Of a stretch of 40,666 nucleotides of DNA, positions 1-40,666 are shown piece after piece (position 1 is the stretch's first letter; each line of letters opens with the position of its first letter). Location: the NCBI GenBank assembly GCA_002839805.1, contig PGYT01000021.1, forward strand, positions 1 through 40,666. Direction: 5' to 3'. The notes under the pieces are model-generated. The model did no database searches and had not been told where the DNA came from. It worked only from the letters and a program-made list of their open reading frames with translations. Made by a program: the position numbers and the translations under genes. Source of the stretch: Ignavibacteriae bacterium HGW-Ignavibacteriae-2 (GTDB lineage: Bacteria > Bacteroidota > Ignavibacteria > Ignavibacteriales > Melioribacteraceae).

Positions 1-190
1 CATTATGATCAGTATGATTCCCACTTAGTTCGGTTCTTCCGGGAGTGCTTAATATGGAAATTTTATCTTGTTCATTAAAATATTTAGAATATAGATTAAT
101 GATTCTGTTGAAACGGTCCCGCTGATATTTACATTCATTTTCATCGTTACCGTAAAGATTAGCTATTTTTTCGTATAAATTATTTGACAT
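1..190 (-). CDS. galK: Galactokinase, N-terminal part (cut by window edge)
   Basis: Galactokinase phosphorylates alpha-D-galactose to galactose 1-phosphate in the cytoplasm, the first committed Leloir step. Only the first 63 codons lie in the window; the frame is open to base 1. The translation starts MSNNLYEKIANLYG and carries PGRTELSGNHTDHN at about residues 50-63, the galactokinase signature of the GHMP family (usually PGRVNLIGEHTDYN). The variant with S and N in place of I and E still keeps the HTD core. The start lies 18 bases after the stop of the sugar symporter gene, so it is the last visible gene of the lacI-galT-symporter-galK operon. The identification rests on this motif and the context. 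Confidence 0.88.
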   Translation of the reverse strand, partial: MSNNLYEKIANLYGNDENECKYQRDRFNRIINLYSKYFNEQDKISILSTPGRTELSGNHTDHN

Positions 191-208
191 ATTTTATCCT
201 GTTAAATG

Positions 209-1741
209 CTACCAGAAGATTGCGTAAAGTATTAAAGTGATAACTATTACAACCACGCCCATAATTGTTGTTGATCTGGAGGTTGTAGTATCAAAATCTT
301 TTCTAACAGGAAGTACAACAGGTATGGGCAAAGGTTTATATAATGTCATACTTGTAAGTACTAAAATAACTGTACCAAAACTAATAGCCATCCTGTTCAA
401 AAACGCGATGTCACTAAAAAATAATAGCAGCATGCCGTACATAACAGCATTTAATAATAAAGCTACAGTGCCGGAATCTTTCGGAGCTTTTTTTATAAAT
501 ATTCCGAAAATAAAAGCCGCCAAAACGCCGGGAGAAATAAAGCCTTGAAATTCCTGAATAAATGTAAAAATACCTTTTAAGGCCGGATGACCGAGGAAAG
601 GCGCTATTATACATCCAATTACAACTACTGCAATAGTTGTAATTCTTCCTACTGTTATAATTTTTTTATTGTCCTGTGTTTTATTTATATACTGAGTATA
701 TATATCCATTGTAAAAATTGTGGAGGCAGAGTTACTCATTGAGGCCAACGAACTTATTACCGCACCGCTTATCGCCGCAAATAAAAATCCTTTTAATCCG
801 TTAGGTACAAGATGTTTAATTAACATTGGATATGCAGCGTCACTATTGCTGAGATCCGAAGCATATAATTGACCGGCAATTATTCCCGGGACAACAATTA
901 TAAATGGAATAGTTAATTTTAGTGCTGCTGCAAAAACAATACCACGCTGCCCTTCTTTAACAGATTTAGCTGCTAATGTTCTTTGTGTGATATACTGATT
1001 TAATCCCCAATAATAAAAATTCGGGATCCATAATCCAACCAAAAGTGCGGTCCATGGCAGTACAGGATGATCAGCGGGTAAAATCATGTGCATTTTAGTA
1101 TGATTATTTGCCATGAATTCACCCCAACCTCCAATGGCGTTTAAAGACAGATAAAGGACTACAAAACCGCCGATTAGAAGAGCGCCTCCCTGAAAAAGAT
1201 CCGCCCAAGCTACGGCTTTTAATCCGCCCCATGAAGCATAGAGAGCAGCAACTAAACCAATCAACCAAATGGAAGCTGTTAAATCCAGATCGAAAATAGT
1301 ATTGATAGTTAATCCGCCCGAATAAATTACAGCTGAAACTGTAACAGCAACATATGTAAGAATCATGTATACTGCCATTATTGTTCTGGCGGTTTTATTA
1401 AAGCGGTATTCCAAAAATTCTGGAATCGTATAAATACCTACTTTTAAAAATTTCGGCAAAACCAGAAACGCAACTACTATAAGTGTAATTGCTGCCATCC
1501 ACTCGTAACTGGCAATAGCGAAACCGGTTATTCCAGCACCTTGACCGGACATACCAACAAATTGTTCTGTTGAAATATTAGCCGCAATTAATGAAATGCC
1601 AATTAACTGCCAGGTTAATCCTCTGCTGGCTAAAAAGAAGTCTTCACTTGTTTTACCTTTACGGCTTTTAAAAATACTGACCGAAACAACAATCAGTATA
1701 AAAATTAAAAATATCAGAATGTCAAACCAGCTTAATACCAT
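209..1741 (-). CDS. SGLT-type sodium/galactose (sugar) symporter
   Basis: A 510-residue sodium:solute symporter (SSS family) with about 13-14 hydrophobic segments, the usual size for bacterial SGLTs. It would import galactose or a related sugar with sodium across the inner membrane. Near the N terminus NISTEQFVGMSG (about residues 56-66) matches the sugar-binding helix of sugar-transporting members, and E59 and Q60 are kept. WGLNQYITQR (about 245-254) and the lysine in AALKLTIPF (K275) match conserved positions of the same subgroup. WGGLKAVAWADLFQGG (171-186) is the SSS signature region. The gene sits between galT and galK, so galactose is the most likely substrate; this is inferred from context. 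A 167-base gap separates it from galT, with no clear promoter of its own. Confidence 0.88.
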   Translation of the reverse strand: MVLSWFDILIFLIFILIVVSVSIFKSRKGKTSEDFFLASRGLTWQLIGISLIAANISTEQFVGMSGQGAGITGFAIASYEWMAAITLIVVAFLVLPKFLKVGIYTIPEFLEYRFNKTARTIMAVYMILTYVAVTVSAVIYSGGLTINTIFDLDLTASIWLIGLVAALYASWGGLKAVAWADLFQGGALLIGGFVVLYLSLNAIGGWGEFMANNHTKMHMILPADHPVLPWTALLVGLWIPNFYYWGLNQYITQRTLAAKSVKEGQRGIVFAAALKLTIPFIIVVPGIIAGQLYASDLSNSDAAYPMLIKHLVPNGLKGFLFAAISGAVISSLASMSNSASTIFTMDIYTQYINKTQDNKKIITVGRITTIAVVVIGCIIAPFLGHPALKGIFTFIQEFQGFISPGVLAAFIFGIFIKKAPKDSGTVALLLNAVMYGMLLLFFSDIAFLNRMAISFGTVILVLTSMTLYKPLPIPVVLPVRKDFDTTTSRSTTIMGVVVIVITLILYAIFW

Positions 1742-1879
1742 TATTTTGCCCCAATTTGATTAATTATGAATTTATATGCTTAACTAAGAATGAAGATTTC
1801 TATTCTAATTTATACTACGCAATTTAGTTTTATAAAAAATTTTCAATTATAATTATACAATTATTTATTTGTAACATTT

Positions 1880-1891
1880 TTATGCGCATAA
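1880..1891. repeat. 12-bp perfect palindrome between galT and symporter
   Basis: TTATGCGCATAA is its own reverse complement. It lies 17 bases beyond the galT stop in the 167-base gap before the symporter gene. It does not match the LacI-type operator upstream of the regulator (central GC instead of CG). It could be a protein-binding site or a short hairpin in the operon mRNA; no function can be assigned. Confidence 0.35.
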
Positions 1892-1908
1892 TTTTTATCT
1901 GATAAAAT

Positions 1909-2919
1909 TCAAACCGGAATATTTCTTAACAATTCTGCTGCGCTTTCAGCGGTTATATCACGTTGAGCGTTCGCAAGCATTTCGTATCCTACCATAAATT
2001 TTTTAATCGCAGCAGACCGCAGCAGCGGTGGATAAAAATGCATGTGTAAATGCCATTCAGGATGATTCCGTCCGTCAGTTGGAGACTGATGAATTCCAGC
2101 TGAATATGGAAAAGACACGTTGAAAATTTTATCATACTTTCGCGATAATATATTTATTATTTCGGCATAATCATTAATTTGTTCGTCTGTTAACTGCAGT
2201 AAACTTCCGAGGATATTTTTACTAACAATCATTGTTTCAAAGGGCCAGACCGCCCAATACGGGACAAGGATAACAAAACTACCATTTTCATATACTATTC
2301 TTTCTTTCTGCTGCAATTCAATTTTTACGTAGTCTTTAAGCATAGTCCTTTTATGTGTTTCAAAATATTTTTCAAAATTTAGCTGTTCCTTAAGCGGTTC
2401 CATCGGTATAGTTTCCTGCGCCCATATTTGTCCGTGCGGGTGTGGATTACTAGCGCCCATAACTGAGCCTTTATTCTCGAAGATTTGAACATGATTAATA
2501 AATTTCTCCTCACCCAGTAAGGCGTATTCATTCTGCCAGGTCTTTACAATTCCAATTATTTCATCATCAGATAGTTCGGAAAGAGTTAAATCATGTCTTG
2601 GTGAAAAACAAACTACCTTGCATATCCCTGCCTCTGATTTACCGACCAAGAGTCCACTTATGTTAATATTTTCGTTATGTTGTTCGGAAGAAAGAGAACT
2701 GAAATCGTTAATAAAAACAAATGTACTTTTATAGTCCGGATTTTTATCTCCATTCGCCCTTTTATTATTTGGGCAAAGATAACAATTAGGATCATAAGCA
2801 TGTTTAGAATCTAACGTTTCTATTTCCTCCTGTCCCTGCCACGGGCGTTGTGTCCTGTGCGGTGATACCAAAATCCACTCCCCGGTTAAAGGATTATATC
2901 TACGATGTGTGTGTTTCAT
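1909..2919 (-). CDS. galT: Galactose-1-phosphate uridylyltransferase
   Basis: Exchanges UMP between UDP-glucose and galactose 1-phosphate in the Leloir pathway, using a uridylyl-histidine intermediate. The 336-residue protein has the usual length. Near the N terminus CYLCPNNKRANGD supplies the CxxC zinc ligands. The active site NPHPHGQIWA at about residues 179-188 contains the His-Pro-His triad with the nucleophilic histidine. HQSPTDGRNHPEWHLHMHFYP (near 280-300) is the C-terminal HIT-fold metal/His motif. The gene begins 34 bases after the lacI-type gene stop and precedes the symporter, consistent with one polycistronic unit. The ribosome binding site is weak. No galE or mutarotase gene is in the window; they may lie beyond base 1 or elsewhere. 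Confidence 0.96.
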   Translation of the reverse strand: MKHTHRRYNPLTGEWILVSPHRTQRPWQGQEEIETLDSKHAYDPNCYLCPNNKRANGDKNPDYKSTFVFINDFSSLSSEQHNENINISGLLVGKSEAGICKVVCFSPRHDLTLSELSDDEIIGIVKTWQNEYALLGEEKFINHVQIFENKGSVMGASNPHPHGQIWAQETIPMEPLKEQLNFEKYFETHKRTMLKDYVKIELQQKERIVYENGSFVILVPYWAVWPFETMIVSKNILGSLLQLTDEQINDYAEIINILSRKYDKIFNVSFPYSAGIHQSPTDGRNHPEWHLHMHFYPPLLRSAAIKKFMVGYEMLANAQRDITAESAAELLRNIPV

Positions 2920-2953
2920 AAAATTCTAATTTTTCTGTTCTATAATAATTGAT

Positions 2954-3961
2954 TTAAGTAGATTCTCGTATAATTAGTTTGCTCGGCAGTATTATTGTTT
3001 TAGATCCGGTTAATTTTGTTTTTCCTTTAATTAATGAAATAAGAATGGAAGCTGATTTTTTACCCATTTCATAAGCCGGCTGGTCTATGGTAGTAATTGA
3101 GGGAGTTACAAACTCAGTTATTGGATTATTAGAAAATCCGATTATTGCAACATCTCCCGGAATATTTAATCCAATCTTTTTTACGAGAATAGAAACACCT
3201 ATTGCCACCGGATCATTAACTGCAAAAACCGCGTCGAACTTAATACCTTTATCGATAATATTTTTGATACTTCTTATTCCGTCATCTTCGTGCATCCCGC
3301 CGAAAACAACTAATTCTTCCTCAAAATTGTAACCATTATCAATTATGGCTTGTTTGTAACCCAAATATCGATTTTTACAACTAAGCAAATTCTGGGGTCC
3401 AGCCAAATGAACAATTCTTTTATATCCCGTAGCAATCAAATATTTTACAGCATCATAGCTCGATTTGTAATCGTCAATAACAACTTTGTATGTGTCCAAT
3501 CCATCACAAATCCTATCGAAGAAAACAATCTTTACTCCCTTTTCCATCAGATTTCTGAAATGATCTAAATTATTTGTAGTTTGAGAAACTGAAACAATCA
3601 ATCCCGAAATTCTATTCATATAAAGGGAATTTGCGTTTAGCTTCTCTCTTTCCTCATCTTCATTCGATTGTGAAACAATTACAGTAAAACCCGAATTATA
3701 TGCTACCTCTTCGATGCCGCTTATAACTTTTGCAAAAAAATCATGTTTTATTTCGGGAACGATGATGCCTATTTGGTTTGAATGTTGGGCTTTAAGATTT
3801 CGCGCCATTACATTAGGTTCGTAACCTAGTTTCGCCGCCAAATCATGTATAAGTTTTTTTGTTTTAGGATTAATGCTGGGATTATCATTTAAAGCGCGGG
3901 AAATAGTTGAAGCTGAGAGCCCGAGATGCCTTGCTAAATCCTTTATTGTAACCTGATTCAT
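2954..3961 (-). CDS. LacI-family transcriptional regulator of the galactose operon
   Basis: A 335-residue regulator with an N-terminal LacI helix-turn-helix (VTIKDLARHLGLSASTISRAL, about residues 4-24), a hinge-helix region (PNVMARNLK), and a periplasmic-binding-protein-like effector domain (about 60-335). It is the first gene of the operon and is followed by galT after 34 bases. The start has a Shine-Dalgarno AGGA 7 bases upstream. A LacI-type operator lies 22 bases upstream of the ATG, so autoregulation of the whole operon is likely. The natural ligand is inferred to be galactose or a derivative from the neighbouring genes; the sequence does not prove it. Confidence 0.92.
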   Translation of the reverse strand: MNQVTIKDLARHLGLSASTISRALNDNPSINPKTKKLIHDLAAKLGYEPNVMARNLKAQHSNQIGIIVPEIKHDFFAKVISGIEEVAYNSGFTVIVSQSNEDEEREKLNANSLYMNRISGLIVSVSQTTNNLDHFRNLMEKGVKIVFFDRICDGLDTYKVVIDDYKSSYDAVKYLIATGYKRIVHLAGPQNLLSCKNRYLGYKQAIIDNGYNFEEELVVFGGMHEDDGIRSIKNIIDKGIKFDAVFAVNDPVAIGVSILVKKIGLNIPGDVAIIGFSNNPITEFVTPSITTIDQPAYEMGKKSASILISLIKGKTKLTGSKTIILPSKLIIREST

Positions 3962-3983
3962 TAATAAGTCCTGAAAACGCTCC

Positions 3984-3997
3984 TGAAAACGTTTGCA
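3984..3997. promoter_or_regulatory. LacI-family operator (TGAAAACGTTTGCA)
   Basis: The 14-mer fits the general LacI/GalR operator pattern TGNAANCGNTTNCA at every fixed position, with the central CG. It lies directly after the predicted -10 box on the minus strand and would overlap the transcription start, so a bound repressor would block initiation. Nine bases of the element, CTGAAAACG, recur as a direct repeat at 3971-3979, close to the ribosome binding site of the regulator gene. Confidence 0.75.
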
Positions 3998-4025
3998 ATA
4001 TAATAAATTGGTTTTTTCTATACAA
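3997..4025 (-). promoter_or_regulatory. Promoter of the galactose operon
   Basis: On the minus strand TTGTAT (4025-4020), a 17-base spacer and TATATT (4002-3997) form a sigma-70-type promoter. The -10 matches 5 of 6 consensus bases; the -35 matches only the TTG. It is placed about 40 bases before the lacI-type start and abuts the operator. Confidence 0.5.
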
Positions 4026-4120
4026 TATATTTTATACGAAACTTCATAAAATGAATTATTTTTATTTGATTTAGCATATCATTAAAGACATTATACTTGA
4101 AATTTGATTGAATATTTTTT

Positions 4121-4159
4121 AAAAAAATAACCTGCCCGCAAATTTCACGAACAGGTTAT
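4121..4159 (-). terminator. Rho-independent terminator of the efflux operon
   Basis: On the minus strand, 20 bases after the stop of the last efflux-operon gene, ATAACCTG (4159-4152) and CAGGTTAT (4134-4127) form an 8-bp stem around a 17-base loop, followed at once by a run of seven T. It separates the metal efflux operon from the galactose promoter. Confidence 0.8.
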
Positions 4160-4179
4160 CATCATTTCCCAATTTCCGA

Positions 4180-4623
4180 CTATTTTTTAAACTTAAAATC
4201 GTGCTTTTTCAAATTTTCCTTAGCTTTATCAATTGAAACTTCTTTTAGTTTCATTTCACATAAGGGGCATTTTCCCGCTTCGTCGGAAATAACATTCCAG
4301 CACATCTGATCCTGATATACCTTTCCGTCTTTATTTTTATCGATAGAAACTAAATCAATTTCACCTTTTCTAACTATGGATGCGGATTCATCATTTTCGT
4401 GATTATTTTTTTCTGACATTTCGGTATGTTTATGCCCCTCTTTAGACTCACCGCAGCAGGAGCATTCTTTTTTATCACTTTTTTTATCTGACTTTTTATG
4501 TTTCATCTCTTTCATGTGATGATGTTTGGTGGAATCCTGTTTTTCCTGAGCCGATAAATTTCCAGCCAATAGAAATCCGGTAAATAATAAAGCTGTTAAT
4601 AGGATTTTTGATATATTTTTCAT
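4180..4623 (-). CDS. Small periplasmic heavy-metal-binding protein
   Basis: A 147-residue protein with a signal peptide (about residues 1-25, cleavage near NLSAQ). A low-complexity His/Lys/Met stretch follows (KHHHMKEMKHKK, 33-44), then a cysteine cluster CSCC (54-57), and a C-terminal module of about 60 residues. That module joins an EF-hand-like loop DKNKDGKVYQD (95-105) to CPLCEMKL (119-126), a variant of the heavy-metal-binding domain of CusB proteins. The same module ends the CusB-type adaptor of this operon (about two thirds identical by eye). The gene has a strong AAGGAG ribosome site and lies 29 bases after the pump gene, last in the operon. A role as a periplasmic Cu/Ag chaperone or buffer feeding the pump is inferred. 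The EF-hand loop lacks the usual acidic residue at position 12. Confidence 0.85.
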   Translation of the reverse strand: MKNISKILLTALLFTGFLLAGNLSAQEKQDSTKHHHMKEMKHKKSDKKSDKKECSCCGESKEGHKHTEMSEKNNHENDESASIVRKGEIDLVSIDKNKDGKVYQDQMCWNVISDEAGKCPLCEMKLKEVSIDKAKENLKKHDFKFKK

Positions 4624-4652
4624 GTATAACTCCTTTTAAGATAAATTAAGTA

Positions 4653-7600
4653 TTAGTTAGTTTTATTGAGTACTTGTTTCATTTCTCTTTTTTTAATCGA
4701 ATAATATATTGCCGGATACACCGTAAGTTCCATAATCATGCTTGTTAAAATACCGCCTACCATTGGAGCGGCTATTCTTTTCATTACATCAGATCCTGCG
4801 CCCATTCCAATAAGGATTGGAAGAAGCCCGAGCATTGTGGTCATTACTGTCATCATTTTAGGTCTAATTCTTTTGACCGCACCTTCAAATATGGCCTCTC
4901 GCAAATCGGTTAATGAATTTAATAATCCTTTCTTTTTATATTTTTCATATGCGAGATCCAGGTAAAGAAGCATTATAACCCCTGTTTCCGCATCTACACC
5001 AAGCAAGGCTATAATGCCCACCCAAACCGCAACGCTCATATTATAACCGGCAAGATACAAAAACCAAATCGCGCCGACCATAGAAAATGGAAGCGCAAGC
5101 AGAACAATACCGGTTTTTACCATAGATTTTGTATTCATATACAAAAGAACAATTACAATAAGTAATGTTAAAGGTATAACCATCGACAAATGTTGGGACG
5201 CTCTTTCCATATATTCGTACTGTCCCGACCACTTTAACGAATATCCGGCTGGCATTTTAATATTTTCGGATACAGCAATTTTCGCCTTATCCACAAATGA
5301 TCCTACATCGGTTCCAGGCGTAAGGTCAACGAAGACCCAAGTATTTGGTCGGGCATTCTCCGATTTTATCATCGGAGGCCCTTTTTTAATTTCTATTTTT
5401 CCCAATTGCTCCAAAGGCATACTTCCACCGTTCGGAAGTGGAACTAAAACTCTTTTAATTGATTCTATATTATCCCTATAATCACGCATATACCTTAAAT
5501 TTACAGGGTACCTTTCCAGTCCTTCAACTGTTTTGGTTATATTCATTCCACCCACAGCCGACATAAAGACATCCTGCACATCAGCAATGGTTAAACCATA
5601 ACGAGCAATCGCGTCTCTATCGATAGTATAATCGAGATAATTTCCGCCAACTGATCTTTCGGCATATGCCGATCTTGTGCCTTTAATTTGTTTTGCAACT
5701 TCCTCAACTTCTTTTCCCAGTTTTTGCAACACATTTAAATCAGGTCCGGCAATCTTAATTCCTACGGGTGTTTTAATGCCTGTAGAGAGCATATCGATAC
5801 GTGTTTTAATCGGCATTGTCCAAGCGTTCGTTAGACCGGGTATTTGTATAGCGTTGTTCATTTCTTCAACAAGTTTATCCGGTGTCATACCGGGGCGCCA
5901 TTGATCTTCAGGCTTAAGTTGAATAGTTGTTTCAATCATAGTTAACGGCGCCGGATCAGTTGCAGTTTCAGCTCTTCCAATTTTTCCCATAACCGATTTA
6001 ACTTCAGGAAATGTTTTAATTATTTTATCGGTTTGTTGTAAAAGTTCACGCGCTTTTGTAACTGATATTCCGGGTAATGTAGTGGGCATATATAACAAAT
6101 CACCCTCGTATAAAGGCGGCATAAATTCAGAACCGAGTTTTGAATATGGGATCAATGTTGCCAGCACTATAATTACAGCTGCGCCAATCACCCACCATCT
6201 TTTATTCATCACAAAATCAACTATGGGATGATAAATTTTTACAAGTATTTTTGTTAATGGGTTTTCGTCTTCTTTTTTCATTTTACCACGGACAAAAAGA
6301 CCAAGCAAGACCGGTACTATTGTTACAGCAAGTATTGCTGCTGCCCCCATGGCATAAGTTTTAGTGAAAGCCAGCGGTCTAAAAAGCCTGCCTTCCTGCT
6401 GTTCAAGAGTAAATACGGGAATAAAAGAAATTGTTATTACAAGTAACGAATAGAAAATTGATGGTCCTACTTCTTTAGCTGACTCCACAATAATACGCCA
6501 ATGCTCTCTCTGTTTATCCTTCGGTCTATCCCCCTCTTCTGACAAATGTTTATGAGCGTTTTCTACAAGTACTATTGAAGCATCTACCATCGCTCCTATT
6601 GCTATAGCTATACCGCCAAGGGACATTATATTAGCGTTAATTCCCTGAAATTTCATAATTAAAAACGAAACAAGTACGGCAGTCGGTAAAGTAAAAATTG
6701 CGACGAATGAACTCCTAAAATGAAGTAGGAATGCAATAATTACAATTGCGACGATTAACGTCTCCTCTAGTATTTTTCCTTTCAAATTATCAATTGCTTT
6801 AATAATTAGTCCAGATCTGTCGTAACCCTCAAGAATCTGAACATCTTCAGGCAGAGACTTCTTTAATTGCTCCAATCTTTCTTTTACAAGTTCAATTACG
6901 GACAAAGCGTTTTCACCATACCTGATAATCACAATCCCGCCAACAACCTCACCTTCACCATTCCAATCTGCTATACCTCTTCGTAATTCCGGCCCAAGCT
7001 GAACATCTGCTACATCTCTTAAATAAACAGGCGTACCAGTGTTTGGAGAAACACCAATTGATATCTTTTTAATATCATCCAAATTTTTTATATATCCCAA
7101 TCCGCGAACCATAAATTCCATTTCACCAATTTCAAGTAGTCTACCACCCACATCGTTATTGCTTTGTTTAATTGCCATCTTAACTTTTTGTAAAGGAATA
7201 TTGTACGATGCAAGTTTATTGGGATCGAGGTTAACTTGATATTGTTTTACAAATCCGCCTATGCTGGCAACTTCGGCTACTCCGGGCAGAGCAGTTAATT
7301 CATATTTTAAAAAATAATCCTGTATTGACCTAAGCTCTTGTAAGTTCTTTGAGTCGGATTTAAGAACGTACTGGTAAACCCATCCCAATCCCGTAGCATC
7401 GGGACCTAATTGTGGATTTACACCTTCTGGAAGATTACCGCGTAAACTGGAAAGATATTCTAGTACCCGGCTGCGCGCCCAATATATATCGGTACCATCT
7501 TCAAAAATAATATACACCATCGAATATCCGAACATTGAATAACCGCGAACATCTTTTGCGTAAGGAACAGAAAGCATTTTTGTAGTTAGCGGATACGTTA

Positions 7601-7823
7601 CCTGATCCTCAACTATTCGTGGACCCTGACCGGGGTATTCAGTCATAATAATTACCTGAACGTCACTTAAGTCAGGTATCGCGTCAATTTTAGTATTGTA
7701 AACCGCCCAGATTCCACTAACAATTAGTGCAATGGTAAATAATATTACTAAAAATTTATTGTTAACCGACCATTCTATTAACCTTGCAATTAAACCATCT
7801 TGCTCTTTATCGTTAAAATTCAT
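4653..7823 (-). CDS. cusA: CusA-type Cu(I)/Ag(I) RND efflux pump
   Basis: A 1056-residue HME-RND inner-membrane proton antiporter that drives metal export through the CusB and TolC-type partners. It has a short N-terminal cytosolic segment, TM1 at about residues 23-42, two large periplasmic loops and two blocks of transmembrane helices (about 350-510 and 885-1045). The TM4 motif GIAIAIGAMVDASIVLVENAHKH is the CusA type rather than the CzcA DFG type. All three methionines that bind Cu(I)/Ag(I) in E. coli CusA have counterparts: M579 (LLYMPTT), M629 (PLTMIETT) and M678 (RIDMLSTG). This supports a monovalent copper/silver substrate over zinc/cobalt/nickel. GGGG before the ATG gives a good ribosome site; the gap to the adaptor gene is 15 bases. 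Confidence 0.95.
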   Translation of the reverse strand: MNFNDKEQDGLIARLIEWSVNNKFLVILFTIALIVSGIWAVYNTKIDAIPDLSDVQVIIMTEYPGQGPRIVEDQVTYPLTTKMLSVPYAKDVRGYSMFGYSMVYIIFEDGTDIYWARSRVLEYLSSLRGNLPEGVNPQLGPDATGLGWVYQYVLKSDSKNLQELRSIQDYFLKYELTALPGVAEVASIGGFVKQYQVNLDPNKLASYNIPLQKVKMAIKQSNNDVGGRLLEIGEMEFMVRGLGYIKNLDDIKKISIGVSPNTGTPVYLRDVADVQLGPELRRGIADWNGEGEVVGGIVIIRYGENALSVIELVKERLEQLKKSLPEDVQILEGYDRSGLIIKAIDNLKGKILEETLIVAIVIIAFLLHFRSSFVAIFTLPTAVLVSFLIMKFQGINANIMSLGGIAIAIGAMVDASIVLVENAHKHLSEEGDRPKDKQREHWRIIVESAKEVGPSIFYSLLVITISFIPVFTLEQQEGRLFRPLAFTKTYAMGAAAILAVTIVPVLLGLFVRGKMKKEDENPLTKILVKIYHPIVDFVMNKRWWVIGAAVIIVLATLIPYSKLGSEFMPPLYEGDLLYMPTTLPGISVTKARELLQQTDKIIKTFPEVKSVMGKIGRAETATDPAPLTMIETTIQLKPEDQWRPGMTPDKLVEEMNNAIQIPGLTNAWTMPIKTRIDMLSTGIKTPVGIKIAGPDLNVLQKLGKEVEEVAKQIKGTRSAYAERSVGGNYLDYTIDRDAIARYGLTIADVQDVFMSAVGGMNITKTVEGLERYPVNLRYMRDYRDNIESIKRVLVPLPNGGSMPLEQLGKIEIKKGPPMIKSENARPNTWVFVDLTPGTDVGSFVDKAKIAVSENIKMPAGYSLKWSGQYEYMERASQHLSMVIPLTLLIVIVLLYMNTKSMVKTGIVLLALPFSMVGAIWFLYLAGYNMSVAVWVGIIALLGVDAETGVIMLLYLDLAYEKYKKKGLLNSLTDLREAIFEGAVKRIRPKMMTVMTTMLGLLPILIGMGAGSDVMKRIAAPMVGGILTSMIMELTVYPAIYYSIKKREMKQVLNKTN

Positions 7824-7838
7824 GATATCCCCGGATTT

Positions 7839-9530
7839 TTAATTGGCTTTAAAGCCGTTTTCCAATAAATTTTTCTTTGCTTCATCTAAAGTAACTTCCT
7901 TTAACTTCATTTCGCATAAAGGACATCTTCCCGCTTCATCCGAAATTACATTCCAATCCATAGGATCCTGAAAAACTTTACCATCTTTATTAATATCTAA
8001 AGCTTTCAAATCAATTAAACCTTCTCTTACAATTGATTGGGGTTCTACAATATTTTTTGAATCACTTAATTCCTTTTTTGATTCTTGTTTGGAGTGGTCG
8101 TGTATCTCATCAGTTTTAGTTTCTTTTGTTGAGATACTGAATTTATTATTTTCTGCATTGTCCTTTGTATTAAAATTGTCCCGTGATTCTGTAAACTGAC
8201 TAACTGCCGCTTTTAGATTACTCTCCGAATCGATTAAGAACTGCGCAGAAGTTACAATTTTTATTCCTTCGCTCAATCCCTCGAGTACCTGATAATATCC
8301 ATCAGAATAATCGCCAAGTGTTACATTTTGCGGCTTAAATTTTCCTTGACCGAGCGAAATAATTACTATATCTTTTCTGCCGCTCCTAATTACTGCGTTT
8401 TCGGGCACAACTAAAGTTTTTCCCAAATCCCTGCCTTTAATTGTAACGCTGGCAAGCATTGATGGTTTAAATAAATTATTAGTATTATTTATGTTTATCC
8501 TTATTTTCGCAGTTCTTGTTTTAGCATCAAGAGTGGGATAAATAAAATCGACTTTACCGTTGAATATTTTTCCGGGCAGAAAATTAAATCTTATTTCAGC
8601 CTGCGCACCAATAATAACTTTTGAAAGTTCGTATTCATAAATATCAGCTGTTAGCCACAAAGAATTTAAATTTGAAAACTGAATAAGCGGCATTCCCGGC
8701 ATAACTTTTTGTCCCTCCAAAATATTTTTGGAGATAACCGTACCGCTTTTTGGCGCGTATAATGTAATATATGTTTTCACTTCTTTCTGTGACTGCAGTA
8801 ATTGTATATCGGTCTCAGACATTTCGAGAAGTTGAAGCTTTCGAACTGAATTTTTCACTAATTGATCACCGCTCTTCAGTATATCTTTAATATCAGTATT
8901 ACCTGTGGTTGTTTGATATGATAATGCGGTTAGTAATTCCTGCTGTGCAGTAACAAGTTCTGGTGAATAAATTTCCATAAGTTTATCGCCGGACTTAACT
9001 TTCTGACCGATATAATTTATATACAATTTATTTACCCATCCATTTACTCTTGTTGTTACAATATAATCTTCAATTTCGTTTGTGGTTAATATTCCATTAG
9101 TAACTATTACATTTGATAATCTTTTACTCATTACAGGTTCAGTTTTTACATTCATATTCTGAACCACAACCGGGTCTATTGAAATTACTCCCTCGCTAGC
9201 TGTTTCATCACTATATACAGGTATATAATCCATGCCCATTTCATCTTTTCTTGGATAATCCGAAATTATATTAGGGTCCATAGGTGAACGGTAAAACAGT
9301 ATTTTTCTTTCCTCTTTATTCCCGTTTTTTATGGGTGTTAATTTCATTTCGCAAATAGGACAGTTGCCCGGCTCATCCGAAATAATTTCCGGATGCATTC
9401 CACATGAGTACAACTGTTTTTCGGTTGATGAGGATTGCTCTACAGGAGTCGGGTTAAAAAATAGGAAATAACCCCCAGCAATTAAACCAAAGGCAATAAT
9501 TATCAGAATTATTATATTTTTACTTTTCAT
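7839..9530 (-). CDS. cusB: CusB-type periplasmic adaptor with three metal-binding modules
   Basis: A 563-residue membrane fusion protein linking the RND pump to the outer-membrane channel. An N-terminal anchor or signal helix (about residues 4-25) is followed by a first heavy-metal-binding domain (YSCGMHP...CPICEMKL, 41-64) and a second degenerate one without the CxxC (YRSPMDP...MGMDYIPVY, 80-106). Then come the barrel-sandwich, alpha-hairpin and beta-barrel parts of the adaptor (about 130-440) and a Lys/Glu/Ser-rich linker. A C-terminal module (about 500-563) has the EF-hand-like DINKDGKVFQD and CPLCEMKL. The C-terminal extension makes it longer than E. coli CusB (about 400 residues) and copies the module of the last operon gene. 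GGAG precedes the start; 17 bases separate it from the TolC-type gene. Confidence 0.93.
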   Translation of the reverse strand: MKSKNIIILIIIAFGLIAGGYFLFFNPTPVEQSSSTEKQLYSCGMHPEIISDEPGNCPICEMKLTPIKNGNKEERKILFYRSPMDPNIISDYPRKDEMGMDYIPVYSDETASEGVISIDPVVVQNMNVKTEPVMSKRLSNVIVTNGILTTNEIEDYIVTTRVNGWVNKLYINYIGQKVKSGDKLMEIYSPELVTAQQELLTALSYQTTTGNTDIKDILKSGDQLVKNSVRKLQLLEMSETDIQLLQSQKEVKTYITLYAPKSGTVISKNILEGQKVMPGMPLIQFSNLNSLWLTADIYEYELSKVIIGAQAEIRFNFLPGKIFNGKVDFIYPTLDAKTRTAKIRININNTNNLFKPSMLASVTIKGRDLGKTLVVPENAVIRSGRKDIVIISLGQGKFKPQNVTLGDYSDGYYQVLEGLSEGIKIVTSAQFLIDSESNLKAAVSQFTESRDNFNTKDNAENNKFSISTKETKTDEIHDHSKQESKKELSDSKNIVEPQSIVREGLIDLKALDINKDGKVFQDPMDWNVISDEAGRCPLCEMKLKEVTLDEAKKNLLENGFKAN

Positions 9531-9547
9531 CTGTAAAACTCCGGAGA

Positions 9548-10822
9548 TTAATAATTGTTTTTTCTTTCGCCAGTAAGAAATTCCAGCTGAGATAATTCTT
9601 TGAAGTACATTGTTCGAATGTTGTATAGTGTAGTCTCAATTTCGTAAAGTTTATTTTGAGCGTCCAAAACATTTATAAAATCTATATCGCCAACTTGGTA
9701 GCTGGTAAGTGAAATGTTTAATGACTGTTCAGCCTGCGGTAATAAACCCTCGGTAATTAATTTTTCGCGTTCTTTTAAGGATTGTAGATTGTTAATTGCC
9801 ACACCGAAATTTTTGTTCAGCATTTGTAGCGCGCTCTCGTACTGATCAGCATACATTTTCTGCATCAGCCGGCTTTCTTCAACTTTTGCGGATTTTTTTC
9901 CACCGTAATCGATAGGCAAATTTATTCCCACCATAAATGAAAGGAAATCGTTCGCTGGCATATTGGAGTTTTTTAATTGATCTCTTTGGGTATATTGAAT
10001 GGAAAAATTAAAGTTTGGATAAAAATCATATTCGGCTAAATGCTCCATTAGTTTTGATTTTTCTTCCGCAAGTCTTAATCCTTTAAGAAAGGGTCTGTTT
10101 AATTTTGATGTTTCGTTAAGCGTATTAAAGGTAATATTTTCTTCAGGTATTTCCGGAACAACTGAAGTTGAAATATTTTCATCAATATTTCTAAGCATGT
10201 AATTATTTAAACCGGCAACATTTGATTTTTCTTTCCCTCTCAAATCTGCAAGTTTATCTTTTATTCTCGTCAACTCCAGTTCTATTTGAATTAAATTTTG
10301 CTGACTCGCTTTTGATACGGAGTATTTAATTCGCACTACTTCGGCAATTTTTTCAAGTATTGTTTTGTTTTCTTCAGCAATTCTTATTGATTCCCTGATA
10401 AATCGTAAATCATAATACATTTTGCTTATGTCGTTAACAATTTCGTTGGTTGCGTCGTCAATTTCCTGCTGATTTATCCCAACATCCTTGCTTTGAACAT
10501 CCACGGCAGCGCTTAATTTGCCCGGGAAAGGTACAGATTGACTAATTCCCAGTATTTTACCAGACATAGGCTCTTCATCAAACTCAAACGAGTTTATCGG
10601 CAGACTCATAAGACCGAATGTTAACATCGGATCGGAAAGATTAGAAACTTGGGCTATTTTTGATTCAGAAATATTTTGTTTGTAACGCAATGCCCGCAGT
10701 TTTGGACTGACGTCTATCGATTTCGTTATTATTTTGTTTAATACCGAATCAATCACCTGCGAATTTATATTTAAACTGCTGAGTATTAACAGGAGTAAGA
10801 TCAGTACGGAATTTTTTTTCAT
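9548..10822 (-). CDS. TolC/CusC-type outer-membrane efflux protein
   Basis: The outer-membrane channel of the tripartite pump, about 424 residues. The chosen start reads MKKNSVLILLLLILSSLNINSQ, a clear signal peptide, with AAAGGA 7 bases upstream. An in-frame ATG six codons earlier (10840) has no ribosome site and overlaps the preceding small gene, so it is less likely. The mature protein has long alpha-helical heptad-like stretches and two outer-membrane efflux repeats (about residues 30-215 and 235-420), with SVPFPGKL and GINLPIDYGGKKSAKVEE as typical turns of this family. The ribosome site overlaps the stop codon of the upstream 34-residue gene, suggesting translational coupling. Confidence 0.92.
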   Translation of the reverse strand: MKKNSVLILLLLILSSLNINSQVIDSVLNKIITKSIDVSPKLRALRYKQNISESKIAQVSNLSDPMLTFGLMSLPINSFEFDEEPMSGKILGISQSVPFPGKLSAAVDVQSKDVGINQQEIDDATNEIVNDISKMYYDLRFIRESIRIAEENKTILEKIAEVVRIKYSVSKASQQNLIQIELELTRIKDKLADLRGKEKSNVAGLNNYMLRNIDENISTSVVPEIPEENITFNTLNETSKLNRPFLKGLRLAEEKSKLMEHLAEYDFYPNFNFSIQYTQRDQLKNSNMPANDFLSFMVGINLPIDYGGKKSAKVEESRLMQKMYADQYESALQMLNKNFGVAINNLQSLKEREKLITEGLLPQAEQSLNISLTSYQVGDIDFINVLDAQNKLYEIETTLYNIRTMYFKELSQLEFLTGERKNNY

Positions 10823-10832
10823 AAACAATCCT

Positions 10833-10937
10833 TTAATCATTTTTTTTCTTTTGAACCTTATTAAATAATATTATTGTAATCGCCGTTATAATTATATAAA
10901 TGACAAAATAAATTATATGTAATGTAGAATCATTCAT
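10833..10937 (-). CDS. 34-residue single-span membrane peptide, first gene of the efflux operon
   Basis: Too short for routine gene calling. It reads MNDSTLHIIYFVIYIIITA, continues ITIILFNKVQKKKND, then stops with TAA. One hydrophobic helix (about residues 6-26) is followed by a Lys-rich tail, predicting N-out/C-in insertion in the inner membrane. Support comes from a strong AGGAG placed 5 bases before the ATG, the absence of space for another leader, and overlap of its stop with the ribosome site of the TolC-type gene (start 10 bases later). Possible roles are a small subunit or stabiliser of the pump, or a coupling leader. I do not recognise the family. Confidence 0.65.
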   Translation of the reverse strand: MNDSTLHIIYFVIYIIITAITIILFNKVQKKKND

Positions 10938-10958
10938 TTTTACTCCTATAAATTATAA

Positions 10959-10973
10959 CCAAACTACATGCCA
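10959..10973 (-). promoter_or_regulatory. Candidate sigma-54 promoter of the efflux operon
   Basis: On the minus strand TGGCATGTAGTTTGG fits the -24/-12 pattern TGGCAYG-N4-TTGC except that the last C of the -12 element is G, a weakness at a normally invariant base. The predicted start would be near 10947, which leaves only a 10-base leader beginning at the AGGAG of the small membrane gene. A TATAAT follows at once (10957-10952) without a recognisable -35, so an activator-dependent sigma-70-type promoter is the alternative. The sigma-54 activator encoded next door favours the first reading. Confidence 0.45.
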
Positions 10974-11022
10974 CGATTATTCCTCATTTTTAAGTCAAAA
11001 ACGAGCTTCTATTTGTGCGATG

Positions 11023-11049
11023 TTTTAAATATTTTAAATATTTTAAAAG
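11023..11049. repeat. Three 9-bp AT-rich direct repeats upstream of the efflux promoter
   Basis: TTTTAAATA occurs at 11023 and 11032 and as TTTTAAAAG at 11041. The block lies about 75-100 bases upstream of the predicted efflux-operon start, the distance at which sigma-54 activators usually bind, and it has partial dyad symmetry. It could equally be plain AT-rich sequence. The rest of the 10974-11297 gap holds only an imperfect inverted repeat (ACGACA near 11230 with TGTCGT near 11261) and no gene that I can support. Confidence 0.3.
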
Positions 11050-11297
11050 AATTGTAGGTGTTGAGGATAAATAATGTTAATCCGTGAGTTTGTTGTTTCT
11101 GTAAAATTTCTAAAAATCAGCTATAAGGTTCTTGTGGAGGTAATTCTGAATGATTTTGAATTTACAGACTGAAAATTTAAATACAAGGAATTAAATTGAT
11201 TTCTTATATAGTTCTACGATAACGACACTGCAACTAGCCTGGCATCAGAACAAGACTGTCGTATAATTAAACAATACCCATTTTTTTAACAGACGGT

Positions 11298-11368
11298 GCA
11301 TAACTTACACTGTACGCGCAGGCTGCAATAACATGCCCGCCATTTTGGTCGCCTGCTATGTGTTATCT
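11298..11368 (-). other. attC-like imperfect palindrome at the 3' end of the DHFR-like gene
   Basis: In the direction of the adjacent gene the element begins AGATAAC (11368-11362) and ends GTTATGC (11304-11298), inverted outer boxes resembling R'' and R' of integron attC sites. GTTATGC differs from GTTRRRY at one position. Inner boxes GCAGGC (11356-11351) and GCCTGC (11324-11319) are also inverted. The 71-base length is in the attC range, and the gene's stop codon lies inside the element, as is usual for cassettes. No integron integrase is in the window. The fold and the boxes are read directly; calling it a recombination site is an inference. Confidence 0.45.
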
Positions 11369-12012
11369 GTTTTATTTAAAATTAAATGCATTGCCTTATC
11401 ACTTGAAATATGTTTAATACACTTATATCCCAATGATGTGAGATCCAAATTCGAATAAAGATTTTCACCACTCCCTAAAATTATCGGCGATACAACTAAA
11501 TGTAATTCATCTATTAATTTAGCCTTAAGATATTGACGAATCGTATTAACACCTCCGCCAAGTCTTACATCTTTGCCATTTGCTGAATCAAATGCTTTTT
11601 CAAGAGCTGCATTAATCCCATCCGTTACAAAGTGAAAAGTGGTACCACCTTCCATCTCAATAGATTCACGCTTATGATGAGTTAAGATAAAGACAGGAAC
11701 ATGATATGGCGGGTTTTCTCCCCACCATCCTTTCCAATTAACATTAGGTTCGCCACGATATGGACTAAACATATTTCGACCTAAAATCCAGGCGCCAATA
11801 TTTTTAAAGCCATTTTCGGCAAATTCATTATCAACTCCTGATGTGCCTTCACTCTTTCCTAATACCTTTTGTTGAAAAGTTTTTGTGGGGAAAAACCATT
11901 GGTGAAGTTCTCCACCACGGACCCCTAAAGGATTCTCCAAGTTTTGAAGTGGTCCTGCGCCAAATCCATCAACTGATATTGTAAAACTTTCAACACGTAA
12001 TTTTTGCATCAT
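11356..12012 (-). CDS. RibD C-terminal/DHFR-like reductase (YyaP-type)
   Basis: A 218-residue cytoplasmic protein of the dihydrofolate reductase-like RibD_C family, expected to use NADPH; the physiological substrate is unknown. Features are FTISVDGFGAGP near the N terminus, ILGRNMF (about 96-102), the glycine-rich nucleotide-binding stretch DVRLGGGVNTIRQYL (about 147-161) and DELHLVVSPIILGSGENLY (about 168-186). AAAGGA precedes the ATG. The gene starts 14 bases after the stop of the sigma-54 activator gene and ends inside an attC-like palindrome. The junction with the activator gene contains GTTAGGT, so the gene may be an inserted cassette rather than a true functional partner of the two-component pair. 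Confidence 0.85.
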   Translation of the reverse strand: MMQKLRVESFTISVDGFGAGPLQNLENPLGVRGGELHQWFFPTKTFQQKVLGKSEGTSGVDNEFAENGFKNIGAWILGRNMFSPYRGEPNVNWKGWWGENPPYHVPVFILTHHKRESIEMEGGTTFHFVTDGINAALEKAFDSANGKDVRLGGGVNTIRQYLKAKLIDELHLVVSPIILGSGENLYSNLDLTSLGYKCIKHISSDKAMHLILNKTDNT

Positions 12013-12026
12013 TAAGTCCTTTCAAT

Positions 12027-13376
12027 TTAGTTAACACCTAACTTGTAATTATCAATTTTGCTGTACAAAGTTGGTAATGAAATACCAAGTATTTTTGCGG
12101 CTTTTGGCTTATCCCAATTTACTCCTTTCAGTACCCGTTCGATATGGATTTTTTCGATATCGTTAAGTGAGTAGTTTAAATAATTATCGAATTCATAAGG
12201 GTGTGATTCAACTTTGGGAAGTAAAATGTTTTCCTTCTCAAGCACATCACCTTTGGATAAAACTACCCCCTGCATAAGTGCGTTTTCCAATTCACGTACA
12301 TTTCCAATCCATTCGTGTTTTTCTAAAATATTTATTACATCATCCGGGATTTTCGAAACCGACTTATGCAGCTCTTTATTAATTTTATTAAGGAAATGAT
12401 AAACCAGAGGTTGAATATCATCGCGTCTGTCTCTTAAAGGCGGAAGATTTACAGAAACTACATTTAATCTGTAATAAAGGTCTTCCCTAAATTTTCCATC
12501 ATTCACCAATTTTACAAGATTTTTATTTGTAGCAGCGATTATACGAGCTTCCATTTTAATCATTGATTCGCCGCCTACTCTTTCAAATTCTTTTTCCTGC
12601 AAAACTCTCAATAATTTTATTTGCAGATTTGAGGAGATTTCCGAAATTTCATCGAGAAAAATAGTTCCGTCCCCTGCCAATTCAAATTTGCCCTTCTTAT
12701 CTTTAATTGATCCAGTAAACGCCCCTTTTACATGACCGAAAAGTTCGCTTTCCAACAATGTTTCGGTTAAAGCCGTACAATTGACAGGTATAAATGGTGA
12801 ATTTTTTGTAATTCCACTGTAATGAATTGCTCTGGCCACCAATTCTTTTCCCGTTCCGCTTTCACCCTGCAGCAAAACCGTAACTCTGTTGGATGATACC
12901 TGACCAATTTTTTTGTAGATATCTTTCATTACAGTGGTTTTGCCAATAATTACATTTTTTAACTCATACGATTCCGCGTTGCTTCCAACAATGGCGTCAA
13001 GTTTATCGCTGAGTGTTTTATTTTCAAGAGCACGTTTAATTGTCAATTTCAGTTTTTCAATTTCCAGCGGTTTTTCAATAAAATCGTAAGCTCCCTGCTG
13101 CATTGCTTCAATAGTTGTTTGCATATCGTCGAAAGCAGTGATAATTATAAAATGAATGTTTGGGTCAAGTTGTTTTGTTTTTTTCAGTACCTCAATACCT
13201 GTAAATCCGGGCATCCGATAGTCACTAATCACAAGATCCGGTAATAAATTTGAAATTAGTTCCCATCCTTTTACCCCGTCTTCTGCTGAATAAACATCAA
13301 ATTTTTGCCTTTTAAGATAGTTTGACAAAGTTTCACGGATTGATTGATCATCGTCAATTACAACAATTTTTTCCAT
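12027..13376 (-). CDS. Sigma-54-dependent response regulator (NtrC/ZraR type)
   Basis: A 449-residue activator with a receiver domain (about 1-118, phosphorylated D52 in LVISDYRMPG), an AAA+ domain (about 145-380) and a Fis-type helix-turn-helix (about 412-445, KPKAAKILGISLPTLYSKI). GESGTGKE is Walker A and GTIFLDEI is Walker B. The sigma-54 contact loop reads GAFTGS instead of GAFTGA, a conservative change. It is co-transcribed with the histidine kinase (8-base gap). ZraSR/HydHG systems of this architecture respond to metals, and the copper/silver efflux operon follows downstream with a sigma-54-like promoter, so it is the probable target. The last codons (AAG TTA GGT GTT AAC TAA) contain a GTTRRRY motif, so the native C terminus may have been altered by an insertion. 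Confidence 0.93.
   Translation of the reverse strand: MEKIVVIDDDQSIRETLSNYLKRQKFDVYSAEDGVKGWELISNLLPDLVISDYRMPGFTGIEVLKKTKQLDPNIHFIIITAFDDMQTTIEAMQQGAYDFIEKPLEIEKLKLTIKRALENKTLSDKLDAIVGSNAESYELKNVIIGKTTVMKDIYKKIGQVSSNRVTVLLQGESGTGKELVARAIHYSGITKNSPFIPVNCTALTETLLESELFGHVKGAFTGSIKDKKGKFELAGDGTIFLDEISEISSNLQIKLLRVLQEKEFERVGGESMIKMEARIIAATNKNLVKLVNDGKFREDLYYRLNVVSVNLPPLRDRRDDIQPLVYHFLNKINKELHKSVSKIPDDVINILEKHEWIGNVRELENALMQGVVLSKGDVLEKENILLPKVESHPYEFDNYLNYSLNDIEKIHIERVLKGVNWDKPKAAKILGISLPTLYSKIDNYKLGVN
12036..12042 (-). other. GTTAGGT motif at the junction of activator and DHFR-like genes
   Basis: The minus-strand heptamer GTTAGGT matches the integron core site GTTRRRY fully and lies in the last codons of the sigma-54 activator gene. 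Together with GTTATGC at 11304-11298 it brackets a segment of about 738 bases holding only the DHFR-like gene. Joining the two halves after removal would leave the activator frame ending in AAG TTA TGC ACC GTC TGT TAA. A chance match of a 7-base degenerate motif is possible. Confidence 0.3.
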
Positions 13377-13384
13377 TTTTTTCT

Positions 13385-15487
13385 CTACTCCAAAGGGAGA
13401 TAAATTTCGAATATTGTTTTTCCTAAATCTGAAGCTTTAAGAGTAATTCTACCCCTGTGCTGTTCAATAATTTTTTGAACTACCGCTAATCCTAATCCTG
13501 TTCCCGATGATTTGGTTGTATAAAATGGTTCGAATATTTTTTCATGTAAATCATACGGAATCCCGTTACCATCATCTGTAAATCTAAGTATAAGATTTTT
13601 TAATTCAGTTTTTGATTCAATTGTTAAAAGACCGTTTTCTTTTGCAGATTCAAATGAATTTTCAATAATATTCAGGAATACCTGAAATAATTTTTCCCTA
13701 TCGGCCAAAATTTTTTGATTACCGACATTAACATTTATGTTAAATCTCTTATCTACAAACTGAAGTTCTGTCTGAGCTAACAAATCATAGAAAAGATCTT
13801 TTATGTCGAACCATTTTTTATCCAATTCCACCTGCCGCGCAAATTGTAATACTTGTTTAACAAGGTTGTTAAGACGGTTAATTTCCTTGTTAATTATTCC
13901 CATCGAGTACTTGTCCTCATCTGTTAGATCGATACTTTCGGCTAAAATATCAGAGTTCATTTTAATAGAAGTAAGAGGAGTTTTAATTTCATGGGCAAGA
14001 ACTGCCGCCATTTTCCCTAGTGCTGCCAACTTTTCGGATTTAGCAAGCTGATTTTCTAAAATTTTAATATGTGTTATATCCACCGCAATTAATAAATTGC
14101 CTGCTGCCTGGTCCGTGTCGAAATAAAATGGTGATATTGTTAATAATAAAAATTTTGCACCATTTCCTGTCGATATTTTTACTTCTTCTTCGAAATTAAC
14201 CGATCCATTATATTTAGCAAGGGATGTGGATAATTCGTTTAGTGAATTTTCATGTTTAGTAATTTCATAAATATTATTTTTTAATAATTTTTCTTTGCTG
14301 CTTTTATACAAAAAAGCAAACTGAGTGTTGAGTTCCAATATATTTCCCAATACATCGAATGCACAAATTGATGCGTTCGATTTTTCAAATGCGTTGATTA
14401 GTAGTGAAATTCTATGCTGCTTTTCTTTCAACTCAAAGGTATCCTTTCTTAAAGTATCCGACATTTCATTAAAAGTTTCGGCTAGTAAACCTATTTCATC
14501 ATTCGAATTAATATCCACCTTTAACCCATAATTACCTTTTTGAATTTGCGAAGTAATTTCTGTCAACTTATTAATTGGATTGGCGATTATCCTTGAAATA
14601 ATAAAAGCCATAACTCCAGCTACAAGAATCCCGCCGGCAATGCTTATAATAAAATATTTTTGCCACTCTTCGCTGGTTTGTATATCAAAGAGAATTCTTC
14701 CTAAAGGGATTTGAATAAGCAGTATAACTACAGGAACAACTATTAGCGCCGCAAAAAATAATTTTTTATTTAATGAGAATGTTTGAATTTTGGAGACCGC
14801 TGCAGGGAACATATTAAATTTTGATATCGCAACTGTGGTCGTAAGAATAGCTCCGATAAAAAATGCGAGCGGGCTGATTTCAACCAAATAATAGAATCCG
14901 AGTATCCATGGCAGATATAATCCAAAAACAAAAGCCGTTATGTTTGTAACAATTAATCCTAATAATATTGTAAGCATTTGTGTTTTATATTCTTTAAAAT
15001 CCGGCGATACAATTTTTTTTGTAAGAAGATAAATACTTAAACAGAGTAGAATTATATACCAAATCAAATAAATTGAATAATAACTGCTGTAATGTGCCTC
15101 AAAATGATGTTGATGCGCGTGTGATTCCTCAATTAGATAACCAAGCCAGATTGCGGCCAAAATTATTATCGAAGGAATAAGAAGAAATAATTTTAATCCT
15201 AAACCCATCTGTTTCTTATTGGGATAATAGTATGTGAAGAAAGTTAAGACAAGTATTATTAATAATAAAAAAGAATGGCAGGATTGGTCCAATATAGTTA
15301 CATCACCCATCTGCATGAAAACAAAATGAACCGCGTGTGAGACCAGGTATCCTATAATCAGCGCAAGAGCAAGTATATAAAGTTTCCTATCTATTCCCCT
15401 TATGCTTCGGGAATAAATAATAAAAATTAATCCTATAGCGGAGATAATTGTAGCGGCGAGAAAAATAATGTTAAATACTGGTATCAT
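13385..15487 (-). CDS. Membrane sensor histidine kinase with His-rich loop
   Basis: A 700-residue kinase with about 7-8 N-terminal transmembrane segments (1-235), a further pair (about 245-265 and 283-303), HAMP (about 300-350), a PAS domain (about 365-480), HisKA (LAHEIKTPLTSIKMN, about 500) and an HATPase domain (N-box NIIENSFESA, G boxes DDGNGI and GTGLGL). The loop after the fourth N-terminal hydrophobic segment reads SHAHQHHFEAH (122-132), five histidines that could bind metal outside the membrane. H51, H54, C70 and H71 lie near other helix ends. It phosphorylates the adjacent sigma-54 activator. Sensing of copper, silver or another metal is inferred from the loop and from the efflux operon downstream. 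Confidence 0.92.
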   Translation of the reverse strand: MIPVFNIIFLAATIISAIGLIFIIYSRSIRGIDRKLYILALALIIGYLVSHAVHFVFMQMGDVTILDQSCHSFLLLIILVLTFFTYYYPNKKQMGLGLKLFLLIPSIIILAAIWLGYLIEESHAHQHHFEAHYSSYYSIYLIWYIILLCLSIYLLTKKIVSPDFKEYKTQMLTILLGLIVTNITAFVFGLYLPWILGFYYLVEISPLAFFIGAILTTTVAISKFNMFPAAVSKIQTFSLNKKLFFAALIVVPVVILLIQIPLGRILFDIQTSEEWQKYFIISIAGGILVAGVMAFIISRIIANPINKLTEITSQIQKGNYGLKVDINSNDEIGLLAETFNEMSDTLRKDTFELKEKQHRISLLINAFEKSNASICAFDVLGNILELNTQFAFLYKSSKEKLLKNNIYEITKHENSLNELSTSLAKYNGSVNFEEEVKISTGNGAKFLLLTISPFYFDTDQAAGNLLIAVDITHIKILENQLAKSEKLAALGKMAAVLAHEIKTPLTSIKMNSDILAESIDLTDEDKYSMGIINKEINRLNNLVKQVLQFARQVELDKKWFDIKDLFYDLLAQTELQFVDKRFNINVNVGNQKILADREKLFQVFLNIIENSFESAKENGLLTIESKTELKNLILRFTDDGNGIPYDLHEKIFEPFYTTKSSGTGLGLAVVQKIIEQHRGRITLKASDLGKTIFEIYLPLE

Positions 15488-15656
15488 ATTCTAGGTTCTA
15501 AATTAATTTCTTATTGTCAGACCGATAAATATATTTAGTTAATTCCGGGACAATTTAATCGACTAAAGATGATTTTACACAAAAAATATTTTAATTTAAT
15601 AAACAATATCAGATCCCCAGAGATAATCGTAGGTTTATAATAAACTTACAGAAAGT

Positions 15657-16217
15657 TTAATGTAACACCTGGTACTTACTTTGTACAAATCCGTTTAGAA
15701 ATGAAGTTGTTTCCAGATGTTTCAATTTAATATCCTTATCAAATTCTCCGAACAGAGAAATTCCTTTACCTATAATTACAGGTAATCTTGTGATTATCAA
15801 TTCATCAATTAATCCCTCGTTTAAAAAGGCCTGTATGGTTTTACCACCATCAACATATATATGTTTTGCGCCTTCCTTTTGTAATCGGATAATCAATTCT
15901 TTGGCAGAACCTCGCCTCAGTTCAACTGTAAGAGCTAAATTGTCAGAAATTGCTTCTAACGTATTACTTAATACGATAACTTTTTTACTGCCATACGGCC
16001 AATTTTGGAAAGTAAGAACTGATTGGAATGTGTTGCGTCCCATTACAATAGTGTCTATCGAATCTATAAATTTTTTATATCCAAAATCATCATTAATTTC
16101 CGATCCGATTGTTTCGTTTTCACTTCCATTCAACCAATCAAGTTCACCATTCTCCCTGGCAATAAATCCGTCAAGGCTTACGGCTATAAATACAGATGCT
16201 TTAATAATATTACCCAT
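15657..16217 (-). CDS. Dihydrofolate reductase-family protein (RibD C-terminal-like)
   Basis: A 186-residue member of the same broad DHFR/RibD_C family as the gene at 11356, but a different subgroup and not a close copy. It has SVFIAVSLDGFIARENGELD at residues 7-26, the MGRNTFQSV motif near 70, the nucleotide-binding HIYVDGGKTIQAFL (about 128-141) and LIDELIITRLPVIIGKGISLF (about 146-166). It is presumably a cytoplasmic NAD(P)H-dependent reductase of unknown substrate. It stands alone between the kinase and the SGNH gene, with no clear ribosome site and no attC-like element at its ends. The 169 bases between it and the kinase show nothing notable. Confidence 0.87.
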   Translation of the reverse strand: MGNIIKASVFIAVSLDGFIARENGELDWLNGSENETIGSEINDDFGYKKFIDSIDTIVMGRNTFQSVLTFQNWPYGSKKVIVLSNTLEAISDNLALTVELRRGSAKELIIRLQKEGAKHIYVDGGKTIQAFLNEGLIDELIITRLPVIIGKGISLFGEFDKDIKLKHLETTSFLNGFVQSKYQVLH

Positions 16218-16518
16218 TTAATTTTTATCGAATATTTCACAGGAGATTGAAACTCTAAACAGTATTATAAATATTTTTATGATTATAAATTGTTCATAAT
16301 TTTTTAAAACAACAATTTCTTCAGTCGGAAGACCGAAAATTTATTTGAAGTAAATGTTGTTCATCTGCAAAATTTACTATTCGCCTAATTCGTAAATTTT
16401 ATGGAATCTATTGACCAACATGAAAACGATTCTAAGGATTTTGATGTATGTTAAAAAATAATCTGCTTCTTTACAAATATTGAAGCCGATTTAGAGGCGA
16501 TGAATATAAAAGAAAATA
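16218..16518. other. Intergenic region, no gene seen
   Basis: About 300 bases of AT-rich sequence between the DHFR-like gene and the end of the SGNH gene. Only a short hairpin, TCGG-AAGA-CCGA at 16325-16336, flanked by CTTCA/TGAAG, stands out. It has no T run and may be a weak 3' structure of the SGNH transcript. Confidence 0.4.
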
Positions 16519-18336
16519 CTATTGCACTAATATCATTTTATTTGTCTGCGTATAAGATCCCGCTGATAATTTATAGAAATATATACCGCTGCTTAATTTA
16601 TTACCGTCGAACACTACTTGATAACGACCATTTGATTTGTTTTCATCAACAAGAGTATCTACTTGCCTGCCTAAAACGTCGTATACTACTAAACTAACAT
16701 GAGCAGATGGAGTATTCGAGTTTATTGATATTGAATATTCGATTGTGGTGGAGGGATTAAATGGATTGGGATAATTTTGAGCCAGATTGTTTTTTAAAGG
16801 AATAAGCCAATCATGGGAATATTCAATTGTTGTGGGATTTAATGTGCCGAAAATCTCAAATTCTTTTAGGATGTAACCGCTGTCTGTTGAACTTCTTTTC
16901 AATGCCACCAATCGTAAGTATCTGCCTTTTCCCGATAAACCGGTAACATCGTCAATCTCACCGTCACCTTTAGTTGTTACATATACAACGGAAGTTGTGC
17001 CGCTTTCAGAAAGCAATTGTATTTGATAGGTAACCGCATAAATATGACCCCAATTAATTTTTACCCTGTTAACATTTATATCTTTGCCCATATCTACCGA
17101 TATCCACACGCTATTTTGATTACCGCTTATCCAGGCCGTATTTAAGTCGCCATCCACTGCTAAATCACCATAGTATCCTCTTTCGTTTGTGGAAGTTGAA
17201 GTTTTGCGTTTATATGCCCTGTTTAATTTGTCCGCATCAAGCAATTCAACCGTAACTGTACTGGTATCATTCTTGGCGCCACGGGAAATTAAAGTATAAG
17301 TTGTTGTTTCTGATGGAGAAACGGCAACTGAATCATTAGTATTTACAGCTTGACCATCCAGAGTAACAATTGACCCGCTGGAAGTATTCCAAACAAGATA
17401 GCATGTGTCGGATGCCGATTTTTCAAGAAGGAATGGATTAGCATAAAAAGATTTGATTTTTCCGGGGGGAATAAATTGAACCAGGACTTCCGCCTTGTCA
17501 GAAAGTTCACCCGTGGATGTGAGAGTAAATTTTGTATCTTCAGTTATAGTTACATCCATAGAGTCAATCGGGTTAACAGTCTGTCCATCTAAGGTTACTA
17601 ATGATTCTGTAGAAGTTCGCCAGCGGATTGTAATCTTTTCATTTAATTCCGCGAACGCAGTATCTGATGTAAAAGTTATTATTTGTCCCGAAGGAATGTT
17701 TAGAATGGACTCACTCGCAAATTCAGCCATAATTTTATATCCATCCGAATTAGGGTGAACTCCATCCGGGAATAATTCAGGGTGAGGTAAAAAATAGTTA
17801 TAGTAGTCTATCGTTAGAGTATTGGCAGAAGTATGAACTGAATCAATTAACGGAATAATCTGATCGTGTATAACTGAGTTTGTAATTCCCGCAAGGAGTT
17901 TGAACGCGGGCGGAGGAAAAGCCAGGAATATTATTGGATCTTTGCCATCTTTTCTGAAATCCGAAATCATATCCATATAATCGCCATAAAACTCTTCTCC
18001 ATAAGCCCAGTTTTGAGGTTTGCTGTCATTAGTACCGAGCATAATGATAAGAATATGTGGATTAAAATCCTTCGCGTCCCAATATCTCTGCTGATTCCAA
18101 TAAGGCATATCTCCCTTTTTAAGCATTGTGGTTCCGCTAATTCCAAAATTCTGAACATTGTAACCTGATCCCAGCAATTTAGCAAGCTGCTGAGGGTATG
18201 ATTGGCTGTTATTTCCACCATGTGTAATGCTGTTGCCAACACACGCGATTCTTATAGATGATTGTTGTGATAAAAGAATTGTATTCAAAAAAATAAACAG
18301 AATACAAAAGTGTGGAATAATTTTTAGGGAATTCAT
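16519..18336 (-). CDS. Secreted SGNH/GDSL esterase with Ig-like repeats, discoidin domain and T9SS sorting tail
   Basis: About 605 residues. The chosen ATG has GGAG 6 bases upstream; another in-frame ATG lies four codons earlier. After a signal peptide (about 1-25) comes an SGNH hydrolase domain (to about 215) with the variant GNSITHG for GDSL block I, GTND for block III and the catalytic Asp/His pair in DGVHPNSDGY. Two similar Ig-like units follow (each with VTLDGQ and VN), then an F5/8-type (discoidin) domain (about 385-495) that likely binds carbohydrate. The C terminus has NYPNPFNPSTTIEYS and YDVLGRQV...GIYFYKL, the type A sorting domain of type IX secretion. It is likely a cell-surface or released carbohydrate esterase acting on plant or microbial polysaccharides. 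Confidence 0.9.
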   Translation of the reverse strand: MNSLKIIPHFCILFIFLNTILLSQQSSIRIACVGNSITHGGNNSQSYPQQLAKLLGSGYNVQNFGISGTTMLKKGDMPYWNQQRYWDAKDFNPHILIIMLGTNDSKPQNWAYGEEFYGDYMDMISDFRKDGKDPIIFLAFPPPAFKLLAGITNSVIHDQIIPLIDSVHTSANTLTIDYYNYFLPHPELFPDGVHPNSDGYKIMAEFASESILNIPSGQIITFTSDTAFAELNEKITIRWRTSTESLVTLDGQTVNPIDSMDVTITEDTKFTLTSTGELSDKAEVLVQFIPPGKIKSFYANPFLLEKSASDTCYLVWNTSSGSIVTLDGQAVNTNDSVAVSPSETTTYTLISRGAKNDTSTVTVELLDADKLNRAYKRKTSTSTNERGYYGDLAVDGDLNTAWISGNQNSVWISVDMGKDINVNRVKINWGHIYAVTYQIQLLSESGTTSVVYVTTKGDGEIDDVTGLSGKGRYLRLVALKRSSTDSGYILKEFEIFGTLNPTTIEYSHDWLIPLKNNLAQNYPNPFNPSTTIEYSISINSNTPSAHVSLVVYDVLGRQVDTLVDENKSNGRYQVVFDGNKLSSGIYFYKLSAGSYTQTNKMILVQ

Positions 18337-18893
18337 ATCAGTCTCCATCTCTCAAAGTTTTTCAGAAGATACAGTCAAATAACAATACCATTTTATTAGC
18401 ATTTCCATCCCGATTTTTTAGATTATGATTTTCATAAAATTTTATCAAAATAAGAATGTAAATTTTTCAGAATATCTATTTATCAGCTCGAAAAAGGATT
18501 AAAAACGGAATATGATATTAAGTAATTTACTCAGGAAAACATATTCAATGTATAGAACAACAACTACAATGCCAGAATATTGCTTTTCAAAACTCCAATT
18601 AATTGACATTGACTTGTTGATTTATTTGAAAAAACGGTCTGTCAATTGTTGATAAATTAACCTTAATAAATAATTAATTATGAAATAATAGAGTTTACTT
18701 TATTGTTAGCCCTCTCTATAAATATTTTGCGTAGAATTCTTCTTTATATCAATTAATTATTTAGGGTGCGTAATTCCTATTTCAGATTAATTCTAAAATC
18801 TGGTGTTTAAACTTTATTCATTTCCATACGTCTGAAACTCGGTGAATAATTAAAGAGATTTAGGATTTCCAGGATTTTTAAAAGAGGTTTTTA
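18337..18893. other. Divergent intergenic region with an inverted repeat
   Basis: About 550 bases between two divergent genes, AT-rich. AATTGACA (18601-18608) and TGTCAATT (18640-18647) form an 8-bp inverted repeat with a 31-base centre. It could be a regulatory site for either gene. I see no RNA gene, no confident promoter and no supported reading frame in the rest. Confidence 0.35.
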
Positions 18894-19079
18894 ATGACAA
18901 AGTTTTTATTATGGATAATTGTATTGATCTTTTGTTGGCCCCTGGCGATTATCGCATTGATAATCTATCCTTTGGTATGGTTGATTCTTCTCCCATTCCG
19001 AATTCTCGGAATCGCGGTGGATGGTATACTTGATTTAATAACGGCGATAATTAAACTTCCCTCAAAAATAATTAGTTAA
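18894..19079 (+). CDS. Small hydrophobic membrane protein
   Basis: A 61-residue protein, hydrophobic almost throughout: one or two helices at about residues 4-38 (LLWIIVLIFCWPLAIIALI, then PLVWLILLPF), then an amphipathic C-terminal helix ending KLPSKIIS. AGAGG precedes the ATG by about 6 bases, which supports translation. It is the only plus-strand gene in this part of the window and converges on the GH9 fusion gene, whose stop lies 30 bases away. I do not recognise a function; small proteins of this kind are common and poorly characterised. Confidence 0.65.
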   Translation: MTKFLLWIIVLIFCWPLAIIALIIYPLVWLILLPFRILGIAVDGILDLITAIIKLPSKIIS

Positions 19080-19109
19080 TAAATAATGTGTAAGTCTAGT
19101 ATCTTTTTG

Positions 19110-21596
19110 TCATTCTAATTTGGTAAAACTATATCCTCTCACTTTTAGCTCCGAAATTAATTTATCCAAATAATTATAAAATTTATCGGATCTTCTTTCG
19201 TCAGTTCCTACATGTGTAAGCAGAAAAAATCCGTTCAACCCGTTTGGATCTTTTTCTTCGTATTTTAAAATTCTCTTAAATATTTCTTGGCTGGACAAAT
19301 AATTTTCACCTTGTTCCGGATATGTGTAGTCCGCATTCGAATAAGTACCAGGAGTATAATTAATTAATGTTAAACCCAAAGCGTTAGTCCAATTAGCAAT
19401 CTCCTGATTATACCATTCATAAGGAGGTAAAAAATATTTTGCATTATTTTTTTCGATCCCAAATTTTCTCATCTCTTCATAGTTGGATTTCAAATCTTCA
19501 ATAAATTCTTCCTGCGTTAATAATAACGAATCTCTCTTTTCCCATGGTGCATATAAAAGATGTTTATCCGAATGCGCTCCAAGATAGTGTCCATTTTCAA
19601 TTAATTTCTTAATTATATTTTCGTTTTCCGGAGTTCTGTAAAAATCCCCAGTGAAAAAAAACATACTTTTTATACCGTGCTTATTGAGGACATCGATAAT
19701 AATTTCTGCTCCATCCGCAAAGTCACCGCCGGTAAATACTAGATGCAATTCTTTCTTTTTTATATTTGTCCGGATAATGCCCCCACTTTCATAATTGAAG
19801 GCAGAATCAATATTTGGATTTTGTTTTATTCCTTCGGCTTCTCTGCAAGAAAAGTAGTACGAAAGACTCGCGGTACCATCCATAGTTGGTTCGTTTGAGG
19901 AATAATCTCCATAATCATCATGATAAACAACCAAATCAGATTGAAATTCTGCGTACTCGTCACCATTGAATAATGTAATTCCGAGTAACTTGTTATATAT
20001 AGTTGAGTAGACCGGTCCGTCTACTAATCCCCCGTCTATTTTATAATTATTTAAGTGTGTAAAAGCGGAATGCGGATCGGAAGGAGAATCTCCTAAATTC
20101 GGCATTCCAACTATCATACTTGTCCCCCAAGGATTACATCCGAACAACCAATCGAATAAGGCGTTTTCCATCTCTTCATATTTTCTTTGACCAGTAACTT
20201 CGTAATATAATCTGCATTGAGTTAACATAGCAGCTACAAGATTATTCGAACACCAAATAAAAGGTATTCCATTGAGGAAAACATTTTTTTCAGCTCGCTT
20301 AAAAACTAAATCAATACCATCCTCATAATATTTTTTAAATCTTTGTGATATTTCGTTACTGTTATTTCGGGCCAAATAGTAATGCCCCAAATTGATAAAA
20401 GGATACCATTGATAATGTTTAGCCGAATCACTGCCCATCCATGGAGTAATAGGTTCTGATTCACCAAAATTAACAGCTTCAACCAGAAAATCAGTTTCGC
20501 CTGTAGCGTTAAAAATTACCGCAGCGGCAAGTTCCATATCATCTTTCCAGTTTTCTTCCTCATAAAAATAAGGGGCTCTGCAAGGAGCTGTCTGGCAGAC
20601 ACCCGGATTATCACCACCGAATTGATAAGCCTGCAATGCTTTTTTCTTCAGTAGCACCGAGTAATCTGGGTAAATATCGCTGAATAATTCCGCACCCATA
20701 GCGAAAGCAGATGCATATTTCCCGGCTGTAGAAGCAATGCCGTTTGATTTGTTTTGGTGCTTCATTACGCCCTGCGGTTTACCAGTACAAAAATAAACGG
20801 GGCGTTCCAATCCTTTTCCGTAACTAATAGAGTCCTGATTAGGCAGTCTGAATCCCATATGATCACGATCATCGGCAATCTGATTAAACATAACAGCACT
20901 ATCCGGATTCATTTTTATCAGCCAATCCAAACCCCATTTTGCTTCATCTAATATATCAGGAATACCATTTCCGCCGAAATCACCATTAGCATCGTATTCA
21001 TCCTCAAAAACATTTGGATTATGTTGATAAGCAAATAACATTTGGAATGTTGCGTTAGCAGATGTGGTTACGTATTGCAGATAATCTGAAGCGTCATGCC
21101 ATCCCCCGGTAACATCAATATGATTAGAATCTAAATGGGGATGATAAATGATATACCCGTCATCAGTATGACAAGAATCTTTAAGGAATGGATTATACCC
21201 GCACCTCTGCTGGCGCATATATTTCAGTAAAAAATCGCTAATACCATCGTATACATCGTATGAAATCCTGAATGAATGTGATTTAGTATCGCCCACGACA
21301 ATATAAAAAGCTCCCTCTTTTTGAAACGAGGAAAAATTTAATCTATAATTAGTATTAAAATTACCAAATGCTCCATAAAATTTAACACTGGAAAATTGTT
21401 CTATAAGTTCATCGGTAAGGGCATCGTGTATTTCGAAAGTATTAATCCGAACGTTATTATTGCTAAAATAAACAGCAACTTTTTGGGATGCAGGAAGATA
21501 TCCCAGCTGATTTATTCTCAGGTACCCTTCGCCGTAAACATTTGTAGCAATAATAATAAACGAAAAAAGTGTTGCATAAAAAATTCTAAAACGCAT
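19110..21596 (-). CDS. GH9 glycoside hydrolase fused to a polysaccharide deacetylase-like domain
   Basis: An 828-residue secreted enzyme with signal peptide (about 1-22), an N-terminal Ig-like cellulase domain (about 25-110, starting LRINQLGYLP), a GH9 catalytic domain (about 115-605) and a NodB/CE4-like domain (about 614-828). In GH9, GGWHDASDY holds the catalytic aspartates D168 and D171. GCNPWGTSM...DPHSAF is the C-terminal substrate region and SSNEPTMDGTASL carries the presumed acid glutamate. In the NodB part the metal motif HSDKH (H675, H679), PPYEW and FLLTH are present, but motif 1 reads VFTGGDFADG, not TFDDG. GAGG precedes the ATG. It is the last gene of the GH92-methyltransferase-GH9 unit. 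The pairing suggests action on an acetylated or amino-sugar glycan; the substrate is not certain. Confidence 0.88.
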   Translation of the reverse strand: MRFRIFYATLFSFIIIATNVYGEGYLRINQLGYLPASQKVAVYFSNNNVRINTFEIHDALTDELIEQFSSVKFYGAFGNFNTNYRLNFSSFQKEGAFYIVVGDTKSHSFRISYDVYDGISDFLLKYMRQQRCGYNPFLKDSCHTDDGYIIYHPHLDSNHIDVTGGWHDASDYLQYVTTSANATFQMLFAYQHNPNVFEDEYDANGDFGGNGIPDILDEAKWGLDWLIKMNPDSAVMFNQIADDRDHMGFRLPNQDSISYGKGLERPVYFCTGKPQGVMKHQNKSNGIASTAGKYASAFAMGAELFSDIYPDYSVLLKKKALQAYQFGGDNPGVCQTAPCRAPYFYEEENWKDDMELAAAVIFNATGETDFLVEAVNFGESEPITPWMGSDSAKHYQWYPFINLGHYYLARNNSNEISQRFKKYYEDGIDLVFKRAEKNVFLNGIPFIWCSNNLVAAMLTQCRLYYEVTGQRKYEEMENALFDWLFGCNPWGTSMIVGMPNLGDSPSDPHSAFTHLNNYKIDGGLVDGPVYSTIYNKLLGITLFNGDEYAEFQSDLVVYHDDYGDYSSNEPTMDGTASLSYYFSCREAEGIKQNPNIDSAFNYESGGIIRTNIKKKELHLVFTGGDFADGAEIIIDVLNKHGIKSMFFFTGDFYRTPENENIIKKLIENGHYLGAHSDKHLLYAPWEKRDSLLLTQEEFIEDLKSNYEEMRKFGIEKNNAKYFLPPYEWYNQEIANWTNALGLTLINYTPGTYSNADYTYPEQGENYLSSQEIFKRILKYEEKDPNGLNGFFLLTHVGTDERRSDKFYNYLDKLISELKVRGYSFTKLE

Positions 21597-21640
21597 AATT
21601 ACCTCATCGGAATAACATATTCAATAAATAAGTGGAATTA

Positions 21641-22261
21641 TTATTGCTTTAGCACAACAATATGAGAAGTTGTGGGTTTATTCTTAATTTCATTAATAAT
21701 TGAGAACTTTCCTGCCTCTGCCAGTCCATGAATTCCGTTTTGAAGTACGAAAGACTTATAATTTTTATAATGATCTTTTCCTGCCACAAATTCAACGACT
21801 TCATTCAAAAATGTCCAAAAACCCGGCTTTCGGGGCACAAGATAATCACCAATTATAACATTTTTTGCGTTATCTGCCAATATCTTCAACAGTCTAATTC
21901 TATCCCTTAAATCAATTTCATGTATTACATAAGTTAAAATTGCGTAGTCATATTTTACCGAAGAGTTTTCAAGATAATTGAAAATGTCGGCATGACTAAA
22001 TGAAATTATTGGTGATGATTTTTTTCTCAATAAAAAATTGGCTCGCTTAATATTTTTATTAGAGAGATCTATTCCTTGATAACTGGAAACTATATTCTCC
22101 AATTTAAAACCGAGTCGGCCAGTTCCGCAACCGATATCTAATATTGCTGAGTTAGGTTTAATAATTGATTTAATAACAGAAAACATTTTATCCTGATTGG
22201 GCGCAATAATTTTATCATAGAACAATCCGTCGTACCAATGATTTTTATTTTCTTTGTTCAT
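21641..22261 (-). CDS. Class I SAM-dependent methyltransferase
   Basis: A 206-residue cytoplasmic methyltransferase with the SAM-binding motif ILDIGCGTGRLG (about residues 40-51), the acidic end of the second strand in YQGIDLSNKN (about 62-71) and a later motif YAILTYVIHEID (about 105-116). The C-terminal part, FWTFLNEVVEFVAGKDHY, may form the substrate lid. The substrate is unknown; the fold suits small molecules, quinones, lipids or proteins. It lies between two secreted glycosidase genes (gaps of 30 and 44 bases), an odd place for a cytoplasmic methyltransferase. The operon arrangement is clear; the functional link is not. Confidence 0.85.
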   Translation of the reverse strand: MNKENKNHWYDGLFYDKIIAPNQDKMFSVIKSIIKPNSAILDIGCGTGRLGFKLENIVSSYQGIDLSNKNIKRANFLLRKKSSPIISFSHADIFNYLENSSVKYDYAILTYVIHEIDLRDRIRLLKILADNAKNVIIGDYLVPRKPGFWTFLNEVVEFVAGKDHYKNYKSFVLQNGIHGLAEAGKFSIINEIKNKPTTSHIVVLKQ

Positions 22262-22291
22262 GTTTTAAAAATCCCAAAAATTAATGTACAG

Positions 22292-25200
22292 TTAACGTTC
22301 AAGAACAATTTCATCAACAAATATAAAAGCATTTTTCCCGGCAGCCGAATGCCATGATGGACATAATCCCATATTTTGCGCTAGAATATTGAGATAACGT
22401 GTTTTTGCGTATACAGGAATACTAAATTCCTTAATTTCTTTTTTCCCCGCATCTTCTTTATTTCCAATTGCAATGCTAGGTAACTTTTCAAAATTATTTT
22501 TATCAATAGAAATTGAGCATGTTAATTTTTCCGGGAAGAAAATCCAGGAACCATGATCTTTAAGAAAGGATATTTTTATTTGTTTTATCTCAGTCTCAAC
22601 CCCCAAATCGATAAGAGCGTTTAAGTCTACTATTCTGTAACCCTGCCATTTTCCGTCATGGAAATTTGATGTTCCCTTTATACCGTCAATTAAACCGTTG
22701 TCGCCGCCCGCCGAATAGTTCGGTGAGTATTTTTCATCAATTTTTATTTTAGGATAAACTTCTCCCTCTTCCGTAAAAAAAGGTTCAGCCTGGTTATAGT
22801 ATATAGCCCGCAAATAATCACGATTAAATATTTCACTGTAACCCAAATCTTTTCTGTAGGAAACTGCATATATTTTTCCGGATTCGTTAAGCACAATAGG
22901 TTTATCAAATTTTATTGAATTAGTATCAGGTAAACTGCCATCAAGAGTGTAATAAATTTCAGAGTTAATGTTCGTACATTTTAAATCAACCGATAAAGAA
23001 TTATTAAAAATTGTTCTATCAGTAGTTTGGTAAGGGGGGAACATATAATTTTCTTCTATCGCTGTAAATTTATTTTTTAAGGAAGAATTTGGTCTGTCTT
23101 CCATTTTTAATCCAAGTTTATAATTTGGCGTATCCGACATTTCAAATGTAATTTCACCACCTTTTATCAATTCTTCGTGTCTGAGATATAATTTATTATA
23201 TTCGGCATCATTAAGCTGAATACGTTTTAAATACTTATTCTTTTTAGAATTATTTTTTGTATTCAGTACAAATTTGTTTCCGTTTTCAAAGTTAATGGTG
23301 ACCTTGTCAAATATCGGACTTCCAAATACATACTCATTACTGCCAGGTGTAACGGGATAAAAACCGATGGAACTAAATATATACCAGGAAGACATCTGAC
23401 CGCAATCCTCGTTGCCACACAAACCGTCGCGTTTATCTGTGTACATTTCATCCAATATCTGCCTTACTTTCTCTTGGGTTTTATAGGCTTTCCCTGAGTA
23501 ATTGTAAAGATAAGAGACATGATGACTCGGCTCGTTGCCATGCGCATACTGCCCTATTAAACCTGTAACATCAGAGGGCATTTGAAAGTTAGAATTGCTC
23601 GATGCTATGAACAGAGAATCCAGTTTAATTGAGAATGAATTATCGCCGCCCATTAAATTGATTAGAGTAAAAATATCCTGAGGAACAAACCACGTGTATT
23701 GCCAGGAACTTCCTTCAGTAAATTCACCAGATCCTAGAGGGAAAGGTTCCTCTGGAATAAAATTCGTTTTCCACCTGCCATCCGAATATCTTCCCCTGCT
23801 GAATTTGGTTTTATTGTCAAATACATTTCTATAGTTAGAAGCACGATTGAGATAATATTTGTAATCATCCATTTCACCTAAAACTTTTGCCATTTGCGCT
23901 ATACACCAGTCGTCATATGCATATTCAAGCGTCTTAGAAGACGCATCCTCTTCTTTATCCATAGGGATATACCGCAGCTTTTTATAATAGTCCAGCCCAA
24001 GGTGATCCTTCATGGACGTATTTTTGATTTCGTTATACAGAGCTTTAACGTCATAGTCTACAATATTTTTCATGAATGCGTCAACAATTACCGGAACTGA
24101 GTGATAGCCGATCATCGTGCCAGTTTCGTTACCGAGCAGTTCCCATACAGGAAGATTATTTTGTTGAATACTTTTATGATATAATGACTTAATAAAATCA
24201 TTGGTTCGTTTTTGATCGATTAAAGTATAAAGCGGATGAGTAGAGCGGAATGTATCCCATAATGAAAATACAGAATAATGAGTATGATCTTCCGAAGTAT
24301 AAATTTGACCATCCATACCTCGGTATCTGCCGTCGACATCTTCAAAAATATTTGGGACAATCATCGTATGATAAAGAGCCGTATAAAATATTTTTCTTTG
24401 TTCCTCACTTCCTCCTTCAACAATTATTTTATTTAACTCATCGTTCCATTTCATCTTCGCTGAATTACGAATTTCCTCAAAATTCCAGCCGGGTAATTCT
24501 TTATTCATATTTTCATTGGCACCTTTTATATCCACATGGGATATTGCAACCTTTACAATTAATATATTAGTCTCATCCAAGTCGAATTTTAATGACGCTT
24601 TTACCCTCTCTCCTTTAATCTCATTAAATTTATTATCAGATGTTCCGTTCAAATTAAACATGTGTTCTATTATAGGGCGACTGAACTCGGCAGTGAAAAA
24701 GATTTTTTGATCTTTTGCCCAGCCTTTTGAAAATCTATAACCTACAATTTTATTATCATTTATTATTTTAAGAAACGATTCTTTATTACCGTCTCCAATA
24801 CCATGTGCAAGGTCTATTATAATTGCCGCATTGTTTGATTTGCTGTAAGTATATTTATGTAAACCCACTCTTTCAGTAGCTGTAAGTTCCGCGCTAATAT
24901 TATAGTCATCCAATTCAACCGAATAGTACCCAGGTTCTGCGCATTCTTTAGAATGACTAAACCTGGATCTGTAACCTTCATCAGGATTATTTTTACTTCC
25001 CGGTTCGAACTTAACAGCACCGGTAACTGGCATTAGTAAAATATCTCCCAAATCCGCGCAGCCTGTTCCGCTTAAATGAGTATGACTGAATCCCATAATA
25101 CTGCTATCTGAAGAATGATACCCGGAGCACCAATCCCAGTCCTCAACTCCGGTATCAGGGCTTAATTGTACCATTCCAAATGGCAATACAGCACCTGGAT

Positions 25201-25312
25201 ACGTATGTCCGTGCTCAGAGGTTCCAATAAAGGGGTCTACGTATTCAGTTAAGTTTTGTTGAGAATATAATAATGATGTGACCAGTAAAAGTGTTAAAAA
25301 GAAATTTTTCAT
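22292..25312 (-). CDS. GH92 alpha-mannosidase with CHB_HEX_C-like and discoidin-like C-terminal domains
   Basis: A 1006-residue exported exo-alpha-mannosidase. After the signal peptide (1-18), YVDPFIGTSEHGHTYPGA (about 24-41) and GMVQLSPDTG are the GH92 N-terminal signatures. The catalytic (alpha/alpha)6 part contains GNEDCGQMSSWYIFSS, with the conserved catalytic glutamate and calcium-site residues. GH92 enzymes are calcium-dependent and remove alpha-1,2 or other alpha-linked mannose. The C-terminal part adds an Ig-like CHB_HEX_C-type domain (IYYTLDGSLPDTNS) and a discoidin-like domain (about 860-1006). AAGGA precedes the ATG. It heads the operon with the methyltransferase and the GH9 fusion. 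The mannan or N-glycan target is inferred from the family. Confidence 0.94.
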   Translation of the reverse strand: MKNFFLTLLLVTSLLYSQQNLTEYVDPFIGTSEHGHTYPGAVLPFGMVQLSPDTGVEDWDWCSGYHSSDSSIMGFSHTHLSGTGCADLGDILLMPVTGAVKFEPGSKNNPDEGYRSRFSHSKECAEPGYYSVELDDYNISAELTATERVGLHKYTYSKSNNAAIIIDLAHGIGDGNKESFLKIINDNKIVGYRFSKGWAKDQKIFFTAEFSRPIIEHMFNLNGTSDNKFNEIKGERVKASLKFDLDETNILIVKVAISHVDIKGANENMNKELPGWNFEEIRNSAKMKWNDELNKIIVEGGSEEQRKIFYTALYHTMIVPNIFEDVDGRYRGMDGQIYTSEDHTHYSVFSLWDTFRSTHPLYTLIDQKRTNDFIKSLYHKSIQQNNLPVWELLGNETGTMIGYHSVPVIVDAFMKNIVDYDVKALYNEIKNTSMKDHLGLDYYKKLRYIPMDKEEDASSKTLEYAYDDWCIAQMAKVLGEMDDYKYYLNRASNYRNVFDNKTKFSRGRYSDGRWKTNFIPEEPFPLGSGEFTEGSSWQYTWFVPQDIFTLINLMGGDNSFSIKLDSLFIASSNSNFQMPSDVTGLIGQYAHGNEPSHHVSYLYNYSGKAYKTQEKVRQILDEMYTDKRDGLCGNEDCGQMSSWYIFSSIGFYPVTPGSNEYVFGSPIFDKVTINFENGNKFVLNTKNNSKKNKYLKRIQLNDAEYNKLYLRHEELIKGGEITFEMSDTPNYKLGLKMEDRPNSSLKNKFTAIEENYMFPPYQTTDRTIFNNSLSVDLKCTNINSEIYYTLDGSLPDTNSIKFDKPIVLNESGKIYAVSYRKDLGYSEIFNRDYLRAIYYNQAEPFFTEEGEVYPKIKIDEKYSPNYSAGGDNGLIDGIKGTSNFHDGKWQGYRIVDLNALIDLGVETEIKQIKISFLKDHGSWIFFPEKLTCSISIDKNNFEKLPSIAIGNKEDAGKKEIKEFSIPVYAKTRYLNILAQNMGLCPSWHSAAGKNAFIFVDEIVLER

Positions 25313-25409
25313 ATCGCGGTATTCCTTTTTTCCGAAGGTGAAAAATTAAAGGAATTAAAGATAAGATTATTTGATTAAATTGACTTGACAAATGAATATT
25401 TGAATAAAT

Positions 25410-25442
25410 TTGACGGGCGGAATTAAATGTTTCGCCCATCAA
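25410..25442 (-). terminator. Hairpin terminator after thioredoxin reductase
   Basis: On the minus strand, 19 bases after the stop of the reductase gene, TTGATGGGCG and CGCCCGTCAA form a 10-bp stem (one G-T wobble) with a 13-base loop. The following sequence is only moderately T-rich, so termination may be partial. It lies ahead of the GH92 operon. Confidence 0.55.
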
Positions 25443-25460
25443 TTAAATTAAATTTTACAG

Positions 25461-26405
25461 TTATACTTCCAGCGGCTCTTTTTTATTATTATGAACATAT
25501 TCTGCGCAGCTGAGAGCTGCAATTGTTCCATCGGCAACGGCTGTGGTAACTTGCCTGAATCTTTTAGCAATGGAATCGCCTGCTGCATAAACCCCGGGAA
25601 TATTTGTAGCCATATTATTATCTACTTTAATTTCATTGTTGCCGTTCAGTTCAATAATACCTCTCAGCATTTCTGTATTTGGCACATATCCAATCAGAAT
25701 AAAAACACCGTCAATATTCATTTCGGAAATATCACCCGATATTTTATTACGAATTCTAACCGCGTTCAACTTTTCATTTCCTGAGAATTCAACTATTTCG
25801 GAATCCATTTTAAAATTTATTTTCGGATTATTCCTCGCCTCTTCAACATAATGTTCGAAAGCCTGAAAATGATCGAACTGGTGAACAACGGTAACTTTAG
25901 ACGCATATTTTGTAAGCGAAACCGCCTCTTCTAAAGCCGAATTTCCACCGCCTACTACAATAATTTCTTTATCCTGGAAGAAATCGCCGTCGCAAGTAGC
26001 ACAGTACGATATACCAAGCCCTTTAAATTTATCTTCACCTATGGCTCCTATAGTTCTTGACTTTCCACCGGTAGATATTATTACAGCATCAGATGTAAAT
26101 GTTTCTTTATTATTAATTGTTACTTGCTTTATTTCTTCAGTTAGCTGAATATCGGTTATTTTAATATTCGATCGAATTTTACAGCCGAACTTTTGTGCCT
26201 GAGATTTCATATTTCTTGCAAGTTCGTATCCACTAATATTTTCGACACCAGGATAATTTGCAATTTCGTGGGTTAGCACCATTTGTCCTCCGACGGCACC
26301 TTCATTTAGAATTAGCGTTTTCACCTTAGCGCGTGAAAGATAGATACCCGCGGTTAATCCGGCCGCACCAGCCCCAATAATTATAACATCATAGTTGTTT
26401 TGCAT
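25461..26405 (-). CDS. trxB: Thioredoxin reductase
   Basis: About 314 residues, the usual size. It transfers electrons from NADPH through FAD and a redox disulfide to thioredoxin in the cytoplasm. The N terminus MQNNYDVIIIGAGAAGLTAG is the FAD dinucleotide fold. SYCATCDGDFF holds the CxxC redox pair, VVGGGNSALEEA is the NADPH-binding site, and GVYAAGDSI is the second FAD motif. An earlier in-frame ATG at 26435 overlaps the hairpin upstream, so the later start is preferred, with AGAG as a weak ribosome site. It follows an atypical thioredoxin-like gene, which may be its substrate. Confidence 0.93.
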   Translation of the reverse strand: MQNNYDVIIIGAGAAGLTAGIYLSRAKVKTLILNEGAVGGQMVLTHEIANYPGVENISGYELARNMKSQAQKFGCKIRSNIKITDIQLTEEIKQVTINNKETFTSDAVIISTGGKSRTIGAIGEDKFKGLGISYCATCDGDFFQDKEIIVVGGGNSALEEAVSLTKYASKVTVVHQFDHFQAFEHYVEEARNNPKINFKMDSEIVEFSGNEKLNAVRIRNKISGDISEMNIDGVFILIGYVPNTEMLRGIIELNGNNEIKVDNNMATNIPGVYAAGDSIAKRFRQVTTAVADGTIAALSCAEYVHNNKKEPLEV

Positions 26406-26434
26406 TTTTTTCTCTGCTCTGAAATTTAATAACA

Positions 26435-26463
26435 TTGAAGCTATTCAAGGTGAATAGCTTCAA
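26435..26463 (-). terminator. Perfect 13-bp hairpin between thioredoxin-like gene and trxB
   Basis: TTGAAGCTATTCA, a 3-base loop and TGAATAGCTTCAA form a perfect stem 12 bases after the stop of the thioredoxin-like gene. There is no strong T run, so it may attenuate rather than fully end transcription, or stabilise the upstream mRNA. It covers the first possible ATG of trxB. Confidence 0.6.
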
Positions 26464-26475
26464 AAGTTTGGGTAT

Positions 26476-26820
26476 TTATTTCCCGAATTTTTCGTCTAAT
26501 ATTTCCGTTATTTGATCGCGTGATTGAATACTGCTTGTTGCTTTTACCACTTTGCCGTTTTTATAATAAACCACAAATGGTAATCCGGCAAAATTTCTGC
26601 ATTCGGGTAATTCTCTAATTACTTTCGCGTCAGGACTATCGAATTCCATATCGGCAAACTTTATATTCGAATACTCATTTTCTAGCTCTTCCATTGATTC
26701 GTAAACCGGTATACACATCGGTCCCATTCTACCGCAACATATCATTACATTTTCGTTGTTATTTAATAATTCCGTATGTTCAGTTAAGGACGCAACGTGT
26801 GTTAAGTTAGTTTGTAACAT
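26476..26820 (-). CDS. Thioredoxin-like protein with atypical active site
   Basis: About 114 residues, cytoplasmic, with the thioredoxin fold. FADMEFDSPDAKVIRELPECRNFAGLPFVVYYKNGKVV matches the second half of thioredoxins, with the cis-proline in GLPFVV. The active-site region reads MICCGRMGPMCIPVYES, so the usual WCGPC is replaced by cysteines spaced CC-x6-C. It may act as a redox or YtxJ/bacillithiol-like protein, or bind metal, rather than as a standard disulfide reductase. An ATG at 26820 is chosen over a TTG four codons earlier. It precedes trxB on the same strand, separated by about 70 bases and a hairpin. Confidence 0.8.
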   Translation of the reverse strand: MLQTNLTHVASLTEHTELLNNNENVMICCGRMGPMCIPVYESMEELENEYSNIKFADMEFDSPDAKVIRELPECRNFAGLPFVVYYKNGKVVKATSSIQSRDQITEILDEKFGK

Positions 26821-27002
26821 TTTTTCTACCAAAATTAATTATTGATTTTAATTTGATGTATTTTTTTTCTTAAGGATTCACGAATAGATTTTTTTTTTAA
26901 TATTAACTTTCTTTTAAATATTTCATTTTAATTATTCCGCAAGTAGATTTTTATTAATTCTTATAATTATTTTGCATGCCAATATTTAAATAAACGATAA
27001 TT

Positions 27003-28247
27003 ATGAAATCAAAAGAAAAAGTATTTTCATTGTCTAAAAACAAAATTAATGTGCTGATCTTGGAAGGTATACACAAGAATGCAGTAGATTATTTTTATGA
27101 AAACGATTATACAAACGTCGAATACTTGAGTGGATCTCTTGAAAAAGATCAACTGATTAAAAAATTAAAAAATATTCATATCATTGGTATACGTTCCAGG
27201 ACACACCTTACAAAAGATGTGCTTGACCACGCTAAAATGCTTATAGCTATTGGTTGTTACAGTATCGGTACAAATCAAGTCGATTTGGAGGCAGCCAAAA
27301 TTAAAGGTATTCCAGTATTTAATGCACCGTTCTCCAATACACGGTCAGTGGCTGAGTTGGTAATTAGTGAATGTGTTTTTTTAATGAGGAGGATTCCCGA
27401 GAAGAACTTTGCGGCACATAAAGGTATTTGGTTAAAAGATGCCAGGTCTTCTTACGAGGTTCGCGGAAAAAATATTGGCATAGTGGGATATGGACATATT
27501 GGATCTCAAGTGTCTATATTAGCCGAAAATATGGGAATGAACGTTTTTTACTATGATATCGAAAATAAATTAAGTCTTGGGAATGCAAAAGCATGCTGTT
27601 CTTTAGAAGAGTTACTCGCTAAATCAGACGTTGTAACACTGCATGTTCCTGAAACTGAAGCAACCAAGAATATGATTTCCTCTAAAGAACTGAACCAGAT
27701 GAAAAAGGGCGCTTGTTTAATAAACGCCTCACGCGGCAGTATTGTAAATATTGAAGATTTGTCCGAAGCAATGCAAAGTGAACATATTGCTGGGGCCGCT
27801 ATTGATGTTTTTCCGGAGGAACCAGGGTCAAACAACGAAAAATTTGTTAATGTACTTCAAAACTTTCCGAACATTATTTTAACTCCTCATATAGGCGGCA
27901 GTACTGTGGAAGCTCAGGCCAGCATTGCTCTAGAGGTATCGGAAAAACTGATAAAATACAGTAACGTTGGTTCAACTATTGGTGCTACAAACTTTGTGGA
28001 GATTTCACTTAATCCAAATATTGAGACTCAAAGATATTTGCACATCCATCAAAATAAACCGGGAATATTGAATAAAATTACAAATGTATTTATGTCAAGA
28101 GGATTGAACATCTCAGCTCAATATTTACAGACAGATCCTTTTATTGGCTACGTGATTCTTGATATAGACAACGGAGTTGATTCGAGAGAAATTATGAAAG
28201 AATTAAAATCGATACAGGGGACAATAAAAACAAGAATGCTTAATTGA
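27003..28247 (+). CDS. serA: D-3-phosphoglycerate dehydrogenase
   Basis: A 414-residue cytoplasmic NAD-dependent enzyme that starts serine synthesis by oxidising 3-phosphoglycerate. It is the shorter E. coli-type form with one C-terminal ACT domain (about 340-414, HIHQNKPGILNKITNVFMS), which usually gives feedback inhibition by serine. GCYSIGTNQVDL (about 90-101) is the substrate-binding region, NIGIVGYGHIGSQV (about 158-171) the NAD fold, and NASRGSIV and TPHIGGS carry the catalytic Arg/His residues. It is divergent from the thioredoxin-like gene with 170 AT-rich bases between them. No strong Shine-Dalgarno is visible. Confidence 0.95.
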   Translation: MKSKEKVFSLSKNKINVLILEGIHKNAVDYFYENDYTNVEYLSGSLEKDQLIKKLKNIHIIGIRSRTHLTKDVLDHAKMLIAIGCYSIGTNQVDLEAAKIKGIPVFNAPFSNTRSVAELVISECVFLMRRIPEKNFAAHKGIWLKDARSSYEVRGKNIGIVGYGHIGSQVSILAENMGMNVFYYDIENKLSLGNAKACCSLEELLAKSDVVTLHVPETEATKNMISSKELNQMKKGACLINASRGSIVNIEDLSEAMQSEHIAGAAIDVFPEEPGSNNEKFVNVLQNFPNIILTPHIGGSTVEAQASIALEVSEKLIKYSNVGSTIGATNFVEISLNPNIETQRYLHIHQNKPGILNKITNVFMSRGLNISAQYLQTDPFIGYVILDIDNGVDSREIMKELKSIQGTIKTRMLN

Positions 28248-28347
28248 ATATAATTACTCTATTAAAATTAAATTAAAACAACAGCGGAATTTACTCCAGA
28301 ATTTAGCTGTTTCCGAAACAAATAAAATAATTTCTTTGTACTTTAAT

Positions 28348-30150
28348 CTAAGCTGGTTTTAAAGCAAGATTCAATAATTTATTCTCCAAAACCAATAAAT
28401 CCTCCAACATTTGTTCCCTCATTATCTCTTTCTCTTCCAATATTTCCGGAATAAGATTTTTATAATAAGTTATACCATCTTGTAAGTTATTATAAAACTT
28501 ATCAAGATAATCCTGTGATTGATTTGTAACATATTCAGAGGATTCATCAAGCTTCTTGCTAAAATAATCAATATATAACATCAATTCCTTTAGGAACATA
28601 TTTGGTCTATCAGACCGGGTAATCAAATTAATTTTACCGTAAATATGATCTACCATTTCTTTTAGCGTAACTATTTTTGAGAAGTAGGCCATATTAGGTC
28701 CCGGACAAACTGCTACCGCGCCGCTGTATTTTGACTCTATATTTTTTGTTTTAAGAGTTGATGCCGCCAAACCAACACACAAGCAGGATTTTTTTCCAAG
28801 ATCCTTATAGAACGACTGAAAGTTGTTGCCCGCAACATTTGTTTTATTAAACTCGTCTGTTTTTTTATTTATATATCCTAAAGAAGCAGTACAAATCGGT
28901 TTATCGGAAAATTCTGTATTCGAAATCAGGAATTTTTTTGGACAAGAGCTGCCTGCTTTGCCTAAAATAATCTTTTCTTCCTTTTCAATCTCTTTACCGC
29001 TCGACCTCAAATTATTGAAAGGCACTCCCAGCGGTGATGAATCACTCAAATAAAGATCATCTTCTTTCGCTTCTGATAAATTAATTAACGTTTCATCATC
29101 AACATTCATAACTTCAGGAACCAGCAAAAATGGTGTGCCCCAGCCAACAGAATCAACTCCATACTTTCGTATTAAAAATTTTTGTTCACTAAAGTTACCT
29201 ACTCCGCCCTGCACAGTTATCTTTAAATTCAACAAATTTACATCGATATTTTTATTTTGCTCCAAAAATGATTTAGCCAGCATTTCTCTATTCGAGTCTA
29301 AAAGTTCATCTCTTCTGTTCTTAAATTCTTCCATAATTGGCCCAAGCAGATATCCATCAGAAGCAAATGCATGCCCACCGCAATTTAACCCCGATTCTAT
29401 ACGGTATTCAGATACCCACAAACCTTTTTTCGCTAAAAATTTTCCGTGAATTAAAGCAGATCGGAAATCACTAACTTTAATAATTATTTTTTTTACGAAC
29501 TTCCCATCAGTATCAGGATAAAAATCATCGAATTTTGTCATGTAAGTAAACAGTTTCGGATTCATTCCCGCTGAAAATATTATTGAACTGTGCAAATCAC
29601 TATTTGCAAATCCTCTCAATGCTGAGTGAGCGTCGTTAAACTCTGCGGGGAGTATATTTCCATTAAGATCATAATTACTTTTATCCAGCTTAGTCATTAT
29701 GTTTACATCAATAGATCCGCTATAAATATTGTCTTTAAGCCACTTATCGCACTGTTTTACAAACTGTTTGTCTTCCGAGAATAACATTTCGTTATATTTT
29801 ATTTTTAGTTCTGAAATCTCAGGAAGCATTTCAAAATATTTTTGCAATTCGCTGTCAGTTTCAAAAGGTGAATTCTTCAAATCGTTAAATTCTTTATCCA
29901 CAATTCTGCCGAGCATATTTAAATAAGCCGTTATTCTTTTTGCGCGAGCGTCCTCTTCACCGGCTCCTATTGCGGAATATTCATAAGAATATTTATTGCA
30001 ATAATGCTCGCGTAATTGTTCCATGAGAGTATCGTCTACCAAAGATACAACCGAAGATATTCCGTATTTCGCAACTTTTATTGGGCTATCTATTGAAAAT
30101 CCTGTACCTAAAACAGGTATGTGAAATGTATGTGTGTTTGAACTTTTCAT
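28348..30150 (-). CDS. 600-residue protein of unknown function, possible TIM-barrel with conserved cysteines
   Basis: I do not recognise the family with confidence. The N terminus FHIPVLGTGFSIDSPIKVAK and the later ITVQGGVGNFSEQKFLIRK and GVDSVGWGTPFLLVPE resemble strands and loops of FMN-type TIM barrels (glutamate synthase or nitronate monooxygenase-like), but no catalytic set can be named. The segment SGLNCGGHAFASDG (253-266) looks like an active-site loop. Cysteines cluster at C257, C403 (SSCPKK), C420, C456 and C458 (SCLCVG) and C482 (VCPGP), which could ligate an iron-sulfur cluster. The C-terminal 120 residues are helical. There is no signal peptide, so it is cytoplasmic. It converges on serA with a 100-base gap. 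Confidence 0.7.
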   Translation of the reverse strand: MKSSNTHTFHIPVLGTGFSIDSPIKVAKYGISSVVSLVDDTLMEQLREHYCNKYSYEYSAIGAGEEDARAKRITAYLNMLGRIVDKEFNDLKNSPFETDSELQKYFEMLPEISELKIKYNEMLFSEDKQFVKQCDKWLKDNIYSGSIDVNIMTKLDKSNYDLNGNILPAEFNDAHSALRGFANSDLHSSIIFSAGMNPKLFTYMTKFDDFYPDTDGKFVKKIIIKVSDFRSALIHGKFLAKKGLWVSEYRIESGLNCGGHAFASDGYLLGPIMEEFKNRRDELLDSNREMLAKSFLEQNKNIDVNLLNLKITVQGGVGNFSEQKFLIRKYGVDSVGWGTPFLLVPEVMNVDDETLINLSEAKEDDLYLSDSSPLGVPFNNLRSSGKEIEKEEKIILGKAGSSCPKKFLISNTEFSDKPICTASLGYINKKTDEFNKTNVAGNNFQSFYKDLGKKSCLCVGLAASTLKTKNIESKYSGAVAVCPGPNMAYFSKIVTLKEMVDHIYGKINLITRSDRPNMFLKELMLYIDYFSKKLDESSEYVTNQSQDYLDKFYNNLQDGITYYKNLIPEILEEKEIMREQMLEDLLVLENKLLNLALKPA

Positions 30151-30400
30151 TTTTTAAAATATTTCCTAAATGATTAGATTTTTTAGAAGAATAAAATATT
30201 TATAAGCTCTGAATAAATACGTTAATTCTCCCAGCAACAAAGAATTATATACTAAATGTTACGAGGTAATTTAATGGAATGGCTTTGGGTTTACAATCGG
30301 CAGAAAATACTTTTACAATAGTTTTACATTTCTCCAATCAAACTTTAGTAGCAGAAAAATAAAGAATAATGCTGGGTAGTTGGAAATAGATCAACAAATA

Positions 30401-31402
30401 TTATTTTTTTTTAATTAAGAGACTTTCGTAATCGTCAATAATTTTATTAAAAAGTTGATCACTCTCCTCATTTACAATTTGGCGATTCGGATCAGCTTCG
30501 AACCAATCCAAAGTTTTTTTTATTCCCTTATTAAAAGGAATGGAGGCAACAAAATCAGGAACAAATCTTTTTATTTTAGAGTTATCAAAGATTACACTCC
30601 ATGATTTATCTCCAAGTAGACTTCCATACAATCTTTCCGAATATCCGCCTATAAAATCGGATGGAATATGAACTATATTCGCTTCTACACCAACAGCGGC
30701 TGCTACTGATTGGTAAATTTGGTTCCAGGTTAAAAGTTCATCGGAGGTAATATGAAATGAATGTCCGATTGCCTGCTGGTGTCCCTGCAATCCATAAAAA
30801 CCTTTAGCGAAATCTTCCGCATGAGTAATAGTCCAAAGTGAAGAACCGTCTCCATGAACAAATATTTTTTTCCCTTTTTTTATTCTTTCAATTACGGTGT
30901 ATTCCGTCCATCCTCCGAATATTACAGGTATAACTGTATCATAAGTTAAGGATGGTCGCACTATAGTAACTGGAAAATTTTCTTCCTGGTATGCTCTGTT
31001 AAGCCTTTCTTCACACTTAATTTTGTGTTGAGAATATAGCCAGTATGGGTTGAACAATGGTGTTGATTCTGTAATTATTGGATGTTTAGGGGGTTTTTGA
31101 TAAACCGACGCTGAACTTATAAAAATATATTGATTTGTTTTTGAGCGAAATAAATCTAAATCTTTTTCAATGTCATTTGTTTCAAACGCTATCCAATTTA
31201 CAACAACATCCCACTTATAATTTTTTAGTTTATAATTTAGTTCGTCATAATTTTTATAATCTGCGGTAATTATTTTTACACCGGGAATTGTAACATTTTT
31301 GGTTCCTCTTGTTAATAGAAACAATTCAATTCCGTTTTGAATACAGAGTTTGCTAACCGAGGTGCTTATATTACCCGTGCCGCCAATAAATAATACTTTC
31401 AT
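30401..31402 (-). CDS. NAD-dependent epimerase/dehydratase-type SDR
   Basis: A 333-residue extended-SDR protein with the Rossmann motif MKVLFIGGTGNISTSVS (1-17) and an active-site region SSASVYQKPP (about 96-105). The tyrosine is followed by a lysine in YSQHKIKCEERL (about 123-134). A WTITHAEDFAKGFYG stretch is typical of nucleotide-sugar or sugar oxidoreductase relatives. It probably oxidises, reduces or epimerises a sugar in the cytoplasm; the substrate is unknown. GGGG lies 7 bases before the ATG. It is third in a leftward cluster with a Tat-type TIM-barrel protein and a TolB-like protein, each gap about 52 bases. Confidence 0.85.
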   Translation of the reverse strand: MKVLFIGGTGNISTSVSKLCIQNGIELFLLTRGTKNVTIPGVKIITADYKNYDELNYKLKNYKWDVVVNWIAFETNDIEKDLDLFRSKTNQYIFISSASVYQKPPKHPIITESTPLFNPYWLYSQHKIKCEERLNRAYQEENFPVTIVRPSLTYDTVIPVIFGGWTEYTVIERIKKGKKIFVHGDGSSLWTITHAEDFAKGFYGLQGHQQAIGHSFHITSDELLTWNQIYQSVAAAVGVEANIVHIPSDFIGGYSERLYGSLLGDKSWSVIFDNSKIKRFVPDFVASIPFNKGIKKTLDWFEADPNRQIVNEESDQLFNKIIDDYESLLIKKK

Positions 31403-31453
31403 TCTATTTCCCCTGCTAATTTAGGTTATAAATCATTTATTGGTTTAATATTT

Positions 31454-32344
31454 CTACCTGAATAAAGTCTTTTTTACTTCACCCAAATCATTTTCTTTCA
31501 AATAATTGTAACTTCCTCTAATTGCATCGTATATATCCGATTTACTCTCATCAAATTCAACAACCATCCACTCTGTATTACCATTAGCGGCAGCAACTAT
31601 TGAAGGAATATTTATTGAGCCTTCTCCCAGTACTGTTTGCTGATGAACCGGTTTTCCTGTGGTTGCGGGACCATCTTTTATATGAAGGAGCGGAGCCCTT
31701 TTACCAAAATCACCAACCACTTTTGCTGGATCTAACCCGGCTGTTTTAGTCCAGTAAACATCTATTTCAAAAATTATTTCCGGGTCAAGATTTTCTTTTA
31801 AATAATAAAACGGAATTATATTATTAAATTTTTCAAATTCCCACCAATGATTATGAAGTCCGAACTTAAGCCCATTAGTTTTACAAAACGCTGCCGCATT
31901 ATTAAATCGTTCGACAGTATTTTTTAAAGCATCCAAAGATTTATATTTTTCATCTTCCGGCCAGCCATGAAACACTGCGTATTTTGCTTTATAGACCTCA
32001 GCCATTTTTAATAAAACGGTTTTTTGATTTTCCTCGGGAAGTTCGCAATGCATGCTGAAAACTTCAAGATTATTATTCTGGAGACTTTTTGCAACTCGTT
32101 TAATCGAAATATTATTAGGTAGGAAATAAGTTTCAACACCCTCGTATCCAATTTCAGCAATTTTAGAAATCGCTCTATCAAAGTTTTTTTCCATTTCGTT
32201 ACGGACTGTGTACAGTTGTATCCCAATTTTACCTTTTTTTGAACCGGGAATATCGGCATACTTATATCCGGGCAACGATACGGTAAGGGCTGTCATTCCG
32301 GCGTATTTCAAAAAAGTTCTTCTTGATAAGTTTAGTTTATTCAT
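31454..32344 (-). CDS. Tat-exported sugar-phosphate isomerase/epimerase-like TIM barrel
   Basis: A 296-residue xylose isomerase-like AP-endonuclease 2 fold protein. The N terminus LSRRTFLKYAGMTALTVSLPG contains the twin-arginine motif SRRTFLK and a hydrophobic stretch, so it is likely exported folded. The barrel starts GKIGIQLYTVRNEM. Metal-site candidates are EVFSMHCELP, KFGLHNHWWEF, IIFEIDVYWT, LLHIKDGP and WMVVEFDES, a pattern of Glu/His/Asp residues common to this fold. It probably acts on a sugar or inositol derivative in the periplasm. It is the middle gene of the SDR/TIM-barrel/TolB cluster. Confidence 0.88.
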   Translation of the reverse strand: MNKLNLSRRTFLKYAGMTALTVSLPGYKYADIPGSKKGKIGIQLYTVRNEMEKNFDRAISKIAEIGYEGVETYFLPNNISIKRVAKSLQNNNLEVFSMHCELPEENQKTVLLKMAEVYKAKYAVFHGWPEDEKYKSLDALKNTVERFNNAAAFCKTNGLKFGLHNHWWEFEKFNNIIPFYYLKENLDPEIIFEIDVYWTKTAGLDPAKVVGDFGKRAPLLHIKDGPATTGKPVHQQTVLGEGSINIPSIVAAANGNTEWMVVEFDESKSDIYDAIRGSYNYLKENDLGEVKKTLFR

Positions 32345-32396
32345 TAATACTTTCCATATATTTTTATTTCTGCATGATTACTTCATAATTGGTCTG

Positions 32397-33938
32397 TTAT
32401 TCCGAAACAAGTCTATAGCTGACAAACGAAAATTTTTTACTATCGGGTGACCAGGAAGGAACGTTTATCGTTCCCTGACCCCCAAAAAGCTTGGCAATAA
32501 TAATCGGGTCGCCCCCATCCATTTGCATAAGCCGGAGTACCACATCCTTATTAGGCGGGTGACCTTCAACATTTTTATCATAGGAGATAAAAACAAGCCA
32601 TTTACTGTCAGGAGAAGGATGTGCGAACCAATCGCCGTAATCGTCGTCAGGTGTCCATTGCTTTTGTTCGGATCCGTCAATATTCATTCTCCATATTTTC
32701 ATCTGTCCGGTTCGGTTGGAATTAAAAAATATGTGCTTTCCATCCGGCGAATAATCCGGACCATCATCAAGTCCGGGTGCATCTGTCAAACGGCTTTCTA
32801 TGCCTCCTTCAACCGAAATTGTATAAACATCGTATTCACCATTTCTTTCCGCACAATAGGCAAGTCTATTTCCATCAGGCGACCATCCGTGCCAATAAGA
32901 AGGACCATTTTCAGTAATTAATTTTGGTTCGCCTCCATCCACCGGTAATGTATAAATCCTCGAGTTTCCATCTTCAGAATGGTGGCTAATTACAATCTTC
33001 TTACCATCCGGTGATATTCCATGATCATTATTGCAATTATTGGCGAAAGAGGTATTAACCAATTCAGGAAAACCACCGTTAATTGAAATTTTATACAATT
33101 TTCCCTTTGAGTTATATAACAAATACTCACCGTCTCTGCTCCAATTTGGGGCTTCGAAATGCTCTTTTGCCCGACGAATAATTTTGCGTACTCCCGACTC
33201 TATATCGAAGATTTCCAATGTACTCTCAATAATTCTATTATCCATCTCCGCGGTTTTAACTAGATTGAAACCCACATTAGAGAATAAAGCTGTCTCATAC
33301 TTTGTAGAATCGTGGGAGCATACCACGAGTCCCGCAAATAAATCACCAATTAATGGTACTGTAATTGTTCCAACATTTAGAATTGTTCCATCTTTTTGTC
33401 GGAGCCCGAAAGTAAATTGATCTCCTGTTTTATCCAACAGCAATGACGCTTCAATTTTTACAGGCGCTTGCAGTTCAAAAGTTTCTCCTCCTTTTACAGG
33501 GCGATATTGCATGGAAAGTAATCCATCACCATGAAGAACGACATCAACATATGCATCATCGTTATCCATTCCAGACCTTATCATTAAGCCTGCTTTCCTA
33601 TGTTCGTGCTTGCCGTTATCATCCCATGTGATATTTGCGGTTAAAAATAAATCGCCATCCACTTTTCTTGGAACAAAAAAGAATTCATCTTCTTCCGCCC
33701 AAATATTATTGCCGCTTCCAGTAATCAAGTACTCATCTTTTTCAAAATTATAAAGTAATTTCCCCGGCAACGTGTTGTCCCCGATATCCAAAGCACTTTC
33801 GAATAAACCCTTGTCCCGACTGATTGTTTGCATAAATATATGTTCCGGACTTAAAAAAAGAATTACAATAATTGTAAAAATTAATCGTGTATAGATTTTA
33901 TAAAAAATCGAGGACCTATTAATTTTAGAAGTAATCAT
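32397..33938 (-). CDS. TolB-like beta-propeller protein with an N-terminal concanavalin-like domain
   Basis: A 513-residue exported protein. A signal or anchor lies at about 18-38. The next part (about 45-235) with KAGLMIRSGMDNDDAYVDVV resembles the DUF1349/concanavalin-like domain. It is followed by PD40/WD40-type propeller repeats (about 245-510), seen as SRDGEYLLYNS, SPDGKKIVISH, SPDGNRLAYCAE, SPDGKHIFFNSN, SPDSKWLVFIS and SPDSKKFSFVS. Such proteins are common in secreted glycan or sugar-related clusters and may bind ligands or partners. GGAG precedes the ATG. It heads the three-gene cluster. Confidence 0.87.
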   Translation of the reverse strand: MITSKINRSSIFYKIYTRLIFTIIVILFLSPEHIFMQTISRDKGLFESALDIGDNTLPGKLLYNFEKDEYLITGSGNNIWAEEDEFFFVPRKVDGDLFLTANITWDDNGKHEHRKAGLMIRSGMDNDDAYVDVVLHGDGLLSMQYRPVKGGETFELQAPVKIEASLLLDKTGDQFTFGLRQKDGTILNVGTITVPLIGDLFAGLVVCSHDSTKYETALFSNVGFNLVKTAEMDNRIIESTLEIFDIESGVRKIIRRAKEHFEAPNWSRDGEYLLYNSKGKLYKISINGGFPELVNTSFANNCNNDHGISPDGKKIVISHHSEDGNSRIYTLPVDGGEPKLITENGPSYWHGWSPDGNRLAYCAERNGEYDVYTISVEGGIESRLTDAPGLDDGPDYSPDGKHIFFNSNRTGQMKIWRMNIDGSEQKQWTPDDDYGDWFAHPSPDSKWLVFISYDKNVEGHPPNKDVVLRLMQMDGGDPIIIAKLFGGQGTINVPSWSPDSKKFSFVSYRLVSE

Positions 33939-34086
33939 TAATTTCTCCTTTTCAATTTTTTTAATATAATAAACCCTCTAATTGGAACATTAATAACAAG
34001 TTTATCATAAACTGTTTTTATTTGATGAATATAGAAATATTCGAAAAATGAATTATAATTATTTTATAAAAGTTATTCTGCTACAA

Positions 34087-34797
34087 TTAATAAAATGCTA
34101 TTTTGAAATTTTTTAATTCTTTATCCAATGCTTTAGCATTACCGGTAATTGAATTCAGCAAATCCCAAAATTTAGCACCATGATTTTTATGAATAGTATG
34201 CACCAGCTCATGAATTATAACATAGTCTATTAAATGATTTGGGATTCGCATTAAATGTATGGATAAATTAATGTTGTTGCGAATTGAACAACTCCCCCAT
34301 CTGGATCTAATATTTTTTAATCTAACTTGATTATAAGGCAGCGATAAATTACTTGAGAAATAATTAACTCTATCCGGCAGGTACAATAAAGCTTCTTTTT
34401 TTAATGCAGCATTTATACCTTTTTTTATAGCAATCTGTACAATTTCCTTTCGCACGCTAATATTTTTAGGGTACGATACGTTAATTTTATTATCTGCTAC
34501 TCTTATCTTAATTGTTTCTTTTTCCGTTTGAACCAAATGAAGGCTGTGAAAACGGGTTTTATAATTCGAATTTTCGTCAAAGACAATTTGTTTGGATTCA
34601 ATGTTTTTTATATTTATTTGATGCTGTTTTATCCAATCAATTTTGCCTTCAACTATCCATTCCGCTTCACCGTAGCCCATGTTTGTTGGAACGGAGACGC
34701 GTACATCTTTGAATGGTTGTAATTTAATATTCAGATTTTTTGCCCTCTTGCTTTTAATAAAACTGACCGGGCCTATTTGATCAATATTTATAATCAT
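34087..34797 (-). CDS. YgjP-type (M48-related) zinc metallopeptidase
   Basis: A 236-residue cytoplasmic protein of the YgjP/WLM-like family. IIHELVHTIHKNHGAKFW (about 193-210) has the HExxH zinc motif and the downstream histidine. SRWGSCSIRNNINLS (about 164-178) is the conserved family motif before it. The first 130 residues form the beta-rich domain of the family. The biological substrate is unknown; a role in protein quality control is a family-level guess. It is transcribed with the PAP2 phosphatase upstream, 30 bases apart. Confidence 0.88.
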   Translation of the reverse strand: MIINIDQIGPVSFIKSKRAKNLNIKLQPFKDVRVSVPTNMGYGEAEWIVEGKIDWIKQHQINIKNIESKQIVFDENSNYKTRFHSLHLVQTEKETIKIRVADNKINVSYPKNISVRKEIVQIAIKKGINAALKKEALLYLPDRVNYFSSNLSLPYNQVRLKNIRSRWGSCSIRNNINLSIHLMRIPNHLIDYVIIHELVHTIHKNHGAKFWDLLNSITGNAKALDKELKNFKIAFY

Positions 34798-34827
34798 AAG
34801 TTTTAATTTTATGCAACCATAATTAGT

Positions 34828-35661
34828 TTAGAAGTGAATTAATAAATTAAATCCAGTTGAATTAAAATCGGAATATGGGATAAGAGAAATATTATTTCCT
34901 TCATTACCATTTTCACCTAAGTTAGCTATTGTATTACCGACTGCGAATCCAATTATAGCCGACATTGCCGTATCAGAGAACCAATGATTATCCGAATAAA
35001 TCCTCTGGTAGGCAGTTAAACCTGCGAGTGAAAAAAGACCTATGGATGCTAAAGAATTATCGAGACGGGCAGCTAATACTGATGAAATGGTAAAAGCTAT
35101 TACTGTATGACCGGAGGGAAATGAATTAAATGGATTTGTAAATTGCATTGGAGAAAATTCATAAGCTCCCTTCTGTAAATATGGTCTAGTACGCCCAAAA
35201 GCCATTTTCATAAATTGAACGATAGTCTTCGAGATAAAAAGTGATTCGAACAATAATCGCCCTGTTTTACGCAATTCATCATTTTCAGTAAAATACCCTG
35301 CCGTATAAAATAATACAGGACACAGCATAGCGCTTTCATCTGTCCCATATAACTCAGCAATATCAGAGATAGAATTCATTGTTTTTGTATGATTTTTTGA
35401 AACTTTATAACGAATACTTTCATCCTGGGGAATAAAAAATCCGACCGTACCCAAAACAAAAGCGTATCGAAGTACATCATTGCTTTGATCAATTGACGCT
35501 TTGGAAGTAAATTCAAAAAAATCATCCACCGCAACATTAAGATCATTTTTAATGATTTGCTTCAGTTCGAATTCTGACTCGGTTTTTTCAAAATTATAAT
35601 GTGTTTTAACTTGCGCTAAATTCAGCACATTAATTAAAAATAGCAGAAATAAATATTTCAT
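34828..35661 (-). CDS. PAP2-family membrane-associated phosphatase
   Basis: About 277 residues from the ATG giving MKYLFLLFLINVLNLAQ, a signal peptide; a longer frame with an earlier start has no such signal. The three phosphatase motifs are present: KMAFGRTRP (Kx6RP), FPSGH and RIYSDNHWFSD (Rx5HxxxD), so it is a lipid-phosphate or undecaprenyl-pyrophosphate phosphatase acting at the periplasmic side. Several moderately hydrophobic helices lie between the motifs. The preferred start has no strong Shine-Dalgarno. It precedes the YgjP-type gene in the same direction. Confidence 0.88.
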   Translation of the reverse strand: MKYLFLLFLINVLNLAQVKTHYNFEKTESEFELKQIIKNDLNVAVDDFFEFTSKASIDQSNDVLRYAFVLGTVGFFIPQDESIRYKVSKNHTKTMNSISDIAELYGTDESAMLCPVLFYTAGYFTENDELRKTGRLLFESLFISKTIVQFMKMAFGRTRPYLQKGAYEFSPMQFTNPFNSFPSGHTVIAFTISSVLAARLDNSLASIGLFSLAGLTAYQRIYSDNHWFSDTAMSAIIGFAVGNTIANLGENGNEGNNISLIPYSDFNSTGFNLLIHF

Positions 35662-36173
35662 TTTAATGACTGGTTTAAAGTGTTTAATTTGTAAAATAAT
35701 AATTCTGTCACGAATATATAAATTGTATTCGTTAGTAAACAATTTTCTTGAAATTTCTTTTTAAATCAGTTCCTTTTTGGGGTATTTATTCGGACATTTT
35801 CTGCTTAAGCTGTAAATAGTGAGGTTTTGTTTTCTAGATGAGTATCACTAAAATCAATAACCACTTTTCGGAGTATTTTGATTAACAATAATTATATAGT
35901 TTAGGTGTTAAAAGGGTAATTAATTTTGCGCATATTTTTGCACAAATTGGTTCTTTTTCAAACTTTTTAGACTAATTTTTAGGATTTAATTTTCGATTGT
36001 ATTGATAAATATTTCTAAAATAAATTTTATGGACTTATTCAAAAATATCTCACAAAAAAAGCAACCAATAAGGACAAAACAAATAATAATTTGTAAACTC
36101 AATATTAAGGAATTAATTGGCTTTCAATCATTTATTTTACTAAACGATTAAGCCTAATGATTTTCAGAATTTT
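35662..36173. other. Divergent intergenic region upstream of the TPR kinase
   Basis: About 510 bases, very AT-rich, carrying the start region of two divergent genes. A 40-codon frame at 36029-36151 lacks a ribosome site and is not called. AATTTTGCGCA and TGCACAAATT near 35922-35947 form an imperfect inverted repeat that could be a regulatory site. No RNA gene is evident. Confidence 0.35.
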
Positions 36174-38072
36174 ATGAAAATTGCAAAACACATAACTATA
36201 ATTTTGATTTATTTTTTGATGCTAGATTTGAATGGCCAGGATTTATATCAAGAATATACAACAAAACTTAATAAACTTTCCCCAAAACAATCCGTGGATT
36301 CAGCAGTTGTAATTATTTCTGCTCTACGGAACACTCAACCATGGATAGGTATTAAATTAGGCCACTACTACCTTTCATTGGCAAAATCTCAAAATCATTT
36401 AAAAGGAATGGCTAAAATATTAGATGAAATGGGTGTATGCTATAGAAAATTGGGAAAGTTAGCGGAGGCTTATTCTAATTCAGCAGATGCTTACGATATT
36501 TATGAGTCACTTAACGATAGTGTTGGAATGTCTTTTTGTCTTAGTAATATTGGAAATGTATATTTTAATTATGGTGATTATCAAAAGGCAATAGAGAATT
36601 TTGAAAAATCATTACTGATCAAAGAAAAACTTCATGATCAAAAACAAATAAGTTATACTCTCAGTTATTTAGGCCGGGCATATAAAGAATCCGGGAAAAT
36701 GAGTAATGCGAGAGAACTCTTTTTTAGAGCTCTTTCAATTGATAAAAAATTTAGAAACACACTTCAGCTTTCTAAAACTTTAACTTATCTGGGCGAATTG
36801 GAATTATTGGAGAAAAATTTCTATCTCTCAGGAAAATATTTAAATGATGCCCTAACCATTTTCAGAGAAGAACAAAATTATTTTCAAATAGCTAATTTGT
36901 CAGTAATTCTTATGAAATATTACATCCAAATGGGAGATGATAATAAATTTTTATTAATAGCCCACAAAGGACTTAACAGCGCACTTGCTGTAGATTCTAA
37001 AATCAAACAAATGGAGATCGAAAAACTTCTTTATCTATTCTATGAATCAAAGGGTGATAAAGAAAATTCATTTTTACATCTAAAATTGCAAAATGAACTG
37101 CTTACACAAGTTTATAATGATGAAAGGACCCAATCGATTAATGAGATTACAGATTTATACGCATTACGTAAGGAGCGCCAGAACCTAGAACATAAATATG
37201 AGCTGGAACAACTGCAATCGGAGTTTAGTAATTATATAATTTATTTGATTAGTGCAGTTGCATTCTTAGTAGTGCTGTCACTCCTTTTCACCATACAAAA
37301 ATACCGCCAGAGAAAAAAGTTAAATACTCTTTTGTCGGAAAAAACTAAACAATTAGATGAGTCGAATAAAAAACTTATGGATATGATTTCGGTAAGGGAC
37401 ACGATTTTTTCGATAATAGCTCATGATCTTAAAAATCCCTTCAATCATCTTATTAATGCGTCCACAATGTTATACGACGACTTTGATAATATGAATGATG
37501 ATGATAAAAAAGCCCTTATTAAAACAATGGGTGATGTTTCGGACAAAGCTTATGATATATTAAGGAATTTGCTGGATTGGGCGGTTATTCAGGCTGGAAA
37601 TCTACAATTACATTCCGAAAAATTTGATATGAAATATTTGATTGTCGAAGTTATTAGTCTGCAACAAATTCTATCCGGCTATAAAAACGTAACTTTCTAT
37701 AATGAAATTAATGAGAGCTGTGAGGTTTATGCGGATAAAAATTCGGTAAATACTGTTTTGCGTAATCTGCTTAGCAACTCGGTAAAATTTACGCATGATG
37801 GCGGGAAGATTGAAATTTTTTCAGAGTTAAGAGACAGCGAAGTAATTATAAATGTTAAAGATAATGGAATAGGCATTCCGGAGGCACTTATAGAGAGTGT
37901 TTTTGAAGCTAATCCGCAGAAAGCCAGACAAGGAACATTAAACGAAAAAGGTTCGGGTGTCGGGTTAATTTTATGCAAAGAATTAATTGAAAAAAATGGA
38001 GGACAAATATGGGTATCTAATACTTCGAACGATGGAAGCGTCTTCTCCTTTTCAGTACCACTTGCAAATTAA
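36174..38072 (+). CDS. TPR-containing sensor histidine kinase
   Basis: A 632-residue orphan kinase with a signal peptide (about 1-22), a periplasmic array of about five to six tetratricopeptide repeats (about 60-310, for example GNVYFNYGDYQKAIENFEKS and GRAYKESGKMSNARELF), a coiled-coil near 315-350, one transmembrane helix (YIIYLISAVAFLVVLSLLF, about 353-371), a second coiled coil, then HisKA with FSIIAHDLKNPFNHL (about 415) and HATPase motifs NLLSNSVKFT, VKDNGIGIP and GSGVGLILCKELI. The sensor input is probably a protein or peptide bound by the TPRs. No response regulator gene is adjacent. A terminator hairpin overlaps its stop. Confidence 0.9.
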   Translation: MKIAKHITIILIYFLMLDLNGQDLYQEYTTKLNKLSPKQSVDSAVVIISALRNTQPWIGIKLGHYYLSLAKSQNHLKGMAKILDEMGVCYRKLGKLAEAYSNSADAYDIYESLNDSVGMSFCLSNIGNVYFNYGDYQKAIENFEKSLLIKEKLHDQKQISYTLSYLGRAYKESGKMSNARELFFRALSIDKKFRNTLQLSKTLTYLGELELLEKNFYLSGKYLNDALTIFREEQNYFQIANLSVILMKYYIQMGDDNKFLLIAHKGLNSALAVDSKIKQMEIEKLLYLFYESKGDKENSFLHLKLQNELLTQVYNDERTQSINEITDLYALRKERQNLEHKYELEQLQSEFSNYIIYLISAVAFLVVLSLLFTIQKYRQRKKLNTLLSEKTKQLDESNKKLMDMISVRDTIFSIIAHDLKNPFNHLINASTMLYDDFDNMNDDDKKALIKTMGDVSDKAYDILRNLLDWAVIQAGNLQLHSEKFDMKYLIVEVISLQQILSGYKNVTFYNEINESCEVYADKNSVNTVLRNLLSNSVKFTHDGGKIEIFSELRDSEVIINVKDNGIGIPEALIESVFEANPQKARQGTLNEKGSGVGLILCKELIEKNGGQIWVSNTSNDGSVFSFSVPLAN

Positions 38073-38097
38073 ACGAGATAAAACAAATCTCGTTTTT
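38071..38097 (+). terminator. Rho-independent terminator of the TPR kinase gene
   Basis: AAACGAGAT, a 7-base AAAACAA loop and ATCTCGTTT form a 9-bp stem, followed by TT. It overlaps the stop codon of the kinase gene and separates it from the convergent zinc-ribbon gene. Confidence 0.7.
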
Positions 38098-38122
38098 CAC
38101 TTTACAATTTGATTAAAACGAA

Positions 38123-38527
38123 CTAATACTTAGGGAATTCACCAAAATAATTCATGTACTGATTCGAACTTTCCCCGTATGATTCTATATCATGATCCTT
38201 TATTTTATAAGTACAATGTTCCCCTTCAACGCCGGAAAATAATATTTCATAAACCGCCTGGTTGTCATCCCGCATCAGAACTTTAACTAAATTTTTATTG
38301 AATTCGAGTGCAGCAAGGTTTGAGTGGCAAACGGGACAAAAAAACTCTGTTTGATCACCTTTCTCTGGGATAAAAGTAGGATTTGTTTTTTTTCTGTAAT
38401 TTCCTAATTCCGGGCTCAAAGAAATCAAACCAACTTTGCCATCGTGTGCTTTTATAGAAAGAATAATATTCCCTTCAATATTAAGAAATCCTTTACAGTA
38501 AGGACAAATAAAATCGTTTCCCATCAT
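38123..38527 (-). CDS. Small zinc-ribbon protein of unknown function
   Basis: About 134 residues from the ATG giving MMGNDFICPYCKG; a longer frame beginning with GTG ten codons earlier is possible but less likely. Two CxxC knuckles, CPYC near the N terminus and CPVC at about residues 64-67, form a zinc ribbon. The central part between them and the C-terminal half are beta-rich with no known motif. It has no signal peptide. GGGA lies a few bases before the ATG. It converges on the TPR kinase. Binding to RNA or protein is possible but not shown. Confidence 0.72.
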   Translation of the reverse strand: MMGNDFICPYCKGFLNIEGNIILSIKAHDGKVGLISLSPELGNYRKKTNPTFIPEKGDQTEFFCPVCHSNLAALEFNKNLVKVLMRDDNQAVYEILFSGVEGEHCTYKIKDHDIESYGESSNQYMNYFGEFPKY

Positions 38528-38694
38528 TTTTCCCAGAATGTTTAAATTTGTGTACACAAATATACGCTGACATTTTTTTTATTCCACTTCATTTTCTATT
38601 ATTTCTTAGATTTTTTTATTTCCACTTAGCAAAATCAGTAGTTTTATTCAATAAACTGAGGATAATAAACATTTTTTTCGATAAGAATTTGGCA

Positions 38695-40161
38695 TTATTT
38701 AGTGAGCGAGAAAAAAACTTTTATCTTATTTATCAACACATCAAGTTTATGGATTTTTTTATGTCCCGATTCTTCAATTTTCTCGATATTTATTTTTTGT
38801 CTATTGTTTATCACCATACTGATTTCCTTTACAATTTCTGACCTAGTTTGTAAAACAGGGGCTAAATCATTTTTTGTTATTTCGAAAACACGCGATTCAG
38901 TGATCGCCTTTACAGTCGCGCATCTTTTTTCGCCGGTAAGCAGCGACATCTCGCCGAAAAATCCGCCCGGTGCAATTTTACCAACAATAATTTTATCGCC
39001 ACTTTCTGATGTAATATAAACTTCCAAAAAGCCTTCAATCAAAATAAACATTGAATTTCCTTCGTCCCCCTGTACAATAATGTTACAATTTTCTTTAACT
39101 GTTGCGGGAGAAATATTCTCTGATAATTTCTTAAGTTCAGCTTCACTAAAAGAGTTAAAAAATTCTATTGAGGAAAGAATTTTTATTCTATCCAAAGTAG
39201 AATTCATACTTAAATTTTTATCGGACATTTTCGTATAGAATATTTCATTTTTAGGAAAAGCTGTGTACACTCCGGCTTTAGATAAATGATTTATTATTGT
39301 CGATAGAATTTTATCTTTTGCTTCTGAAGGCGTATTCTCCTGCCAGGGATTAAGTAAAAATTTTACCGAGTATTCAATTCCTGCATTTGAAGTATTATGG
39401 ACTAATATTTTTGGATTTGCACCTTTTGAGATTGAGTTTTCGTTACATGCTTGTATAGCCCCTGCAAACAATATTCGTTTTGCTCTTTCAATTGGTATGG
39501 AGAAATCCAAACAAATTATTATTTCAAATTCCGTTTCTTTACTTATTCCCCAATAATTTTTTATTATAAACTCGTCCTCCAATAAATTATTTGGAATAAG
39601 AACTATGCAGTTGCTTTCCGTTTTAATGCGAGTTCCTCTTCTTCCAATATCATATACTTCCCCAGTAACGACCTGTGCTCCCGATCTATTAATAAGTTCT
39701 ATCCAATCGCCTATATTGAAAGGATGTTCGGATGAAAGATATTTTGTGCTTATAAGTGAAAGAATTTTCGGACGCAGTAAAGTTCCCAAAACAAGAAATA
39801 TTAGTAGTAAAAAATAAAAAATAGAAGAAGGGGCCAGATTAATAACACCGAATAATATAATTGCTATTACTATTGTATAAACTAAAATTGAAGTAAAGTC
39901 CTGAATTTTTTGACCTATTAAACTGCTGGAGCCAAAACGAACCAAACCACCCCATATAAAGACACAAATGGAAAGATTAATCAAGTGTCCCACTGTTAAC
40001 CAAAGTGTGGTATTTATAAGATAATAAAAAAGTTTATCCATCAAAACGCCTTGCGCTTCTGCTCCCGTAGGAAACTCAAACAAACCTGATTTGGATAAGA
40101 TTAATAAAAGTACCAAAAGTATGGAGGGTATTAAAAAACTACCGGTTCGGGGATATTTCAT
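38695..40161 (-). CDS. MscS-type channel with C-terminal cyclic-nucleotide-binding domain
   Basis: About 488 residues from the ATG with GGTGAG 4 bases upstream; an earlier TTG eight codons back is less likely. The N-terminal membrane part has about four helices (5-22, 48-66, 85-105 and 110-128), then an MscS-like beta domain (HPFNIGDWIELI...GEVYDIGRRGTRI, about 145-180). The C-terminal cNMP-binding domain (about 330-445) has the phosphate cassette GGFFGEMSLLTGEKRCATV, including the nucleotide-binding Arg/Glu. The combination matches bacterial cyclic-nucleotide-gated (bCNG) channels, an MscS subfamily. Gating by cAMP or cGMP is inferred. No cyclase is in the window. Confidence 0.9.
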   Translation of the reverse strand: MKYPRTGSFLIPSILLVLLLILSKSGLFEFPTGAEAQGVLMDKLFYYLINTTLWLTVGHLINLSICVFIWGGLVRFGSSSLIGQKIQDFTSILVYTIVIAIILFGVINLAPSSIFYFLLLIFLVLGTLLRPKILSLISTKYLSSEHPFNIGDWIELINRSGAQVVTGEVYDIGRRGTRIKTESNCIVLIPNNLLEDEFIIKNYWGISKETEFEIIICLDFSIPIERAKRILFAGAIQACNENSISKGANPKILVHNTSNAGIEYSVKFLLNPWQENTPSEAKDKILSTIINHLSKAGVYTAFPKNEIFYTKMSDKNLSMNSTLDRIKILSSIEFFNSFSEAELKKLSENISPATVKENCNIIVQGDEGNSMFILIEGFLEVYITSESGDKIIVGKIAPGGFFGEMSLLTGEKRCATVKAITESRVFEITKNDLAPVLQTRSEIVKEISMVINNRQKINIEKIEESGHKKIHKLDVLINKIKVFFSLTK

Positions 40162-40560
40162 TTTCTCACCAGAATAATGAGACAATTATGTATTTAAAAA
40201 TAAACAATTAGTATAAATTTTACGCTGTATTATTATAATTTTTTCAAAGTTTAAAAATTAAGATGCTGGAATCTTCTTCCCCTTAAAATCGGTTCTTTAT
40301 AGTCGATTTGCAAAAACAAAGCAGATTTGAATGATAATTGTCGGCAGGGATTCATTTTATGTAAAACGCTAAAAATTAAATAAATGATTACCGATGCCAG
40401 AATAGAGAATATTTAGGGTAAGCAGGAATAATTTGGAAACCGTAGAGTTAAAAATTGGTTTTTAAATTTCGATATCATGCTCCGCAATAGGCGGACAAGT
40501 CGGTAACCTGGTTTGTTATTTAGATGTCAAACTTGTAAGTGAAGTGATTTATTAAGTTTT
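40162..40560. other. Intergenic region at the right end, no gene seen
   Basis: About 400 AT-rich bases. A 29-codon open stretch (40466-40552, ending in TAA) without a start codon is present but not distinguishable from chance. No promoter, RNA gene or repeat could be supported. Confidence 0.35.
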
Positions 40561-40666
40561 ATGAGAATCCAGCTAATAAATACTTCTACTACTCACATCG
40601 GAAAAAGCTTAATCTATCAACTGACAGGTCAATTTCTTAATCAGTTTAAAATAAAAAAGCCAGGCT
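40561..40666 (+). CDS. Possible start of a gene cut by the right edge
   Basis: An ATG at 40561 opens a frame that runs to the window end (35 codons), reading MRIQLINTSTTHIGKSLI and on. The ribosome site is weak and the length is too short to judge. It may be the beginning of a real gene, a relic, or chance. No family is recognised. Confidence 0.2.
   Translation, partial: MRIQLINTSTTHIGKSLIYQLTGQFLNQFKIKKPG

Follow-up and report, generated by a model that had tools for sequence, protein, structure and literature searches.

A conserved gene for a predicted one-helix membrane peptide opens metal-efflux operons of Ignavibacteria and co-occurs with a sensor kinase/NtrC pair

A 34-codon open reading frame stands at the head of a metal-efflux operon in the window, by which we mean the whole 40,666-nucleotide stretch of DNA analyzed (contig PGYT01000021.1 of Ignavibacteriae bacterium HGW-Ignavibacteriae-2). 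Is this frame a gene, and does its product belong with the pump or with the regulators encoded upstream? The frame (10937..10833, minus strand) starts with ATG and encodes MNDSTLHIIYFVIYIIITAITIILFNKVQKKKND. A strong Shine-Dalgarno sequence, AGGAG, is located 5 nt before the ATG. The product has a single hydrophobic stretch (17-residue Kyte-Doolittle maximum of 2.89), predicted to form one helix, and a Lys-rich tail. The stop codon TAA lies within TAAAGGA, which is probably where ribosomes bind for the following gene, that of an outer-membrane factor of OEP/TolC type. The Shine-Dalgarno sequence, the single helix, the Lys-rich tail and the overlap of the stop codon with the ribosome site had been described in the initial annotation and were found as stated. 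The likely ATG of the OEP gene is at 10822; a mechanically called 430-aa OEP frame starts at an in-frame upstream ATG at 10840, inside the peptide frame.

The genes that follow on the minus strand encode the outer-membrane factor (9548..10822; Pfam OEP, 1.1e-39), a CusB-type adaptor with heavy-metal-binding domains (7839..9530; HlyD_D23, HMBD), a CusA-type RND transporter with the motif AIGAMVDASIVLVENAH (4653..7823; ACR_tran) and a small heavy-metal-binding-domain protein (4180..4623; HMBD, 3.8e-08). From the motif AIGAMVDASIVLVENAH we take this transporter to be of the Cu/Ag type. Upstream of the peptide, also on the minus strand, are genes of an NtrC-type sigma-54 response regulator (12027..13376; Sigma54_activat, Response_reg, HTH_8) and of a sensor histidine kinase with a multi-helix N-terminal sensor domain (13385..15487; HATPase_c, HisKA, HAMP). 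A sigma-54-type −24/−12 box, TGGCATGTAGTTTGG, is present at 10959..10973 (minus strand) and ends 21 nt before the start codon of the peptide. The box, the activator and the kinase beyond it had been overlooked in the initial annotation. A reductase-like gene (RibD_C, 11356-12012, same strand) lies between the activator gene and the box; the distance from activator to box is below 1 kb in most relatives, and longer also in loci L061 and L066. A further short hydrophobic frame, of 61 aa, is found in the window at 18894-19079 (plus strand).

A search with the OEP protein gave a match in 49 of 97 relatives, and DNA upstream of 30 loci was read. A one-helix frame of 31-38 aa was found before 14 of the 15 best OEP loci (L021-L035, the exception being L025) and before none of the other 15 loci read (L036-L050). 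Second OEP copies, such as those at L059, L074 and L075, also lack the peptide frame. The peptide was further found before OEPs of a more distant type (26-29% identity) and before a second type of pump with the gene order CusA-OEP-CusB. The family precedes two pump types, OEP-CusB-CusA and CusA-OEP-CusB, which differ in CusA motif: AIGAMVDASIVLVENAH in the first type, to which the window belongs, and LAVGVIVDSSIVLVENAYRN or close variants in the second. An alignment of the family contains 31 distinct sequences of 31-61 aa with a single invariant Tyr; in 18 of them a Trp is located four residues N-terminal of this Tyr. The start codon is GTG at L070, L237, L238, L245 and L190. The peptide and the 160 nt upstream of it are identical at L027, L028 and L029 (genomes G058, G012 and G016), which represent three genera and point to the operon having recently been transferred horizontally.

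Eight pairs of closely related sequences gave a pooled pN of 0.14 versus a pS of 0.44 (Fisher p 3e-17), and changes at codon positions 1, 2 and 3 numbered 54, 29 and 99; one pair, L242/L243, showed no constraint (0.87). To estimate chance, look-alike frames were loosely defined by an ATG start, 28-62 aa, a single hydrophobic stretch, a basic tail and a stop near the next gene. Among 147 control genes whose upstream gap measures at least about 150 nt, such frames were detected before five, two of which sit in operons of the peptide family, in another frame or place. In all 31 operons carrying the peptide, and in genome G336, its gene lies 5′ of the pump genes and is codirectional with them. The original proposal of a real small gene is borne out: the frame is kept in relatives and is under purifying selection, and the loss of conservation or frameshifts that would have spoken against it did not occur. 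On this comparative evidence the 34-residue frame is almost certainly a true gene, of a size that gene finders may readily miss, and its product an inner-membrane protein with one helix. As judged by sequence, the family is conserved at the head of metal-efflux operons in the class Ignavibacteria.

The box in the window reached a score of 8.5 out of 10, with a shuffle P of about 0.003 (the score is that of the best box within 110 nt, and shuffles were handled likewise). Every one of the 31 operons has a sigma-54-type box upstream of the peptide; the boxes end 13-47 nt from the start codon and have a shuffle P of at most 0.033 each, and the −12 half is degenerate in six (L067, L069, L093, L191, L192, L194). 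A candidate activator-binding inverted repeat, TTTAAAATATTTAAAATATTTAAAA, is located at 11023..11047 (minus strand), its center 62 nt from the box. Of 30 testable operons, 23 have such a repeat upstream versus 8.7 expected, a count that is weaker as a test because the sequences are related and AT-rich; 12 of the 23 are centered 67-70 nt from the box, and the window repeat by itself has a shuffle P of 0.24. By sequence, the locus carries both a −24/−12 element and an NtrC-type activator gene, as a sigma-54-dependent operon should. With the activator gene nearby, the case for a sigma-54 promoter is strong but unproven. The peptide was found at 27 of 28 loci with this activator within 2 kb before a pump gene, three of which (L062-L064) are near-copies; set against the five look-alikes among 147 control genes, this is more than chance would give. 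The exception, L060 (G005:C9), has a box and no peptide; box-like sites with a degenerate −12 half and no peptide were also seen at L193 (G053:C53) and L244 (G056).

The sensor domain of the kinase was cleanly present or absent among the 97 relatives: it was detected in 36, the genome of the window included, with a weakest E of 6e-85. The peptide was found in 30 of the 36 kinase-positive genomes versus 0 of 16 kinase-negative genomes tested (profile A6, E<1e-6), counts that lean on a profile to which most of the positive genomes had contributed. Two surveys of the class drew 391 genomes each, and the listed genomes agree; they yielded the peptide (E<1e-6) in 31 and the kinase in 36, and all 31 are within the 36. 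The peptide survey of the class was less sensitive than that of the 97 relatives because scoring was limited to 19 first-look candidates in each genome. G336 is the sole held-out positive and has the order kinase-activator-box-peptide-CusA. A match at 3.7e-4 in a 32nd genome of the class survey, G400, was dropped; its 8-kb stretch contains no kinase, activator or pump. Of the kinase-negative genomes with an OEP homolog, 23 were tested (15 plus 8) and all lacked the peptide (best profile E 0.0038), their kinase status resting on kinase searches and on the lack of a match in the class kinase survey. In one kinase-negative genome, G115, the peptide is absent though CusA is 77% identical. The co-occurrence of the peptide with one sensor-kinase/NtrC pair is thus shown at the level of gene content.

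Kinase-positive genomes without a peptide match are G028, G062, G077, G040, G056 and G088 among the 97 relatives, and G326 in the class surveys. Because six of the 97 relatives are of this kind, the kinase may not need the peptide. The activator is not followed by a pump at L234-L236 and L279; a pump gene comes 4.0 kb after it in G056 and 3.1 kb after it in G088, and the G040 locus ends at a contig end. On the reverse strand of G088 (L241, 8162-8386) a sigma-54-like box precedes a 59-aa one-helix frame with a TTG start (8207-8386), which stands before cusA; the frame is possibly a divergent family member missed by the profile, is unconfirmed and was left out of the counts. Each positive genome has a single peptide match at E<1e-6. 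The peptide remains with the pump where the kinase and activator are 14-16 kb away (G035, G091, G093) and where they are about 124 kb away or on another contig (G010, G064, G086).

The kinase sensor domain is predicted to be a helix bundle (mean pLDDT 67.8), and a fold search with this model gave no matches at E<=0.001. His51, His54, Cys70 and His71 are invariant in nine aligned sequences and are plausible candidate metal ligands. At L237, L238, L245 and L280 the kinase frames are 588-633 residues long versus about 700 and align in two pieces, for which reason a middle segment seems to be missing there.

Two genomes record an exchange of the pump. In G017, the box and the peptide are intact and are followed by a decayed OEP of the window type (tblastn E 2.6e-12, internal stops), behind which lies a different OEP-CusB-CusA set. 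In G003, a peptide of the second pump type is followed by MIEKIIEWSAHNRFIVILI, a cut-off start of a second-type CusA (L237: MIEKIIDWSANNRFIVILI), and then by the same kind of foreign pump set as in G017. In neither genome do kinase and activator share their nearest relatives with CusA. The G003 peptide sides with the kinase and activator; that of G017 is nearest to L063, which is also near in kinase and activator, and then to L184 and L185. In Mantel tests on 23 operons, peptide similarity correlated with that of NtrC at 0.73, of the kinase at 0.66 and of CusA at 0.47, the last being weaker yet significant. Partial correlations were 0.71 for peptide and NtrC given CusA, and 0.40 for peptide and CusA given NtrC. 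Physical linkage alone, the peptide gene lying between activator and pump, could make the peptide follow the activator.

Taken together, the peptide appears to be part of the metal-sensing control circuit no less than of the pump. The reading that we prefer, with a probability of about 45%, is that it is a sigma-54-induced, trans-acting inner-membrane regulator on the kinase side, similar to MgrB. The multi-helix kinase would sense metal stress and phosphorylate the NtrC-type activator, which would bind the upstream repeat and start sigma-54 transcription. The peptide, as the first product, would insert with its N-terminus out and its C-terminus and basic tail inside, and would work in trans within the membrane. 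Its conserved W-x3-Y face would most likely dock on the sensor kinase and set kinase gain by feedback, as MgrB does on PhoQ. That it mimics a helix of the kinase (LIWY region) is speculation from sequence. Docking on the kinase would explain the co-inheritance of the peptide with kinase and activator and its tolerance of a change of pump. The single strong match per positive genome favors action in trans: G005 has two sigma-54-type pump operons, the second without a peptide, and a single peptide for two operons is as expected of a trans-acting product. The kinase is somewhat more likely as the target than the pump; the choice between them is the weakest step of this scheme and is unproven.

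By analogy, the peptide may work like MgrB or UgtS, or like AcrZ or WatS. UgtS, a regulator of PhoQ, is 34 residues long, the same length as the window peptide. MgrB (47 aa) also regulates PhoQ (excerpts of PMC10576120). Both are small membrane proteins acting on a two-component kinase, and the peptide gene may likewise be under the control of the activator paired with the kinase (box, activator nearby, repeat upstream); the kinase is a different one, the action of the peptide on it is putative, and the likeness is one of description. AcrZ (49 aa) is a partner of AcrB in E. coli and is co-regulated with an RND pump (excerpts of PMC7267776). The peptide resembles it, by layout, as a small one-helix inner-membrane protein tied to an RND pump, the pump genes following it behind one sigma-54-type box in the operons read. 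It differs in that its pump is of the metal (HME) type, the operon is of the sigma-54 type and it tracks the regulator more than the pump. The initial annotation had raised AcrZ as a comparison in idea with no visible similarity, and indeed no AcrZ family was among the Pfam or NCBIfam matches of the peptides and no AcrZ chain among the matches of a PDB profile search (best E 0.047, nothing usable). WatS1-4 of Methylomonas, about 50 aa each and encoded among five smORFs (watS1-5), accompany the WatABO pump (excerpts of PMC10355033). Like the peptide they are small and have one helix, and their induction accompanies that of an RND pump, as is presumed for the peptide; WatS is under LysR-type control, and the comparison is by description, not sequence.

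It is possible, if somewhat less likely, that the peptide is instead a modulator of the AcrZ or WatS kind, whose helix would pack on the transmembrane part of CusA, tune its activity or substrate range and tolerate several HME-RND pumps (for tripartite pumps, see the excerpted review PMC8277102). Its constant place 5′ of pump genes, its staying by the pump where the kinase is apart, the correlation with CusA that persists after partialling out NtrC and the precedents of small proteins co-regulated with RND pumps (excerpts of PMC7267776 and PMC10355033) argue for this. Its absence from all 23 kinase-negative genomes with an OEP homolog argues against it, as do CusAs that share at least 93% identity and yet follow peptides of plainly distinct lineages (L190, L073, L191/L192; the L073 CusA is incomplete, cut at a contig end). 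These 23 genomes, G115 among them, speak against an obligate partner of the pump, as do G003 and G017, where the pump was swapped while peptide, box and regulator stayed. Of the initial proposal of an RND pump subunit at the head of a Cu/Ag operon, the conserved small gene opening a Cu/Ag-type RND operon is supported and the subunit role is conjectural.

A cis-acting leader is unlikely. Translation of the peptide would then couple or time translation of the pump, by opening the ribosome site or by CutF-like sensing of the nascent chain, with the product itself secondary. The first position in the operon and the overlap of its stop codon with the next ribosome site fit such a role, and CutF-type leader proteins for copper precede metal genes (excerpts of PMC9973294). 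Genes for leaders of the CutF/CruR/CzcI kind (DUF2946), like the peptide gene, immediately precede genes of metal homeostasis or RND genes; the leaders are described with a Cys copper motif, mostly a Sec signal and a Pro-rich end. CxxxC was found in 0 of 31 peptides, and 27 of the 31 have fewer than two Pro, with 3-4 in the long-tailed L239, L240, L242 and L243, too few for a Pro-rich terminus. The peptide is constrained at the residue level and has an invariant Tyr. The window mRNA stretch showed no structure beyond shuffles and folds less than they do (z +1.6), and the distance to the OEP start differs among operons, between overlap and about 30 nt, reaching about 83-99 nt to the next start at L240 and L239. 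That the frame is a chance one without function, as its shortness, AT-richness and hydrophobicity and the five similar control frames might suggest, is refuted for practical purposes by a family that is conserved, under selection and fixed in position.

Searches with single peptides and with a first phylum profile gave mostly noise, and only matches adjoining a pump held up; a match in G022:C32 was dropped, as it is antisense within what is presumably an RNA-polymerase gene. The peptides had no credible match in Pfam (best ASC, E 0.001, in 4 of 31 members) or, for the three scanned, in NCBIfam. In Calditrichota, KSB1, Neomarinimicrobiota and others, a two-helix protein of roughly 95-140 aa (ILFFPV...C...WW.S) precedes OEP (L116, L120, L121, L123, L128, L130, L134, L135, L137, L142, L144, L148, L150), in 11 of 13 cases behind a loosely matched sigma-54-like site; seven that were scanned had no credible Pfam or NCBIfam match. 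Homology to the peptide is not supported, profile comparison giving a probability of 3%; these proteins resemble it by place only. Before peptide-less OEPs at L036, L038, L040, L041, L046 and L047 we observed a Cys-rich, exported-looking frame of roughly 150 aa (at about 900-1390), most products ending in a PP...SFL-like tail. It is a candidate CutF-like copper leader; four scanned (L036, L038, L040, L046) had no Pfam match at 0.01.

Among the matches listed from the open PubMed Central literature, we found no description of the peptide gene. With it, heavy-metal RND operons gain a conserved small membrane protein of a kind that the papers found do not describe. Pump exchanges in nature help to distinguish belonging to a pump from belonging to its regulator, which a single genome cannot do, and the peptide offers a clear case in which to test what directs a small membrane protein to a transporter or to a sensor kinase as its target. 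Tentatively, this previously undescribed family of 31-61-aa one-helix peptides, locked to sigma-54 metal-stress promoters in Ignavibacteria, could be a pump-independent rheostat of a metal-sensing kinase that has been kept through pump exchange.
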